From: Candidatus Pantoea floridensis
GTDB taxonomy: Bacteria; Pseudomonadota; Gammaproteobacteria; Enterobacterales; Enterobacteriaceae
Reading direction: 5' to 3'
Assembly: GCF_900215435.1 (NCBI RefSeq)
Contig: NZ_OCMY01000001.1
Coordinates: 4,030,001-4,094,000, forward strand
Length of the DNA stretch: 64,000 bases
Position 1 is the first letter of the stretch. Every line of letters starts with the position of its first letter. A program made the translations under genes and the position numbers. The notes under the pieces are model-generated. The model worked only from the letters and a program-made list of their open reading frames with translations. It had not been told where the DNA came from and did no database searches. Shown here piece by piece: positions 1 through 64,000 of this stretch.

Positions 1-72
1 TGCGGGGATAAGCAGCATCAATGGCGCTTTTTTGGCATACTTCTCTTGGATAACCTCTCGACAGGATGCATT

Positions 73-378
73 GTGAAATATTTGCTAATTTTTCTCGTGG
101 TTTTGGTCATTTTTATTATCTCCGTTACGCTCGGAGCGCATAACGACCAGGTCATCACTTTTAATTATCTGCTTGCGCAGGGCGAATTTCGTATTTCTAC
201 TTTACTCGCCAGTCTGTTTGGCGCCGGGTTCCTGCTTGGCTGGGCGATTTGTGGTCTGTTCTGGCTACGCATACGCGTATCACTGGCCAACGCGCAGCGA
301 AAACTAAAGCGTATTCAGGCGCAAAATGAACAAGCCACTGCTGTGACAACGTCACCTACTGTTAGCCGTCGGGATTAA
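73..378 (+). CDS. lapA: LapA, inner-membrane partner of LapB
   Basis: Small inner-membrane protein that works with LapB to control the stability of LpxC and hence LPS synthesis. The 101-residue product begins with a long hydrophobic segment (about residues 2-22), has a second one (about 38-65) and ends in a basic, polar cytoplasmic tail, as in E. coli LapA (YciS, 102 aa). I place the start at the GTG at 73, which gives the N-terminus VKYLLIF expected for the family and has AGGA at 63-66 with good spacing; a TTG at 46 would add nine unrelated residues. lapB follows after 6 bases, so the two are co-transcribed and probably translationally coupled. Confidence 0.93.
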   Translation: MKYLLIFLVVLVIFIISVTLGAHNDQVITFNYLLAQGEFRISTLLASLFGAGFLLGWAICGLFWLRIRVSLANAQRKLKRIQAQNEQATAVTTSPTVSRRD

Positions 379-384
379 TTTTCG

Positions 385-1554
385 ATGCTTGAACTGCTGT
401 TTTTGCTTCTTCCTGTTGCGGCGGCGTATGGCTGGTATATGGGCCGCCGCAGTGCGCATCAGGATAAGCAACAAGAAGCGAATCGCCTGTCACGTGAATA
501 TGTGGCGGGGGTTAACTTCTTACTCTCCAATCAACAGGACAAAGCGGTTGATCTCTTTCTCGATATGTTGAAAGAGGACAGCGGCACAGTTGAGGCGCAT
601 TTGACGCTGGGCAATCTGTTCCGTTCGCGAGGCGAAGTTGATCGCGCTATTCGTATTCACCAGGCATTGATGGAAAGCGCTTCGCTCAGCTACGAACAGC
701 GTTTGCTGGCGATCCAGCAACTTGGACGTGATTATATGGCAGCGGGGCTTTACGATCGCGCCGAAGACATGTTTGGTCAGCTGGTGGAAGAAACGGATTT
801 TCGCATTGGTGCGCTCCAGCAACTGTTACTGATTCATCAGGCGACCAGCGACTGGCAAAAGGCCATCGAAGTGGCCGAAAAACTGGTTAAACTCGGTAAA
901 GACAAACAAAAAGGTGAAATCGCCCATTTCTATTGCGAGCTGGCATTACAGGCGCTAAGCAGTGATGACCTTGATCGTGCAATGACGCTATTGAAAAAGG
1001 GTGAATCAGCCGATCATCAGAGTGCGCGCGTTTCGATCATGATGGGCCGTATTCTAATGGAGCAGGGCGAGTACGCCAAAGCTGCCAGCCGATTGCAGCG
1101 CGTGCTGGAGCAGGATAAAGAACTGGTAAGCGAAACCTTGCCTATGCTGGAAACCTGCTATCAGCGACTGAATCAAGCCGAAAACTGGGCCCAATTTTTA
1201 CAACGCTGCGTTGATGAGAACACGGGCGCAGCGGCAGAACTCTATCTCTCCGACATCCTTGAGCAGCAGCAAGGCCCAGAAGCCGCGCAGTTATACATCA
1301 ATCGTCAGCTGCAGCGGCATCCGACAATGCGCGTATTCCATCGCCTGATGGATTTCCACTTACATGAAGCTGAAGATGGACGCGCGAAAGAGAGTTTGAT
1401 GGTCCTGCGTGACATGGTAGGTGAACAGATCCGCACCAAACCGCGCTATCGCTGCCAGAAGTGTGGATTTACGGCGCATGCACTGTACTGGCATTGTCCA
1501 TCCTGTCGTGCGTGGTCTTCCGTTAAACCCATTCGTGGACTCGACGGCCAATAG
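385..1554 (+). CDS. lapB: LapB, LPS assembly TPR protein
   Basis: Membrane-anchored regulator of LPS assembly that recruits FtsH protease to LpxC, coordinating lipid A supply with phospholipid synthesis. The 389 residues match E. coli LapB (YciM) in length and organisation: an N-terminal anchor (about 1-20), a run of TPR repeats over most of the protein (for example around residues 65-330) and a C-terminal rubredoxin-like metal knuckle with two CxxC pairs (CQKCGF and CPSCRAW). All four cysteines are present. It lies directly behind lapA. I see no intrinsic terminator just downstream, but a separate promoter for pyrF is likely. Confidence 0.96.
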   Translation: MLELLFLLLPVAAAYGWYMGRRSAHQDKQQEANRLSREYVAGVNFLLSNQQDKAVDLFLDMLKEDSGTVEAHLTLGNLFRSRGEVDRAIRIHQALMESASLSYEQRLLAIQQLGRDYMAAGLYDRAEDMFGQLVEETDFRIGALQQLLLIHQATSDWQKAIEVAEKLVKLGKDKQKGEIAHFYCELALQALSSDDLDRAMTLLKKGESADHQSARVSIMMGRILMEQGEYAKAASRLQRVLEQDKELVSETLPMLETCYQRLNQAENWAQFLQRCVDENTGAAAELYLSDILEQQQGPEAAQLYINRQLQRHPTMRVFHRLMDFHLHEAEDGRAKESLMVLRDMVGEQIRTKPRYRCQKCGFTAHALYWHCPSCRAWSSVKPIRGLDGQ

Positions 1555-1676
1555 CGGCCGTGATGTTCTTTTTATAGCGCGATATAGTTACAACATACAG
1601 TAGGGTTTACGCTTTTGCGACTCCTCAACATCGTGCATAGGCTCGTCAATCAGGTTTGTTAGATGCGGTAGCGTGA

Positions 1677-1705
1677 TTGTGGTCACCGTTCTGCGCAGGT
1701 AGAAT
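1677..1705 (+). promoter_or_regulatory. Candidate pyrF sigma70 promoter
   Basis: TTGTGG at 1677-1682 and TAGAAT at 1700-1705 are separated by 17 bases, in the 202-base lapB-pyrF gap. The predicted start near 1712 leaves a leader of about 45 bases before pyrF. Prediction from motif match only. Confidence 0.4.
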
Positions 1706-1756
1706 GCTTGCCGTTTGTCCATCGCGCCTGCGGGTGCCTGTCACTGAGGAAACGTT

Positions 1757-2464
1757 ATGCCTGTAACCACTTCACCCATTCTGGTGGCTCTCGACTATCA
1801 TGATCTCAACAGCGCGCTGCAGTTTGTTGACCGCATTGATCCAAGCCAGTGTCGGCTGAAAGTGGGCAAAGAGATGTTCACGTTATTTGGTCCTGCACTG
1901 GTGAAGCTGCTGCAGGAGCGCGGTTTTGAAGTGTTCCTCGACCTCAAATTTCACGATATCCCAAACACGACGGCTCATGCTGTGGCAGCCGCCGCCGATT
2001 TAGGCGTGTGGATGGTAAATGTTCATGCAAGCGGTGGCGCGCGCATGATGAATGCGGCGCGTGAAGCGTTAGTACCCTTTGGGAATGATGCACCATTGCT
2101 GATTGCCGTCACCGTGTTAACCAGCATGGATGAGAGCGATTTGAAAGGTCTGGGTATTACACTTTCCCCGGCTGAGCAGGCAGAACGCCTGGCGCGTTTA
2201 ACCCATGATTGCGGTCTGCACGGCGTGGTTTGCTCTGCACAAGAAGCCGCGCACTTTAAGCAGGTAATTGGCAAGGAATTTGCGCTGGTAACGCCTGGCA
2301 TTCGGCCCGCAGGCAGTGATGCAGGCGATCAGCGACGCATCATGACGCCGCAGCAGGCTAAACTGGCGGGTGTGGATTATATGGTGATTGGTCGTCCGAT
2401 TACCCAATCCGCCGATCCGGCAGCAACCCTGCAGCAAATCCTGCATAGCTTACAGGAGGCATAA
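1757..2464 (+). CDS. pyrF: Orotidine 5'-phosphate decarboxylase
   Basis: Catalyses the last step of UMP synthesis, OMP to UMP plus CO2, in the cytoplasm. The 235-residue protein is a TIM barrel of the bacterial OMP decarboxylase family. The catalytic D-x-K-x-x-D motif is intact as D62, K64 and D67 ([10 protein letters not shown]), and the phosphate-binding end appears as TPGIRPAG and later VIGRPIT. GAGGAAACGTT precedes the ATG. The stop codon overlaps the yciH start by one base (TAATG), so pyrF and yciH form a coupled pair, as in E. coli. Confidence 0.97.
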
Positions 2465-2787
2465 TGGCTCAGGACAATCGACTGGTATATTCGACGGATA
2501 GCGGTCGCATTACGCACGAAGAAGAGAAAGCGCCGCGACCAAAAGGCGATGGCATTGTACGTATTCAGCGTCAGACTAGCGGTCGCAAAGGAAAGGGCGT
2601 TTGCCTGATCAGCGGTATCGATCTTGATGATGCCGCACTTGAAAAGCTCGCCGCTGAATTGAAGAAAAAATGTGGTTGTGGTGGTGCGGTAAAAGAGGGC
2701 GTGATCGAAATCCAGGGCGACAAGCGCGATGTGATTAAGACGCTGCTGGAAGCCAAAGGTATGAAAGTAAAACTCGCCGGCGGTTGA
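2464..2787 (+). CDS. yciH: YciH, SUI1/eIF1-like translation factor
   Basis: 107-residue protein of the SUI1 family, the bacterial counterpart of eukaryotic eIF1. The conserved core is visible in the second half: basic segment RKGKGVCLISGID, the KKKCGCGG turn and the QGD(K)R motif typical of SUI1 domains. In E. coli it influences fidelity of initiator tRNA selection but is not essential. AGGAGG at 2454-2459 lies inside the end of pyrF and serves the ATG at 2464. The exact cellular role remains poorly known even in E. coli. Confidence 0.93.
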   Translation: MAQDNRLVYSTDSGRITHEEEKAPRPKGDGIVRIQRQTSGRKGKGVCLISGIDLDDAALEKLAAELKKKCGCGGAVKEGVIEIQGDKRDVIKTLLEAKGMKVKLAGG

Positions 2788-2794
2788 AACAGTT

Positions 2795-2820
2795 CGGGCC
2801 ACGTTATCGGTGGCCCGTTG
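2795..2820. terminator. Hairpin between convergent yciH and osmB
   Basis: Perfect 8-bp stem CGGGCCAC (2795-2802) / GTGGCCCG (2810-2817) with a 7-base loop, eight bases after the yciH stop. The T tract is short, so it may be a weak terminator or a 3'-end stabilising structure. Confidence 0.55.
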
Positions 2821-2860
2821 ATCGGTAGATGCGCTGCGTAGCCTGCGTATTATTGTTTTA

Positions 2861-3079
2861 TTACTTACTCACCTGATGGCCGATGATACCGCCGACGGCC
2901 GCGCCGCCAATAGTACCGAGCCCGCTACCGTTGGTTAGCACGGAACCACCAATGGCACCCGCACCCGCACCAATTGCGGTATTGCGATCGCGTTTCGACC
3001 AGTTGGAGCAACCGCTCAAGGCAACAACTAAAGTGGTAGCCAGTAAGGCTGCGGTTAAACGTTTCATTGTTGTAGTCAT
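2861..3079 (-). CDS. osmB: OsmB, osmotically inducible lipoprotein
   Basis: 72-residue small outer-membrane lipoprotein induced by osmotic stress and stationary phase. The signal peptide ends in a lipobox LSGC with C24 as the lipidated cysteine. The mature part carries the KRDRNTAIGAGAGAIGG motif and a second glycine-rich hydrophobic stretch, the Gly-zipper pattern of OsmB. The start at 3079 is supported by AAGGAG on the minus strand, six bases upstream. It faces yciH tail to tail. A sigmaS-type -10 element lies about 40 bases upstream. Confidence 0.95.
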   Translation of the reverse strand: MTTTMKRLTAALLATTLVVALSGCSNWSKRDRNTAIGAGAGAIGGSVLTNGSGLGTIGGAAVGGIIGHQVSK

Positions 3080-3417
3080 TCACTTCTCCTTGATTGTTAA
3101 CACAGAGGTAACACTGTAAGTATAGATGTTGTCCTCCAAAATTCTCCTTCGTCACATCCTATGCCGTCGATAATCACCGTAAAATGCGTTGCCCTATTCA
3201 TCCTGCAACAGCATTCAAACTAGGAGAGATCAGGTCCGCATCAATGCTTAGATAAGTCTAAACTTTGCGCATTGTTTCCGAAGATAGAAAAGTCTTAATT
3301 TACACCGCATTTTTGGTGCCTCAGCCACTTTTCGCTGCTTTTATAGCGATTCCTTCCATAACGGTTTCCTGGCCTGCTCCTCACAATTGAGGTATCACAG
3401 TTCTCAGGAGAAAAATC
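3080..3417. other. Intergenic region osmB / araD-type gene
   Basis: 338 bases between divergently transcribed genes. It holds the osmB RpoS-type promoter and an AGGAG ribosome binding site for the downstream gene. I see no convincing AraC or UlaR operator and no small ORF with a good start. An AT-rich stretch (about 3285-3350) probably contains the rightward promoter. Confidence 0.5.
3116..3126 (-). promoter_or_regulatory. SigmaS-type -10 element of osmB
   Basis: On the minus strand this reads TCTATACTTAC, matching 10 of 11 positions of the recalled RpoS extended -10 consensus (KCTAYRCTTAA). The implied start is near 3109, about 30 bases before the osmB ATG, agreeing with the known RpoS dependence of osmB in E. 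coli. Confidence 0.6.
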
Positions 3418-4116
3418 ATGCTGGAAGCGTTAAAGCAGCAGGTACTGGAAGCGAATCTCGATTTACCACGCTATAACCTGGTGACCTTTACCTGGGGCAA
3501 TGTCAGTGCCGTGGATCGCGAACGCGGTCTACTTGTGATCAAGCCTTCTGGCGTGAAATACGAGGATATGCGGCGCGACGATATGGTGGTGGTGGAATTA
3601 GCCAACGGCAATATTATAGAAGGCAAAATGCGCCCGTCATCTGACACGGCGACGCATCGCGCACTCTATCTGGCGTGGCCGGACGTTGGCGGTATTGTTC
3701 ACACGCACTCGCGCCACGCGACTATCTGGGCTCAGGCTGGGCGTGAGATCATTGCATTGGGTACCACGCATGCGGATGATTTCTACGGCACCATCCCTTG
3801 CACGCGTCAGATGAAGCGTGAAGAAATAGAGCGAGATTATGAGTGGAATACCGGGCAGGTGATTATTGAAACCTTCGCACAACGAGGGATTCATCCCAAT
3901 GCCGTTCCGGCTGCGTTGGTCAATTCACACGGTCCTTTTGCCTGGGGTAAAGATGCGCACGCTGCGGTGCATAGCGCCGTGGTGTTGGAGGAAGTTGCCT
4001 ATATGGCGTTGCACACTGCCAGGCTTCAAGCTGAGTTAACGCCCATTTCTCAAACATTGCTCGATCTACACTACCTGCGCAAACATGGTCAAAACGCATG
4101 GTATGGACAGAATTAA
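3418..4116 (+). CDS. araD: L-ribulose-5-phosphate 4-epimerase (AraD/SgbE/UlaF family)
   Basis: Class II aldolase-fold, metal-dependent epimerase interconverting L-ribulose 5-phosphate and D-xylulose 5-phosphate. The 232 residues align over the full length with AraD. The Zn ligands H95 and H97 (VHTHSRHA) and H170 (NSHGPFAWG), catalytic-region D120 (THADDFYG) and the family C-terminus YLRKHGxNAWYGQ are present. The usual tyrosine after D120 is aspartate here. It stands alone, without araBA or ula/sgb genes, and has its own terminator, so the pathway it serves cannot be read from context; SgbE or UlaF identity is possible. Confidence 0.85.
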
Positions 4117-4134
4117 GGGTATGCAAAATGAGAC

Positions 4135-4160
4135 AGGCGCCTGAGGGCGCCTTTCTTTTT
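4135..4160 (+). terminator. Rho-independent terminator
   Basis: Stem AGGCGCC (4135-4141) / GGCGCCT (4146-4152), loop TGAG, followed by TTCTTTTT. It lies 18 bases after the epimerase stop. Confidence 0.85.
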
Positions 4161-4221
4161 CCCGCCATTTCAACTGGTATGGCGATGCACATCATAAATT
4201 CAAAATGATCAACCAATAAAA

Positions 4222-4238
4222 ATAAAACACTGTTTCAT
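4222..4238. promoter_or_regulatory. KdgR operator upstream of kdgT
   Basis: ATAAAACACTGTTTCAT is an imperfect palindrome (14 of 17 positions symmetric) that matches the remembered KdgR box of pectinolytic enterobacteria (AAAC A/G TGTTTC core). It lies 110 bases upstream of the 2-keto-3-deoxygluconate permease, the classic KdgR target. Confidence 0.75.
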
Positions 4239-4347
4239 AAATAAAGGTGCGATCACTTTTTTCCTTGTCACCCGCCGTTATCTTGCTCCCCATGCCTTCC
4301 GGCAATTGAAACGCACCTCCCTTTGGCTCAGTTAAGGTGACAGACCT

Positions 4348-5331
4348 ATGCATATTAAACGGGCAATCGATAAAATTCCTGGCGGTATGATGTTGATTCC
4401 GCTGTTTTTAGGCGCGCTATGCCATACTTTTTCCCCCGGCGCGGGTAAATATTTCGGTTCTTTTACTAATGGCTTGATGAGCGGTACGGTACCGATCCTG
4501 GCGGTGTGGTTCTTCTGCATGGGGGCGTCAATCAAACTGAGCGCCACCGGCACGGTGTTGCGTAAATCCGGTACGCTAGTCCTCACTAAAATTGCCGTCG
4601 CCTGGGTTGTCGCGGCGATTGCCTCACGCGTGATGCCGGAAAATGGTATTGAAGTGGGGATGTTTGCTGGTCTTTCTACGCTAGCCCTGGTAGCCGCCAT
4701 GGATATGACCAACGGCGGCTTATATGCCTCAATCATGCAGCAATATGGATCTAAAGAGGAGGCGGGAGCCTTTGTGTTGATGTCGCTGGAATCGGGACCG
4801 CTGATGACCATGGTGATCCTCGGTACCGCAGGCATCGCTTCATTTGAACCCCACGTTTTTGTTGGCGCAGTACTGCCGTTTATTGTCGGATTTGCGCTTG
4901 GCAATCTCGATCCGGAACTGCGCGATTTCTTTGGTAAAGCGGTTCACACCTTGATTCCCTTCTTCGCTTTCGCGCTGGGTAATACCATCGATTTAGCGGT
5001 GATTGCACAAACGGGGATGTTGGGCATTTTGCTGGGTGTTGCGGTCATCATTATTACCGGCATTCCTCTGATTATTGCCGACCGCTTCATCGGTGGCGGC
5101 GACGGCACGGCGGGAATCGCGGCTTCCAGCACTGCCGGAGCCGCGGTCGCCACGCCGGTCCTGATTGCAGAAATGCTGCCGCAGTTTAAACCGGTTGCTC
5201 CTGCTGCCACGGCATTAGTCGCCACGTCGGTGATAGTGACGTCTGTAATCGTGCCTATCATCACCGCTGTTTATTCAAGACGCGTTAAGCGTTCTCATGT
5301 TGCCGTAGGGCAACGCGCTGCCATCAAGTAA
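4348..5331 (+). CDS. kdgT: 2-keto-3-deoxygluconate permease KdgT
   Basis: Inner-membrane proton symporter taking up 2-keto-3-deoxygluconate, the product of pectin and hexuronate breakdown. The 327-residue protein matches E. coli KdgT almost residue for residue in the N-terminal half ([39 protein letters not shown]) and has about ten hydrophobic segments. The length is normal. AAGGTG precedes the ATG. A KdgR box upstream predicts derepression by KDG. It is transcribed alone. Functional links in this window are uxaC, uxuA and the hexuronate carrier some 40 kb away. Confidence 0.96.
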
Positions 5332-5344
5332 GCCCGCTAATGCT

Positions 5345-5365
5345 TCCCCGGCCGGTGGTCGGGGA
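5345..5365 (+). terminator. Hairpin after kdgT
   Basis: TCCCCGGCC (5345-5353) pairs with GGTCGGGGA (5357-5365), nine pairs including one G-U, with a 3-base loop. There is no proper T tract, so termination is uncertain. Confidence 0.4.
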
Positions 5366-5476
5366 TATCTCTGGATTTTGCTTTATAAATCAATCTCTCA
5401 TTTGGTCTGGCCTCACTCTGGATTACGCTGATGTGGCGTTTAACGCACCACATAAACATAAACAGAGGATGAGACA

Positions 5477-6343
5477 ATGACAGTAATTAACCAACCCACA
5501 TGCAGACTGTTCACCGAAGTTGGACAAACCACACAGCTAGCGGCCTACTATGAAGAGGGCCGCCACACCATGTGGATGATGCTGCGTGCGCAACCACGCC
5601 CGAGTTTTAACCACGAATTAATCGAGGAGATCATGAACCTGAGCTATTCCGCCCAGCGTTCCGGTCTGCCAATTGATTTTTGGGTCACGGGTTCGTTAGT
5701 ACCGCAGATGTTTAACGCCGGCGGCGATCTGCGTTTCTTCGTAGAGTGCATTCGCAATAATCGTCGTGAAGCGCTGCGCGCTTATGCACGTGCCTGTGTC
5801 GACTGCATCCATTCCGCAGCGCGGGGGTTTGATACCGGAGCGGTGACCCTGGCAATGATTGAAGGCAGTGCGCTCGGTGGCGGTTTTGAAGCGGCGCTGG
5901 CACACCACTTCATTCTGGCGCAGAACAGTGCGCGCATGGGGTTCCCCGAGATCGCCTTCAACCTGTTCCCCGGCATGGGCGGTTACTCCCTGGTGGCGCG
6001 TCGGTCTGGCATGAAGCTGGCCGAAGAGCTGATTATGGAAGGGGAGTCACACAGCGCAGAGTGGTATGAGACGCGTGGCCTGGTCGATAAAGTGTTCCAG
6101 CCGGGCGATGGTTATCGCACTACGCGGACCTTTATCGACACGCTACGTCCAAAGTTGAATGGCGTACGTGCCATGCTCAAAGCTCGTCAACGTGTGCTGC
6201 AGCTGTCACGGGCAGAACTGATGGATATAACGGAGGATTGGGTAGATTATGCCTTCACGCTGGAACCGAAAGACATTGCCTATATGGAACGTCTGGTACA
6301 ACTGCAGAACCGGCATAGCGCTTCCATGCGCAAAGCCGGTTAA
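5477..6343 (+). CDS. rpfF: RpfF, DSF-family signal synthase
   Basis: Crotonase-fold enzyme that makes cis-2-unsaturated fatty acid signals (DSF family, probably BDSF) from acyl-ACP. The 288-residue product carries the RpfF signatures FNxGGDLxFF, EGSALGGGFEAAL and GFPEIAFNLFPGMG. The two catalytic glutamates sit at E138 and E158, 20 residues apart, the same spacing as E141/E161 of Xanthomonas RpfF. An ordinary enoyl-CoA hydratase would not have this N- and C-terminal arrangement. AGAGGATGAGACA precedes the ATG. The gene converges on rpfR with 15 bases between the stop codons, the arrangement known from Burkholderia and Cronobacter. Confidence 0.92.
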   Translation: MTVINQPTCRLFTEVGQTTQLAAYYEEGRHTMWMMLRAQPRPSFNHELIEEIMNLSYSAQRSGLPIDFWVTGSLVPQMFNAGGDLRFFVECIRNNRREALRAYARACVDCIHSAARGFDTGAVTLAMIEGSALGGGFEAALAHHFILAQNSARMGFPEIAFNLFPGMGGYSLVARRSGMKLAEELIMEGESHSAEWYETRGLVDKVFQPGDGYRTTRTFIDTLRPKLNGVRAMLKARQRVLQLSRAELMDITEDWVDYAFTLEPKDIAYMERLVQLQNRHSASMRKAG

Positions 6344-6357
6344 TCTCGCTAACCGGC
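6335..6357. terminator. Shared hairpin between rpfF and rpfR ends
   Basis: Perfect 8-bp stem GCCGGTTA (6335-6342) / TAACCGGC (6350-6357) with loop ATCTCGC. It begins inside the last codons of rpfF. Short A/T runs on either side suggest a weak bidirectional terminator. Confidence 0.5.
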
Positions 6358-6358
6358 A

Positions 6359-8344
6359 TTAGACGCGGGCAGGATGCTTAGCCAGCCAATGCCCGAGCTC
6401 TTCTGCGGGCATTGGTTTTGCATAATAATAACCTTGCCGCCCATCGACACCGTTGGCCATCACAAACTTCTCTTCAGCTTCGGTTTCAATGCCCTCAGCA
6501 ATCACCTGCAGCTTAAGGGCTTTAGCAACGGCAACAATCGCACGGACCAGCGATTGTGCAACAGGTTGCATATTGATATTACGCACAAAACTCTGATCCA
6601 GCTTAATGGCATCAATAGGGATACGTGCCAGCTGGGAAAGAGAAGAGTAGCCGGTACCAAAATCGTCAAGATGAATCTCTGCGCCAAGTTCCTGAAACTG
6701 CTTCATCAACATCAGGGCGCCTGCTTCATTCTCAATTAAACAGCTTTCCGTCAGTTCGATATCAATCGGACAATCCGTCAGGCCCGCTTCACTTAAGGCA
6801 TGTTTTAGATCGGTATAAACACTTTGATCGATCAGCTGCTTAGCTGAAACATTCACGGCGACACGCAGGTAGATGCCTTCACTACGCCACTTAATGATTT
6901 GCTGCAGAACATTGAGCATGACCCAGCGACCCAGCGGCACAATCAATCCTGACTCCTCCGCATAGGAAATGAAGTCGCCCGGCGGCACCAAACCGCGCTC
7001 GGGAGAATTCCAGCGTACCAGCGCCTCTGCGCTAACCACGTCGCCTTTAGCATTGAGTTTCGGTTGGTAATGCACCACCAGATGATCCAGCTCCAGCGCT
7101 TTACGCAGGTTGGTATCCAGCCAAAGATACTCGAACACGCGCTGGTTCATCTCATTGGCGAACACGCAGAATTTACCGCGACCATTCTCTTTCGCGTGGT
7201 ACATCGCCGTGTCGGCGTTACGAATCAGGCTTTCGCGGTCTTCGCCATGCAGCGGGGCGAGGGCGATGCCAATCGAGCAGCCGCTATAGACCTCAATCAG
7301 GCCAATGCGGAACGGTTGGCGCAGGCGCTCAAGAATGCGCGACGCCATCGCTTCTAGCGCGGCCTGGCTGGTGTGTTCCGCCAGCACCACGAATTCATCG
7401 CCACCAAGACGCGCCAGGGTTTGATCTTTACCCAGACAGCTGAGGATGGCTAACGATACCGCCTGCAGCAGCTGGTCGCCGAACATGTGGCCATAGGCGT
7501 CGTTAACCTTCTTAAAATTATCTAAATCAAGATAAACCACGCCGGTTTGACTGCCCTTTGCCAGCTCCAGTGCCAGGCTGATCTGCTGATGGATGGCGTT
7601 GCGATTAGGTAATCCGGTCACCGTATCGGTATTGGCCAGAACACGCAGCCGTTCCTGCGCTCGACGCTCTTCTGTGATGTCGGTTCCAGAACAGATGAGG
7701 AAAATTTCATTTTTCCCGCTACCGCTGTGTACGAACTTATTACGAAACAGAAACAGTCGCTGACCTTTGCGGGTTTTAATCCAGCGCTCAACTTCATATG
7801 AACTGCCTTCACGGAAGAAGCCGGTGATGTTGCGCCGTGATGCCTGGGCTTCCTGTTTAGTCATAAACAGCTGAAACACGTTGCGGCCAATCACTTCCTG
7901 CTCTTTCAGCCCGGTATACTCTTCGCTCAAGCGGTTAAATCGTTGAATATTACCGCGTTGATCGAGGATCACAATCACCGAGTTTGCTTCAGAAACCACC
8001 TGCTCGGCAAAAGATAAGCCCAGCGTCAAATCTCGCGCGACGGCGGAGGTATCGCCCCAGGCTGAGGAGGTTCCTGCCCAGGTTGATTGGTTAACTTTAC
8101 GGCCGACGAAATGCATCGGCACCGGCTCGCCGTGCAGCGAGAGCGTAAGGTTGATACTGGAGGTAATGACCGTCATCGCGCGAAGTAAACTGGCCTGCGC
8201 GGGGGTAAGCGGAACCGCCATATTGGTGTTAGCGTTCTCATCTTCGGCAAAATGCAAAGCATCACTATCTGAAGTTAAACGCCAATGAGGGCTGGTGGTG
8301 CCAAACAAGGTATATAGCAACGTTTGCCCTTGTTCATCGGTCAT
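6359..8344 (-). CDS. rpfR: RpfR (PdeR/YciR), DSF receptor and c-di-GMP enzyme
   Basis: Cytoplasmic receptor that binds DSF/BDSF through its PAS domain and changes cyclic-di-GMP turnover. The 661 residues comprise an N-terminal RpfF-interaction region (about 1-95), PAS (about 105-230), GGDEF (RLGGDEF, motif at 314-318) and EAL (EALVRW at 440-442, DDFGTG at 560-565, KLDQSF). Both catalytic motifs look intact; I do not see the RxxD product-inhibition site before GGDEF. I chose the ATG at 8344, which has GGAGG eight bases upstream and gives the E. coli PdeR length; a TTG at 8407 would add 21 residues. The locus equals yciR next to rnb in E. coli, which lacks rpfF. Confidence 0.93.
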   Translation of the reverse strand: MTDEQGQTLLYTLFGTTSPHWRLTSDSDALHFAEDENANTNMAVPLTPAQASLLRAMTVITSSINLTLSLHGEPVPMHFVGRKVNQSTWAGTSSAWGDTSAVARDLTLGLSFAEQVVSEANSVIVILDQRGNIQRFNRLSEEYTGLKEQEVIGRNVFQLFMTKQEAQASRRNITGFFREGSSYEVERWIKTRKGQRLFLFRNKFVHSGSGKNEIFLICSGTDITEERRAQERLRVLANTDTVTGLPNRNAIHQQISLALELAKGSQTGVVYLDLDNFKKVNDAYGHMFGDQLLQAVSLAILSCLGKDQTLARLGGDEFVVLAEHTSQAALEAMASRILERLRQPFRIGLIEVYSGCSIGIALAPLHGEDRESLIRNADTAMYHAKENGRGKFCVFANEMNQRVFEYLWLDTNLRKALELDHLVVHYQPKLNAKGDVVSAEALVRWNSPERGLVPPGDFISYAEESGLIVPLGRWVMLNVLQQIIKWRSEGIYLRVAVNVSAKQLIDQSVYTDLKHALSEAGLTDCPIDIELTESCLIENEAGALMLMKQFQELGAEIHLDDFGTGYSSLSQLARIPIDAIKLDQSFVRNINMQPVAQSLVRAIVAVAKALKLQVIAEGIETEAEEKFVMANGVDGRQGYYYAKPMPAEELGHWLAKHPARV

Positions 8345-8469
8345 GGAAACTTCCTCCGGGGGAATGCTCAGCGGGCGGTATCTCATTATTTTAGCAACAG
8401 TATTCAACCTCCTGCGTCAGCACAAGGTGCAAATTAAATATATTTTTGTTTTTACTAAAGAATGGCACG

Positions 8470-8492
8470 AAAAAGCCCCGATAAACGGGGCT
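8470..8492 (-). terminator. Terminator of the cstA-ybdD operon
   Basis: On the minus strand AGCCCCG (8492-8486), loop TTTAT, CGGGGCT (8480-8474) then TTTTTCG. It lies eight bases after the ybdD-like stop codon. Confidence 0.85.
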
Positions 8493-8499
8493 GAAGTCT

Positions 8500-8796
8500 T
8501 TAGCAAGGGCACTTACCCAGCTTGCCTGGCTGGCTGGGAAAGCGCGCATCGAGGCAGTGACGGTGAAAAGCGCGCTCATCCATTGGAGCGTGCGTTGGAT
8601 GATGTTCGCGCATATGCTTCAGATAAGTTTCATAGTCATGAACGCCGACCATTAAGCGAAAACTTTGCTGCAAACCCCGCCAGAGTCGCTGCCAGCGCGT
8701 AAGATTTTGCCCACCCGCTGCAGGTGTGATTGGTAAGCAGTGCTGAATTTGCCACGCACCGGTGGGCTTTCTCCACTGAAAAATGGACTCAGACAT
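8500..8796 (-). CDS. YbdD/YjiX family protein (DUF466)
   Basis: 98-residue partner of CstA-type transporters. The family core is clear in the C-terminal two thirds: WQRLWRGLQQSFRLMVGVHDYETYLKHM, then REHHP and a Cys-rich end (GKCPC). E. coli YbdD and YjiX are about 65-67 aa, so the first 30 residues here are extra; no better internal start is visible. The chosen ATG at 8796 has AAGAGG six bases upstream and overlaps the cstA end by 8 bases, implying coupled translation. In E. coli the BtsT-YjiX pair is needed together for pyruvate uptake, which suggests the same for this pair. Confidence 0.82.
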   Translation of the reverse strand: MSESIFQWRKPTGAWQIQHCLPITPAAGGQNLTRWQRLWRGLQQSFRLMVGVHDYETYLKHMREHHPTHAPMDERAFHRHCLDARFPSQPGKLGKCPC

Positions 8797-10855
8797 TTCG
8801 TACCTCTTTGCGCAGGGAGATTTCGGATTCATGGGTAGTCGGCACTGTGCTGTTGAGTGCGCGACGGATCACGAAGAAGGCTGCCACTAGCATGGTGACC
8901 GCCACCAGCATGAAGAAGGCGCACAGGGCCGCGTTAATTTGATTGCTAAACACGATGGTTTGCATATCGGCAACGGTCTTGGCCGGAGCGATAACGATGC
9001 CGTCATCGATACCTTTGCTGAATTTGTTCGCCTGCGCGAGGAAACCAATGGAGGGCTTCTCGTGGAAGATCTTCTGCCATCCGGCCGTCATTGAGGTGAT
9101 GAACAGCCAGGCGGTAGGTAAAATAGTGACCCAGGCGTAGCGCTGCTTCTTCATCTTGAACAAGACAACGGTGCCGAGAATCAGCGCCATCGACGCCAGC
9201 ATCTGGTTACCGATGCCAAACAGTGGCCACAGCGTGTTAATCCCGCCAAGTGGATCGACCACGCCCTGATAAACGAAGAAGCCCCATCCTGCTACCGCCA
9301 CGGTGGTGCCGGCCATATTACCCAGCCATGAACGGTTATTGGCCATCGACGGTACCACGGTGCCCACCAGGTCCTGCACCATAAAGCGACAGGCGCGGGT
9401 ACCGGCATCAACCGCAGTAAGAATAAACAGTGCCTCAAAGAGAATCGCGAAGTGATACCAGAACGCCATCATGGCCCGGCTGTTAAACACCTCGGTAATA
9501 ATATGCGCCATACCTACGGCAAAGGTCGGCGCACCACCGGCACGTGACAGAATCGTGCTTTCGCCGACGTCGCGGGCAATGCCGCTCAACATTTCCGGCG
9601 TCACGACAAAGCCCCAGCCGTTGATGGCCTGCGAGGCACTTTCCACCGTAGTCCCAATCAGTGCGGCAGGAGAGTTCATGGCAAAGTAAACGCCCGGGTC
9701 GAGCACCGAAGCGCAAATCAGCGCCATAATCGCCACGAACGATTCCATCAACATCGCGCCATAGCCGATAAAGCGAATATGACTTTCGCGCTCCACCAAC
9801 TTCGGTGTGGTTCCGCTCGAGACCAATGCGTGGAAGCCGGAAATCGCACCACAGGCAATAGTAATAAACAGGAACGGGAACAGCGCGCCGGAGAATACCG
9901 GGCCGCTGCCATCGATAAATTTGGTGACGGCGGGCATCTTCATTTCCGGCATAGCAAACAGAATGCCAATCGCCAGACCAATGATGACGCCGATTTTCAG
10001 GAAAGTTGAGAGATAATCGCGTGGTGCCAGCAGCAGCCACACCGGCAGCGAAGAGGCAATAAAACCGTAGATCACCAGCACCCACGTCAACTCAGTGCCT
10101 TTGAGCGTAAAGAGCGGCCCCCAATAAGGATCGGCTGCCACGTTGCCGCCGTAGATGATCGCCGCCATCATCAGTACGAAGCCAATAATCGACACCTCGG
10201 CAATTTTTCCCGGCCGCAGGAAGCGCATATACACGCCCATAAACAGCGCAATCGGAATGGTGGCTGCGATGGTAAACAAGCCCCACGGACTGTTTGCTAA
10301 CGCTTTTACCACCACCAGCGCCAGCGCTGAGAGGATGATAATCATCACGCCCAACGCACCGAGCATGGTAACCACGCCCGCGAACGAACCGAGCTCCTGA
10401 CGTGCCATCTCACCGAGCGAACGGCCATCACGACGCGTAGAGATGAACAGAATCAGAAAGTCCTGCACCGCACCGGCAAACATTACGCCAACCAGAATCC
10501 AGATGGTGCCGGGCAGAAAACCCATTTGCGCCGCGAGAATTGGGCCAACCAGCGGACCTGCACCAGCAATCGCCGCAAAGTGGTGGCCGAACAGCACCCA
10601 TTTATTAGTGGGGACGTAATCGAGGCCGTCACTTAAGCGTTCCGCGGGTGTGCGACGACGATCGTCCAGTTCAAAGATGCGTTTAGAGATAAACAGGCTG
10701 TAAAAGCGGTAGGCAATGCTGTAGCAGGCGACCGAGGCAATCACTAGCCAGACGGCGTTGACGTGTTCGCCGCGACTGAGCGCCAGCATGGCAAATGCGC
10801 CTGCGCCAATTAACGCCACCACTAACCAGATGACTCCGGTTTTGACGTTGTTCAT
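8789..10855 (-). CDS. cstA: CstA/BtsT family transporter
   Basis: 688-residue inner-membrane carrier of the carbon-starvation family, which takes up pyruvate and perhaps peptides. Diagnostic stretches include FGHHFAAIAGAGPLVGP, GAVQDF, STRRDGRSLGEM, PVWLLLAPRDYLSTFLKIG, FLFITIACGAISGFHALVSSGTTPK and QGVVDPLGGINTLWPLFGIGNQMLA, with about 16 hydrophobic segments. E. coli CstA is 701 aa and BtsT 716 aa; the shorter loops here fit CstA slightly better, but the name is not certain. AAGGAG stands seven bases before the ATG. It is followed by an overlapping ybdD-type gene and a shared terminator. Confidence 0.88.
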   Translation of the reverse strand: MNNVKTGVIWLVVALIGAGAFAMLALSRGEHVNAVWLVIASVACYSIAYRFYSLFISKRIFELDDRRRTPAERLSDGLDYVPTNKWVLFGHHFAAIAGAGPLVGPILAAQMGFLPGTIWILVGVMFAGAVQDFLILFISTRRDGRSLGEMARQELGSFAGVVTMLGALGVMIIILSALALVVVKALANSPWGLFTIAATIPIALFMGVYMRFLRPGKIAEVSIIGFVLMMAAIIYGGNVAADPYWGPLFTLKGTELTWVLVIYGFIASSLPVWLLLAPRDYLSTFLKIGVIIGLAIGILFAMPEMKMPAVTKFIDGSGPVFSGALFPFLFITIACGAISGFHALVSSGTTPKLVERESHIRFIGYGAMLMESFVAIMALICASVLDPGVYFAMNSPAALIGTTVESASQAINGWGFVVTPEMLSGIARDVGESTILSRAGGAPTFAVGMAHIITEVFNSRAMMAFWYHFAILFEALFILTAVDAGTRACRFMVQDLVGTVVPSMANNRSWLGNMAGTTVAVAGWGFFVYQGVVDPLGGINTLWPLFGIGNQMLASMALILGTVVLFKMKKQRYAWVTILPTAWLFITSMTAGWQKIFHEKPSIGFLAQANKFSKGIDDGIVIAPAKTVADMQTIVFSNQINAALCAFFMLVAVTMLVAAFFVIRRALNSTVPTTHESEISLRKEVRNV

Positions 10856-11003
10856 GAGTTAACTCCTTGTAGAGACCGGGAAAAGAGGCGATCGAATACA
10901 ACAAGTTAAAAGTAATGTAATGAATTGTTAACGACAGGGGTTAGCAGCAGAAGTGTGAAGCAGAATGCAAATTTAACCTTTGCGAAGGTGATTGCAATGA
11001 AAT

Positions 11004-11030
11004 GCGGGATAACGGCTGTTATCCCGCGAG
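11004..11030 (-). terminator. Terminator of rnb
   Basis: Perfect 10-bp stem GCGGGATAAC (11004-11013) / GTTATCCCGC (11018-11027) with a 4-base loop, just after the rnb stop. In the minus direction it is followed by ATTTCATT; in the plus direction by GAGTTTT. Confidence 0.75.
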
Positions 11031-11039
11031 TTTTCATGC

Positions 11040-12974
11040 TCAGGCGGCTGGACGGGCAACCACGCTGCGGGTTTCCATGCGCACTTCCGCAATGGTCACA
11101 TCAATGATGTCGGTGACGCGATAAGCGACTTCACCTTTAATCTGCACGGTGCCGCTCTCCTGAGAGCACACCAGCTCATCACGCACCGCGTGGATGAACG
11201 GAGCAGGAATAAAGGCGACCGCGCCATTTTCCTGCAGGCGGACGCGCATACCGCCACGTGACACGTCGATGATCTCGGCGCTGAACTTGCGATCGGTACC
11301 AGCAAACGGCGCCAGGAAGCGCGCATAGAGCCAATCACCGACATCGCGTTCAGCCATACGGTTCAGGCGACGACGCTCGCTCATGATCGTCGTCAGCTCA
11401 TCCTGCGGACGGGCGATGCTGTCGCCACGCACAATCGCTTTCAGCAGACGATGGTTGATCATGTCGCCAAACTTACGAATCGGTGACGTCCAGGTGGCAT
11501 AGGCTTCAAGACCGAGACCAAAGTGCGGGCCTGGCTCGGTGCTCACTTCCGCAAAAGACTGGAAGCGACGGATGCGGCTGTCGAGATACTGCGTAGGCTG
11601 CGCATCAAGTTCACGACGTAGCTGGCGGAAGCCTTCCAGCGTGGTAATCGCCTGCGGATCAACGGTGATGCCGTGACCTGCCAGCACGCCTGCGGCCTGC
11701 TCTGCATTGGCGAGGTCGAAACCGGTATGCAGGTTGTAGATACCAAAGCCCAGCTTCTCCTGCAGCACTTTTGCGGCACAGACGTTAGCGAGGATCATGG
11801 ATTCTTCAACGATGCGGTTAGCGATGCGACGCGGCTCGGAAATGATATCCAACACTTCGCCTTTCTCGCCCAACACAAAGCGGTAGTCCGGACGATCTTT
11901 GAACACCAGCGCATGGGTTTGACGCCACTCGCTGCGCGCCAGGCACAGCTGATGCAGCAGGCGAATTTGCTGAGCAATCGCCTCGCTTTCGGGCTGCCAG
12001 CTGCCGCTGTTTTCCAGCCAATCGGAGACGTTGTCATAAACCAGTTTGGCTTTGGACTCGATCCACGCGGCAAAGAAGTGCACATCGTCAGCCAGGCTGC
12101 CATCTTTCAACACGGTTACGCGGCACGCCAGCGCCGGGCGACGTTCGTTCGGACGCAGTGAACACACGTTGTCAGACAACTCGCGCGGTAACATCGGAAT
12201 GTTGAAGCCCGGCAGATAGTTAGTAAAGGCGCGTTTAGCGGCCAGCTTATCCAGCTCGCTGCCTTCCGCGACATAAGCGGTAGGGTCGGCGATAGCGATA
12301 GTCAGTGACAGATTGCCGTCGGCATTCTCTTCCACATACAGCGCATCATCCATGTCCTGGGTGCTGGCGCTGTCGATGGTGACAAAATGCAACGCGGTTA
12401 AATCTTCACGCTGGAGATTTTCGTCAAGCATCTCACCAAAGCCGACGTCAGGCGCCTGGCGTTCGAGGTTATGACGTGACAGCGTGACCCACCACGGGGC
12501 GAGATGATCGTCCGCCGTGACAATGAATTCGGTCAGTTCAGCATAGAAGCCACGGTCGCCTTTCAGCGGGTGACGGCGCATTTCCGCTACTGCCCAATCC
12601 CCGTTCTGGAAATCGTGGCTCACGCTACGCTCGGCGCGACACGGAATCGCGTCTTTCAGCAGCGGATGGTCCGGCACAATCGACAGGCGATCGTCCTTCC
12701 TTTGTACGCGGCCGACAAAGCGGGTCAGGAACGGCTCAACCAGGGTTTCCGGCTCGGCACTCTCGCGGTCTTTATCGGTGTGGATCACGGCCTGAATGCG
12801 GTCGCCGTGCATCACTTTCTTCATCTGCGGTGGCGGAATGAAGTAGCTTTTTTGAGCATCAACTTCAAGGAAGCCAAAGCCTTTTTCCGTACCTTTAACA
12901 ACACCTTCAACACGCGGAGTCTGCGCATGAAGCTTCTCTTTAAGCTGCGCGAGCAGCGGATTATCCTGGAACAT
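11040..12974 (-). CDS. rnb: Exoribonuclease II
   Basis: Processive 3'-to-5' exoribonuclease of the RNB family, degrading single-stranded mRNA to short oligonucleotides. The 644 residues equal E. coli RNase II in length, with cold-shock domains (about 1-170), the RNB catalytic domain and a C-terminal S1 domain. The four Mg-binding aspartates D201, D207, D209 and D210 lie in [14 protein letters not shown], identical in position to E. coli. The N-terminus [12 protein letters not shown] also matches. There is no obvious Shine-Dalgarno before the ATG (AT-rich leader), as often reported for this gene. Transcribed alone, with a strong terminator. Confidence 0.97.
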
Positions 12975-13053
12975 AATTTATATAGTTTCGTGGCCTAAGA
13001 GCGGCTGACAGTTTTACGCGAATCGCGTGCGCGCGGCAAGGTCAAAACAGGCT

Positions 13054-13078
13054 AAAAAGCCGCTTTACGCGGCTTTTT
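13054..13078 (-). terminator. Terminator of the YdeP-like gene
   Basis: Ten-bp stem AAAAAGCCGC (13054-13063) / GCGGCTTTTT (13069-13078), loop TTTAC. A and T runs on both sides make it potentially bidirectional. It lies 20 bases after the downstream gene's stop. Confidence 0.85.
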
Positions 13079-13098
13079 ACCTTCTGATAACGCTTTGG

Positions 13099-15405
13099 TT
13101 AGGCGATGCGTTGTGAGGGCAAGGCGGCAGTTAATGCCAGCTTGACCGGCACCGATTTTGAGGTCGGCGTACCGCTGCCGTCGCCAAAGCTGGAGAGCGG
13201 TACCAGCGGGTTGGTTTCCGGATAATAGGCGGCGAGATTGCCGCGCGGAATATTGTACGGCACCAGCTTGAAACCACTAACGCGCCGCGTTAATCCGTCA
13301 TTCCACAGCGTTTCAATATCCACCAGCTGGCCTTCGCTGAAACCTAACGACGCCATATCATCCGGATGGATAAATACCACTTCGCGCTGGCCATACACGC
13401 CGCGATAACGGTCATCGAGGCCATAAATGGTGGTGTTGTACTGATCGTGTGAACGTAGAGTTTGCAGCGTAAACGGCACGGCCACATCACCCAACTGCGG
13501 GAACAGTGAAGTCGGCAGGGCGGCGGCGCTGAATTCTGCCCGTTTACTTGGTGTGTTGAAGCGCAGTTCTGCGGCGGCATTGCCGAGATAGAAACCGCCG
13601 GGGATGTCGCACTTGTTATTAAAATCGTCAAAGCCCGGAATGGTCGCAGCGATGTGATCGCGAATCAGATCGTAATTACCCGCCATTGCCAGCCAGTCGA
13701 TTTTCTCGCTGCCTAAGGTGGCATGCGCAATACCCGCAACGATCGCGGTTTCGGAACGCTGCGTCTCCGCCAGCGGAATCCCCACGCCTTCTGAGGCATG
13801 TACCATGCTGAAAGAGTCTTCAACGGTGATGTACTGATTACCGCTGGCCTGACGATCGCGTTCGGTGCGGCCCAGCGTTGGCAGAATCAGTCCTTCATGG
13901 CCCGGCACCAGATGGCTGCGGTTCAGTTTGGTACTGATGTGCACGGTCAAACCGCAATGCTGCAACGCCTCTTCGGTAACGGGGGAGTCGGGTGCTGCCG
14001 CCGCGAGATTTCCGCCTAACGCAATCAGCACTTTCACTTCATCACGCAACATCGCATTCAGCGCTTCAACGGTGTTATGACCGTGCTCGCGCGGCGGTTC
14101 AAAACCAAAGTGGGTACCCAGTGCATCAAGGAACGGCTTGCTCGGCTTTTCATCGATACCCATGGTGCGGTTGCCCTGCACATTACTGTGGCCGCGTACC
14201 GGACACAGGCCCGCGCCTTTTTTGCCCAACTGGCCAAACAGCAATTGCAGGTTGGTGATTTCGCGTACGGTGTCCACCGAGTGTTTATGCTGGGTAATAC
14301 CCATCGCCCAGGTCACGATGACGCGCTCAGCGCTTTGATAAATTGCCGCGGCTTCACGTATCTGCGCTTCGCTCAGACCGGATTGACGCACGATATCGTC
14401 CCAGCGGGTGTTATCTACGGCGGCTAGATATTCCTCAACGCCTTGGGTATTTGCGCTAATAAACGTCTGGTCAAAAATGCCCGCTTCGCCAGCCGCCAAA
14501 CGTTCACGCTGCATTTCCAGCAACGTTTTCACCATGCCGCGAATCGCCGCCATATCGCCACCGAGATTGGGCTGGTAATAGGCAGAACTAATCGTACCGG
14601 CCATCGATGTGACGATTTCCAGCGGCTTTTGCGGATCGGCAAAACGCTCCAGCCCGCGCTCGCGCAGGGTATTGAAGGTGACGATTTTCGCGCCATGATC
14701 GGCAGCGTGACGCAGGCTGTGCAGCATGCGCGGGTGGTTGGTGCCTGGATTCTGGCCGAAGACGAAAATCGCGTCCGCATGATCAAAATCGTCGAGACGA
14801 ATGGTGCCTTTACCCACGCCGATGCTGCGTTTTAGGCCAGTGCCGCTGGCTTCGTGGCACATATTGGAGCAGTCGGGGAAGTTGTTGGTGCCCATCACAC
14901 GGCCAAACAGTTGATAAAGCCATGACGCTTCATTGCTGGCACGACCCGATGTATACAACTCCATCTGGTTTGGATGATCCATCGCCTGCAGGTGCTGAGC
15001 AATCAGCGCAAAGGCGTCATCCCAGCTAATGGGTTCGTAATGGTCGGTGGCACTGTTGTAGCGCATAGGGTGGGTTAAGCGGCCCTGATATTCGAGAAAA
15101 TAATCACTTTGCTGATAGAGGGTGCTCACGCTGTGCTGGGCAAAAAAATCTGGAGCAACGACGCGTCGCGTCGCTTCCCAGGTCACGGCTTTTGCGCCGT
15201 TTTCACAGAAACTAAAGGTACTTTTGTTGTCATCGCCCCATGCACAACCCGGGCAGTCAAAACCGCGCGCTTTGTTCATGCGCATTAAGTTACGCATGTT
15301 TTTCAGCGCTGCTTTGCTATCAAGGACAAAACGGGTAGTCGCTTCCAATGAACCCCAGCCGCCCGCCGCGGCGCGATAAGGTTGAATCTTACGTTTAAAT
15401 TTCAT
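13099..15405 (-). CDS. YdeP/FdhF-family molybdopterin oxidoreductase
   Basis: 768-residue molybdopterin enzyme resembling E. coli YdeP (759 aa), a protein linked to acid resistance whose substrate is unknown. Shared landmarks are the N-terminal AAGGWG, GFDCPGCAW, the YTSGRxSNEAxxLYQLF block, NNFPDCSNMCHE, GxNPGTNHPRML, GITQHxH, RGHSNVQGxRTxGI and the C-terminal RSHDQYNTTIYGxDDRYRGV motif. The cysteine pattern at the N-terminus differs from the classical 4Fe-4S CxxC motif of formate dehydrogenases. No electron-transfer partner or fdhD is adjacent. No clear Shine-Dalgarno precedes the ATG, so the start is probable rather than certain. Physiological role not inferable. Confidence 0.88.
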   Translation of the reverse strand: MKFKRKIQPYRAAAGGWGSLEATTRFVLDSKAALKNMRNLMRMNKARGFDCPGCAWGDDNKSTFSFCENGAKAVTWEATRRVVAPDFFAQHSVSTLYQQSDYFLEYQGRLTHPMRYNSATDHYEPISWDDAFALIAQHLQAMDHPNQMELYTSGRASNEASWLYQLFGRVMGTNNFPDCSNMCHEASGTGLKRSIGVGKGTIRLDDFDHADAIFVFGQNPGTNHPRMLHSLRHAADHGAKIVTFNTLRERGLERFADPQKPLEIVTSMAGTISSAYYQPNLGGDMAAIRGMVKTLLEMQRERLAAGEAGIFDQTFISANTQGVEEYLAAVDNTRWDDIVRQSGLSEAQIREAAAIYQSAERVIVTWAMGITQHKHSVDTVREITNLQLLFGQLGKKGAGLCPVRGHSNVQGNRTMGIDEKPSKPFLDALGTHFGFEPPREHGHNTVEALNAMLRDEVKVLIALGGNLAAAAPDSPVTEEALQHCGLTVHISTKLNRSHLVPGHEGLILPTLGRTERDRQASGNQYITVEDSFSMVHASEGVGIPLAETQRSETAIVAGIAHATLGSEKIDWLAMAGNYDLIRDHIAATIPGFDDFNNKCDIPGGFYLGNAAAELRFNTPSKRAEFSAAALPTSLFPQLGDVAVPFTLQTLRSHDQYNTTIYGLDDRYRGVYGQREVVFIHPDDMASLGFSEGQLVDIETLWNDGLTRRVSGFKLVPYNIPRGNLAAYYPETNPLVPLSSFGDGSGTPTSKSVPVKLALTAALPSQRIA

Positions 15406-15649
15406 AGTTGCAGGCTTATTTGTTTATGAGTTGTTATCAGAATATGTCTTCTGTTAGCGGGAAGTGTGCGACTCTCCTTAAAAGTTGTCTAATTGATTGG
15501 TTTAATGGAGCGATAGGCGGCGTTTATCGCAAAAAGGTAGCAAAGCGTGACTTATATCAAATTTTTCCCGCTGGTCAGGTGCGTGAGTTACGTGCTGCAG
15601 GAATAACTGACTAATAATTGCTCTTTCAATGATGAGAAGGGCACGCAGC

Positions 15650-17239
15650 ATGAAGAATCTGGCCAGCCAAATTCACGCTTTCGGTAAAGCTTTGATGATG
15701 CCGATCTCGGTGATCGCCGCCGCAGGGATCTTTCTTGGGTTAGCCGCCGCAATGCAAAACCCGGCAATTACCGGAGATGCTTTCGCCAATCTGCAGGTGC
15801 CACAACTGATCATTGGTTTTATTCGTAAAGTGGCGGGAGCGCTGTTTGCCAATCTGCCGCTGTTCTTTGCCGTGGCCAGCGCCATTGGACTGGCAAAAGC
15901 CGAGAAGCCCACCGCCGCATTCGCCGCAGTGATTGGTTATATCGCCATGAACGTCGGCATCAGCTCCACGCTGGCGTCGAAGGGCTTGACGGCGGCGACC
16001 ACCACGCCAGAAGCATTGCAAAAGGCTGGCATGGACCAAACCGCCGCGATGATGACCTCCGCCGAATACATCGACATGCTCGGTATTTTTACTTACAACA
16101 TGAGCGTGCTGGGCGGCGTGATCGCAGGTTTGATTACCGTGGTGTTGCACAACCGGTTTTATACGCAGCAGCTGCCCACGGCCATCAGCTTCTTCGGTGG
16201 ACGTCGTTTTGTGCCGATCGTCACGGTGGTGGTGTTGCCGCTGGTGGGCGTGCTGCTGGCATTGATTTGGCCGACCATCGGCGAAGGCATCGCGTGGGTT
16301 GGCCTGATGATTGGTAAAAGTGGGCAATATGGTGCTTTTTTGCTTGGCACCAGCGAACGCCTGCTGATTCCCACCGGCTTGCACCATATTCTCAATGAAA
16401 CCGTACGGTTTACGCCGATTGGTGGCATGGCGACGGTGGAGGGGCAAAGCGTTGTGGGCGCGCTGAATATCTTTAATACTTCGCTGACGCATCCCGGCGC
16501 GATCCCGGATGATACGGTGCGCGGTGCCACGCAATTCCTTGCCCAAGGCAAGATCCCGGTAATGATGTTTGGTTTACCGGCCGCCGCACTCGCGATTTAT
16601 CACACCGCACGGCCCGAGCATAAACAGCGCGTTAAAGCACTGGTGCTGGCGGGTGCATTAACGTCCTTTACTACCGGTATCACCGAGCCGCTGGAGTTCT
16701 GCTTCATCTTCGTTTCGCCCGTGCTCTATATCCTGCATGCGGTGCTCACCGGCTTGTCCTTTATGCTGATGTCGATGCTGCACCTGATGATCGGTAACGT
16801 GCAGGGCGGCGCCATCGATTTGGTGGTATTTGGTATTCTCGGCGGCACGAAAACCCACTGGTGGTGGACGATTGTGCTGGGGGTGATGTATGTGCCGATT
16901 TACTATTACGCCTTCCGGTTTGTGATTACGCGCATGCGTGTGGAAACGCCGGGGCGCGAATCTGATGAGGAGCAAAAACCGGAGCAGGTGGCGGCTGATG
17001 AGCGCACCAAAGTGATCATTAGCGGGCTCGGCGGTGAAGCCAATATAGAAGATGTCGATTGTTGTTTTACCCGGCTGCGGGTACGGGTCAAAGAGATGAA
17101 GCAAGTGGTCGATCAAACCTTGCTCACGACCGGTGCCAATGGGGTTAATCGCGTCAGCGAACATGATGTGCAGGTGATTTACGGCCCGCAGGTTGAGAAG
17201 ATTGCTAACGAGGTGAAAAGCGCTCTGGGCGTGGCGTAA
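15650..17239 (+). CDS. PTS permease IIBC, alpha-glucoside type
   Basis: 529-residue sugar phosphotransferase permease that imports and phosphorylates a sugar, with an N-terminal IIC membrane domain (about 1-410) and a C-terminal IIB domain (about 450-529). The order and motifs (LLIPTGLHHILNETVRF, GITEPLEF, ITRxxxxTPGRE) match the MalX/AglA/GlvC group. The phosphorylated cysteine lies in DVDCCFTRLRV, where two cysteines are adjacent, as I also recall in GlvC-like proteins. I use the ATG at 15650, preceded by AGAAGG; the ATG at 15629 sits upstream of that site. There is no EIIA and no phospho-glucosidase nearby. Substrate unknown; maltose or alpha-glucoside is likely. Confidence 0.83.
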   Translation: MKNLASQIHAFGKALMMPISVIAAAGIFLGLAAAMQNPAITGDAFANLQVPQLIIGFIRKVAGALFANLPLFFAVASAIGLAKAEKPTAAFAAVIGYIAMNVGISSTLASKGLTAATTTPEALQKAGMDQTAAMMTSAEYIDMLGIFTYNMSVLGGVIAGLITVVLHNRFYTQQLPTAISFFGGRRFVPIVTVVVLPLVGVLLALIWPTIGEGIAWVGLMIGKSGQYGAFLLGTSERLLIPTGLHHILNETVRFTPIGGMATVEGQSVVGALNIFNTSLTHPGAIPDDTVRGATQFLAQGKIPVMMFGLPAAALAIYHTARPEHKQRVKALVLAGALTSFTTGITEPLEFCFIFVSPVLYILHAVLTGLSFMLMSMLHLMIGNVQGGAIDLVVFGILGGTKTHWWWTIVLGVMYVPIYYYAFRFVITRMRVETPGRESDEEQKPEQVAADERTKVIISGLGGEANIEDVDCCFTRLRVRVKEMKQVVDQTLLTTGANGVNRVSEHDVQVIYGPQVEKIANEVKSALGVA

Positions 17240-17240
17240 A

Positions 17241-17263
17241 GCGTTGCTTGATAACAGCAACGC
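17241..17263 (+). terminator. Hairpin after the PTS gene
   Basis: Stem GCGTTGCT (17241-17248) / AGCAACGC (17256-17263) with a 7-base loop, immediately after the stop codon. No T tract follows, so function is uncertain. Confidence 0.4.
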
Positions 17264-17300
17264 TGATGCCAATCCCTGGCAGACAACATCCTAAGGCGCC

Positions 17301-17486
17301 TTACTCAGACTTCGTTGGAGGACGACGGCTTATTTTGCCTCCTTTCCGACCCGCTTCGACGGCTCTTTCAGGATCGTTTCTGAAGTTACCACCGCTGGCC
17401 TGGCCTCCCGCCTTGCCAGCTTCTCTGGCACGTTCCGGATTGTTGGCAAAATTCCCTGCGCCGCCTCTGTAGCTCTGTTTGTTCAT
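17301..17486 (-). CDS. KGG-repeat stress protein (YciG/con-10 type)
   Basis: 61-residue, very hydrophilic glycine-rich protein of the KGG stress-protein family. Three repeats of the form GNFxNxPERAxEAGxKGG can be seen, close to E. coli YciG. Such proteins are usually RpoS-controlled and intrinsically disordered; in E. coli YciG has been linked to motility and stress. I start at the ATG at 17486, which has AAGAGG seven bases upstream; a farther ATG at 17504 would sit before this ribosome site. It stands alone between the PTS gene and the LysR gene. Confidence 0.88.
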   Translation of the reverse strand: MNKQSYRGGAGNFANNPERAREAGKAGGQASGGNFRNDPERAVEAGRKGGKISRRPPTKSE

Positions 17487-17786
17487 AGGAAGACCTCTTA
17501 TCAATGTTCCATTAGATTTAAGGACTAGCTAGTCACGCTGACAATTTTAGACGCTGGTTGCAGTAAGGCCAGTGAGCGAGGTGTAAATAATTGAAGTTGG
17601 AGAAAGAATTCAATGGGTAAGGCATACCCGGGAATAAAATGAAGGGGTTACATTGACATCACTGGCGGGCTGGTTGAACATCCCCCGGTTTTTCCCGGCA
17701 CGATTATTTGGCGCTCGCCTGCTGGGTAACACGGCATTTTTAGGTAGCCGACGTCATCTTTCATCACTTATTGCTGGACAAATAAA
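17487..17786. other. Intergenic region before the LysR gene
   Basis: 300 bases containing the KGG gene's ribosome binding site and presumably its promoter and that of the LysR gene. Very short ORFs exist (nine codons from 17612), none convincing. I found no operator or terminator that I would defend. Confidence 0.4.
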
Positions 17787-18683
17787 ATAGACATCAAACA
17801 GTTAATTTATCTGTGTAACCTGGAACGCGAACGCCACTTTGGACGTGCGGCTGAGGCCAGCTTTGTTAGCCAGCCAACGCTTTCAATGCGGCTGAAAAAC
17901 CTTGAGCGCGAGTTAGGGTTATCGCTGATCAATCGCAGCAACAATTTCGATGGTTTCACGCCGGAAGGCGAGCGCGTACTGACGTGGGCGCGGGAAATTG
18001 TCTCGGTTTATCAGGGTTTAAAGCTGGAAGTGGAATCGCTCAAGCATGGCGTGAATGGCACCTTGCGGCTGGGCGTGATGCCGCAGTGCAGCGTGGCGCT
18101 GCCGGCATTATTAAAGGCGGTTGAAATACGCTACCCGCAGCTTGATTATCGCGTTTCAGCGATGAGCGCCGATCAGCTTTTAGAGGCGCTCAACAGCCAC
18201 ACGGTAGATGGCGGGATTGGCTTCTTTGAGCTGACCTCCTTACGCGAGCTGCATTTTCAAACCGCTCTGTTAAAAGATCCCGGCGTGGAAGCACTTTTCA
18301 ATCCTCACTATTTTCCGGCACTGCTTGAGCATGAAACGCTGTCGCTATCGATGCTCGCCAGCCACCCGCTGTGTCTGGCCGAGCCAACGCGCTATTTTCG
18401 CCGTTATCTCGACGGCCAGCTGCGTGAAACTGGCCTCATTCCGCGCGTTATCGTTGAAAGCGCGTCAATTATGCAACTGTTGCAAAGTACGCAGGTGGGA
18501 TTGGGCGTAATGGTGTCGCCATGCGGCCATCTGCTGCCGGAGCTGTTACAGAATCTGGCGCGTCGGCCAATTGAGATTGCCCCAATGGGGCGCCAGGCAG
18601 CGTTGGTGATTGCCGAGCCAGGCAGAGCTTCACCGCTGGCTCAGCACTTCTTTGATGAAGCGCGTCGGCATCTGCCCGACTAA
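17787..18683 (+). CDS. LysR-family regulator lacking a canonical start codon
   Basis: LysR-type transcription regulator of 298 codons: N-terminal winged HTH (GRAAEASFVSQPTLSMRLKN) and a full substrate-binding domain to the C-terminus. The reading frame clearly begins at codon 17787, which gives (x)DIKQLIYLCNLERERHFG, the usual LysR N-terminus, but that codon is ATA. Between the in-frame stop at 17745 and the ATG at 17886 no ATG, GTG or TTG exists. Starting at 17886 would delete most of the HTH. So the gene either uses ATA or another rare codon, or is a recent start-loss pseudogene with an otherwise intact frame. It overlaps convergent yciW by 4 bases. Target genes unknown. Confidence 0.75.
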   Translation: MDIKQLIYLCNLERERHFGRAAEASFVSQPTLSMRLKNLERELGLSLINRSNNFDGFTPEGERVLTWAREIVSVYQGLKLEVESLKHGVNGTLRLGVMPQCSVALPALLKAVEIRYPQLDYRVSAMSADQLLEALNSHTVDGGIGFFELTSLRELHFQTALLKDPGVEALFNPHYFPALLEHETLSLSMLASHPLCLAEPTRYFRRYLDGQLRETGLIPRVIVESASIMQLLQSTQVGLGVMVSPCGHLLPELLQNLARRPIEIAPMGRQAALVIAEPGRASPLAQHFFDEARRHLPD

Positions 18684-19801
18684 CGGGTTTCTCCTAACGC
18701 CATCAGCACGCGGTCCTGCCAGTTAGCAAACGCCACGGCTTGTAACAGCGTAAAGATGCGTTCGGTGCCCCAGCCCGCATTGAGCAGGGGTTGCAGATGT
18801 GCCGCGCTAAAGCGATCGGGCTGGCGGGTTAACTGGGCGCCAATCGCTATCACCGGCGATGCAGTACCCGCGTTCTCCACATCCTGTAGCAGCGCCGCGC
18901 GCCATTCGCCCGTCAGTTGCCCGAACTGGCGGCGACAACCCAGCACGCGTGCGCAGACCGCTTGTGCCAGCGCCTCTTCCGCAGCGAAATGTGTGCTCAG
19001 TCGCTGCTTCAGAGTGGCGAAACCGTACAGCGCTTGTGCATCGTGTACCAATAACCAGATCGCGTCATCTACCCCGTCAATTCCCTGACAGAAAGTCACC
19101 GCTGCCAGCTGTTCGGCGCTGGCATAGCGCAATTCCACCGGTTTTAGCGCAGGCTGCCAGCCAGCGCTGCTGGCAAACAACGCTGCGCTGGCATCGGGTG
19201 GCGGAGAAACACCAGGGATCCAGCGTACCGGCAAGCCCATCATCGCGTGCAGCGAGGCCACAACGCGCGACTGATAGCTGACAAACCCGATAAGTTGGTT
19301 CAGCGTGACGATATCGGGCTCCGTCAATCCCACTGCATCCAGCGCGCTGATGCTGTTAGTGGTGATCAATTCAGGCTGCATCGCCAGCTGGCGAGCATAT
19401 TGGGTAATTTGCGTCAGGCGATTGTTACTTTCACGTGAGGAATCCGGGCCTGGCAAAGGATTAAGCCGCGCAGAATAGTGATTACACAGGCGCTGAACGC
19501 CGGCCACCTGCGCTACCGTCAGCGCGGTACTAAGACGATCGTACAGCGTCAAGGTGTGGGTCAAACTGGTCGCGAGCGTATCGGGAAACAGGATCTGGCT
19601 CAGGTCGCGTGCGGCCAGCAGTGTGGGCTGAAAACGCGTCAACAGCGGCTGGAGTGCGGTGGCTTCCTGTTGCAAACCGAGCAGAAAACGGTCTTCGATA
19701 TAGGCGGCTTCGGGCACCAGCGGTGCGGTGGCGGTAGTATTAGGGCGAGTCTGGCTTTCATAAAACCAGTGGTCATGGCCGGGAGAACGGCGTTGTTCCA
19801 T
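18680..19801 (-). CDS. yciW: YciW, AhpD-like fold protein
   Basis: 373-residue protein matching E. coli YciW by position (between rnb and fabI) and by length. It consists of AhpD/carboxymuconolactone-decarboxylase-like helical segments, and its conserved N-terminus reads EQRRSPGHDHWFYESQ. I do not see a clear CxxC peroxidase pair. In E. coli yciW belongs to the cysteine/sulfur regulon, with an unsettled enzymatic role. The ATG at 19801 is preferred because AAAGGA stands six bases upstream; the ATG two codons earlier overlaps that site. Tail-to-tail overlap of 4 bases with the LysR gene. Confidence 0.85.
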   Translation of the reverse strand: MEQRRSPGHDHWFYESQTRPNTTATAPLVPEAAYIEDRFLLGLQQEATALQPLLTRFQPTLLAARDLSQILFPDTLATSLTHTLTLYDRLSTALTVAQVAGVQRLCNHYSARLNPLPGPDSSRESNNRLTQITQYARQLAMQPELITTNSISALDAVGLTEPDIVTLNQLIGFVSYQSRVVASLHAMMGLPVRWIPGVSPPPDASAALFASSAGWQPALKPVELRYASAEQLAAVTFCQGIDGVDDAIWLLVHDAQALYGFATLKQRLSTHFAAEEALAQAVCARVLGCRRQFGQLTGEWRAALLQDVENAGTASPVIAIGAQLTRQPDRFSAAHLQPLLNAGWGTERIFTLLQAVAFANWQDRVLMALGETR

Positions 19802-19964
19802 GGTCATTCCTTTCGCTAAAAACGGACTTGCTGCACGGCGTGCGAATCTGAAAAGCAGGCGTGCAACAAAGGGCTAGCTTATCGTCGCTGAACGGCTGTC
19901 CACGGCAAAAGAATGATGGGGAATAATTAATAGCTTACGAGTATAAGGAGGGATGTTTTTGTAT

Positions 19965-19989
19965 AAAGAGGTCGCCATAAATGGCGACC
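19965..19989 (-). terminator. Terminator of fabI
   Basis: Stem GGTCGCCA (19970-19977) / TGGCGACC (19982-19989), loop TAAA. On the minus strand it is followed by TCTTTATAC. It lies 12 bases after the fabI stop. Confidence 0.65.
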
Positions 19990-20001
19990 CGATGATAACG
20001 C

Positions 20002-20790
20002 TTACTTTAATTCCAGCTCGTTCATGGCGGCAATGCTGAAGCCGCCATCAACGTGTACCACTTCACCGGTGATACCACCCGCGAGGTCAGAACACAGGAA
20101 AGCCGCAGAGTTACCCACGTCTTCGATGGTCACGGTACGACGAATCGGGGTCACCGCTTCGCAATGTGCCAGCATCTTACGGAAATCTTTGATGCCTGAC
20201 GCGGCCAGGGTACGGATTGGACCAGCAGAAACGGCGTTAACACGCGTGCCTTCAGGACCCATCGCGTTCGCCATGTAGCGAACGTTGGCTTCCAGAGACG
20301 CTTTAGCCAGACCCATCACGTTGTAGTTCGGGATCGCGCGCTCTGCGCCGAGGTATGAGAGGGTCAGCAGGGCAGAATTCGGGTTCAGCATTGCGCGGCA
20401 CTCTTTTGCCATCGCCACAAAGCTGTAGGCGCTGATGTCGTGCGCAATTTTGAAGCCTTCACGCGTAACGGCGTTCACGTAGTCACCATCCAGCTGATCG
20501 CCAGGCGCGAAACCGATGGAGTGAACGAAACCGTCAAATTTCGGCCAGGTTTTTGCCAGTTCGGTGAACAGCGCAGTAATGCTCTCGTCTTCTGCGACAT
20601 CGCAAGGCAGAACAATGTCTGAACCCAGATCTTTGGCAAACTCTTCCACACGACTTTTCAGTTTGTCGTTCTGGTAGGTGAAAGCCAGTTCTGCGCCCTG
20701 TTTGTGCATCGCCTGCGCAATACCGTAGGCGATTGAGAGTTTACTGGCAACGCCAGTAATCAGAATGCGCTTACCGGAAAGAAAACCCAT
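20002..20790 (-). CDS. fabI: Enoyl-ACP reductase (NADH)
   Basis: Final reductive step of each fatty-acid elongation cycle: trans-2-enoyl-ACP plus NADH to acyl-ACP; the target of triclosan. The 262 residues equal E. coli FabI. The short-chain dehydrogenase fold starts [21 protein letters not shown], and the catalytic Tyr-x6-Lys is Y156-K163 (YNVMGLAK). The ATG at 20790 has AAAGGA eight bases upstream; an ATG at 20811 would add seven residues not found in the family. It lies downstream of the sap operon but has a 139-base gap for its own promoter. It supplies the acyl chains that RpfF would draw on (inference). Confidence 0.97.
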
Positions 20791-20929
20791 AGCTGTAATC
20801 CTTTTGGTCATTGTTGTTGGCGGTCGCGATGGTTAAAAAGCAGGCGACCGACGTTAATCTCGTGCGAAGTCTAGCACGTCTCTATAAATGCGGTAAATCG
20901 CACCGCGTTTTCCACGCTGCGGTGCGGCA

Positions 20930-21733
20930 TCAGCGCTCACGTCGCCAGGCTTCGGCGGTTAAGGCTTCACCAAAATGGCTGGCGATCAGGCGTTTGGTTA
21001 GATCATGTAACGGCGAGGCCAGCACATCGGCGGTGCCGCCGCGCTCCACGACTTCGCCCTGATGCATTACTAATACCTGATCGCTGATGTGCTTCATCAT
21101 GCCAAGGTGCTGCGTGACATAGATATAGGCGATGCCGTGCTGCTCCTGCAGTTCCAGCATCAGATTCACCAGCTGCGAGCGCATGGTCATATCCAGTGAG
21201 GCAAGGGCTTCATCGGCAACGATCACTTTTGGCTGCAAAATCAATGCGCGTGCCAGCGCCAGGCGCTGTTTTTGTCCGGGCGCCAACATATGTGGATAGT
21301 AGCCAGCATGATCGCGCAGCAAGCCGACCTGGCGCAGCGTGGCGATAATGCGTTTCTCGCGCGCTTCATCGTCGAGTTCTGTATTCAGACGCAGCGGAAA
21401 ATCAAGAATCTGGCTGACGCGCTGCCGCGGATTGAGCGAGGTGGAGGGATCCTGAAAAATCATGCGGATGCGCTGGCTCCGGTAGCCATAGTCGCCGTAC
21501 TCCAGCGGATGATCGTCAATCAGCATTTCACCCGCGGTGGGTTCCACCATGCCGCTCAGCATTTTCGCCAGCGTGGATTTTCCCGAACCGTTTTCACCGA
21601 TCACCGCCAGCGTCTGCTTTTCACGCAGGGTAAAACTGACGCCTTTCACCGCCTCAACGTGCTGACGACGAAACAGGCCGGTACGATAGCGATAGGTTTT
21701 GCTCAGGTTGCGTACTTCCAGCAAGGTGTCCAT
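20930..21733 (-). CDS. sapF: SapF, ABC transporter ATPase
   Basis: 267-residue nucleotide-binding subunit of the SapABCDF importer/exporter system, associated with antimicrobial-peptide resistance and, in E. coli, with putrescine export and Trk potassium uptake. It has Walker A (GENGSGKSTLAKML), a signature region (APGQKQRLALARAL) and Walker B (VIVADEALASLD). The signature reads APGQKQ rather than LSGGQ, a Sap/Opp-like variant. Last gene of the operon: it begins two bases after the sapD stop, and the gene order sapA-B-C-D-F equals E. coli. Confidence 0.95.
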   Translation of the reverse strand: MDTLLEVRNLSKTYRYRTGLFRRQHVEAVKGVSFTLREKQTLAVIGENGSGKSTLAKMLSGMVEPTAGEMLIDDHPLEYGDYGYRSQRIRMIFQDPSTSLNPRQRVSQILDFPLRLNTELDDEAREKRIIATLRQVGLLRDHAGYYPHMLAPGQKQRLALARALILQPKVIVADEALASLDMTMRSQLVNLMLELQEQHGIAYIYVTQHLGMMKHISDQVLVMHQGEVVERGGTADVLASPLHDLTKRLIASHFGEALTAEAWRRER

Positions 21734-21735
21734 GA

Positions 21736-22731
21736 CTACTGGCCCTCCATATTTAGCGGGAAGTGGCAGGCGAACAGGTGGGCTTTGTTACCGGTCAGAC
21801 GCGGAGTCTCAATGCATTTTCGCTGCGCATACGGGCAGCGTGGCCCAAGACGGCAGCCAATCGGCAAATGTTCCAGCGACGGGATCGCGCCCGACAGCGT
21901 ATTTAATCGGCTTTTGTGCGGCAGCGCGCTGCCGAAATCGGGCATCGCGCGGATCAGCGCCTGAGTATAAGGATGGTGCGGCGTATCCATAAGATCTTCG
22001 CTTTGCGCCGTTTCCACCGTCTGGCCGCAATACATCACGTTGATGCGGTCAGCCCATTGGCTCATCGTACGCAGGTCGTGGCTGATCAGCAAAATCGTGG
22101 TGTTGTTATTCTGATTGAGGCGGCTCAGCAGGCGGAAAATCTGCGCCTGCGTGGTTGGCTCCATGGCGTTGGTCGGTTCATCGGCGATCAACAGGCGCGG
22201 CTGATTGGCCAGGGCGATAGCGATCATCACTTTCTGGCATTCACCGTCGGTTAATTCGTACGGGAAGCTGCGCATGATGTCTTTATGATCTTTGATGCCA
22301 ACGCGGTGCAATAGCTCAATCGCGCGCACTTTACGCCAGAACCACAGGCGCTGATACCAGCGACCTTTATGGGTCCAGCGCGGAATGGCCTGCATCAGTT
22401 GGCGGCCAATGCTTTCTGAAGGATCGAGACAGGATTGCGGCTCCTGGAAAATCATCGAGACATTGTGGCCGACAATACGTCGGCGTTCGCGCGGCGACAG
22501 ACGCAGCAGGTCGACGTCGTCAAATACCATGCGATCGGCGGTGACGCGCCAGTTATCTTTCGTTACGCCACAAATGGCTTTGGCGATCAGGCTCTTGCCC
22601 GATCCTGATTCACCGACCAGCCCGCGCACTTCACCTTCGGTAAGCGTCAGATTGATGCGGTCGACCGCTTTGACCGGACCGTCAGCGGTCATAAATTCGA
22701 TGGTCAGATTTCGGATATCCAGTAGCGGCAT
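21736..22731 (-). CDS. sapD: SapD, ABC transporter ATPase
   Basis: 331-residue ATPase paired with SapF. Walker A is [14 protein letters not shown], the signature is degenerate ([15 protein letters not shown]) and Walker B is [12 protein letters not shown]. The C-terminal Opp/Dpp-type extension carries cysteines ([15 protein letters not shown]), which in related ABC proteins can bind an iron-sulfur cluster. E. coli SapD (330 aa) also supports TrkH/TrkG potassium uptake by its ATP binding. The start codon overlaps the sapC stop by one base (TAATG), so expression is coupled. Confidence 0.95.
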
Positions 22732-23621
22732 TATTCAACTCCCGCTTCTACTGCGCGACGGATACCATCGCCCAGCAGGTTAACGATCAACACGCTCACC
22801 ATCAGCGCCACGCCTGGCAGCATCACCGTCCAGGGCGCCACATAGATCAGCTCCAGCGCGTCACCGAGCATTGCGCCCCATTCGGGTGAGGGCAGCTGCG
22901 CGCCAAGATCGAGGAAACCGAGCGCCGCGATATCCAGAATCGCCATTGACAGCGAGCGGGTAATTTCGCTCACCAGCAGCGGCAGCACATTCGGCAGCAC
23001 GGCGTTCCACAGAATATTCAGATTGCGCGCACCATCGAGACGCAGCGCCACCACATACTCTTTCTCCATCTCATCATGTACAGCAGTATAGATTTCGCGC
23101 ACTAAACGTGGGATCAGCGCCAGAAACACGGCCAGCATCGCATGTTCCAGACGCGGCCCGAGAAAGGCCACCACGATAATCGCCAGTAATAGCGAAGGAA
23201 TCGACAGCAGCGTGTCCAGCACGTGGTTCATTACCGCCGAACGCACGCCGCGCGTTATGCCAGCGAAGATACCGAGCACCAGCGCGCAGATCGTCGCTAA
23301 CACCGTAACCAGAATGGCGGACCCCACGGTGGGCGCCACGCCGCTTAACAGTCGGCTCAGTACATCGCGCCCAAGATCGTCGGTACCAAGGAAGAAAGAG
23401 ACATCGCCATAGCGCGACCACGAAGGCGGCAGTAGTTGATAACCCAGGAATTGCTGGTCAATGCCATAAGGTGACAGCAAACCACCGAACAGGCAGAGGA
23501 AGAGCAGGATGCCAAAGCCGTACAAACCGACCATGCCGCTGGTGTCGCGATATAAGCGCTGCCAGCTGCGACGCAGCGTGCTGGGCAGCCGCTTCTCGTC
23601 ATAGACATTATCGTAGGGCAT
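22731..23621 (-). CDS. sapC: SapC, ABC permease
   Basis: 296-residue permease of the DppC/OppC family with six hydrophobic segments. It contains the typical long periplasmic loop after TM1 ([17 protein letters not shown]) and the EAA-type cytoplasmic loop ([22 protein letters not shown]). It forms the membrane channel with SapB. Its start overlaps the sapB end by 14 bases and its stop overlaps sapD by one, so it lies in the middle of a tightly packed operon. Confidence 0.95.
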
Positions 23622-24573
23622 ACCATTCCTTATGTTTCAGCGGATTAAGTGCCGCACCGAGAATATCGGATAACACGCTAACCAGAATGACCAATCCACC
23701 GACCACCATCACGCCAGCAGAAATTGCTGCGTAGTCCTGCTGGCGAATCGCATTAATCAACCAGCGACCAAGGCCTGGCCAGTTGAACACCACTTCGGTG
23801 ATCATCGCTAATGTCAGCATGGTGGAGAATTGCAGCCCAAGACGAGGAATCACCGGCGGCAGCGCATTATGCAATACGTGACGGCGAATCACCGTGAAGC
23901 GCGACAACCCGCGCGTTGCGGCAGCTTTGACATAATTTTTGTCCATCACGTCGCTGGTGCTGCTGCGCAGTAAGCGGATCATCTCGGTAGCCGGCGCAAC
24001 GGCCAGCACTATTACCGGCAGAATCATATGCGTCAACGCGCTCACCATCATTTCATGGCGCCAGGGCGAATGGCTCAGCCAGGCATCAATCAGCGCGAAG
24101 CCAGTGATATTTTGCACCGGATAAAGCAGATCGAAGCGTCCGGAAACCGGCAGCCAGCCGAGGGTCAAGGAGAAGAAAAGGGTAAAGAGCAGCGCCAGCC
24201 AGAACACCGGCATTGAGAAACCCAGCAGCGCCAGGGCGCTAATCGCTTTATCCTGCCACTTTTTCCGCATCACGCCGGCGCAGATCCCCAGTGGAATGCC
24301 CACCAGCAGCGCCAGAATAAACGCCATTACGCACAGCTCTAGCGTGGCGGGAAATACTTCGCGCAGTTGAATATCGATTGGCTGACCGTTGGTACTGGAT
24401 ACGCCGAAATCGAACTGCAACAGGCCTTTAAACCAGAACCACCAGGCATCAAACAGCGATGCACCTTCCAGCGGCGCGTTGGGTGTGAAGTAACTGAGGC
24501 TGAAGCTCACCAGCGAAAGCAAGAATAGGGTGATCAGCAGCAGTAGCAGACGACGCAAAATATAGATGATCAT
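23608..24573 (-). CDS. sapB: SapB, ABC permease
   Basis: 321-residue permease of the DppB/OppB family and partner of SapC. An N-terminal membrane segment ([17 protein letters not shown]) is followed by a periplasmic region and five further helices. The EAA loop is visible as [21 protein letters not shown]. The length equals E. coli SapB. The ATG at 24573 lies two bases downstream of the sapA stop, indicating translational coupling. Confidence 0.95.
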
Positions 24574-24575
24574 GC

Positions 24576-26198
24576 TTATTCCTCGCTGCTCTCATCACGA
24601 TAAACGCCGGCAAAAGAGGCGTTACCAAACGGGCTCAGTACTAAGCCTTTAATGTCATGTCGATAGGCTTGCAAACGCAGCGAAGAGGCCAGCGGCAATA
24701 CCGGCAGCTCCTGCGCCAAAATCTGCTGCGCTTTGTCGTAGCTATCGATGCGCGCCGAAAGCTGTTGCGACAACAGCGCATGTTGCAGCGCTTCGTCAAA
24801 CGCCGGCGAACACCAGTGCGCATAGTTGGTCTGCGAGCGGATAGCGGCACAACTCAGAAGCGGCCGGAAGAAACTGTCGGGATCGTTACTGTCGGTGGCC
24901 CAACCGGTTAGCGTGAGATCGTGATTCATCTCCATCAGCTGCGCTTCCTGGAATCGGCCTTCCACCGGCGCGATGGTCACCCGCACGCCAACCTGAGCCA
25001 AATCGGCCTGTAACAGCTCAGCGGTTTTCAATGGGCTAGGATTCCATGACTGTGAAGAAGAGGGCACCACTAAGCGTAAATGCAGGTCTTCCAGACCGAG
25101 CGCCTTCAGTGCTTCTCGTGCTTTCGCCGGATTATATTCGGTAACGTGTGCATCGTTGTCATAAGCCCATGACGCGCGCGGCAGAATCGAAGCCGCCGTT
25201 TCTGCGGTGCCGTAATAAATCGACTCCATCAAGCGTTCGTTATTGATTGCCAGCGCCAGTGCATGACGCACTTCCGGGCGATCGAGCGGCGGTTTACGGG
25301 TGTTAAACGCCAGATAAGCGATATTCATGCCGGGTCGCAACGTCATACGCAGACGCGGATCGTCGCGCAAAATGCTCAGCTGGCTGGCGGCAGGATAGGC
25401 CAGCACATCACATTCACCGGTCAGCAGTTTAGATAAACGTCCGGTCCCGCCGACGCCCAAATCAATCACCACTTGCTGCAGCCGCGGTACGCCTTTCCAA
25501 TACTGCGGATTACGTGCCAGCCGCAGATATTGCCCGGTGCGGTATTCACTCAGCTGGAACGGGCCAGTACCTACGGGCTCGCGATCCAGCTGCTCTTGTT
25601 GGCCTTTAGCGCTGAGATTGTTGGCGTACTCCTGCGACAAAATTGGCGCGTAATGGGTGGCGATGTGCCAGAGGAAGGAGGCGTCTGGGCTGTTGAGGCG
25701 GATTTCCACCGTATCGCTATCCAACTTTTTAACGCTCTGCACTGAATCGGCGAACTGCAGGCTGTCGAAATAGGGATAGCTGCCACCGTTGACGTTATGC
25801 CACGGATGCTTACGGTCAAACATGCGCGCAAAACTGAATACCACATCGTCGGCATTCATTTTGCGCGTCGGTTTAAACCCGTTGGTGTGCTGGAAGGCCA
25901 CGTCTTTGCGCAGGTGGAAACGGTAGGTTGCACCGTTATCTCGCACTTCCCAGCTCTCAGCCAGATCGGGAATCAACCGATAGGTATAAGGATCGACGTC
26001 CAGCAGCCGATCGTACAGCTGTGCCGCGAGCGTATCGACCACCAGGCCGCTGCTTACCATTTGCGGATTGAACGTATTAACCGTGCCGTTCACACAATAG
26101 ACAAAGCCGCTGTGGCGGATATTGTCGGTTGGCGCGGCCCACGCTGACGCACTCATGATGCTGAGACCAAGCAGCAGAGAAGGGAATAGTTTTGGCAT
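24576..26198 (-). CDS. sapA: SapA, periplasmic solute-binding protein
   Basis: Periplasmic binding component of the Sap system, of the SBP_bac_5 (peptide-binding) family; in Haemophilus the homologue binds antimicrobial peptides and heme. 540 residues with signal peptide [21 protein letters not shown] cleaved before AP. Family landmarks: [59 protein letters not shown] and [23 protein letters not shown] chose the ATG at 26198 because it gives a clean signal peptide; a TTG at 26240 would add 14 residues before it. The Shine-Dalgarno is weak. The promoter region is shared with divergent ryhB and its Fur box. Confidence 0.94.
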
Positions 26199-26349
26199 AG
26201 AACTCAACGATTCTGAGGCAATAGCGTGAGTGTATCCCAAACCGCTCGGAGTCCCAAAATTCGCGACGCTTCTGCTGTGTTTTTCGCCAAAGTGGCGATG
26301 AGGTAATCACAATCTTAGTGTGGAAATGAGAAAAATTCTCAATTAGGGC

Positions 26350-26379
26350 TTTACAGATGATAATAAGAATGATTATTAT
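26350..26379 (+). promoter_or_regulatory. ryhB promoter
   Basis: -35 TTTACA (26350-26355), 18-base spacer, -10 TATTAT (26374-26379), giving a predicted start at about 26386. The Fur box overlaps the spacer and -10, as expected for repression by iron-loaded Fur. Confidence 0.75.
26359..26377. promoter_or_regulatory. Fur box
   Basis: GATAATAAGAATGATTATT matches 15 of 19 positions of the Fur consensus (GATAATGATAATCATTATC). It lies over the ryhB promoter. It also lies about 160 bases upstream of the divergent sapA start, so an effect on sap is conceivable but not shown. Confidence 0.8.
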
Positions 26380-26385
26380 TCATCT

Positions 26386-26477
26386 GCGCTTCGACGGTGG
26401 CTCTACCGAAGAAGAGCACGACATTGCTCACATTGCTTCCAGTATTAGTTGCCCGCACGCTGTGCGGGCTTTTTTTT
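26386..26477 (+). ncRNA. ryhB: RyhB, iron-stress small RNA
   Basis: About 92-nt Hfq-dependent RNA that represses iron-using proteins when iron is scarce. Recognised by the diagnostic core GCACGACATTGCTCACATTG at 26416-26435, continuing CTTCCAGTATTA, which is the seed and Hfq region of enterobacterial RyhB. A 5' stem precedes it (CGGT pairing with ACCG around 26392-26410), and a perfect terminator hairpin with eight T follows. The Fur box and sigma70 promoter sit at exactly the right distance upstream. It lies between sapA and the OtsA-like gene, unlike its yhhX-yhhY location in E. coli. Confidence 0.93.
26451..26477 (+). terminator. ryhB terminator
   Basis: Stem GCCCGCAC (26451-26458) / GTGCGGGC (26462-26469) with loop GCT, followed by eight T (26470-26477). 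Confidence 0.93.
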
Positions 26478-26496
26478 GTCCAGGTCCGAGCCAGCG

Positions 26497-27924
26497 TTAA
26501 TAACGCAGGCGTCCACTGAAGCCATTCGAGAGCATCACGCCTGATTTTACGCTCAAATCGGCCTCTTGTTCGCGCGGTTGCAAGGCGTTGATGAAGGCTT
26601 CCGCCCACGTATAGCAGTTATGCAGGTGAAGGTTTTTCATCAGGCTCGCGTGACGTTCGCGGCGTACGGAAAGTGGCATGATGAGCGCGGTATGAATGGC
26701 ATCTGCAATCGCATCGGGATCGTAAGGATTGACCACCAGCGCCCCCTGCATCTGCTCGGCGGCACCGGCAAACTGTGACAAAATTAAAACGCCGGGATTA
26801 GTATGATCCTGCACGGCGACATAGGTTTTAGCCATCAGGCTCATCCCGGCTATCAGCGGTGTTACCAGCGCCACGCGCGCCGCACGGTAGAATCCGCACA
26901 GCTCTTCTCGTGAATAATGATTGCTCAGATAACTCACGGGATACCAGTTCAGCTCACCATGAATACCGTTCATTTCGCCGCAGCGCGTCTCAAGATCGCG
27001 CGACAATTCTTTAATGCGATGAGAATAGCCGGACGCCATAGAAGCGAGCTGCACCAATGAAAATTTGTGGTGGTACTCTTCATGTTGACGAAGTAATACC
27101 TCAATCGCGCTGATACGGTAGGGCGTGCCGGTGCTATCGTCGAAGTGTCCGCTGCTAAGAATGATATTCTCCGGTAAGGTTTCACGGCACTGCTGTTCCA
27201 TAAAAAGGCAGCTGTTGCTTTCAGCCAGCGCGCTGGTTTCCGCCGTATCAATGCCCACTGGAAATACACCAACGCTTAACTGGCGGCCATGAATCCGCAG
27301 CGTATAAGGCGAGAGGTGTTCACAGCGGAAACGCGATCCTACCCATGCAGTGAAATTGTTCATATCCTGGGTGGTCTGGAAACCAATCAGATCGGCACAC
27401 AATAATGAATCGGCCAAATAGCGCCAGTTGGGTATCGATTCAAAAGATTGCCCAGCGGGAAAAGGTTGATGGAAAAAGAAACCAATACGATTGATTAGCC
27501 CCGCATCGCGCAGCATTTTAATACTGGGAATTAAATGATAATCCTGCAACCAGATATCATCATCGGGCATGGCATAATCACTAATAGCACGCGCATAGGT
27601 TTCATTAAGCCGCATATAGCCAATCTGGCTACTGGTTGAAAATCGAGCCATGTCAGGTCGCTGATGAAAGACCGGCCACAATCCCTGATGAATATATTGA
27701 TGGTAACCCTCTTCATATTCAGCTTTGGTTAAGCGAAATGTCAGCGTGTCATATTCATTACCTTTATTAAAATTCAGCTCACGGTGCAGCTCTGAAGAGA
27801 GAGTCTCGAACTCACCGCTCCATTTCACCCACATTCCACCGCGGCGCGCTAATATGCTTTCATAAATAGTGGCGAGAGTTGAGTGACTATTCTGACTGTG
27901 CGAAACCAACATTAAGCCTGACAT
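26497..27924 (-). CDS. GT20 (OtsA-like) protein without active-site residues
   Basis: 475-residue relative of trehalose-6-phosphate synthase that aligns along its whole length with E. coli OtsA. The fold landmarks remain: GGMWVKWSG, LWPVFHQRP, DYHLIP (D128), FFFHQPFP (H152), PVGID, NPGVLILSQFAGAAEQ. But the substrate-binding residues are replaced: OtsA R9 to S, R262 to H260, K267 to T265, R300 to S298, D361 to A359 and E369 to T367, and the N-terminal Gly-Gly loop to Ser-Thr. Catalysis of UDP-glucose transfer seems unlikely; a regulatory or binding role is inferred. No otsB is adjacent. The ATG at 27924 has AGGT upstream and gives the OtsA-like N-terminus; a longer start at 28017 lacks a ribosome site. 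Confidence 0.85.
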   Translation of the reverse strand: MSGLMLVSHSQNSHSTLATIYESILARRGGMWVKWSGEFETLSSELHRELNFNKGNEYDTLTFRLTKAEYEEGYHQYIHQGLWPVFHQRPDMARFSTSSQIGYMRLNETYARAISDYAMPDDDIWLQDYHLIPSIKMLRDAGLINRIGFFFHQPFPAGQSFESIPNWRYLADSLLCADLIGFQTTQDMNNFTAWVGSRFRCEHLSPYTLRIHGRQLSVGVFPVGIDTAETSALAESNSCLFMEQQCRETLPENIILSSGHFDDSTGTPYRISAIEVLLRQHEEYHHKFSLVQLASMASGYSHRIKELSRDLETRCGEMNGIHGELNWYPVSYLSNHYSREELCGFYRAARVALVTPLIAGMSLMAKTYVAVQDHTNPGVLILSQFAGAAEQMQGALVVNPYDPDAIADAIHTALIMPLSVRRERHASLMKNLHLHNCYTWAEAFINALQPREQEADLSVKSGVMLSNGFSGRLRY

Positions 27925-28198
27925 AGTTTTTACCTGTTGCTTAACCTGCCTGTTCTCGATTTCTGGCAGAGCGTTAAAAAAAGGTTGATGTAAAAGGAAT
28001 TGAAGAAAGCCGCTCATTATTTAACGTTCGCGCGTATTAATGAACGGCCGAGTCCTGCCAGTTAACTCGATATTTTCCATTTATTGCTATTCCTGCGCAT
28101 CTTTCAGGGTTGTCGATAGAATTAATCTAGCCGACTCACTCGTAAAAAAGCCGTAAAAATAGCGGTGAGATTTATAAAGATTTAATAATCGATATTAT

Positions 28199-29191
28199 TC
28201 AATTTACCTTCATCTCTATGCCGTGCTTTTTCATCATTGCGCGCAATTGATGGTAAGTCACACGTAACAGTTCGGCGGCGCGGCGCTGGTTGTATTTGGC
28301 CTGCTGCAAACTCACTTCCACTAACTCACGTTCCTGCTGGTTTTGCCATTGGCGTAAATCAAGCGGCAGAGAAGGCAGGGGAGCTGCTGTCGGTTCGGAG
28401 TGAATTGGCAGCGGCGTGCGCGGAGCAAACGGGTTAATAATGATATTATCCAGTGGCTCTTCAGCGCTGTGATGGCGATACACGGAACGTTCTACCACGT
28501 TTTTTAATTCGCGTACGTTACCGGGCCAGCTGTGCTTCAGCAGCGTCAGCTGGGCGCGCTCGCTAAAACCGGGGAAGAGAGGCAAACCTAATTCGCGGCA
28601 CATCTGAATCGCAAAATGTTCAGCCATCACCAAGATATCGCTGCGACGTTCGCGCAACGGCGGCAGTTGAACCACATCGAAGGCCAGGCGATCGAGCAGG
28701 TCCGCGCGAAATTTTCCGGCGCTGGCCAGCGCGGGCAGATCTTCATTCGTTGCGCAGACCAGGCGCACATTGACCTGCAGTGATTGATTGCCGCCAACGC
28801 GCTCCAGCTGGCCATATTCAATCACGCGCAGCAGTTTCTCCTGCACCAGCATCGGCGCGGTGGCGAGCTCATCAAGAAAAAGTGTGCCGCCGTCGGCGCG
28901 CTCAAAGCGGCCCAGATGACGTTTTTGCGCCCCGGTAAATGCACCGGCTTCATGGCCGAACAGTTCGGAGTCGAGCAGGTTTTCATTCAGCGCAGCACAG
29001 TTGAGGGAAACAAAAGGGCCTTCCCAACGGTTTGACAGATAATGTAAGCGGCTAGCGATAAGCTCTTTGCCGGTGCCGCGTTCGCCGACCACCAGTACAG
29101 GTTTTTCTAACGGCGCCAGACGCGAGACCTGCTCCAATACCTCCAGAAAGTTATTCGACTCGCCCAAGAGATTGTCACTACCGTTTGCCAT
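28199..29191 (-). CDS. pspF: PspF, sigma54 enhancer-binding activator
   Basis: AAA+ activator of the phage-shock-protein promoters; it has no receiver domain and is held inactive by PspA. 330 residues: Walker A GERGTGKE (36-43), sigma54-contact loop GAFTGA at 83-88 (same numbers as E. coli), Walker B GGTLFLDE, R-finger region LDRLAFDVVQLPPLRER, and C-terminal Fis-type HTH (YNQRRAAELLRVTYHQLRAMMKK). I start at the ATG at 29191, which gives MANGSDNLLGE, parallel to E. coli MAEYKDNLLGE; a GTG at 29206 is possible. Divergent from pspA across a 164-base control region. Confidence 0.95.
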   Translation of the reverse strand: MANGSDNLLGESNNFLEVLEQVSRLAPLEKPVLVVGERGTGKELIASRLHYLSNRWEGPFVSLNCAALNENLLDSELFGHEAGAFTGAQKRHLGRFERADGGTLFLDELATAPMLVQEKLLRVIEYGQLERVGGNQSLQVNVRLVCATNEDLPALASAGKFRADLLDRLAFDVVQLPPLRERRSDILVMAEHFAIQMCRELGLPLFPGFSERAQLTLLKHSWPGNVRELKNVVERSVYRHHSAEEPLDNIIINPFAPRTPLPIHSEPTAAPLPSLPLDLRQWQNQQERELVEVSLQQAKYNQRRAAELLRVTYHQLRAMMKKHGIEMKVN

Positions 29192-29288
29192 GATGAAATT
29201 CGCCACTGATTAATCAATTTCACTACCTTAAGTGATGTTGTGGCGGATGTAAAATAAACAAAGTCATTAAAATCAAACAACTAAAAGT

Positions 29289-29304
29289 TGGCACGCGAAT
29301 TGTA
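29289..29304 (+). promoter_or_regulatory. Sigma54 promoter of pspABCD
   Basis: TGGCACGCGAATTGTA carries the -24 GG and -12 G(T) elements with the correct ten-base spacing and is nearly the E. coli pspA promoter. PspF and IHF sites should lie in 29207-29285, an AT-rich stretch, but I cannot fix them. Confidence 0.85.
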
Positions 29305-29355
29305 TTAGTGAAGAGCGCCTTGCGCACCTACCTACAAAATTAGAGGAACATCATT

Positions 29356-30021
29356 ATGGGTATTTTTTCTCGTTTCGCCGACATCGTGAACGCTAACATC
29401 AACTCTCTGCTGGAGCGCGCCGAAGATCCGCAGAAACTGGTACGCCTGATGATTCAGGAAATGGAAGACACGCTGGTTGAAGTGCGTTCGACCTCCGCTC
29501 GCGCGCTGGCGGAAAAGAAACAGTTATCGCGCCGCATTGAGCAAGCTGAGATTCAGCAGACTGAATGGCAGGACAAAGCCGAACTGGCGATTAATAAAGG
29601 TAAAGAGGATTTAGCGCGTGCTGCGTTAATCGAAAAGCAGAAACTGACCGATTTGATGGCGGCCCTGCAGCAGGAATCGGCGCAAGTGGAAGAGACGCTG
29701 GAACGCATGAAAGGCGAGATTGGTGAGCTGGAGAATAAACTGACCGAAACCCGTGCGCGTCAGCAGGCATTAACACTGCGTCACCAGGCGGCGTCCTCTT
29801 CACGTGATGTACGTCGTCAGCTCGACAGCGGCAAGCTGAACGATGCAATGGCGCGTTTTGAATCCTTTGAGCGCCGTATCGATCACATGGAAGCCGAAGC
29901 GGAAAGTCAGCGTTTTGGTAAACCGAAAGGTTTGGATCAGGAGTTTGCTGAACTGAAAGCCGATGATGAAATCAGCCAGCAGCTGGCCGCACTGAAAGCC
30001 AAAATGAATCGCAGTGAGTGA
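29356..30021 (+). CDS. pspA: PspA, phage shock protein A
   Basis: 221-residue peripheral membrane protein of the PspA/Vipp1/ESCRT-III family. It binds and inhibits PspF in unstressed cells and forms membrane-protecting oligomers when the envelope is damaged. The N-terminal amphipathic segment [19 protein letters not shown] and a long coiled-coil hairpin (about residues 25-185) are clear. AGAGGAACATC precedes the ATG. It is first in the operon, expressed from the sigma54 promoter; a stable hairpin after it could favour high pspA over pspBC expression. Confidence 0.97.
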
Positions 30022-30027
30022 TCGCCA

Positions 30028-30047
30028 CGGGCCTGGCCGCAGGCCCG
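30028..30047 (+). terminator. Hairpin between pspA and pspB
   Basis: Stem CGGGCCTG (30028-30035) / CAGGCCCG (30040-30047), loop GCCG, seven bases after the pspA stop, followed by AGTTAAAA rather than a T run. More likely an mRNA-stabilising or partial-termination element than a full terminator. Confidence 0.5.
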
Positions 30048-30085
30048 AGTTAAAAGGGTGTAAATGATTAAGGAGAGTCGAATTA

Positions 30086-30313
30086 ATGAGCGCACTTTTT
30101 CTCGCCATACCGTTAACGATCTTTGTGCTATTTGTCGCACCGATCTGGTTATGGCTGCATTACAGCAACAAACGCAACGGCGGTGCAGATTTGTCATCGA
30201 ATGATTTGCAGCGTTTGCAACAGATCACCCAGGATGCACGTCGTATGCGTGAGCGTGTGGAAGCATTGGAAGCCATTTTGGATGCCGAACATCCAAACTG
30301 GAGGCAGCCATGA
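30086..30313 (+). CDS. pspB: PspB, psp activator subunit
   Basis: 75-residue inner-membrane protein that, with PspC, senses envelope stress and draws PspA away from PspF. It has one N-terminal membrane segment (LFLAIPLTIFVLFVAPIWLWLHY) and a C-terminal leucine-zipper-like coiled coil (LQRLQQITQDARRMRERVEALEAIL). AAGGAGAG stands upstream. Its stop overlaps the pspC start (ATGATG), so translation is coupled. Confidence 0.95.
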   Translation: MSALFLAIPLTIFVLFVAPIWLWLHYSNKRNGGADLSSNDLQRLQQITQDARRMRERVEALEAILDAEHPNWRQP

Positions 30314-30657
30314 TGAACGGTCGTAAACTGTGGCGCATACCTCAGCAGGGTAAAGTGCGCGGCGTCTGTGCCGGCGTGGCAGAATATCTCGACATTCCAG
30401 TACGCTTACTGCGGGTGATTGTGGTGCTGTCGCTATTCCTTGGCTTATTTATGTTCACCATCGTTGCCTATTTTATTCTCGGTTTTGTGCTGGATGAGAA
30501 GCCCGCCGATGCCGCGGGTGAACGCACTCCGAGCGCAAGGGAACTGCTCGACGAGCTGGAAGCCACGCTACACAGTGACGAACGTAACGTGCGTGAGATT
30601 GAACGCTATGTCACCTCGGAAACATTTAGCGTGCGTAGCCGCTTCCGCCAAATCTGA
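30310..30657 (+). CDS. pspC: PspC, psp membrane sensor
   Basis: 115-residue inner-membrane protein, PspB partner and possible toxin-like sensor of secretin mislocalisation. The family opening KLWRIPQQGKVRGVCAGVAEY is intact, followed by a membrane helix (about 35-60) and a C-terminal coiled region ending VTSETFSVRSRFRQI. The ATG at 30310 overlaps the pspB stop; a second ATG follows at once. GAGG at 30301-30304 serves it. An ERIC element separates it from pspD. Confidence 0.95.
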   Translation: MMNGRKLWRIPQQGKVRGVCAGVAEYLDIPVRLLRVIVVLSLFLGLFMFTIVAYFILGFVLDEKPADAAGERTPSARELLDELEATLHSDERNVREIERYVTSETFSVRSRFRQI

Positions 30658-30661
30658 TTTT

Positions 30662-30783
30662 ACCCGTCATACTTCAAGCGGCAGATGCGTTGGCTGCGTG
30701 ACCTCACCCCGGTCACTTACTAGAGTAAGCTCCCGGGGATTCAGGCACTTGCCGCCTTTCTGCCGCTCGAATTATTTTGGTTA
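30662..30783. repeat. ERIC element
   Basis: About 120-base imperfect palindrome between pspC and pspD. The centre carries the ERIC hallmark, TCACTTACTAGAGTAAGCTC followed by CCGGGGATTCA, and the ends pair (CAAGCGGCAG near 30676 with CTGCCGCTCG near 30760). It lies in an operon, so it will be transcribed and folded into the psp mRNA. Boundaries are estimated from the terminal inverted repeat. Confidence 0.85.
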
Positions 30784-30804
30784 AAAAGTGAAATAGGAAA
30801 CTGT

Positions 30805-31053
30805 ATGCAAACTCAACGTTTTACTGCTCTGCGCCGTCGCGCGACACCTGCGTTGATGTCGGCGGGGAAATTTATCATCATTAGCGCAGTAACTTACGGG
30901 CCCGGCGGGATTGCTGGCTGGGCGGTGAAATCGGTGGCGCGCCGTCCGCTGCGCCTGTTGCTGGCGGCCGCCCTGGAACCGTTGCTGAGCAAAGCGTTCA
31001 AACGCTTGTCGGCACGATTCATCAGGGAGAACGATGAAAAGACTGCAAAATGA
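30805..31053 (+). CDS. pspD: PspD, peripheral phage shock protein
   Basis: 82-residue protein with the PspD signature AGKFIIISAVTYGPGGIAGWAVKSVARRPLRLLLA, close to E. coli PspD (73 aa) with a slightly longer tail. Its function is unclear in E. coli; it is dispensable for psp induction. The gene follows the ERIC element, which separates it from the promoter-proximal genes, and its 3' end overlaps ycjX by 20 bases. Confidence 0.92.
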   Translation: MQTQRFTALRRRATPALMSAGKFIIISAVTYGPGGIAGWAVKSVARRPLRLLLAAALEPLLSKAFKRLSARFIRENDEKTAK

Positions 31054-32431
31054 ATTGATGGCGCTGATGAACCGCGGTGTTGACCGCCATCTGCGCCTGG
31101 CGGTTACTGGCTTAAGCCGCAGCGGCAAAACCGCGTTTATCACCTCGCTGGTTAACCAGCTTCTCAATGTACACAGTGGCGCGCGTTTGCCGCTGTTTTC
31201 CGTGGTGCGCGAAGATCGGCTGCTGGGCGTGAAGCGCGTACCGCAGCGTGAACTGGGTACGCCGCGTTTCACCTACGATGAAGGTCTGGCCCAGCTGTAT
31301 GGCACGCCGCCCATGTGGCCAACGCCTACGCGGGGCGTGAGCGAAATGCGCCTGGCGCTGCGCTATCGGCCCGATGAATCGCTGCTGCGCCACTTCAAAG
31401 ACACTGCCACGTTGTACCTTGAAATCGTCGATTATCCCGGCGAATGGCTGTTGGATCTGCCGATGCTGGCGCAGGATTACCTTAGCTGGTCACGCCAAAT
31501 GGTCGGGCTGTTGCAGGGCGACCGTGCTGCGTGGTCAGCGCACTGGCGCAGCCTGTGTGCCGATCTCGATCCTTTCGCGCCAGCCGATGAGAATCGCCTC
31601 GCCGCGATCGCTGCTGCCTGGACTGATTACCTGCATCAGTGCAAAACCGAAGGCTTGCACTTTATCCAGCCGGGACGCTTTGTGCTGCCGGGCGATATGG
31701 CGGGTGCGCCGGCGCTGCAGTTTTTCCCCTGGCCGCAGGTTGAAGAGATGCAGGTTAGCAAACTGGCGCAAGCCCCCGCGGGCAGCAACTTTGCTATGCT
31801 GCAGCAGCGCTTCAACTACTATTGCCAGCACGTGGTGAAAGGTTTCTATAAGAATCACTTCCTGCGCTTCGATCGCCAAATTGTGCTGGTCGATTGCCTG
31901 CAGCCGCTCAACAGCGGACCGCAGGCGTTCAACGATATGCGCCTGGCGCTGACCCAGCTGATGCAGAGCTTCCATTACGGCCAGCGCACGCTGTTCCGCC
32001 GCCTGTTTTCCCCGGTCATCGACAAGCTGCTGTTTGCTGCCACCAAAGCCGATCATGTGACTGCCGATCAACATGCCAACATGGTCTCTCTGCTGCAGCA
32101 GCTGGTGCAGGATGCGTGGCAGAACGCGGCGTTTGAAGGGATCAACATGGATTGCCTTGGTTTGGCGTCGGTGCAGGCCACCGAAAGCGGCTTGGTTGAT
32201 CATCGTGGCGAGAAGCTGCCTGCGTTGCGTGGCCATCGTCTGGCCGATAACGAAGCGCTCACGTTTTATCCCGGCGAAGTGCCGCCGCGTTTGCCTGGCC
32301 ACGGTTTTTGGCAGCAGCAGGGATTTCAGTTTGAGCAGTTCAGACCGCAGCAGCTGGATGTCGACCGTCCGCTACCGCACATTCGCATGGATGCTGCGCT
32401 GGAATTTTTACTGGGAGATAAATTGCGATGA
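31034..32431 (+). CDS. ycjX: YcjX, predicted nucleotide-binding protein
   Basis: 465-residue P-loop protein of the YcjX/DUF463 family (Walker A GLSRSGKT at 26-33), probably a GTPase or ATPase. It is part of the extended psp regulon in E. coli and its action is unknown. Recognisable family blocks are [29 protein letters not shown] and [17 protein letters not shown]. The length equals E. coli YcjX. It begins inside pspD, and its stop overlaps the ycjF start by four bases (ATGA). Confidence 0.94.
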
Positions 32432-33501
32432 GCGATGAAACACCTTTAAAAGGGCGCATTGATTTTGCCCGCCCGCTGACGGTAGAAGCAGAAAAACCGC
32501 TGCGCGCCGCGCAAACCTTCACCCCCGAAAGTGAGAGCGCGTTTCTTGCCACGGCAGAAGCCGAGCCGCTGGAAGAGGGGCAAGGCGAAAAAGCGGTGGA
32601 GGCGGCACTGCGTCCTAAACGGAGCCTGTGGCGCAAGATGGTTGGCGTTGGGCTCGGTATTTTTGGCGTCAGCGTGGTGGCGCAGGGCGCACAGTGGCTG
32701 CACGATTCATGGATCACGCGCGACTGGTTTGCGCTCGGCACGGGCATTGCCGGTGGATTGATTGTTGCGGCGGGCGCTGGCGCGCTGATAGGTGAATGGC
32801 GTCGCCTCTATCGTCTGCGCCAACGTGCCGAGGAACGCGATATTGGCCGCGAATTGTTGCACAGCCACGGCGTCGGTAAAGGGCGGGCATTTTGCGAAAA
32901 ACTGGCGCAGCAGGCGCAGCTGGACCAGGCGCATCCCGCGCTGCAACGCTGGCATGCGGCATTGCATGAAACCCATAACGATCGGGAAATTGTCACTTTA
33001 TATGCCCAGCTGGTGCAGCCGGTGCTGGATCGCCAGGCGCGACGTGAAATTAGCCGTCATGCCGCGGAATCCACCTTGATGATCGCCGTTAGCCCACTGG
33101 CGCTGGTGGATATGGCGTTTATCGCCTGGCGCAACCTGCGGCTGGTGAATCGCATCGCGGCCATTTATGGTATCGAGCTGGGTTACTTCAGTCGTATCCG
33201 CCTATTCCGGCTGGTACTGCTCAATATGGCGTTCGCCGGTGCCTCGGAACTAGTGCGTGAAGTGGGGATGGACTGGATGTCGCAGGATCTCGCCGCGCGC
33301 CTCTCCACCCGCGCTGCGCAAGGGATTGGCGCCGGTTTACTCACTGCGCGTCTTGGTATCAAAGCCATGGAGCTGTGTCGTCCACTGCCATGGCTGGAAG
33401 AGGACAAACCGCGTCTGGGTGATTTCCGCCGTGAGCTGATCGGTCAGCTTAAAGAAACGCTGGTAAAAAGTGGGGATAAACCAGGGCAGGCTGCTAAATA
33501 A
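32428..33501 (+). CDS. ycjF: YcjF, DUF697 membrane protein
   Basis: 357-residue inner-membrane protein (E. coli YcjF 353 aa) with two membrane helices in the first third ([18 protein letters not shown] and [22 protein letters not shown]) and a C-terminal domain containing amphipathic segments and a family core ([23 protein letters not shown]). It is always paired with ycjX and coupled to it by ATGA overlap. Function unknown. A long hairpin follows the stop. Confidence 0.94.
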
Positions 33502-33515
33502 TCAGCTATTGCTTA

Positions 33516-33543
33516 CCTTTCACGCTAGCCGTAGCGTGAAAGG
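33516..33543 (+). terminator. Long hairpin after ycjF
   Basis: Perfect 12-bp stem CCTTTCACGCTA (33516-33527) / TAGCGTGAAAGG (33532-33543), loop GCCG. No T tract follows, but it is the only structure at the end of the psp-ycjXF operon. Confidence 0.5.
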
Positions 33544-33714
33544 TGAAATTATCTGTGTTAACTCCTGGATTTGGCGGGATTTTTGTTGGTCGCTCCGCTA
33601 CACTTCCCTCTATCACCTGCCTCTGGCTGTCAACTTTTCATGACAGGCCTCTTCTGAGGCGCTGCAAGTTAGCGTATTATCACTAAAATCAAAACCTGAC
33701 TAAGGCTCATCGCA

Positions 33715-35280
33715 ATGCGTTTGGAAGTTTTCTGCCAGGACCGAATCGGTCTGGCGCGCGAGTTGCTCGACCTGTTGGTTGCCCGCAATATTGACCTGCG
33801 CGGCATCGAAATTGCGCCACTCGGCCGCATTTACCTCAATTTTACCGCGCTGGAGTTTGAACCCTTCAGCAATCTGATGGCGGAAATTCGCCGTACACCT
33901 GGCGTGACAGATGTGCGCACCGTCTCGTTTATGCCATCTGAACGCGAACATCGTGCATTGAGCGCGCTGCTGGTGGCGATGCCGGAGCCGGTGTTGTCGA
34001 TCGATCTAAAAGGCAAGGTCGAGCTGGCGAATCCCGCGGCACAAAACCTTTTCACGCTTGATGAACAGAAGCTGCGTAATCAAAACGTTGGCACGCTAAT
34101 CACCGGCTTCAACTTCCAGCGCTGGCTGGAGAATGAGCGGGTTGATGCTCAGGCGCAGCATGTGGTGATACAGGGACGCGATTTCCTGATGGAAGCGCGG
34201 CCAATTTATCTGGCAGAAGAAGAGGGCCAGAGCGATCTGCCGGTCGGCGCGATGATTACGCTGAAATCAACGGCGCGCATGGGGCGACAGCTGCAAAACC
34301 TCACCGTCACTGACGAATCAGAATTCGATCATATTGTGGCGGTAACGCCAAAAATGCGTCAGGTGATCGATCAAGCACGCAAACTGGCGATGCACGATGC
34401 TCCGCTGCTGATCGTGGGCGATACCGGCACCGGCAAAGATATGCTGGCGCGCGCCTGCCACTTGCGTAGCGCGCGGGGTAAAAAACCTTTCCTCGCGCTT
34501 AACTGCGCCTCGCTGCCGGATGATGTGGCTGAAAGCGAACTGTTTGGCCACGCAGCGGGCGCGTATCCTAATGCACTGGAAGGCAAAAAAGGATTCTTTG
34601 AACAGGCCAACGGCGGCTCGGTATTGCTGGATGAGATTGGCGAAATGTCGCCACGCATGCAGACCAAACTGCTGCGCTTCCTCAATGATGGGACGTTCCG
34701 CCGCGTGGGTGAAGAGCATGAAGTGCATGTTGATGTGCGTGTGATCTGCGCCACGCAGAAGAACCTGATTGAGCTAGTACAACGCGGCGAATTTCGTGAA
34801 GATCTGTTCTATCGCTTGAATGTGCTGACGCTGAATCTACCGCCGCTGCGTGAACGTCCGCTGGATATCCTGCCGCTAACGGAAATGTTTGTGGCGCGCT
34901 TTGCCGATGAGCAGGGATTACCGCGTCCACGTCTGTCATCGCAGCTGGCACCGTTTCTAACTCGCTACAACTGGCCGGGTAACGTAAGGCAGCTAAAAAA
35001 TGCGCTGTATCGCGCGCTGACGCAGCTGGAAGGTTACGAACTGGGACCGCAGGATATTGTGTTACCGGAGCAGGCGCTGGATGTGTCGCTGGGCGAAGAG
35101 GCGATGGAAGGATCGCTGGATGACATTACCAGTCGCTTTGAACGTTCGGTGCTCACGCGTCTGTATCTCTCCTATCCCAGCACACGCAAACTGGCCAAAC
35201 GCCTGGGCGTATCGCATACCGCAATCGCTAATAAGTTGCGTGAGTATGGATTGGGGCAGAAGCGCACCGAGAGCGAGTAG
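33715..35280 (+). CDS. tyrR: TyrR, aromatic amino acid regulator
   Basis: 521-residue regulator of aromatic amino acid biosynthesis and transport, responding to tyrosine, phenylalanine and tryptophan. Domains in order: ACT (about 1-72), PAS (about 80-190), AAA+ core (Walker A GDTGTGKD near 235-242) and C-terminal HTH (TRKLAKRLGVSHTAIANKLREYGL). As in E. coli TyrR, the sigma54 loop is absent: AAGAYPNALEGKKG stands where GAFTGA would be, so it acts on sigma70 promoters. Monocistronic, with a bidirectional terminator shared with tpx. Confidence 0.97.
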   Translation: MRLEVFCQDRIGLARELLDLLVARNIDLRGIEIAPLGRIYLNFTALEFEPFSNLMAEIRRTPGVTDVRTVSFMPSEREHRALSALLVAMPEPVLSIDLKGKVELANPAAQNLFTLDEQKLRNQNVGTLITGFNFQRWLENERVDAQAQHVVIQGRDFLMEARPIYLAEEEGQSDLPVGAMITLKSTARMGRQLQNLTVTDESEFDHIVAVTPKMRQVIDQARKLAMHDAPLLIVGDTGTGKDMLARACHLRSARGKKPFLALNCASLPDDVAESELFGHAAGAYPNALEGKKGFFEQANGGSVLLDEIGEMSPRMQTKLLRFLNDGTFRRVGEEHEVHVDVRVICATQKNLIELVQRGEFREDLFYRLNVLTLNLPPLRERPLDILPLTEMFVARFADEQGLPRPRLSSQLAPFLTRYNWPGNVRQLKNALYRALTQLEGYELGPQDIVLPEQALDVSLGEEAMEGSLDDITSRFERSVLTRLYLSYPSTRKLAKRLGVSHTAIANKLREYGLGQKRTESE

Positions 35281-35333
35281 CCGCTGGCCGCGATGATGTG
35301 GCAGCAAGGCGCGCATTGATAGGCGCGCACACT

Positions 35334-35364
35334 AAAAACGCCGCCTCAATAGGGCGGCGTTTTT
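35334..35364. terminator. Bidirectional terminator tyrR/tpx
   Basis: Stem AAAAACGCCGCC (35334-35345) / GGCGGCGTTTTT (35353-35364), 7-base loop, with A and T runs on the two sides. It lies between convergent tyrR and tpx. Confidence 0.92.
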
Positions 35365-35375
35365 AATACAAAAAA

Positions 35376-35879
35376 TTACTTCAACGCAGCCAGCGCCGCA
35401 TCATAGTTTGGCTCTTCGGTGATTTCGTTCACCAATTCGCTGTAAATCACTTTATTGTTTTCATCCAGCACCACCACAGCACGCGCGGTCAGGCCTTTTA
35501 ACGGGCCATCAGCAATCGCCACGCCATAGTTTTCTTTGAACTCAGCACCACGCAGTGAAGAGAGCGTGATTACATTGCTGACGTTCTCCGCACCGCAGAA
35601 GCGTGACTGCGCAAAAGGCAGATCTGCCGAAATGCAGAGTACGACGGTATTGTCCGCTTCACCCGAGCGTTCGTTAAACTTACGCACCGATGCGGCGCAC
35701 ACGCCAGTATCGATGCTTGGGAAAATGTTCAGAACTTTACGTTTGCCTGCATACTTAGCAAGGGAGACATCACTGAGATCTTTGGCGACCAGATTGAAAG
35801 GCTTTGCTTGCTCGCCAGCCTGCGGGAAGTGACCTGCAACAGGTACCGGACTACCCTGGAAGTGAACAGTCTGAGACAT
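35376..35879 (-). CDS. tpx: Thiol peroxidase
   Basis: 167-residue atypical 2-Cys peroxiredoxin reducing lipid and other hydroperoxides with thioredoxin as donor. The peroxidatic cysteine is C61 ([16 protein letters not shown]) and the resolving cysteine C95 ([11 protein letters not shown]), the E. coli positions; a third cysteine is C82. AAGGA lies six bases before the ATG. It stands alone, facing tyrR. Usually controlled by ArcA/FNR in E. coli; no such site was identified here. Confidence 0.97.
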
Positions 35880-36033
35880 ACGATTTCCTTTTTTAACAAG
35901 TGAATATCTGACTTTAGCCGCGTCAGAACAGATATAGCGTTTGTTTATGACATAATTTTTAAGGGTTTACGAGCGTCTTTCCGGACGATAATCGAGCCGG
36001 CTCGCAATTAACATGCGGATTTAAGGAGAAAGA

Positions 36034-37020
36034 ATGAGAACAGTGAAGAGTTATCCGGAAGCCTGGCCGCTCCATTCGCCGTTTGTTATTTCGCGCGGCA
36101 GCCGCACCGAGGCGCATGTGGTGGTGGTGGAAATTGAGCAGAACGGCATCAAAGGGGTGGGTGAAGCCACGCCTTATCTGCGTTACGGCGAAAGCGAAGC
36201 CTCGGTATTGAAACAGATTGCCTCGCAGTTGAGTGCGCTGCAGAGCGGCATGACGCGTGAAGCCCTGCAGCAGGCGTTACCTGCGGGTGCAGCGCGTAAT
36301 GCTATCGACTGCGCCTTGTGGGACTTAGAGCGGCAGCAGCAGAGCAAAAGCCTGGAGGAATTGTGTGATGTTGCACTGGCTAAGGAAATCACCACCGCGC
36401 ATACCATCAGCATTGATACCCCGGATGCGATGGCCAGCAGCGCGCAGGCGCTCTGGCAGCATGGTGCGCGTCTGCTAAAGATCAAAATGGATGACCATCT
36501 CATCAGCGAACGTCTGGTGGCGATTCGCTCCGCGGTACCGGATGCCACGCTGATTGTTGATGCGAATGAATCCTGGCATGCCGAGGGATTGGCGGCTCGC
36601 TGCCAATTGCTGGCCGATTTGAACATCGCCATGCTTGAGCAGCCGCTACCTGCGGCACAGGACGACGCACTCGGTAACTTTATCCATCCCCTGCCGATCT
36701 GTGCTGATGAAAGCTGCCATACCCGTGAGAGTTTGGCCCAGCTAAAAGGGCGCTATGAGATGGTGAACATCAAGCTGGACAAAACCGGCGGTTTAACCGA
36801 GGCGCTGGCGCTGGTCGATGCCGCTCGTGAGCAGGGATTTGCCATTATGCTCGGCTGTATGCTGTGCACATCACGGGCAATTCGTGCGGCGTTACCGCTG
36901 ACGTCACGGGCGACATTTGCGGATTTGGACGGCCCAACCTGGCTGGCTGCCGATGTTGAACCGTCGCTGCATTTCACGCACGGCGTACTTAAGCCGCTGG
37001 CTGCCAGCGCAGCAGATTAA
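36034..37020 (+). CDS. ycjG: L-Ala-D/L-Glu epimerase
   Basis: 328-residue enolase-superfamily enzyme that epimerises L-Ala-D-Glu from murein peptides to L-Ala-L-Glu so that it can be degraded. Catalytic and metal residues keep the E. coli numbering: K151 (LLKIKMDD), D176 (LIVDANES), E202 (MLEQPLP), D225 (CADES) and K247 (VNIKLDKTGG). It ends in a 32-base tail-to-tail overlap with mpaA, whose amidase produces its substrate's precursor, so a recycling pathway is encoded on both strands here together with mppA. Confidence 0.95.
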   Translation: MRTVKSYPEAWPLHSPFVISRGSRTEAHVVVVEIEQNGIKGVGEATPYLRYGESEASVLKQIASQLSALQSGMTREALQQALPAGAARNAIDCALWDLERQQQSKSLEELCDVALAKEITTAHTISIDTPDAMASSAQALWQHGARLLKIKMDDHLISERLVAIRSAVPDATLIVDANESWHAEGLAARCQLLADLNIAMLEQPLPAAQDDALGNFIHPLPICADESCHTRESLAQLKGRYEMVNIKLDKTGGLTEALALVDAAREQGFAIMLGCMLCTSRAIRAALPLTSRATFADLDGPTWLAADVEPSLHFTHGVLKPLAASAAD

Positions 37021-37702
37021 TCATCGCTTCGAGGTAAACTTCGGTGGCTTCGTCCACCGAAATCGGCGGCATTTCGGCGGTGATGCACAGCAGACCGAGA
37101 TCGTCGCACCAGCTGCCAAACGAGCCCGGCGTGGCATACCCAACGCTGCTGACAACCGGCAACGCCGTTTGCTGCGCCAGCCACTGCGCTAACTCGCTGT
37201 GATGAGGATCGTCAATGCAGGCGAGCGGTTCATGCCAGGAAACCACCCAGCTTGGTTTGATCTGATGGATCAGCTGACACAGCGCGCGGGTTTCAGGCTC
37301 GGATGACGGCCCCGATCCCGTTGAGAGCACGACATCACGCTCATCCGCTTCGCTGTTCCAGCGATACACCGTGTCGCCGCTCTGCCAGTTAGCGGCAGGG
37401 AAGTTACGGTTGAGATCGACGCCATTAGCGTTGGCGCGCAGCCCCAGCTGACAGCCGTCAGGATTCACCGCCAGAATCACGTGATGGCGGCGCAGCGCGT
37501 CCGGCAGGGTACGCATCGCGCCGGATAACGTGGCAATGGCGGCATTCTCGTCGCCGTGTGTACCGGCGATAATGAGCCCACTTTCTGCATCAGCGGCCGG
37601 GGCGGGAAACCACAGCAGCGGCGTGCCCAGCACCGATTGCCCGTATTGTTGCCAGACGGCGTCCAGCTTGCCGCGCAGCGGACGCGGATGGTATGACGAC
37701 AT
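36989..37702 (-). CDS. mpaA: Murein peptide amidase A
   Basis: 237-residue zinc carboxypeptidase (M14 fold) that cleaves gamma-D-Glu-meso-diaminopimelate in recycled murein tripeptide. Zinc ligands are H49 and E52 (GTHGDEN) and H157 (VVSWHEP), with the general base probably E210 (LCITAEMPP). I start at the ATG at 37702, which has GAGGA five bases upstream; an ATG four codons earlier coincides with that ribosome site. It overlaps the 3' end of ycjG by 32 bases on the opposite strand. Confidence 0.94.
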   Translation of the reverse strand: MSSYHPRPLRGKLDAVWQQYGQSVLGTPLLWFPAPAADAESGLIIAGTHGDENAAIATLSGAMRTLPDALRRHHVILAVNPDGCQLGLRANANGVDLNRNFPAANWQSGDTVYRWNSEADERDVVLSTGSGPSSEPETRALCQLIHQIKPSWVVSWHEPLACIDDPHHSELAQWLAQQTALPVVSSVGYATPGSFGSWCDDLGLLCITAEMPPISVDEATEVYLEAMINLLRWQPAA

Positions 37703-37909
37703 AAGGTTCCTCATTGAAATGCTTCCAACTCCGCCAAAAGCGTTCTGGCGCGCAAGAAAAATGTGACCGGCAATCCAGCCTCAACATAACGGTAAACAGC
37801 ACGCAGGGAAATAGCTATATATCAATCAGCGATTTGCGATAAAGTGCCGAAAGTTGCTGGCGACATAATCCTGTTTGCTGTCGCCGTTTTTACGGGTTAA
37901 GGAGTGGTA

Positions 37910-39529
37910 ATGAAATTAACGTTCCGCAAGACGCTGGCTGCCTTAGTCATCACCAGCGCAGTTTCACCCGCATTTGCCGCCAACATTCCGCCGGGTGCAC
38001 AGTTGGCTAGCTCGCAGGAAATCGTCCGCCATATTAAAGATGAGCCCGCTTCACTGGATCCGATGAAGGCGGTAGGCCTGCCGGAAATTCAGGTCATGCG
38101 CGACTTGTTCGAAGGACTGACGAATCAGGATGCCCACGGCAAAATCGTGCCGGGGGTGGCACAAAGCTGGAGCAGCAACGATAACAAAACGTGGATCTTC
38201 ACCTTGCGTAAAGAGGCGCGCTGGTCAAATGGCGAGCCGGTCACCGCGCAGGATTTTGTGTATAGCTGGCAGCGTTTAGTTGAGCCAAAGAACAGTTCAC
38301 CTTTTGCCTGGTTTGCTGCGCTCAGCGGTATTGAGAATGCGGAAGCCATCACCAAAGGGCAGATGAGCGCCGATAAACTTGGCGTGACCGCTACCGATGC
38401 AACACATCTCAAAGTGACGTTGTCACGTCCCGTGCCGTGGTTCCCGAGCATGGTCGCCAACGCCGCGATGTACCCGGTCTCGCAAAAAGTGTTAGAAAAA
38501 GAGGGCGATAGTTGGACTTCGCCGGGCAAGCTGGTGGGAAATGGGGCTTATCAGCTGCAGGAACGCGTGGTGAATGAAAAAATCGTACTGGTACGTAACA
38601 GCCATTACTGGGATGACAAAGAGTCGATACTGACCAAGGTCACGTTCCTGCCGATTAACGAAGAGTCGAGCGCCACCAAGCGTTATCGCGCCAACGATAT
38701 CGATATCACTGAATCCTTCCCCAAAAATATGTACGCGCTGCTGAAGAAAGAGTTACCTGGTCAGGTTTACACGCCGGATCAGCTCGGTACCTATTATTAC
38801 GCATTTAATACTGAGAAAGGGCCGACCGCGGATGTGCGCGTACGTAAGGCGCTGTCGTGGAGTATCGATCGCCGTATTATCGCCGAGAAAGTACTGGGCA
38901 CCGGTGAGAAACCGGCCTGGCATTTTACGCCGGATGTCACCGCTGGCTTCACGCCACAGCAAAGTTATTTGCAACAGCACAGTCAGCAGGAGCTCAATGC
39001 CCAGGCCAAAGCGTTATTGACGGCGGCGGGTTATGGGCCGGGTAAACCGCTGCATTTGACGCTGCTGTACAACACTTCTGAAAGCCATCAGAAAATCGCG
39101 ATTGCCGTGGCGTCGATGTGGAAGAAGAATCTTGGCGTGGACGTCACCTTGCAAAATCAGGAGTGGAAGACCTATATCGATAGCCGTAATAGCGGTAGTT
39201 TCGATGTGATTCGCGCGTCGTGGGTGGGCGATTACAACGAACCATCTACCTTCCTCAGTTTGCTGACCTCCACTCATAGCGGCAATATCGCGCGCTTCCA
39301 CAGCGGAGATTATGACGCGGTGCTCACAAAAGCGAGTAGGGAAACCAGTGTGGCGGCACGCAACGCTGACTACAACAAAGCCGAACAGATCATTGCCGAT
39401 CAGGCGCCCATTGCTCCGATCTATCAATACACCAATGGACGTTTAATAAAGCCGTGGGTGAAAGGTTATCCGATCACCAATCCAGAAGACGTGGCGTATA
39501 GCCGCGAACTGTGGATTGAAAAGCACTGA
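37910..39529 (+). CDS. mppA: MppA, murein tripeptide binding protein
   Basis: 539-residue periplasmic peptide-binding protein of the OppA/SBP_bac_5 family, which delivers L-Ala-gamma-D-Glu-Dap to the OppBCDF permease. Signal peptide MKLTFRKTLAALVITSAVSP followed by AFA and cleavage before ANI. Family blocks: DEPASLDPMKAVGLPE, LFEGLTNQD, PVPWFPSMVANAAMYPVS and ASWVGDYNEPSTFLSLL. The ATG at 37910 has AAGGAG five bases upstream; a GTG two codons earlier lies within the spacer. OppA itself would look similar, but the mpaA neighbour and the absence of oppB favour MppA. Confidence 0.9.
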   Translation: MKLTFRKTLAALVITSAVSPAFAANIPPGAQLASSQEIVRHIKDEPASLDPMKAVGLPEIQVMRDLFEGLTNQDAHGKIVPGVAQSWSSNDNKTWIFTLRKEARWSNGEPVTAQDFVYSWQRLVEPKNSSPFAWFAALSGIENAEAITKGQMSADKLGVTATDATHLKVTLSRPVPWFPSMVANAAMYPVSQKVLEKEGDSWTSPGKLVGNGAYQLQERVVNEKIVLVRNSHYWDDKESILTKVTFLPINEESSATKRYRANDIDITESFPKNMYALLKKELPGQVYTPDQLGTYYYAFNTEKGPTADVRVRKALSWSIDRRIIAEKVLGTGEKPAWHFTPDVTAGFTPQQSYLQQHSQQELNAQAKALLTAAGYGPGKPLHLTLLYNTSESHQKIAIAVASMWKKNLGVDVTLQNQEWKTYIDSRNSGSFDVIRASWVGDYNEPSTFLSLLTSTHSGNIARFHSGDYDAVLTKASRETSVAARNADYNKAEQIIADQAPIAPIYQYTNGRLIKPWVKGYPITNPEDVAYSRELWIEKH

Positions 39530-39705
39530 TATCGCTAAGCCGCCGAGAACCTTTGACGGCAGATAAGTCATCATTTTTAAAAAGTTAGATAAGTGTTAAA
39601 CGTTACTGTTTATCTTTACTAATATTTCACAGGTGGTGGCACGTTGTTGCAATAAAGCGAACCGCGTACGCCATCTGATGATAATACGGTAAAAGGGAGA
39701 GAGTA

Positions 39706-40128
39706 ATGTTCTATACCTCAGGAAGATCGGTGTTCGGCGTGACGCTCTACACATTGCTGGAACCGCTGCCGCTGGGCTTTTTCGTTGCGGCCTGGTTTTT
39801 CGATATCCTCTATCTGCAAACCTTCGTCATCATGTGGACCAAATCCGCCAGCTGGCTGATTGCTATCGGTCTGGTGTTGGCCATCCTGCCACGTTTAATT
39901 AGCCTGGTTTATTTATTTCGCGGGGCCAGGTCGAATGAAAAGACCCATTTCTGGCTGTCGCTGCTGGCGATCGTGCTGGCGGTGGTGAACGCCTTTATTC
40001 ATAGCCGTGATGCGTATGCTGTGGTGCCCATGGGCGTCACGCTCTCGACGCTGGTGGTCGCGCTGTTGCTGATCGCTAACGTGCAGTTGGTGCTGCGAGA
40101 TCGCCGCACACAAGGAGGTCGCGCATGA
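39706..40128 (+). CDS. DUF2231-type four-helix membrane protein
   Basis: 140-residue protein with four hydrophobic segments (about 18-40, 48-70, 84-98 and 105-130) and short loops, resembling the DUF2231 family often found beside PQQ- or heme-linked sugar dehydrogenases. AGGGAGAGAGT precedes the ATG. Its stop overlaps the start of the lipoprotein dehydrogenase gene by four bases, so the two act together, perhaps as membrane anchor or electron-transfer partner (inference). Confidence 0.75.
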   Translation: MFYTSGRSVFGVTLYTLLEPLPLGFFVAAWFFDILYLQTFVIMWTKSASWLIAIGLVLAILPRLISLVYLFRGARSNEKTHFWLSLLAIVLAVVNAFIHSRDAYAVVPMGVTLSTLVVALLLIANVQLVLRDRRTQGGRA

Positions 40129-41417
40129 AATATGTACTTAGCGCGATAACGCTCGCGATGTTGCTCAGTGCCTGTGATGACGGGGCACTGATCGATCCGC
40201 AAAAGCAAATTGGTGCTAACCCTGAACTGCCGCAGGCGCAGAACTTCTTTATGCCGCCAATGCAGGTGCCGGAAGGCACGCCGTGGAAAGCCGGCGAAAT
40301 GCCGAAAGTGGCGGATGGGCTGAAGATCGAGAAGATCGCCGATCGGCTACAACACCCGCGTCAGGTACTGGTTCTGCCTAATAATGATGTACTGGTGGCG
40401 GAATCGAATGGTACGCCAAAGCCGACCACCGCGCCTAAGCAGCTGATCATGGGCCTTGTGCAGAAAGCCTCAGGCAAAGGCGGTGAGGGTGGCAATCGCA
40501 TAACGCTGCTGCGCAACGTGAACGGAAAATGGGAGCAGCATCGCTTTATTGAAAACCTCACGGCGCCGTTTGGTATGCAGCTGGTTGGTAACACGTTGTA
40601 TGTGGCGAACGCCGATAGTCTGGTGAAGTTCCCTTACGAAACCGGGCAAACCGAGATACGCACGCCGCCCGTAGAGGTCACAGAACTGCCGGGCGGACCG
40701 ATTAATCATCACTGGACGAAATCGCTGCTTGCCAGCCCTGACGGCAGCAAGCTGTATGTTGGGGTAGGTTCAAACAGCAACGTGACGGAAAATGGTATCG
40801 GCGAGGAGTATCGCCGCGCGGCGGTGCTGGAGGTGGATGCGGCAAGCGGTGCCAGTCGTATCTACGCCAGCGGCCTGCGCAACCCAACCGGCTTACAATG
40901 GGAACCGCAGAGCGGCAAGCTGTGGGCGGTGGTGAATGAGCGTGATGAGATTGGCTCGGATCTGGTGCCGGATTATATGACGTCGGTGCAGGATAAAGGC
41001 TTCTACGGCTGGCCGTACAGCTATTATGGTCAACACGTCGATGAGCGCGCGCAGCCGCAAAGGCCGGATCTGGTTGAGAAAGCGATTAAACCGGATTATG
41101 CACTCAGCTCGCATGTCGCACCGCTCGGCCTGTTGTTCTATGGCGCAGATAACATGCCGCAGTATCGTGGCGGGGCGTTTATCAGCGAACACGGCAGCTG
41201 GAACCGCACGCCGCTTAACGGCTATCAGGTGGTGTGGGTCAAGTTCGAAGACGGGAAGCCGGTAGGGCAGCCACAGCCGGTGGTGACAGGCTTCCTCACC
41301 GACGATCAAAAGCAGGTGCGAGGCTTACCGGTTGGCTTAGCCACCGATCAGCAGGGCGGCGTGTTGATTGCTGATGATGCGGGCAACGCTATCTGGCGTA
41401 TCAGTTCCGCGCGGTAA
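40125..41417 (+). CDS. Sorbosone dehydrogenase-family PQQ lipoprotein
   Basis: 430-residue secreted beta-propeller of the L-sorbosone / soluble glucose dehydrogenase superfamily, members of which oxidise aldoses with PQQ. The N-terminal signal ends in a lipobox, LLSAC (C17), so it is a lipoprotein. Propeller-family blocks include GGEGGNRITLLR, HHWTKSLLASPDGSKLYVGVGSNSN, YASGLRNPTGLQW, DKGFYGWPYSYYG and AFISEHGSWNRTPLNGYQVVWV. Coupled to the DUF2231 membrane protein upstream. True substrate unknown; together with gcd it suggests periplasmic sugar oxidation in this organism. Confidence 0.85.
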   Translation: MKYVLSAITLAMLLSACDDGALIDPQKQIGANPELPQAQNFFMPPMQVPEGTPWKAGEMPKVADGLKIEKIADRLQHPRQVLVLPNNDVLVAESNGTPKPTTAPKQLIMGLVQKASGKGGEGGNRITLLRNVNGKWEQHRFIENLTAPFGMQLVGNTLYVANADSLVKFPYETGQTEIRTPPVEVTELPGGPINHHWTKSLLASPDGSKLYVGVGSNSNVTENGIGEEYRRAAVLEVDAASGASRIYASGLRNPTGLQWEPQSGKLWAVVNERDEIGSDLVPDYMTSVQDKGFYGWPYSYYGQHVDERAQPQRPDLVEKAIKPDYALSSHVAPLGLLFYGADNMPQYRGGAFISEHGSWNRTPLNGYQVVWVKFEDGKPVGQPQPVVTGFLTDDQKQVRGLPVGLATDQQGGVLIADDAGNAIWRISSAR

Positions 41418-41432
41418 TTCATCGCAGATAAT

Positions 41433-41470
41433 AAAAAAGGATTTGGCTTAAACGCCAAATCCTTTTTTTT
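41433..41470. terminator. Bidirectional terminator (dehydrogenase gene / istR-like RNA)
   Basis: Fifteen-bp stem AAAAAAGGATTTGGC (41433-41447) pairing with GCCAAATCC plus T run (41454-41468), 6-base loop, and eight T at 41463-41470. On the minus strand it ends the small RNA with six T. Confidence 0.93.
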
Positions 41471-41527
41471 ATGTTCGCAAACCGGCTGGTAACCGCGCTG
41501 CGAACGGGGTGCTCAGCACTCCTCACA
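41433..41527 (-). ncRNA. istR: IstR-1-like antitoxin small RNA
   Basis: Predicted 95-nt RNA divergent from the tisB-like gene. A strong promoter (TTGAAA, 17 bases, TATTAT) places its 5' end at about 41527. Its first 17 nt, TGTGAGGAGTGCTGAGC, are the exact complement of GCTCAGCACTCCTCACA at 41706-41722 in the toxin leader, because that 17-mer occurs twice in the same orientation. The RNA ends at a perfect terminator. Architecture (divergent, constitutive, 5'-terminal pairing to a site about 80-100 nt before the toxin start) is that of IstR-1 in E. coli. Not verified experimentally; I do not claim primary sequence identity with E. coli IstR. Confidence 0.8.
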
Positions 41528-41533
41528 GAGGCG

Positions 41534-41562
41534 ATAATAAAATGTGCGGCGAGATATTTCAA
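41534..41562 (-). promoter_or_regulatory. Promoter of the istR-like RNA
   Basis: On the minus strand -35 TTGAAA (41562-41557), 17-base spacer, -10 TATTAT (41539-41534). There is no LexA box within it, consistent with constitutive synthesis of an antitoxin RNA. A longer LexA-controlled RNA starting further upstream, as for IstR-2, is possible. Confidence 0.75.
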
Positions 41563-41576
41563 GTTTTGCAATAATA

Positions 41577-41592
41577 CTGTATGGTTATACAG
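41577..41592. promoter_or_regulatory. LexA (SOS) box of the tisB-like gene
   Basis: CTGTATGGTTATACAG is a CTGT-N8-ACAG palindrome, the LexA consensus. It lies 212 bases before the toxin start and upstream of the whole leader, so the toxin mRNA should be induced by DNA damage. Confidence 0.88.
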
Positions 41593-41705
41593 GTGTTGAG
41601 TGACGAGCGAAGCCTCATTGTTTTTCTGATGACTCCAGGGGCGCGGATAGTCAAATCCCGGCAGGTTTCAGGTGGTGCTGGCCTGTGGCTTTCACAATGA
41701 GAGCC

Positions 41706-41722
41706 GCTCAGCACTCCTCACA
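41706..41722 (+). repeat. IstR pairing site in the tisB leader (direct repeat copy)
   Basis: GCTCAGCACTCCTCACA, identical to 41511-41527. As mRNA it is fully complementary to the predicted 5' end of the divergent small RNA. It lies 82 bases before the toxin ATG, where the E. coli system has its ribosome standby site. Such a repeat across a divergent promoter is best explained by RNA-RNA pairing. Confidence 0.8.
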
Positions 41723-41803
41723 CAATGTGCTTAGGCCGTCGGCGGGTGGAGTCAAAGCCCCGGCGGCTGAAAGGCGCGCTCCTATCAGAGGAGAAGGAAA
41801 GTG

Positions 41804-41893
41804 ATGGAAATTGTTCGATTGCTACTGGACTTAGTCCGGGTCATCTTGCAAATCATCGTTGCCCTTTTGCAACTGACCGGTCAGGCGCACTGA
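41804..41893 (+). CDS. tisB: TisB-like SOS-induced membrane toxin
   Basis: 29-codon ORF encoding a hydrophobic amphipathic helix. It opens MEIVRLLLDLVRV, and residues 14-25 read ILQIIVALLQLT; E. coli TisB is also 29 residues and contains ILKLIVAALQLL. Such peptides insert in the inner membrane, dissipate proton motive force and promote persister formation after DNA damage. AAGGA stands five bases before the ATG, and a strong terminator follows. A long structured leader (about 200 nt) with a 23-codon ORF (41629-41700), recalling the untranslated tisA frame, precedes it. The charged pattern (R5, D9, R12, Q16, Q23) fits an amphipathic helix. LexA box upstream, antisense RNA divergent. Too short for routine gene finders. 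Confidence 0.82.
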   Translation: MEIVRLLLDLVRVILQIIVALLQLTGQAH

Positions 41894-41907
41894 CCGGAAC
41901 TTGAAAC

Positions 41908-41936
41908 AAGGCGGAGCTCACCCCTCCGCCTTTTTT
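41908..41936 (+). terminator. tisB-like terminator
   Basis: Stem AAGGCGGAG (41908-41916) / CTCCGCCTT (41924-41932), 7-base loop, followed by TTTT. It lies 14 bases after the toxin stop. Confidence 0.92.
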
Positions 41937-42011
41937 CGTTTGCATCAAAATCCTGCCCGGCAAAAGACGCTACTATCTCAGGCAACTATTTGCACTGCGA
42001 GGAAACGCATC

Positions 42012-43394
42012 ATGGCAATCAAATTTGGCCCCCTCACCGCGCCGGTGAAGTTTAGTGACGTTGAGCCGGTCTCTCTCTCCGATGACACCCTGCTAAAACG
42101 AAAAAATACGCTTCTGGCAGGCATGAAACGGCAGGGTTTTGATAGCCTGGTGATTTACGCGGACAAGGAACATGGGAGTAATTTCGAGTATCTCACCGGA
42201 TTTATTCCGCGTTTCGAAGAGGGACTGTTACTGCTGGACCAGTCCGGACGCTGCACTCTGGTATTAGGCAACGAAAACCTCAAGCTGGCACGTTTTTCAC
42301 GCGTAGCGGCTTCGCTGGTGCACACGCCTTTCTTCTCACTGCCCAATCAGCCGATGGAGAATGAAGTTCCGCTGGAACAGCTTTTCGCTGATGCGGGCTT
42401 AAATAACAGCAACAAGGTTGGGCTGGTGGGATGGAAGATGTTCACGCCCGCAGCGGGAAATGGCCACACACTCTTTGATTTGCCGTATTTCATCGTTGAT
42501 GCCATAAAACGGACGTTGAAAGATGACGCGGTGCTGGAAAATGCCGTCCACCTTTTTATTGGCGATAACGGTGCCAGAACCACCTGTAATGCGAACGAAA
42601 TAGCCCATTACGAATATGGTGCCAACCTCGCGTCGAACTGTATGCTGGATGCGCTCAATGCCATCGAGGTTGGCGTACGTGAAACCGAGCTGGGCGCACT
42701 ACTGAGTGGCGAAGGGCAAGCCCACACGGTGGTAACTATTGCGGCGACCGGCAGTCGTTTCGCTAACGCGAATCTCTATCCAACCTATAAAAAAATACAG
42801 CGCGGCGATCCGCTTTCGCTTACCACCGGTTTCAAAGGTGGCCTCTCAAGTCGCAGCGGTTTTGTCATCGCTGAAGCGAGTGAACTGCCGCAAAGCCAGT
42901 CCGATTATCTGGATCGCATCGCGAAACCCTACTTTGGCGCCGTGGTTGCCTGGCTGGAAAATATTCGCGTCGGAACCCGCGGTGGCATGCTTTACGATCT
43001 TATTGAGCAGGTTTTGCCGAAGCAGCATTTCGGCTGGCATCTTAATCCCGGACATCTGGTGGCGGATGAAGAGTGGATGTCATCGCCGATTTATCCGCGT
43101 TCGGTTGAAGTGCTGAAAAGCGGCATGATGCTCCAGATTGATATTATCCCCGCGGTTGCGGGTTACAGCGGCGCGAGCGCGGAAGAGTGCGTAGCGCTGG
43201 CTGATGCGGCGTTACAAATGGAGATTCGTCACGCCTATCCGGCACTGTGGCAGCGCATTGAGACCCGCCGTCGTTATTTGCGAGAGGTGATTGGCATTCA
43301 GCTCAGCGCAGATGTATTACCGCTGTCGAATAGCGTGGCCTATTTGAGGCCGTTCTTTTTGGCGAAGCATCAGGCGCTGAGCGTGGAGAGATAA
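42012..43394 (+). CDS. M24 (creatinase/prolidase-fold) protein lacking metal ligands
   Basis: 460-residue two-domain protein of the aminopeptidase P/creatinase family: an N-terminal domain (about 1-175, YADKEHGSNFEYLTGFIPRF) and a pita-bread domain. Where the metallopeptidases have two aspartates (IDAG ... GDITR), this protein reads LTTG and LSSRSG, so both are missing; the histidine (HLNPGH) and a later glutamate (AEECVAL) remain. Activity like the metal-free creatinases, or a non-enzymatic role, is therefore more likely than peptidase activity. GAGGA stands before the ATG at 42012; the frame is open 37 codons further upstream but runs through the tisB-like terminator. It converges with the LysR gene (4 bases apart). 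Confidence 0.8.
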   Translation: MAIKFGPLTAPVKFSDVEPVSLSDDTLLKRKNTLLAGMKRQGFDSLVIYADKEHGSNFEYLTGFIPRFEEGLLLLDQSGRCTLVLGNENLKLARFSRVAASLVHTPFFSLPNQPMENEVPLEQLFADAGLNNSNKVGLVGWKMFTPAAGNGHTLFDLPYFIVDAIKRTLKDDAVLENAVHLFIGDNGARTTCNANEIAHYEYGANLASNCMLDALNAIEVGVRETELGALLSGEGQAHTVVTIAATGSRFANANLYPTYKKIQRGDPLSLTTGFKGGLSSRSGFVIAEASELPQSQSDYLDRIAKPYFGAVVAWLENIRVGTRGGMLYDLIEQVLPKQHFGWHLNPGHLVADEEWMSSPIYPRSVEVLKSGMMLQIDIIPAVAGYSGASAEECVALADAALQMEIRHAYPALWQRIETRRRYLREVIGIQLSADVLPLSNSVAYLRPFFLAKHQALSVER

Positions 43395-43398
43395 AATC

Positions 43399-45091
<1,693 letters not shown>

Positions 45092-45124
45092 TGTGCTCTT
45101 TTCTTTGCGTTAAGGGATTCACAA

Positions 45125-45149
45125 CCTCTGAGGCTGGCGAGCTCAGAGG
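45125..45149 (-). terminator. Hairpin after uxaC
   Basis: CCTCTGAG (45125-45132) pairs with CTCAGAGG (45142-45149), 9-base loop. On the minus strand it is followed by TTGTGAATC, a poor T tract. It lies between uxaC and uxuR. Confidence 0.4.
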
Positions 45150-45206
45150 CGCGCACTTTAACATAGTGAATAAGAATCGGCCTGGACCACGTATCACAGG
45201 CTGCTC

Positions 45207-46622
45207 TCACGCCGTGTTAAGCGAAAAATAGCGCTTGGCATTGTTGAAACAGATATCGCGGATCATGCCACCCAGCATTGGCTCATCCGCAGGTACTATC
45301 CCGTCCTTAACCCACTGCGCCAGCAAATTACACAGAATGCGGCGAAAATATTCGTGTCGCGTGTAGGAGAGGAAACTACGCGAATCGGTCAGCATACCGA
45401 CAAACTGGCTAAGTAAGCCAATTTGTGACAGCTGTTCCAACTGGCGCAGCATGCCATCGCGCTGATCGTTGAACCACCAACCAGAACCAAACTGCACTTT
45501 GCCAGCCATGCCTGCGCCCTGGAAGTTACCGGCCATGGTCGCCAGCACTTCGTTATCACGCGGATTGAGGCAGTAAAGAATGGTTTTTGGTAAGCAATCG
45601 TCGATGTCCATCGCATCCAGCAGGCGCGCCAGCGGCCAGGCAATATTATTATCGCCAATTGAATCAAAACCGCTATCTGGCCCCAGCAGGCGGAACATGC
45701 GCGTACTGTTATTACGGATGGCGCCAATGTGCAGCTGCATCACCCAGCCGCGGCGGGCGTATTCACTGCCGAGCCACACCAATATCGCCGTGCTAAATTG
45801 TGCGATTTCCAGTTCATCCAGCTGATTACCGCAGCGACGTTTCTCCAGGATTGCGTCGAGTACGTTATCTGCTGGCACCGGCGCAAAGCGCAGGGTTTCG
45901 ATGCCGTGATCCGATGCGCGGCAGCCGTGGGCAGAGAAGTGATCGAGGCGGCGCAACAGGGCTCGGCGCAGCGCCTCGATGCTATCGATGGCGATATCCG
46001 CTGCCGCTTCCAGCTGCCCCAGATAGGCGACGAAGCCGTCCAGCTCAATTTTAAACACCTTGTCCGGACGCCAGCTCGGCGCGACCTCAATATCAATGCT
46101 GGCGTCATCGGCGATCTGGCGATGGTAGCGTAGTGAATCGACCGGATCGTCGGTGGTGCCGACCATGCGCACCTTCATCTGGCGCATAATACCGCGCGCG
46201 GAAAATTCAGTTAGCGCCAGCTTTTCGGCACAGCGGTGCCAGATGTCAGGCGCGGTGTCCGGGCCGAACAGCGTATCAGTGATGCCAAACGGCCGGCGCA
46301 GTTCAAGGTGGGTCCAGTGATAGAGCGGATTTCCCAGCGTCTTCGGCACGGTATGCGCCCAGGCGAGATACTTATCGTAATCGCTGGTGTGCTTGCCGGT
46401 GATCAAGGATTCATCTACGCCCGCCGCACGCAGCGCGCGCCATTTATAGTGATCGCCTTCCAGCCAAATCTGGCCGAGATTGGCGAAGCGCCGATCTTCC
46501 GCAATCTCCTGCGGATTCAGGTGGCAGTGGTAATCGTAGATTGGCATGTCAGCCGCGAAATCATGATATAAACGCCGCGCGGTGTCACTTTGCAGCAGAA
46601 AATCCTCATCCATAAAGCGCAT
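45207..46622 (-). CDS. uxaC: Glucuronate isomerase
   Basis: 471-residue cytoplasmic uronate isomerase converting D-glucuronate to fructuronate and D-galacturonate to tagaturonate. Family blocks: [86 protein letters not shown] and [23 protein letters not shown]. The ATG at 46622 has GGGAG seven bases upstream and overlaps the uxuA stop by one base (TAATG). Second gene of a uxuA-uxaC operon; in E. coli uxaC belongs with uxaA instead. Confidence 0.96.
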
Positions 46623-47827
46623 TACCGGGCTCCCTGATTCGCCGCTGTGTCAAAATAGGCGCGATGAATCGCCAGCTCAACGCCGCGAATCTCAGCCAGC
46701 CCTTTCAATCGCCCAATCGCCGAATAGCCGGGATTGGTTTTCTTCTTTAGGTCATCCAGCATCTGGTGACCGTGATCGGGGCGCATCGGGATAACGTCTT
46801 CCTGACCGGCTGCTTTGCGACGATGCTCCTCTTCGGCAATCGCTTTAATCACGGCAAACATATCGACATCGCCACCCAGATGCGCCGCCTCATGGAAGCT
46901 CTTTGGATTCTCTTCACGCTTTGTCGAACGCAGATGCGCAAAGTAGATGCATGGGCCAAAGCGTTTCACCATACCGGCTAAATCATTTTCTGCCAGCACG
47001 CCATACGAACCGGTACACAGGGTGAAACCATTGGCCGGACTGCTAACGGTATCAATCATCCACTGCAAATCGTCGGCGTTGGATACGATGCGCGGCAAGC
47101 CGAGAATCGGGCGGGGCGGATCGTCCGGATGTACCGCCATGCGCACGCCCACTTCCTCGGCAACAGCAATAATCGCCCGCAGGAACCTGGCAAAATTCTC
47201 ACGTAGTTCAGCTTTACCGATGCCGTCATAGCGTGCCAGCTGCGCGCGAAATTGGTCCAGCGTATAACCTTCTTCAGCACCGGGTAATCCGGCGATAATG
47301 TTGCGCGTCAGGCGTTCGCGGTGTTGTTCGCTCATCTGCCCAAAGCGCTCGGCGGCCTCGGCAATCTCTTGTGCACTGTAATCCCGCTCCGCGCCGGGGC
47401 GCTGCAGGATATGCAGTTCAAACACCGCAAACTCAATCTGATCAAAGCGCAGCGCTTTGGCACCATCCGGCAGCAGGTATTCGAGATCGGTGCGCGTCCA
47501 GTCAAGAATCGGCATGAAGTTGTAGCACACGGTGGTAATGCCGCACTGCGCCAGATTGCGCAGCGACTGCTGATAGTTGCTGATCCAGTGCTGACAGCGG
47601 CCGCTGCCGGTTTTGATCTCTTCGTGAATCGGCACGCTTTCAACTACCGACCACACCAGGCCTGCGGCTTCAACCAGCGCTTTACGCTGCTGGATTTCTG
47701 CCACTGACCACACTTCGCCATTGGGGATGTGATGCAGCGCCGTGACGATGCCGGTTGCGCCAGCCTGGCGCGCATCGGCAAGAGAGACTGGATCGTTTGG
47801 GCCATACCAGCGCCAGGTCTGCTTCAT
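46622..47827 (-). CDS. uxuA: Mannonate dehydratase UxuA
   Basis: 401-residue enzyme dehydrating D-mannonate to 2-keto-3-deoxygluconate, the step joining glucuronate catabolism to the KDG pathway. It is a xylose-isomerase-like TIM barrel; conserved blocks [70 protein letters not shown] and [11 protein letters not shown] are intact (E. coli UxuA 394 aa). No uxuB (mannonate oxidoreductase) is in this window, so that step must be encoded elsewhere. GAGGT precedes the ATG. Promoter with UxuR-like operators, divergent from the MFS carrier. Confidence 0.96.
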
Positions 47828-47841
47828 GTTGTTACCTCACT

Positions 47842-47860
47842 AAATTTGGTTGACCAATGT
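47842..47860. promoter_or_regulatory. UxuR/ExuR-like operator 1
   Basis: AAATTTGGTTGACCAATGT contains TTGGT-N2-ACCAA, the core of the UxuR/ExuR site (AATTGGTATACCAATTT as recalled). It lies 15 bases before the uxuA ATG on the leader/promoter side. Confidence 0.7.
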
Positions 47861-47947
47861 GGTCATTTAGCGTGTTTTATTCATCAATAATCACGCCGCT
47901 AGCGGTTAAAACTCTGCTCTTTGTGGAATTAAGTCAACCTTCTGAGT

Positions 47948-47966
47948 GATTTTGGTTAACCAGATC
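47948..47966. promoter_or_regulatory. UxuR/ExuR-like operator 2
   Basis: Contains TGGTTAACCA (47953-47962), a perfect palindrome within TTTTGGTTAACCAGAT. It lies about 100 bases before the MFS gene and would serve the rightward promoter, giving one operator per divergent transcript. Confidence 0.65.
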
Positions 47967-48055
47967 ACAAATGCGACATCACGCTGGCGACCACTTTCCA
48001 CAACTGTGTTTCACTCCTGGCGAATGATGAGAAATGACTCAATATGGAGAGGCCG

Positions 48056-49357
48056 ATGAACCGCAGTTTAAATCCAGGCATAACCGCTGCAGGCACCAAA
48101 CGCACCTGGCGCAATCTGCGCTGGTGGGTGCTGGTGCTGTTCTTAGCAGGCGTTACGGTCAACTACATCACCCGTAACTCGTTAGGCATTCTGGCGCCCG
48201 AACTCAAAACCAGTCTCGGCATCACCACCGAACAATATTCGTGGATTGTCGGCGCATTCCAGCTGGCGTACACCTTCTTTCAGCCCCTTTGTGGCTGGCT
48301 GATCGATGTCATTGGCCTCAAGCTCGGCTTTCTCATTTGTGCCTCCATTTGGGCACTGGCCTGCTTGTTCCACGCGGGGGCGGCCAGCTGGGTGCATTTA
48401 GCGATTCTACGGTTTGTGATGGGGGGCGCAGAAGCGGCAGCCACGCCGGCTAACGCGAAAGTTATAGGCGAGTGGTTTCCAAAAAAAGAGCGCCCAATTG
48501 CCGCCGGTTGGGCGGGGGTAGGTTTCTCCATCGGCGCGATGCTGGCACCGCCGATTATCTACTTCGCTCACGCTTCCTTTGGCTGGCAGGGGGCGTTCTT
48601 ATTCACGGGCTGTCTGGCGCTGGGCTGGGTGGTGCTGTGGTGGCTGTTCTATCGCGACCCTGAGCAGCATCCCAATCTGCAGGCGTCCGAACTGGCATTT
48701 ATTCGTCAGGACAACGAGCCACCGGCGGTAAAACTGCCTTTCTTTACCGCGTTGAAAACCGTGTCGAAAAACAAACGCTTCTACGGGATCGCCATTCCCG
48801 CCTTTATGGCGGAACCCGCCTGGGGCGTGCTGAGTTTCTGGGTGCCGCTTTATCTGGCGAAAGAGTTGGGCATGGACCTGAAGCAGATCGCCATGTTCGC
48901 CTGGCTGCCGTTCCTCGCCGCTGATTTAGGCAGCGCGGCCAGCGGTTATTTGACCCGCCTTTACACCAAAATTTTTGGTTTCACTCAGGTTAACTCCGTG
49001 GTGGCAAGCTCGGTGACCGGTGCATTTCTGATGCTGTCGCTGGCGATGGTGGCGGTCACCAAAGATCCCTATGTTGCTATCGCGCTGATCTCAATTGGCG
49101 GTTTCGGTCATCAAATCATCTCCTGCATGCTGAGCGCGCTGGTGGTAGAGAAGTTTGATAAAGGGCAGATGGCAACCGTCAACGGTATGCGCGGTTCGTT
49201 TGCCTGGATCTCCAGTTTCCTGTTCTCGCTGCTGATCGGCGTTACTGCCGACACCATCGGTTTTAATCCACTGTTTGTCGCCATGGGCTTTTTTGACCTG
49301 ATCGGTGCGGTATTCCTGATTGCTTTTATTGCTGAACGTCGCGCACAGCGCGCCTGA
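48056..49357 (+). CDS. MFS hexuronate-type carrier (ExuT family)
   Basis: 433-residue major-facilitator protein of the anion:cation symporter family, close to ExuT: WWVLVLFLAGVTVNYITRNSLGILAPEL, GxQLAYTFFQPLCGWLIDVIG, MGGAEAAATPANAKVIGEWFPKKERPIAAG and AEPAWGVLSFWVPLYL, with 12 hydrophobic segments. Expected to import glucuronate, galacturonate or a uronide with protons. The ATG at 48056 has GGAG six bases upstream; an ATG at 48044 has none. First gene of an operon with the GH31 glycosidase, divergent from uxuA. Confidence 0.88.
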   Translation: MNRSLNPGITAAGTKRTWRNLRWWVLVLFLAGVTVNYITRNSLGILAPELKTSLGITTEQYSWIVGAFQLAYTFFQPLCGWLIDVIGLKLGFLICASIWALACLFHAGAASWVHLAILRFVMGGAEAAATPANAKVIGEWFPKKERPIAAGWAGVGFSIGAMLAPPIIYFAHASFGWQGAFLFTGCLALGWVVLWWLFYRDPEQHPNLQASELAFIRQDNEPPAVKLPFFTALKTVSKNKRFYGIAIPAFMAEPAWGVLSFWVPLYLAKELGMDLKQIAMFAWLPFLAADLGSAASGYLTRLYTKIFGFTQVNSVVASSVTGAFLMLSLAMVAVTKDPYVAIALISIGGFGHQIISCMLSALVVEKFDKGQMATVNGMRGSFAWISSFLFSLLIGVTADTIGFNPLFVAMGFFDLIGAVFLIAFIAERRAQRA

Positions 49358-49371
49358 ATAAGTAGGTAACG

Positions 49372-51765
49372 ATGAAAACGTTAAAAAATTGGTCTTTAGC
49401 TGGCTCTGATGCGCATCATGTGGCGCTGACCGTCGATGGTAAACACACGCTCTGCCTGTATGTGCTGGAATCGGGGATGTTTCGCGTGGCGATTAAACGT
49501 CAGGGCGCCTATACCCTCGACAGAACATGGAGCATTGCGCCGCAGAGTGATGTGCCGTGGGAAGGGCGTCAGCGTGACAGTCTGGCGGGCTTCTCACTGC
49601 CGGGCTTTACGCTTGAGGAGGAGGGCAGCACCCTGGTGATCGCCACCGATAAGCTACGGGTAATCGTGCATCAGCCGCTGGCGCTGGAGTGGCAATATTG
49701 CGACGGCGCCGGCGCGTGGCAGCTGCTGACTTGCGATCGCCCGACCAGCGCCTATCAACTCAATGCACACGGCGATGGCGTAGCGCACTATCAGCGCCGC
49801 ATGCCTGATGACCGTTACTATGGGCTGGGTGAGAAAAGCGGCGATTTGCAGCGCAACGGTCAGCGTTATGAAATGCGCAACCTGGATGCTATGGGCTATA
49901 ACGCTTCTTCGACCGATCCGCTCTACAAACACGTGCCCTTTACCATTACGCGCCGCGACAATGTCAGCTTTGGTCTCTACTACGATAATCTCAGCAGCAG
50001 CTGGTTTGATCTGGGGAACGAGCTCGATAATTATCATCAGCCGTATCGCCGCTGGCAGGCGGAGAGTGGCGACATCGATTATTACCTGTTTGTTGCTGAT
50101 AAGGTACTGGATGTCACCAAGGCTTTTGTGCGTCTCACCGGGAAAACGCTGTTCGGCCCGAAATGGAGCCTCGGTTACAGCGGTTCAACCATGCATTATA
50201 CGGATGCGCCAGACGCGCAAAATCAGTTGATGAACTTCATTCATCTGTGTGAAGAGCATGATATTCCGTGTGATTCATTCCAGCTTTCATCGGGTTATAC
50301 CTCCATTAACAACAAGCGCTACGTGTTCAACTGGAACTACGACAAAGTGCCACAGCCGGAAGTGATGAGTCAGGCGTTTCACGATGCCGGCTTGCGCCTC
50401 GCCGCCAATATCAAACCGTGCTTGTTGCAGGATCATCCGCGTTACAACGAAGTGGCAGAGCAAGGGCTGTTTATTCGCGACTCTGAGGCCGATGCGCCTG
50501 AGCGCTCGGTGTTTTGGGATGACGAGGGGTCGCATCTTGATTTTACCCATCCTGGCGCCGTGGCATGGTGGCAGGAAAATGTCACCAAACAGCTGCTGGA
50601 AAAAGGTATTGATTCCACCTGGAATGATAACAATGAATATGAGGTGTGGGATGGCGAGGCGCGTTGCCACGGCTTTGGCACGCCCATTGCCATCAAACAC
50701 ATTCGTCCGGTGATGCCGCTGCTGATGATGCGCGCCTCTATGGAAGCGCAGCAGCGTTTCGCCCCGGAAAAACGTCCTTTCCTGATTTCACGCTCCGGCT
50801 GCGCCGGGATGCAGCGCTACGTGCAAACCTGGAGCGGTGATAACCGCACCAACTGGACCACGTTACGCTACAACATTCGCATGGGATTAGGCATGAGTCT
50901 GTCTGGTTTGTACAACGTAGGACATGACGTGGGCGGTTTCTCCGGCGATAAGCCCGATGCCGAACTGTTTGTGCGCTGGATACAAAACGGCGTGATGCAC
51001 CCGCGTTTTACTATTCATTCCTGGAATGACGATCGCACCGTAAATGAGCCCTGGATGTACCCGGCCGCCACGCCTGCGATTCGCGCCGCGATTGCGCTGC
51101 GTTATCGTCTGCTGCCGTATCTCTATACGCTGCTGTGGCAGGCCCATGCTGATGATGAGCCGATGTTGCGTCCAACTTTCCTCGATCACGAGCAGGACGC
51201 GCAGACGTTTGCCGAATGCGATGAGTTTATGCTGGGGCGCGATCTACTGGTGGCCAGCGTGGTCGAACCCGGCCAGCGCACGCGTCGTCTGTGGCTGCCC
51301 GATAACCAAACCGGCTGGTATGATTTTGCCAGTCAGCGATGGTATAGCGCCGGTCAGTGGGTCACGCTGGACGCGCCGTTAGAAACGCAGCCGATGCTGG
51401 TGCGAGCCGGTGCGGGATTACCGCTCAGCGAGCGCCTGCGGCATGTGGATGCCAACGCTGACGATTGCCGCACCCTGCAGCTGTTCCCACTACAGGGCAA
51501 AGGCGTGACGAACGGCATGCTGTTTGAGGATGATGGCGAATCATGGGGCTACCAGCAGGGCAATGCGCTATGGCTGAACTGGGAAATGCGCAGCGATGCT
51601 CAGAGCATTCATGTCACCTTTACCCGCAAGGGCACTTTCCAGCCGGCATGGCAGAGGTTGAAAGTGACATTGCCAGTAGGTGAACAGCGTAAGCTGTTGA
51701 TTGAAGGTGTAGAGGTGAATAGCGCGCAGGCTGAGGTCGTATTGGCGCAGATAGCGTCTGCGTAA
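49372..51765 (+). CDS. Glycoside hydrolase family 31 enzyme
   Basis: 797-residue cytoplasmic (no signal peptide) retaining alpha-glycosidase. The nucleophile is D419 in STWNDNNEYEVW and the acid/base D490 in QTWSGDNRTNW; other GH31 blocks are RYYGLGEKSGDL, YGLYYDN-type strands and GFSGDKPDAELFVRWIQNG. The insertion and neighbours resemble GH31 members of unknown specificity sometimes annotated alpha-glucosidase or alpha-xylosidase. It follows the hexuronate-type carrier by 14 bases, so it probably cleaves an imported uronate-containing disaccharide (inference). AGGTAACG precedes the ATG. A long hairpin follows. Confidence 0.9.
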   Translation: MKTLKNWSLAGSDAHHVALTVDGKHTLCLYVLESGMFRVAIKRQGAYTLDRTWSIAPQSDVPWEGRQRDSLAGFSLPGFTLEEEGSTLVIATDKLRVIVHQPLALEWQYCDGAGAWQLLTCDRPTSAYQLNAHGDGVAHYQRRMPDDRYYGLGEKSGDLQRNGQRYEMRNLDAMGYNASSTDPLYKHVPFTITRRDNVSFGLYYDNLSSSWFDLGNELDNYHQPYRRWQAESGDIDYYLFVADKVLDVTKAFVRLTGKTLFGPKWSLGYSGSTMHYTDAPDAQNQLMNFIHLCEEHDIPCDSFQLSSGYTSINNKRYVFNWNYDKVPQPEVMSQAFHDAGLRLAANIKPCLLQDHPRYNEVAEQGLFIRDSEADAPERSVFWDDEGSHLDFTHPGAVAWWQENVTKQLLEKGIDSTWNDNNEYEVWDGEARCHGFGTPIAIKHIRPVMPLLMMRASMEAQQRFAPEKRPFLISRSGCAGMQRYVQTWSGDNRTNWTTLRYNIRMGLGMSLSGLYNVGHDVGGFSGDKPDAELFVRWIQNGVMHPRFTIHSWNDDRTVNEPWMYPAATPAIRAAIALRYRLLPYLYTLLWQAHADDEPMLRPTFLDHEQDAQTFAECDEFMLGRDLLVASVVEPGQRTRRLWLPDNQTGWYDFASQRWYSAGQWVTLDAPLETQPMLVRAGAGLPLSERLRHVDANADDCRTLQLFPLQGKGVTNGMLFEDDGESWGYQQGNALWLNWEMRSDAQSIHVTFTRKGTFQPAWQRLKVTLPVGEQRKLLIEGVEVNSAQAEVVLAQIASA

Positions 51766-51773
51766 TGCGTTAT

Positions 51774-51803
51774 TTATCGATCGCCAGGCGTGGCGATCGA
51801 TAA
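51774..51803 (+). terminator. 13-bp hairpin after GH31 gene
   Basis: Perfect stem TTATCGATCGCCA (51774-51786) / TGGCGATCGATAA (51791-51803), loop GGCG. No T tract follows, so it may protect the mRNA 3' end or act as a weak bidirectional terminator. Confidence 0.5.
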
Positions 51804-51882
51804 TGACCCGCGCGGTTTCCTAAGGTGCGCAGCGATGCGCAACAGAATCATCAAATGCCAGGCCACAACGGAGGTGGCGGCG

Positions 51883-52428
51883 TTAATCGATTAACTTTTT
51901 CGCCTGGGCCAACAGAAATGCCGTCACCGATGTCGCATCGGTAATTTTTCCCGCCAGGATCAACGCCAGAAAGTCGGCAGTTTTCATTCTACTCGCCGTC
52001 AAACCCACTTCTTCCGCATCGAGATTTTGTCCCTGATACGTCAGATCCCGCGCCAGATAAATGTGATAGCCCTGGGCGGAGTAGCCCTGAGCTAGCTTCT
52101 GATAACCCACATAACTTAACTCCCCGGCCACCAGGCCCGTTTCTTCTAAGAGTTCACCCGCGGCAAGATCTTCCGGCGCGGCATTGGGCGTCAGTTCCCA
52201 GCTGCCTTGAGGTAACTCAATGGTGCGTTCACCAATGGGATAACGGTACTGTTCAACCACATAAATGCTGTCATCTTCGATGGGCAGAATGACCACAAAG
52301 TCATCTTTTTCGATTACCGAATAGATACCTTCGCTGCCATCCGCCCGCTGAATTTTATCTTCTTTCAACGTTAACCAGCGATTGCGGTAAATCTCTTTAG
52401 ATACAAGCGTATGGATTTCGGCTTTCAC
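51883..52428 (-). CDS. Nudix hydrolase (ADP-sugar type)
   Basis: 181-residue Nudix protein resembling NudF-like ADP-ribose pyrophosphatases: an N-terminal strand region (KEIYRNRWLTLKEDKI) and VVEQYRYPIGERTIELPQG before the Nudix box. In the box (ED LAAGELLEETGL) the usual arginine before the glutamate is glycine, while the EExG metal-binding core is intact. The best start is GTG at 52428, with GGAGG five bases upstream; longer in-frame starts lack one and would run through the upstream terminator. It lies after the ParB-like gene but separated by a terminator. Confidence 0.85.
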   Translation of the reverse strand: MKAEIHTLVSKEIYRNRWLTLKEDKIQRADGSEGIYSVIEKDDFVVILPIEDDSIYVVEQYRYPIGERTIELPQGSWELTPNAAPEDLAAGELLEETGLVAGELSYVGYQKLAQGYSAQGYHIYLARDLTYQGQNLDAEEVGLTASRMKTADFLALILAGKITDATSVTAFLLAQAKKLID

Positions 52429-52450
52429 ATCATCCTCCAACGTAATAATA

Positions 52451-52475
52451 GAAAAGGCGGAAAGATCCTCCGCCT
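52451..52475 (-). terminator. Terminator of the ParB-like gene
   Basis: On the minus strand AGGCGGA (52475-52469), 7-base loop, TCCGCCT (52461-52455), then TTTTC. It lies ten bases after the stop and upstream of the Nudix ribosome site. Confidence 0.75.
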
Positions 52476-52484
52476 GAAGAGAGA

Positions 52485-53387
52485 TTACTGCGCAAAGGCC
52501 CACGTCAATTTGCCGTTATCAGAAACCAGCTTATCCAGCTTCTTCTCATTCACTTTCTCACGCGCGCCCAGCTTTTCAGCGGTCAGCGGTCCGCTATCGC
52601 TGTGCGCAATCACCGTTTCTTTCGGGATGCTGATCATTTTCTCAGCGATTGTTTTCAATGCATTGGCGTAACCGCTGCGATCTTTCAGATCAAACGTTTT
52701 AAGCGGCAGCTGGGTTTCAAGCCACTTTCCCCAGTAAAACTCAAGGAAAGGCGGCGGATTTTGTTCTTTATCGAAGCCGATATCACGCACGAAATAGACC
52801 AGCGAGCGATATTCATCATTTTGCATATGCTTGCGTCCTAGCTCTTTGGGTAACGCATCGGGTTGGACCTTACCAGAGGGCGTATCCAGCCACACCAGAT
52901 GTGCCGTCTCCATCTTTTGCCAGAATGCCGACATGGTCGGCAAGCTACGGAAGTCATCAGTGATGCGCACCTGAACCGGCGTGTTGAGACCGGCGATATC
53001 GGCAAAATTACTGAAGGTATGGTGGCCATCGGTGAGATAAAGCGTGTTATCGGGTGCAATTACGGCGGTTTTCATCGGGCCTGGTTCGCTACCGACCGGC
53101 AGCTTGCAGCTGAAGCTACTGGGTTGAGTGAGGCGGGATTGACGATCAAACTTAGCGACCCCCTTTTGCCCCATGCTTTCGCAGTAATCATCAAAGAGCT
53201 TTTTGGGTTCGGCTTCATAACGATGTTGCTTGTAATCCAACTGGCGATAGCCAATGGCCGCCTGCGTAGGATGAAGCTGCGCCAACTGAACTTGCACAAT
53301 GTCACCGGCTTTAATGTCGGCGGGCAGTGCGGCAGAAGCCTGTCCGGCTGACCACAATAACGCCAGAATTGACCAGGGTGTTCTCAT
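52485..53387 (-). CDS. Secreted ParB-like (ParBc_2) protein
   Basis: 300-residue protein with a signal peptide (MRTPWSILALLWSAGQASA, cleavage near AALP) and a ParB/Srx-like fold: DIVQVQLAQLHPTQAAIGYRQL at the start, then TLYLTDGHHTFSNFADI, the family's conserved DGHH motif, and a C-terminal helical region. It looks like the ParBc_2 (DUF) family of secreted putative ParB-like nucleases. The protein is predicted periplasmic or exported, so a chromosome-partition role is unlikely; function unknown. GAGGA stands six bases before the ATG, and a terminator follows. Confidence 0.78.
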   Translation of the reverse strand: MRTPWSILALLWSAGQASAALPADIKAGDIVQVQLAQLHPTQAAIGYRQLDYKQHRYEAEPKKLFDDYCESMGQKGVAKFDRQSRLTQPSSFSCKLPVGSEPGPMKTAVIAPDNTLYLTDGHHTFSNFADIAGLNTPVQVRITDDFRSLPTMSAFWQKMETAHLVWLDTPSGKVQPDALPKELGRKHMQNDEYRSLVYFVRDIGFDKEQNPPPFLEFYWGKWLETQLPLKTFDLKDRSGYANALKTIAEKMISIPKETVIAHSDSGPLTAEKLGAREKVNEKKLDKLVSDNGKLTWAFAQ

Positions 53388-53520
53388 TCCATTTCCTCAA
53401 ATCGCCAGTCACAGAGGCGCACAATAGCATTACTGTCATCTTTGCGCTGTAGCGTTGTGGCTGGCGGTTGCCCCGCGGCAACCGGTTATCCAGACATCTG
53501 ACCACAACGGAGCATGTATT

Positions 53521-54153
53521 ATGGCACTTGCTGCTGTGCAACCGGCAAAACTGCAACAGACCTTTATCGATCCAAGCGTGCGCATGCGCGAAACCAGCAT
53601 TGGTCAGCAATGTGAAGTGCTGGCGCAAAGCTATCTCGAATATAGCGAATTGGGCGATTTCTCCTACCTCGGCGAACATTGCTGCGTGGCTGATGCACAG
53701 ATTGGGCGCTTTACTGCGATAGCTAATCAGGTGCGTATTGGTGCGCCTAATCACCCGATGGATCGTGCCTCTCAGCACCGTTTCACCTACTGTCCGGAAT
53801 ATTATGATGCACAATCACAGCGCGATGCGGGCTTCTTTGCCGATCGTCGTGCCGACCGCGTTATTATTGGCAACGACGTGTGGATTGGCCACGGTGTGAT
53901 TGTCTTGCCGGGCGTAACGGTGGGCGATGGTGCCGTTTTGGCGGCGGGAGCGGTGGTGACCAAAGATGTGGCGCCGTACACCATTGTCGGCGGCGTTCCG
54001 GCTAAAGTCATCCGTGCGCGCTTCGCCGCTGACATTGCCGCACAGCTACAGGCGATAGCCTGGTGGCACTGGCCGCTGGAGAAAATCATGGCCAACCTGG
54101 CAGACTTTCAGTCTGCCGATCTCACCCTTTTTTGCCAGCGACATGCAAACTGA
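53521..54153 (+). CDS. Hexapeptide acyltransferase, phosphonate-locus (XAT) type
   Basis: 210-residue left-handed beta-helix acetyltransferase. Blocks: [51 protein letters not shown], the catalytic-type histidine in [29 protein letters not shown], and the end [16 protein letters not shown]. The NHPMxRASxHxFTY signature is that of the xenobiotic acyltransferase-like family found in C-P lyase operons, but no phn gene is present here. GGAG stands eight bases before the ATG at 53521; the frame is open further upstream without a ribosome site. Acyl acceptor unknown. Confidence 0.8.
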
Positions 54154-54235
54154 AGGCAGAAAACGGCAGCGTGTTTTCGTCTGCCATCACACGCCAGCGC
54201 AAAATGGATGTCGTTGCGATGGCGTGTGACGTGCA

Positions 54236-55204
54236 TCAGACCATCGGGGGATGGGTGGTCATCGCAGACAACACGGCATCCTGTGGCAGCCCGACATGCA
54301 GCAAAATTTGCTGGCGATAGTGTTCGTCAGCGTCGCGCGACGTATCGCTCAGCAACACGCCCACCTCATTAACGTTCTTACCGGCCACTTGCACTTTGTC
54401 ACGTGCCGCACTGCGCATCCATTCGTACTCAATATCGATATGACCCGTATCAATACAGCGAATACCGTGCTGGCTGAGATCGTAAGCCAGCACGGTGGCA
54501 GTAGGTCCGAGCGACATCAGCACCATATCGTAGTCGCGCGCATGCGCCAGCACCGAGCTGTAAAGATCGTTGTAAACCGAGAAGGCATTACGATTAAGCG
54601 TGGTAATGCGCTTAATGTCTCGGGCACCGGCTAACAAATCGTTGCCGATACCGAGGCGCGTACCGCTGCCTTCTACTATCAATATCTTTTTGTCGTGAAA
54701 TAGCTGCTTAAACTTAGTGAAAATGCGCGTCGCTTGCTGTTTATCTTTATAATCATGATATGGGCGCGTCACGGAAGTATTGCCGTAGAGATAATTCTTT
54801 TTTAATAACGCTTCATAATGACGAAAATAAAAGGCCTTATGAAAAAACCAGAATAGGGCTGAACCAAAACGCATATTGCCGGTGCCGCGAAAAGCATCGG
54901 GCAGACATAATAAACACGGATTATTCAGCTGACTTCCGCGACGCAGAATCTCTTTTAGACGAATTGAGAGACGTTCATCGAAGGCCTGGAAGCCAATATT
55001 TTTAAATAGCGTCATCTCCAGTTCTCCATCGCCATAGCGACTAATGGACAGCTTGTCGTTGCTGAGCAGCAGGTCAACGGTTTGCTCGGGTGACAACACC
55101 TGATATTGACGAGCGTGTGCGTTAGCAACGGGAAACCTAAAAGCAGCATGTGTGAATTTAAAAGGAAAACGTAATTTACGATAAAGGGAGTCTGCGCTGA
55201 TCAT
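54236..55204 (-). CDS. GT-D fold glycosyltransferase (DUF1792)
   Basis: 322-residue protein with the GT-D type signature SISRYGDGELEM (about residues 53-64; D-x-E metal/nucleotide site), followed by CLPDAFRGTGNM, ILIVEGSGTRLGIGNDLL, TLNRNAFSVYNDLY and MVLMSLGPTATVLAYDLSQHGIRCIDTGHIDIEYEWM. Such enzymes transfer sugars to cell-surface glycans or glycoproteins in other bacteria; the acceptor here is unknown. No polysaccharide cluster surrounds it. A GTGA-N6-TCAC CRP-like site lies about 45 bases upstream, suggesting catabolite control. Confidence 0.85.
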   Translation of the reverse strand: MISADSLYRKLRFPFKFTHAAFRFPVANAHARQYQVLSPEQTVDLLLSNDKLSISRYGDGELEMTLFKNIGFQAFDERLSIRLKEILRRGSQLNNPCLLCLPDAFRGTGNMRFGSALFWFFHKAFYFRHYEALLKKNYLYGNTSVTRPYHDYKDKQQATRIFTKFKQLFHDKKILIVEGSGTRLGIGNDLLAGARDIKRITTLNRNAFSVYNDLYSSVLAHARDYDMVLMSLGPTATVLAYDLSQHGIRCIDTGHIDIEYEWMRSAARDKVQVAGKNVNEVGVLLSDTSRDADEHYRQQILLHVGLPQDAVLSAMTTHPPMV

Positions 55205-55243
55205 AATAACCTTCTTTTTTTAAGCGGCTTAGCCGCACAGCAG

Positions 55244-55265
55244 TAAGGTGATGTATATCACGCTT
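55244..55265. promoter_or_regulatory. CRP-like site upstream of the GT-D gene
   Basis: GGTGATGTATATCACGC: GTGA-N6-TCAC with perfect half-sites, centred about 50 bases before the GT-D start codon. Confidence 0.55.
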
Positions 55266-55778
55266 ACCCGAACAGCGCAGGCTGAGGAAACTCCCAAAAT
55301 AATATTTCAAGCCGAAGGCTAATCAATGACAATAAACACAGGGCAAGTTTAAAAAAACAGAAAATGAATAATAATGGGGTTGTGGATACTACCGCGTTTA
55401 TTATTGCCAGGAATAATCGCAATGACTGTAACCTGATTAATAAAACAATTTCATCTGATGTTTAAGCATACAAACTCCGATCGCAATGGTTTCGCCCAAA
55501 CGATCGCGCTGCGTACGTCTGGCGGGTTTTGTACCTGTTCATCGCTTTTGCATGATAAGGAAAGCGAGAAAATAATGAGCGGGCTAATCAAGTGATTTCC
55601 ATAACGTTTCCCTGGTATGCATAACCGCATGAGTTTATCGCTTCAGCGCGCGATACAACTCAGTTTCGCAGCGCAATCAATGGTGAGGAAATGCGTCAGT
55701 ACCGTGCATTTACGCGCAGTTTCGTTATCAAAAAATGCGGTTTATTTGCATCAATGATTAATTCTCTCAACGAAAATG

Positions 55779-55800
55779 AAACGTGATTTCAGTCACATTA
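55779..55800. promoter_or_regulatory. CRP-like site upstream of gcd
   Basis: The core is CGTGATTTCAGTCACATT (GTGA-N6-TCAC, good flanks). It is about 170 bases before gcd, which is repressed by cAMP-CRP in E. coli. Confidence 0.6.
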
Positions 55801-55967
55801 TGAGCGGAACGGCGGCTGGCAGCGATAAGCCAAACTACATTCATAAGCGGAGCTAACGACACACTTGGCAACGGGTTTTTACTTAACGGTAACGTACGTT
55901 AAAATTTTGTTGATTCTATGTGGGTTGATTTTTGAGGTTTTTTGATGAAAAAGGTTGAGGGATTAGC

Positions 55968-58328
55968 ATGGTTAACAAACTAACCAGCATCGTGCTCGCG
56001 ATCCTCGCGATTGCCTTGTTGTATATGGGCGGCAAGCTGCTGATGTTGGGCGGCAGTGCATTTTATGCACTGATGGCGGTGGGATTACTGATCACCGCCA
56101 TTTTACTGTTCCGTAACCAGCGCAGCGCGCTGGCGTTATATGCGGTACTGATGTGGATTACGCTGGCCTGGATTATCTGGGAAGTGGGCTTTGACAAGTG
56201 GCAGTGGATCCCGCGCGGCGACCTGTTCGGCGTGATCGGGCTGTGGCTGGCAATGCCGTGGGTAGTGAAACCGCTCTATCGCGGTGAGCGCCGTTTCCAT
56301 AGCTTCCTGGGCGGCACGGTGATGATCATGATTGTGGTGGTGATTGGTCTGTGCTTCTACGATCCGATTCCGCAGGAAGGCACCATCAGCAATGCGCGCG
56401 AGCAAAATAGCGAGCAGGGCGCGGCTAACGACTGGACCGCTTACGGTGGATCCTCTGATGGCCTGCGTTTCTCCGCGCTGAACCAGATCAGCAAAGAGAA
56501 CGTTAAAAACCTCGAAGTCGCATGGACTTATCACACCGGCGATCTGCGTCAGGATGCGGATGCGACCGAATACACCTTCGAAGCGACGCCGCTGAAAGCC
56601 AATGGCATGCTCTACTTCTGTACGCCGCATAATGAAGTCCACGCGCTCGATCCCGAAACGGGCGCAGTGAAGTGGAAGTTCACGCCAAATAAAGATCGCT
56701 CTTACCTGCAGCAGCATCAAACCTGTCGCGGCGTAAGCTATTACGAAGACGCACCGGTTGCCGCGCAGGAGAATGCCGCCAACCCGGCGATCTGCCGTAA
56801 GCGTGTCTTTAATGCCACCACTGACGCGCAGCTGATCGCGCTGGATGCCGATACCGGCAAACCGTGCGCCGATTTCGGTGAGAACGGTGTGGTTGATCTG
56901 CATGCCAATATGGGTGAAGTGCGTCCCCACGCGCTGATGCAAACCGCGGCACCGCTGGTGGCGGGCAAGCTGGTGATCGTTGGCGGTTCGGTGATGGACA
57001 ACGGCTTCAACAGCGGTAACCCGTCAGGCGTGATTCGCGCGTATGACGTGCAAACTGGTCGTCTGGTGTGGAACTTCGATCCGGCTAACCCGGAAAACAC
57101 CGCACCGATCGCCGCAGGCCAGAACTATCCGCAGGACACGCCAGTGGCGTGGGGCACGCTGAGTGCTGACCTGAAAAATGGTGTGGTCTACGTGCCGTTT
57201 GGTAACGCTTCACCGGATGAAGTGGGCATTGAACGCGATCCAAACAGCAACACCGAGAAGTTCCGCGATGCGCTGGTGGCGCTGGATCTGCAAACAGGTG
57301 CCTTCAAATGGCGCTATCAGAGCTCCAACCACGATCTGTGGGACCGTGATAATCCGTCACAGCCTTCGCTGGTGGACATCGATTATCAGGGCCAGAAACA
57401 GCCTGTGGTGATTTTGCCAACCAAAACCGGCAACCTGTTTGTGCTGAATCGTCTTACTGGCCAGCCGGTTTATCCGGTGAATCAGGTGAAGGTTTCAACC
57501 GAAGGTGGCGTAGCGGGCGAGAAATTTGCCGCGACGCAGCCGGTATCCAGCCTGAACTTTATCCCGCAGCCGTTGACCGAGAAATCAATGTGGGGTATCA
57601 CGCCGTTTGACCAAATGTCATGCCGCATGGATTTCCGTAGCCTGCGCTACGACGGTAACCCGTGGACGCCAGCAACCGAAGCGGGGTCGCTGATCTTCCC
57701 GGGTAACATTGGCGTGTTCAACTGGGGTTCTGTCGCCGTCGATCCGCAGCGTCAAATGCTGATTGCCGCGCCAGTGCGTCTGGCTTACAAATACAATCTG
57801 ATCAAACGTAGCGAGCAGACCGCCACCGAGCGCCTGTTCACCAAAGATGGTCAGCCGTACTGGAATGAAAACTTCCACGGTGATTATGCCATTCACATTC
57901 AGCAGCTGGCGTCTGGTCTTGGCATTCCTTGTGTTGCTCCACCCTGGGGCCGTATGGTGGGTGTGGATCTGAAGACCGGTAAAACCGAATGGCTGCGCCG
58001 CGTCGGCGTCACCAAAAACCTGAAAACCAGCTTCCTGCCTGGCCGCTTCCCAATCGGTTTCCCGATGGGCATGGTGGCACACGGTGGTCCGTTGCTGACG
58101 GCGGGTGATTTGGTGTTCCATGGGGCAACGGCAGATAACTTCTTCCGTGCCTACGACAGCACCACCGGTGAACTGCTGTGGCAGACTGAACTGAGTGCCG
58201 GTGCGCAGGCCACGCCATCTACCTTTATGGGTAAAGACGGCAAGCAGTACGTGGTGATTGCCGCTGGCGGCCACGGTTCGCTTGGCACCCAGGCGGGTGA
58301 CAGCGTGGTGGCATTCCGTTTGAAATAA
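55968..58328 (+). CDS. gcd: Quinoprotein glucose dehydrogenase
   Basis: 786-residue inner-membrane PQQ enzyme oxidising glucose to gluconolactone in the periplasm and passing electrons to ubiquinone. Five membrane helices (about residues 1-140) are followed by the eight-bladed propeller: DWTAYGGSSDGLRFSALNQI, WTYHTGDLRQ, TFEATPLKANGMLYFCTPHNEVHALD, RGVSYYED, SSNHDLWDRDNPSQPSL and GHGSLGTQAGDSVVAF. E. coli Gcd is 796 aa. GAGGG stands six bases before the ATG. In plant-associated Pantoea, gluconate production by Gcd solubilises phosphate. PQQ synthesis genes are not in this window. Confidence 0.96.
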   Translation: MVNKLTSIVLAILAIALLYMGGKLLMLGGSAFYALMAVGLLITAILLFRNQRSALALYAVLMWITLAWIIWEVGFDKWQWIPRGDLFGVIGLWLAMPWVVKPLYRGERRFHSFLGGTVMIMIVVVIGLCFYDPIPQEGTISNAREQNSEQGAANDWTAYGGSSDGLRFSALNQISKENVKNLEVAWTYHTGDLRQDADATEYTFEATPLKANGMLYFCTPHNEVHALDPETGAVKWKFTPNKDRSYLQQHQTCRGVSYYEDAPVAAQENAANPAICRKRVFNATTDAQLIALDADTGKPCADFGENGVVDLHANMGEVRPHALMQTAAPLVAGKLVIVGGSVMDNGFNSGNPSGVIRAYDVQTGRLVWNFDPANPENTAPIAAGQNYPQDTPVAWGTLSADLKNGVVYVPFGNASPDEVGIERDPNSNTEKFRDALVALDLQTGAFKWRYQSSNHDLWDRDNPSQPSLVDIDYQGQKQPVVILPTKTGNLFVLNRLTGQPVYPVNQVKVSTEGGVAGEKFAATQPVSSLNFIPQPLTEKSMWGITPFDQMSCRMDFRSLRYDGNPWTPATEAGSLIFPGNIGVFNWGSVAVDPQRQMLIAAPVRLAYKYNLIKRSEQTATERLFTKDGQPYWNENFHGDYAIHIQQLASGLGIPCVAPPWGRMVGVDLKTGKTEWLRRVGVTKNLKTSFLPGRFPIGFPMGMVAHGGPLLTAGDLVFHGATADNFFRAYDSTTGELLWQTELSAGAQATPSTFMGKDGKQYVVIAAGGHGSLGTQAGDSVVAFRLK

Positions 58329-58346
58329 CCCCGACAACATCGAGTT

Positions 58347-58373
58347 AAGGCGCCCATTGCGGCGCCTTTTTTT
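58347..58373 (+). terminator. gcd terminator
   Basis: Stem AGGCGCC (58348-58354) / GGCGCCT (58361-58367), 6-base loop, followed by a run of seven T. Confidence 0.92.
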
Positions 58374-58408
58374 ATCTGCTTCGCGTTAAATAAAAGCTAT
58401 CGCGCGGT

Positions 58409-58801
58409 TTACTCATCATCACTGACAATTTCAATCAGATTGCCGTCAGGATCCCGAATAAGGGCTTCATAGAAACCATCTCCGGTGATCCGCGCCGGAC
58501 TGACTAAAATCTTCTGCTCCGATGCCCGTTTGACCATCGTGTCCACATCTTGCCTGGTGCCAACGTTAATCGCGATATGTGCCCATCCGGTCAGTTCTGT
58601 GCCATTCGCTCCTTGTGCTAACGCTTCCAGAGCCATAAGTTCGATGGTGGCGCCTTCATGCAAACGAATGAAGTGAGAACGAAAACCAGGGCGATTTTTG
58701 CTGATATAAAGTTCATTCGATGTTCCGCCAAAAAAATCCTGCCAAAAATGTTGCTGGGCAGTCAAATTGTTGGTCCATAACGCCACGTGTGCAATTTTCA
58801 T
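58409..58801 (-). CDS. VOC-superfamily protein (glyoxalase-like)
   Basis: 130-residue protein with the two beta-alpha-beta-beta-beta modules of the vicinal oxygen chelate fold. Putative metal ligands: H5 (KIAHVALW), E54 (ATIELMAL), H75 (GWAHIAINV) and a C-terminal glutamate (DPDGNLIEIV). The last motif is typical of lactoylglutathione-lyase-like proteins. The substrate cannot be told. Its start overlaps the MFS stop by four bases (ATGA), so it is translated with the exporter. Confidence 0.85.
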   Translation of the reverse strand: MKIAHVALWTNNLTAQQHFWQDFFGGTSNELYISKNRPGFRSHFIRLHEGATIELMALEALAQGANGTELTGWAHIAINVGTRQDVDTMVKRASEQKILVSPARITGDGFYEALIRDPDGNLIEIVSDDE

Positions 58802-59961
58802 GCGTTCTCTCCTGCAGGGGTTTTATTGCCTAAATTGAGCGTGAGTGACAGTGCAGCGACGACAAGCATCAGCACCATGATGAGTGAGAATGAAAGCGCG
58901 AGAGAGCTGTAGTGGGCAATGTAACCAATTATCGCCGGACCACTTAAAACCCCGAGGTAGCCTAACGTTGTCATTGCGGGTACCGCCACTGCCTGTGGCA
59001 TTACTTTCTGTTGTCCCACCGCGGAGAACATAACCGGTACGATATTGGCGCAACCGGCACCCACAAAAACGTATCCCAGCAGCGAGAGAGACCATGAGGG
59101 AATAAAGGTCACCAGCGCCAGTCCGGCTGCCGCAGTGAGCGCGCCCACCAGAACCACCGGCAGCCGTCCTAGCAGAGAAATAATGCGGTCTCCGGTAAGT
59201 CTTGCTAGCGTCATCGCCACAGCAAAACAGGTATAACCCAGCCCACCTAAGGTTTCAGGAATATCCCGCACCTGCGTCAGATAAACGGCACTCCAGTCCA
59301 GCACCGTTCCTTCCGTTAGGAATACGGCAAAACAGATGAGGCCCAGCAATAATACGTGCCCGCGCGGCACGGCGAATGCCGGCCCCTCTTTAGGATTGGC
59401 ATAGGTTAGAAGCCCCGGAAAACTGAGTATGGCCAACACCATCACCGTGAACGTCACCAGCAGCGTTGCGGCCAACACGCTCATGCCCAATGACAGCAGC
59501 ACAGTCATAACCCCTGCGCCCGCGATGCCGCCGAAGCTGTACATGCCATGAAATCCGGACATCAGTGGCGCAGCCGATTGCTTCTCAACGAGAATGGCCT
59601 GAATGTTCATTGCGCAATCCGTCACGCCAACACCCACGCCAAAAATCAGGAGAACCAGGCCAAGTAGCAGAGGATCGGCAATAACCGCCAGTAGCGGCGT
59701 GCTCAGGATAATCAATGCGATGGCGACAACGATGACGCGTCGACAGCCAAAACGGCTGGTCAGTAGACCCGTTACCGGCATAGCGATCATTGCACCAAAG
59801 CCAAGACAGAGCAGCAAGGTGCCAAGCATCGCTTCGTTGACTCCTGTGTTATTGCGCGCGAAAGGCACAATGACGGCCCAGGTGGCGGTGACAAACCCGG
59901 CAATAAAAAAAGTCAGACGCGTAGCGCGGCTGGGAGTAATGCTGCTGAGATGCTGAATCAT
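58798..59961 (-). CDS. MFS transporter (YbjJ-like)
   Basis: 387-residue major-facilitator protein with 12 hydrophobic segments. It resembles YbjJ-type transporters: PFARNNTGVNEAMLGTLLLCLGFGAMIAMP, GVTDCAMNIQAILVEKQ, SGFHGMYSFGGIAGAG and TEGTVLDWSAVYL. The ATG at 59961 has AGAGGA five bases upstream; the frame is open 26 codons further but without such a site. It forms an operon with the VOC gene and is divergent from the DeoR regulator, which probably controls it. Substrate unknown, perhaps a sugar or efflux of a metabolite. Confidence 0.86.
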   Translation of the reverse strand: MIQHLSSITPSRATRLTFFIAGFVTATWAVIVPFARNNTGVNEAMLGTLLLCLGFGAMIAMPVTGLLTSRFGCRRVIVVAIALIILSTPLLAVIADPLLLGLVLLIFGVGVGVTDCAMNIQAILVEKQSAAPLMSGFHGMYSFGGIAGAGVMTVLLSLGMSVLAATLLVTFTVMVLAILSFPGLLTYANPKEGPAFAVPRGHVLLLGLICFAVFLTEGTVLDWSAVYLTQVRDIPETLGGLGYTCFAVAMTLARLTGDRIISLLGRLPVVLVGALTAAAGLALVTFIPSWSLSLLGYVFVGAGCANIVPVMFSAVGQQKVMPQAVAVPAMTTLGYLGVLSGPAIIGYIAHYSSLALSFSLIMVLMLVVAALSLTLNLGNKTPAGENA

Positions 59962-60101
59962 TTCATTCCTCTTTTTAGATGGATAATAATCCCTGGGAGC
60001 AACGGGGTGGTTCATTGCGCCTGCATGCAAGATTGACAATCTGCAAACATTTGCGCGATTATGCTCATTGTAGATCGATTTTGATGGATTAAGGAATGTT
60101 T

Positions 60102-60872
60102 ATGCTCGATTATGCTGCCTTTCCGGATCAGCGACAAGCGCTGATCAAACAGATCCTGCAAGAGCAGGGACGGGTCGTCTGTGTTGACCTCGCCAGACAA
60201 TTGGGCGTTTCAGAACACACTATCCGGCGTGATCTGCACGAACTGAGTAAGGAAGGTATTTGCAAGAAAGTATACGGTGGCGCTGTAATACAGTTACCTG
60301 AAGCGGGCACTTTTCTGCTGCGAAAAGAGCAGAATCACGCAGCAAAGGAGATGATCGCGACGGCCTGTGCCAGCCTTATTAAAAACGATAGCTGTGTATT
60401 TATCGATGCGGGAACAACCAATTTGGCGATGGCCCTGGCTTTGCCAGAGGCGTTGTCATTAACGGTGGCAACAAACGCGCCGGATATCGCCGCCGTGCTT
60501 TTAAAACACCCCAATATAGATGTCATCATGCTGGGTGGGCATATTGATAAAAAAAGCGGTGGCTGCGTAAGTCACACAGCAATAGAGCAACTGCGCAACA
60601 TCCATTTTGACCAGGCCTTTATTGGCGGATGCGCCATGAGCCCTGAATCAGGTCTGACAGGATTTGATTTTGCCGATTGCGAATTTAAAAAAGTGGCTAT
60701 TAAACAGAGTAACCAAACGATTGTTGGTCTTACGGCGGATAAAATCCCCGGCGTTGCCAGGTTCGCGGTGGCTGGCTGTGACGAAATCCATGTTCTAGTG
60801 GTGGAGGAGCAGCTTAACAAGGCGTTTTACAATGCATTTCGTGCAGAAAATATAACGTTAATAACGGTTTAG
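60102..60872 (+). CDS. DeoR-family regulator
   Basis: 256-residue sugar-phosphate-responsive repressor. DeoR-type HTH (QGRVVCVDLARQLGVSEHTIRRDLHELSKEG) and a C-terminal sensor domain with DAGTTNLAMA, VATNAPDIAAVLL, GGHIDKKSGG and FIGGCAMSPESGLTGFDFADCEFKK. The ATG at 60102 has AAGGA six bases upstream; an ATG two codons earlier abuts that site. Divergent from the MFS-VOC operon across 140 bases, so those genes are its likely targets. A small ORF with a strong ribosome site follows after 14 bases. Confidence 0.9.
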   Translation: MLDYAAFPDQRQALIKQILQEQGRVVCVDLARQLGVSEHTIRRDLHELSKEGICKKVYGGAVIQLPEAGTFLLRKEQNHAAKEMIATACASLIKNDSCVFIDAGTTNLAMALALPEALSLTVATNAPDIAAVLLKHPNIDVIMLGGHIDKKSGGCVSHTAIEQLRNIHFDQAFIGGCAMSPESGLTGFDFADCEFKKVAIKQSNQTIVGLTADKIPGVARFAVAGCDEIHVLVVEEQLNKAFYNAFRAENITLITV

Positions 60873-60886
60873 AAGGAGATGTTTCG

Positions 60887-61033
60887 ATGCGCGATTTTTT
60901 TCTTCAATATTATAAAAATACCAGCAGGGTGGAGTCTTCACGGATGAGAAGGATCTCGATCTCGCTAAGGATGAAACTCTTGCATGAAATTATGCAATGG
61001 GACTTGTTCGATGACGGTAAAAATGAAATGTAG
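60887..61033 (+). CDS. Possible 48-residue small protein
   Basis: ATG at 60887 with AAGGAG eight bases upstream, overlapping the end of the DeoR gene's region, and an open frame of 48 codons ending TAG at 61033. The product begins MRDFFLQYYKNTSRVE and is rich in arginine and methionine in the middle (SSRMRRISISLRMKLLHE), ending acidic (DLFDDGKNEM). No family recognised. The good ribosome site and position in the deoR transcript argue for translation; the short length argues for caution. Confidence 0.45.
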   Translation: MRDFFLQYYKNTSRVESSRMRRISISLRMKLLHEIMQWDLFDDGKNEM

Positions 61034-61082
61034 TGCTGACGTGGTATTATCCTTCCGTCAATGATAGGAGGAGGGTAATCTA

Positions 61083-61799
61083 ATGAAAAAGAAAGAGTTC
61101 GTTACCCAGGATTTGCTGAGCAAAATTTATCAGGAAGACACATCCGCGCCCCGCAAATTGCCCCCTGAGCGTCAGCTGGCGGAAGAGTATGGCGTTTCAC
61201 GTTTTACCATTCGGCAAGCGCTGGAAAAACTGGTCAGTATTGGAGCCGTGCGTATCGTGCAGGGTTCAGGCATCTGGATAAACGAGACGGTACGTAATAA
61301 CCCGCTCGTCTATAATTCAATCACTGAAAAACGTTTTGATCAGATACATTACCGCTCTCTTAGCCTGCGTAAGCGACGTCCTGATAGCGACGAGCAACAA
61401 ATATTTGCCATCAACGATGAGGCATTTATCTGGGAATTTTCCCGCCTGCGCTATGTTGATAATATCGCGGTGCAGATTGAAACCTCGCGCATGCCCGCGC
61501 AATTATTTTCCGATCTTACGGGGGAAATAATCGAGCGTTCTATTCAGCAATATGTTTTAGCCAGGGGCTATCACATTTCACATTTGCTAACCAGCTACCG
61601 GGCTATTAGCGTCAATCGCGATCAGGCTACGCTTCTTGGCTGTAAAAAAGGCAGCCCGGCGATGCATATCATTAACCGCGGCATTCTTCAGGGAGGACAG
61701 GTATACGAAATCAGCGACATTGTCGATATTGATTACACCTGCACCTACCTGATTCCTCATAATCCTGACAATCTGCGCTTTCGTCAGAAACAGCGTTAA
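61083..61799 (+). CDS. GntR/HutC regulator with UTRA domain
   Basis: 238-residue regulator: winged HTH (LPPERQLAEEYGVSRFTIRQALEKLVSIGAVRIVQGSGIWI, about 24-70) and a UTRA effector domain (about 90-230), which in this family binds sugar phosphates. AGGAGGAGG stands upstream of the ATG. It ends one base before the convergent ManD-type gene and is presumably the regulator of that gene and of the PTS permease beyond it. Confidence 0.9.
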   Translation: MKKKEFVTQDLLSKIYQEDTSAPRKLPPERQLAEEYGVSRFTIRQALEKLVSIGAVRIVQGSGIWINETVRNNPLVYNSITEKRFDQIHYRSLSLRKRRPDSDEQQIFAINDEAFIWEFSRLRYVDNIAVQIETSRMPAQLFSDLTGEIIERSIQQYVLARGYHISHLLTSYRAISVNRDQATLLGCKKGSPAMHIINRGILQGGQVYEISDIVDIDYTCTYLIPHNPDNLRFRQKQR

Positions 61800-61800
61800 A

Positions 61801-63000
61801 TTATGGCGTATGAATAGTGCCGTCCGGCAGGCGACTTTGTGTCCACTCATGCGGACGGTAGACCACCGGATATTTCTCCGCCAGCGCTTGATCAAAGGTT
61901 ACGCCGATACCCGCCGCTTGTGACGGATAAATATATCCCTTGTTAACGTTAGGTGCGCCCGGGAAAATCGCATCCGTCAGCGATGAGCGTGGGATAAATT
62001 CCTGAATGGCAGCATTGTGTAAATGAATATTTAGATGGGTATTCACGGCGACACCGATAGGCGTCATATCACCTGGGCCGTGCCATGCTAACCGTATTCC
62101 GAATGCCTGACACAGCGCCGCCAGTTTAAGCGCTGGCGTGATGCCACCAATTTGCGAAATGTGGCAGCGAATGAAGTCGATTCGGCGATGAATGATCAGC
62201 TCATGCCATTCGGCTGGATTATTAAATAATTCACCTAATGCCAGCGGCACGGCACTCTGCTGGCGTAACTGTGCCAGCCAACCGGTTTGCGCCGGAGGAA
62301 GAACATCCTCGAGAAAATAGGGCATATAAGGTTCCAGTTGTTTAACCAACTGAATCGCTTGCTGCGGAAATAACCGTTCGTGAACATCATGCAGAATTTC
62401 AAACTGATGACCATATTTGGTTCTCAATGCACGAAACATCTCAACCGTATTTGCCATGTACTGTTGCTGAGAATAATAAGCGCCGGCGGTACCCTTTTCT
62501 GGAGCATGGAGATCCTGGGCGGTACCGCCGTAAAACCCCAACTGACAGCGAATATGACGGTAGCCAATTTCTAGCGCTTGATCTACTGAGGCATAAAGTT
62601 CTTCCAGCGTTTCACCACTGGCATGGGTATAAGCTGCAATCGCATCGCGTGATTTCCCCCCCCATAATTGATACAAAGGCATACCCGCCAGCTGCGCCTT
62701 AATATCCCACAATGCCATATCAATACCGGAAATAGCATTATTGGTTACCGGACCGTTTCGCCAATAGGCATTAACGTTCATCATTTGCCACAGATCTTCA
62801 ATATTATTGGCATCTCGCCCGACCAAAAGGGGAACCAGATACTCATCGACCATCGTTTTTACAGCCAATGGACGCTGTTGAAAAGTGGCACAGCCGTGTC
62901 CCGTAATGCCTTTATTGGTCGTAACGCGTACGGTAATGAGATTATGGCGATCGGGACGAGTAATAAAGCAGTGAATACTTTCGATAATAGTTGGGGTCAC
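61801..63000 (-). CDS. ManD/RspA-type sugar-acid dehydratase
   Basis: 399-residue enolase-superfamily protein of the mannonate-dehydratase subgroup. Mg ligands D205 (LHDVHERL), E231 (FLEDVLPP) and E257 (LGELFNNP); catalytic-type histidines H207 and H307 (WHGPGD). Proteins of this group dehydrate D-mannonate or D-gluconate, often slowly, or have unknown activity (RspA). The start is GTG at 63000, with AGGAG eight bases upstream. With the UTRA regulator and divergent PTS permease it suggests use of a PTS-imported uronic or aldonic acid glycoside (inference). It is not homologous to UxuA elsewhere in the window. Confidence 0.88.
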
Positions 63001-63301
63001 AAAGAAAACTCCTCTGGCACACTCACCGCGTTTAACAGTAAGGCAGAATGATATGAAATTTTTACCCTATGATTGCTGGGTTTTTATTAAGACGCAAACC
63101 CTTTTTATGTAATAAATATTGGTTAAAAAAATGCGTGATTTCTCTTTAAAAAACAGACCAATTTGCGATTTTTCGTGTCATAAAGCCTGTTGAGTGTGGT
63201 TTTGTGATCCTCATCATGATTTATTGGTTTGTTTTGCCTGGGTTCATTTATTACCATCCAGAGCAGATTTCATCAGGGCAGTTTTTTCCCTTAGGAGCAA
63301 G
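63001..63301. other. Divergent promoter region ManD-type gene / PTS
   Basis: 301 AT-rich bases. Contains the ribosome sites of both genes and a possible CRP half-match TGTGATCCTCATCATG (63203-63218). A GntR operator is expected but I could not identify one with confidence. Confidence 0.45.
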
Positions 63302-64000
63302 TATGGGAACGCAGGACGTCATAGGAAATATCATTCAGTTAGTGGGCGGAAAAAATAATATCAATAAAGTCTGGCACTGTATGACTCGGCTGCGCTTTGA
63401 TCTAATTGATGACAATAAAGTTAATCAGAGTGGAATTAAAGCGCTGCCCGGTGTTCTGGGGGCGCAAATGCAAAGCGAACAGTTTCAAATCATTATTGGG
63501 CCGAAGGTAAATAGTTGGTATGAGCAACTCGTGCCCGTGCTGAATAACGATAATCAGCCGCAGATACAGCGGGAAAAAACGCGTAAAAGCGTCGTTTCCC
63601 TGTTTATGGATACCGTTTCCGGTGTATTTGGACCCATTGTTCCCGCCATTGCTGGCGCAGGGATGATCAAAGGATTACTAGCTGGTTTGGTGGCATTACA
63701 GCTGATCTCGGCAAAGAGTGATACGGTAATGGTGATTGATTTAATCGCCAGCGGCGTGTTCTATTTTTTACCGTTTTTCCTGGCGGTCTCTGCGGCTAAA
63801 ATCTTTAAGACCAATGAATATCTGGCCGCAGCCGTTGCCGCGTGTTTGATGTATCCGTCATTAATCGATGCAGCTAAAGCGCTGGCCGCACATCAGGAAG
63901 GTGCCGTAAACGCATTCTGGTTTATGGGCCTGATTCCGGTTTCGGTATTCAACTATGCCTCCAGTGTTATTCCGGTCATCTTTTCAATTCTGGCACTGAG
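63302..64000 (+). CDS. PTS permease IIBC, beta-glucoside type (3' end outside window)
   Basis: First 233 codons of a PTS IIBC permease, open to the window end. The IIB domain comes first (about 1-80), with phospho-cysteine C26 in VWHCMTRLRFDL and IIGPKVNSWYEQL; the IIC domain begins near residue 100 (VSLFMDTVSGVFGPIVPAIAGAGMIKGL). This B-C order is that of BglF/ScrA-like permeases, unlike the C-B order of the other PTS gene here. AGGAG lies before the ATG. Divergent from the ManD-type dehydratase, probably one regulon under the UTRA regulator. Sugar unknown. Confidence 0.88.

Follow-up and report, generated by a model that had tools for sequence, protein, structure and literature searches.

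The region 41433-41936 of the window (the whole stretch of 64,000 nucleotides from Candidatus Pantoea floridensis analysed here) carries a locus that comparative sequence analysis supports as real and conserved. It is most likely a type I toxin-antitoxin under SOS control, built on the tisB/istR-1 plan. Our preferred reading, to which we give a probability of roughly 0.87, is a diverged tisB/istR-1-type module with its own pairing address, which would be transcribed, toxic and repressed in the manner of its E. coli counterpart. The evidence computed here comprises the parts themselves, their conservation, co-variation of the address, covariation of a helix in the leader and the purifying selection that acts on the peptide. 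An earlier sequence-only reading had called the region TisB/IstR-like, which was supported by architecture, spacing, leader RNA elements and a weak peptide resemblance. All the elements it described were recovered at their sites within 41433-41936, and the conservation in related genomes on which it depended was found for the ORF, the LexA box and the repeat across 34 Pantoea loci.

LexA box, promoters and terminators

The LexA box, CTGTATGGTTATACAG, is of the form CTGT-N8-ACAG and lies at 41577-41592 on the forward strand, between the two divergent transcription units. Within the window alone this evidence was weak, as the exact box was a single match in 64 kb with 0.62 expected and was present in 45/100 shuffles; conservation made it strong. 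CTGT-N8-ACAG occurred in 27 of the 34 aligned Pantoea loci and CTGT-N8-ACA[G/T] in all 34, at 221-230 nt upstream of the start codon, and five other arm-pair patterns occurred in 0/34. A predicted LexA operator at the toxin promoter is what the tisB/istR-1 plan calls for.

The divergent sigma70-type promoter of the sRNA is present on the reverse strand at 41534-41562 (-35 TTGAAA, -10 TATTAT, spacer 17). It had been described as perfect, which was wrong, since it matches the consensus at 10/12 positions. Across the 34 loci the -35 TTGAAA was found in 30 and the -10 form TANNAT in 33. Unlike in E. coli tisB, there was no TATAAT or other clear -10 downstream of the LexA box at the locus. A second promoter-like site on the reverse strand (41599-41571) was considered as a mimic of IstR-2 and rejected because its -10 was not evidently conserved among the alignment rows listed.

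Terminators had been claimed for both units, and the sites 41433-41468 and 41908-41932 were recovered. The former is a hairpin with a T run on one side and an A run on the other, a pattern seen in 32/34 loci, and could terminate both the sRNA and the transcript of the upstream gene. The latter is the predicted terminator of the toxin mRNA on the forward strand, taken as 41908-41938 in the final layout, and its full pattern was found in 27/34 loci. Two terminator-like sites were found compared to 0.9 expected in shuffles.

The divergent sRNA and its pairing address

The predicted antitoxin sRNA is ~95 nt long and would be read from the reverse strand (41433-41528), its 5' end placed by promoter spacing and its 3' end by the terminator. 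A 17-nt direct repeat (41511-41527 and 41706-41722) is exact, as the sequence-only reading had it, and dinucleotide shuffling of the region (60 runs) gave longest repeats of 7-11 nt. The first copy forms the 5' end of the sRNA on the reverse strand and is the exact complement of the second, which lies in the toxin leader on the forward strand and is the predicted sRNA binding site and standby region. With a predicted divergent sRNA complementary at its 5' end to the leader ~100 nt upstream of the start, this arrangement follows the tisB/istR-1 plan. The sRNA body also holds CGGCTGGTAACCGC (forward strand 41483-41496), which occurs in E. coli istR as well, and GGCTGGTAACC was found in the sRNA of 21/34 loci. 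The Rfam istR model (RF01400) scored 150 bits on E. coli istR, gave no match at the window's locus (L001) at E up to 0.5, and none within 40800-42400 at E up to 10. At gathering score, Rfam models matched the window once, at a RyhB sRNA gene (26412-26476, forward strand, 70.5 bits); near-matches such as ncr1015 and STnc320 were far below their gathering scores and were dismissed as chance.

Covariation of the repeat between genomes had been proposed as a check, and across the 34 loci the two copies did change together. Over the 17 positions, the copies differed on average at 0.59 positions within a genome compared to 1.84 between genomes, and 0/20,000 random pairings were as low as observed. 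This permutation leaves relatedness in, but matched changes are present in both copies: C to A (L013 and L015), CT to TC (17 loci) and C to T (L032 and L033). The copies were identical in 14/34 loci and differed once in 20/34, with seven of these differences G-U compatible and 13 true mismatches. Position eight accounted for the difference in 19/20; there the sRNA base was always A and the leader base varied. In the sRNA this base lies inside a self-complementary stretch (41509-41519) that overlaps the address, and in L032 and L033 both arms of the stretch and the leader copy were changed together. We infer that the sRNA side of the address may be held constant by its own hairpin.

Predicted duplex energies agreed with specific pairing between each sRNA and its own leader. 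The window address formed a duplex with its own sRNA 5' end at -35.9 kcal/mol. When the sRNA end was set against its own leader the value was -36.4 kcal/mol, stronger than any shuffled leader (mean -21.4, best -30.7 kcal/mol). Across eight modules, cognate duplexes ranged from -32 to -48 kcal/mol and no non-cognate duplex was stronger than -26 kcal/mol. In single-sequence folding the window address was mostly paired (0.19-0.22 unpaired), which argues against the site being simply open in the full-length RNA.

Leader helix and ribosome-site lock

The forward-strand leader between the LexA box and the ribosome site is ~200 nt long. Directly 5' of the address it forms a predicted hairpin with a GGUGGUG loop (41655-41687), in which the helix 41662-41666 with 41681-41685 corresponds to stem 2 in the pseudoknot of E. 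coli tisB. Stem 2 is required for activity, as demonstrated by compensatory mutations in the available text of PMC7708055. The five outer leader pairs correspond to E. coli positions 54-58 with 73-77, i.e. stem 2. For this numbering, E. coli +1 was set at L040:338, which brings the bases cited in that text into register with the sequence of that locus.

Covariation was scored on a leader set from which L012 and L126 were dropped for departing from the motif pattern and L160 for a 2-nt gap; 78 sequences remained, 21 of them distinct, and 17/21 were used. In these 17, 97.8% of cells were paired and 34 cells had changed on both sides. The covariation score was 0.685 compared to 0.206 for shuffled data and at most 0.168 when the helix was slid, and this score and the number of both-side cell changes were each reached in 0/500 shuffles. 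Two of the five helix measures were within the shuffle range, namely pairs changed on both sides (340/500) and further pair types (65/500). RNAalifold of the whole leader returned mainly invariant or one-sided pairs. The leader covariance model (R1) scored 45 bits at the window, whose sequence is in its training set. The leader 5' structure matches pseudoknot stem 2 of the tisB/istR-1 plan, with a function that is predicted.

Upstream of the start codon, an anti-Shine-Dalgarno hairpin of the form CTCCT...AGGAG (41779-41793, forward strand) would close over the ribosome site, and a CTCC...GGAG lock was possible in 34/34 loci. The good ribosome site noted earlier, AGGAGAAGGAAAG at 41789-41801, was conserved, with GAAGGAAAGTGATG in 33/34 loci. 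Predicted sequestration of the ribosome site is again in line with the tisB/istR-1 plan. Taken together, the leader helix, the lock and an address ~100 nt upstream support the standby mechanism reported for E. coli.

The predicted toxin and its kinship to TisB

The hydrophobic 29-codon ORF lies at 41804-41893 on the forward strand, as had been claimed, and an ATG with a 29-aa ORF was found in 32/34 loci. The start codon was ATG in 33/34 and ATT in L004 (G023:C10), and LQIIVAL was present in all 34 translations. In L025 (G015:C1) the frame extends to 38 aa, and in L035 (G030) the 3' end of the toxin and its terminator are partly tandem-duplicated downstream of a full locus (about 790-880). Variable columns numbered 15, 4 and 20 of 29 at codon positions 1, 2 and 3. 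Median dN/dS across the 34 loci was 0.28 (pairs with dS > 0.05), mean dN was 0.13 and mean dS 0.54 (543 pairs), and the ORF is under purifying selection by this measure. Raw codon differences over all pairs showed a slight nonsynonymous excess (3218 nonsynonymous vs 2897 synonymous). The coding strand may also be under RNA constraints.

Aligned to TisB, the Pantoea peptide shares D9, Q23 and an IL..IVA..QL core (z 4.0-4.7), but is shifted by four residues, carries glutamine where TisB has lysine 12 and has no counterpart of the charged C-terminus. Lysine 12 and glutamine 19 are described as functional residues of E. coli TisB, lysine 12 being essential (PMC11449926, available text). Glutamine 19 has a counterpart in Q23 and aspartate 5 in D9; lysine 12 does not (Q16), and an arginine lies one helix turn away. 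On its own, the kinship of the peptide to TisB is weak. A Pantoea-only profile (A1) gave no clear match to E. coli-type TisB in 295 genomes of the family. A broader profile, which contains E. coli TisB itself and paralogues, matched 85/392 genomes of the GTDB family and 31/154 genera at E up to 0.05. Two papers describe TisB as confined to Enterobacteriaceae (PMC11449926 and PMC8969498, available text); the NCBI lineage places Pantoea in Erwiniaceae.

Curated models did not recognise the peptide. Neither TIGR04459 nor PF13939 matched it at E up to 10; TIGR04459 matched 2/11 members of peptide set A2, the window peptide not among them. In 60 Pantoea genomes no protein passed the cut-off of this TisB model, and the control genomes, including E. 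coli, also had none over it. By the Pfam, NCBIfam and Rfam models, the locus is outside the curated TisB and istR families.

Distribution and gene neighbourhood

The locus is genus-wide in Pantoea. A DNA search matched 34/36 genomes of the same genus (its own included) and 0/24 from other families of the order. The peptide profile matched 55/61 genus genomes, as did a covariance model of the leader hairpin that is independent of the peptide, though its training leaders included Pantoea ones. The six genomes without a match were identical for the two models, and four of them were 1.4-2.9 Mb in size. The 34 named loci taken from the peptide alignment carry Pantoea names except for two Enterobacter, one Erwinia sp. 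and one Enterobacteriaceae MAG.

In the window, the locus is flanked by a sugar dehydrogenase-like gene (GSDH, 40125-41417) and an M24-like gene (42012-43394), both named in the sequence-only reading. The former proved to be a stable neighbour (57/64 loci), whereas the latter did not (8/64), as counted in flanks of 1.5-3 kb with some contigs counted twice. A DNA search with the window locus gave no match in phages or E. coli genomes and three partial matches in plasmids. Outside the family, the leader model gave weak matches in five genomes (E 0.004-0.036). These were rejected: L252, L253 and L254 had no LexA box and no repeat score > 7, and L256 and L257 departed from the motif pattern.

Plasmid relatives and second copies

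A search from the Pantoea paralogue L263 returned 36 plasmid records, some with partial or flanking matches, of which 12 were inspected. Hairpin, repeat and a TisB-like ORF were found in 11/12. These modules were carried by Rts1 (IncT, Proteus), an IncFII plasmid of Mixta and plasmids of Klebsiella, Serratia, Erwinia and Pantoea, and showed the same frame with other addresses. An exact LexA box within 250 nt upstream of the hairpin was found in 0/11. No toxin was annotated in any of the 12 regions, in gene tables that are incomplete, and 6/12 had parM, ParA, umuC or a replication gene within a few kb. On Rts1 (L266, NC_003905.1, ~1501-1795) the TisB-like module adjoins the gene for plasmid SOS inhibition protein A. 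In 31/5426 E. coli genomes, a chromosomal stretch showed 77% similarity to roughly half of the plasmid-type L263 (e.g. NZ_CP083503.1, 186852-187135), with no annotated feature among the ten matches listed.

A second tisB locus, E. coli-like and separately addressed, is present in two Pantoea genomes (L174, G012:C61, and L175, G002:C28); L174 has a LexA box, and L175 has none and one address mismatch. A further second-locus copy, L176 (G011:C11), has lost the LexA box and the leader hairpin and retains one address copy. In this locus and in the twelfth plasmid (L272), a single address joins the left flank of copy 1 to the right flank of copy 2. The flanks of L176 match those of L174 at 70/80 and 78/80 bases; the match of L272 to L263 is less clear (61/89 and 56/82 aligned columns). 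L176 and L272 have probably collapsed by recombination between the address copies. Two other candidates have a leader without the GGTGGTGC motif: L177 (G024:C4, ~1078-1620), with an exact 21-nt repeat and a hydrophobic 23-aa ORF, and L080 (G343:C78), whose address repeat is exact over 20 nt and whose peptide is related.

Proposed mechanism and alternative explanations

By analogy with E. coli, LexA would repress the toxin promoter and DNA damage would lift this block. In the tisB/istR-1 plan, translation is limited to an mRNA whose 5' end has been shortened by processing. In the long leader of the mRNA a hairpin would mask the ribosome site, so that ribosomes would have to load first ~100 nt upstream, at a standby site adjoining the hairpin or pseudoknot with the GGUGGUG loop. 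In undamaged cells, the constitutive ~95-nt sRNA, read away from the toxin, would pair through its first 17 nt with the standby site and block ribosome loading, perhaps with RNase III cleavage. Upon damage, mRNA would exceed sRNA and the 29-aa amphipathic peptide would be made, insert into the inner membrane, lower the proton-motive force and bring about growth arrest and tolerance. The steps of LexA binding, transcription, processing, standby loading, toxicity and repression are carried over here from the E. coli system.

Four other explanations were weighed against this one. That the repeat and the ORF arose by chance within a conserved intergenic region is hardly credible: a lone LexA match is about what the window would yield at random, but the co-variation of the address speaks against this explanation, as do the conservation of the LexA box and the ORF, the length of the repeat relative to shuffles, dN/dS and leader covariation. 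A better case can be made for a plasmid addiction module that became a chromosomal resident and gained a LexA box, with self-maintenance still its main use. The closest of seven peptides compared was that of plasmid L263 (z 6.7-7.8), the leader and 3' end are common to the plasmid modules, half of the inspected plasmid regions lie near partition, umuC or replication genes, and the plasmid modules had no LexA box. We consider such a use unlikely, if deserving of some weight, because genus-wide occurrence, the same neighbour gene at most loci and a LexA box at every aligned locus point to a host function.

Descent from the dinQ/agrB or dqlB line, with the likeness to tisB reduced to shared architecture, is improbable. 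LexA does control the promoter of E. coli dinQ too, and the dinQ leader has the motif GGGTGGTGCCG; its address repeat is 25 nt long and its ORF is close in size. However, the Pantoea peptide is nearer to TisB than to DinQ (z 1.9-2.6) or DqlB (z 0.8-1.6), and the leader model scored 45.3 bits on E. coli tisB, the only one of the three in its training set, compared to 26.0 on dqlB and 15.0 (partial) on dinQ. Moreover, the dinQ locus has a pair of LexA operators and a pair of sRNAs (PMC3567139, available text), whereas one of each was found here. The same text describes effects of TisB and DinQ beyond toxicity, and the product could accordingly be a non-toxic or dual-function SOS peptide that tunes membrane or SOS functions, with the antisense RNA as a dampener. 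Glutamine in place of lysine 12 and the missing charged C-terminus fit this idea; the counterparts of glutamine 19 and aspartate 5, the arginine one turn from the lost lysine and an address lock under selection, as would suit a dangerous product, make it quite improbable. We retain the diverged tisB/istR-1-type module as the preferred reading.

Comparison with known systems

Damage-induced dormancy and persistence have in TisB a model toxin. A diverged and differently addressed version in Pantoea would provide natural variants of the regulatory elements and a test of which residues of the pore peptide matter, whilst natural cognate and non-cognate pairs could reveal how antisense specificity can shift in cells that survive the change. 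On plasmids, the related modules may represent maintenance genes of a class so far overlooked. In titles and abstract openings of the papers listed on TisB in Pantoea or Erwinia, TisB-like or plasmid TisB homologs and type I toxin-antitoxins in Pantoea, with few subscription papers covered, the locus was unreported. New, as far as seen, are the locus in Pantoea, its separate address with co-varying copies, the evidence from sequence evolution for stem 2, and the plasmid-borne relatives without SOS control.

With tisB/istR-1 the locus has in common a 29-aa amphipathic peptide, a LexA box 220-250 nt upstream of the start, a divergent sRNA whose 5' end pairs ~100 nt upstream of the start, the stem 2-equivalent leader helix, the anti-Shine-Dalgarno hairpin and 14 nt of the sRNA body. 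Relative to the start codon, the LexA box lies at -227 in Pantoea and -252 in E. coli tisB, GGTGGTGC at -133 and -154, and the address at -98 and -123. Unlike these distances, the address sequences are unrelated, and E. coli tisB lies between ilvB/ivbL and emrD, whereas the Pantoea locus lies beside the sugar dehydrogenase gene. Among 59 E. coli-type loci inspected (L115-L173), the hairpin was found in 58 (L152 being without), and these 58 had the exact LexA box in 57, the repeat in 58 and the lock pattern in 53. Their address contained ACACTG, as in E. coli, in 57/58. Three SOS copies in another genus (L239, L243 and L244) had mutually different addresses, with one to three mismatches between their own copies, which indicates that addresses can change.

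E. coli dinQ/agrB shares LexA control, a divergent sRNA, a direct-repeat address, the GGTGGTGC leader motif and a small membrane peptide with the Pantoea locus, but differs in peptide and address. The DinQ-like plasmid type I toxin dqlB shares the leader hairpin, a small hydrophobic ORF and an address repeat (20 nt, exact), but is plasmid-borne, encodes another peptide and has no exact LexA box in the copy L260. The zor/orz systems were compared by description only: the pairing region is known to distinguish the paralogous copies zorO/orzO and zorP/orzP, specific pairing being known in these duplicated loci, and SOS control is absent from the description (PMC3919570, available text). Pseudoknots have been predicted in zor and shoB (PMC7708055, available text), and the sRNA of L174 gave a weak OrzO-P match (37 bits, cut-off 60).

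The leader motif common to dqlB and, weakly, to dinQ means that a single origin may hold for these systems. There is, in our view, an even chance that tisB/istR, dinQ/agr, dqlB, the Pantoea locus and the unannotated plasmid modules form one family, which would combine a constant RNA frame with a fast-changing membrane peptide and an exchangeable address of 17-25 nt and would move between plasmid addiction and SOS control. The frame, on the same balance of odds, would consist of the GGUGGUG hairpin or pseudoknot, the address slot, the ribosome-site lock and the terminator, with the address making each pair specific.
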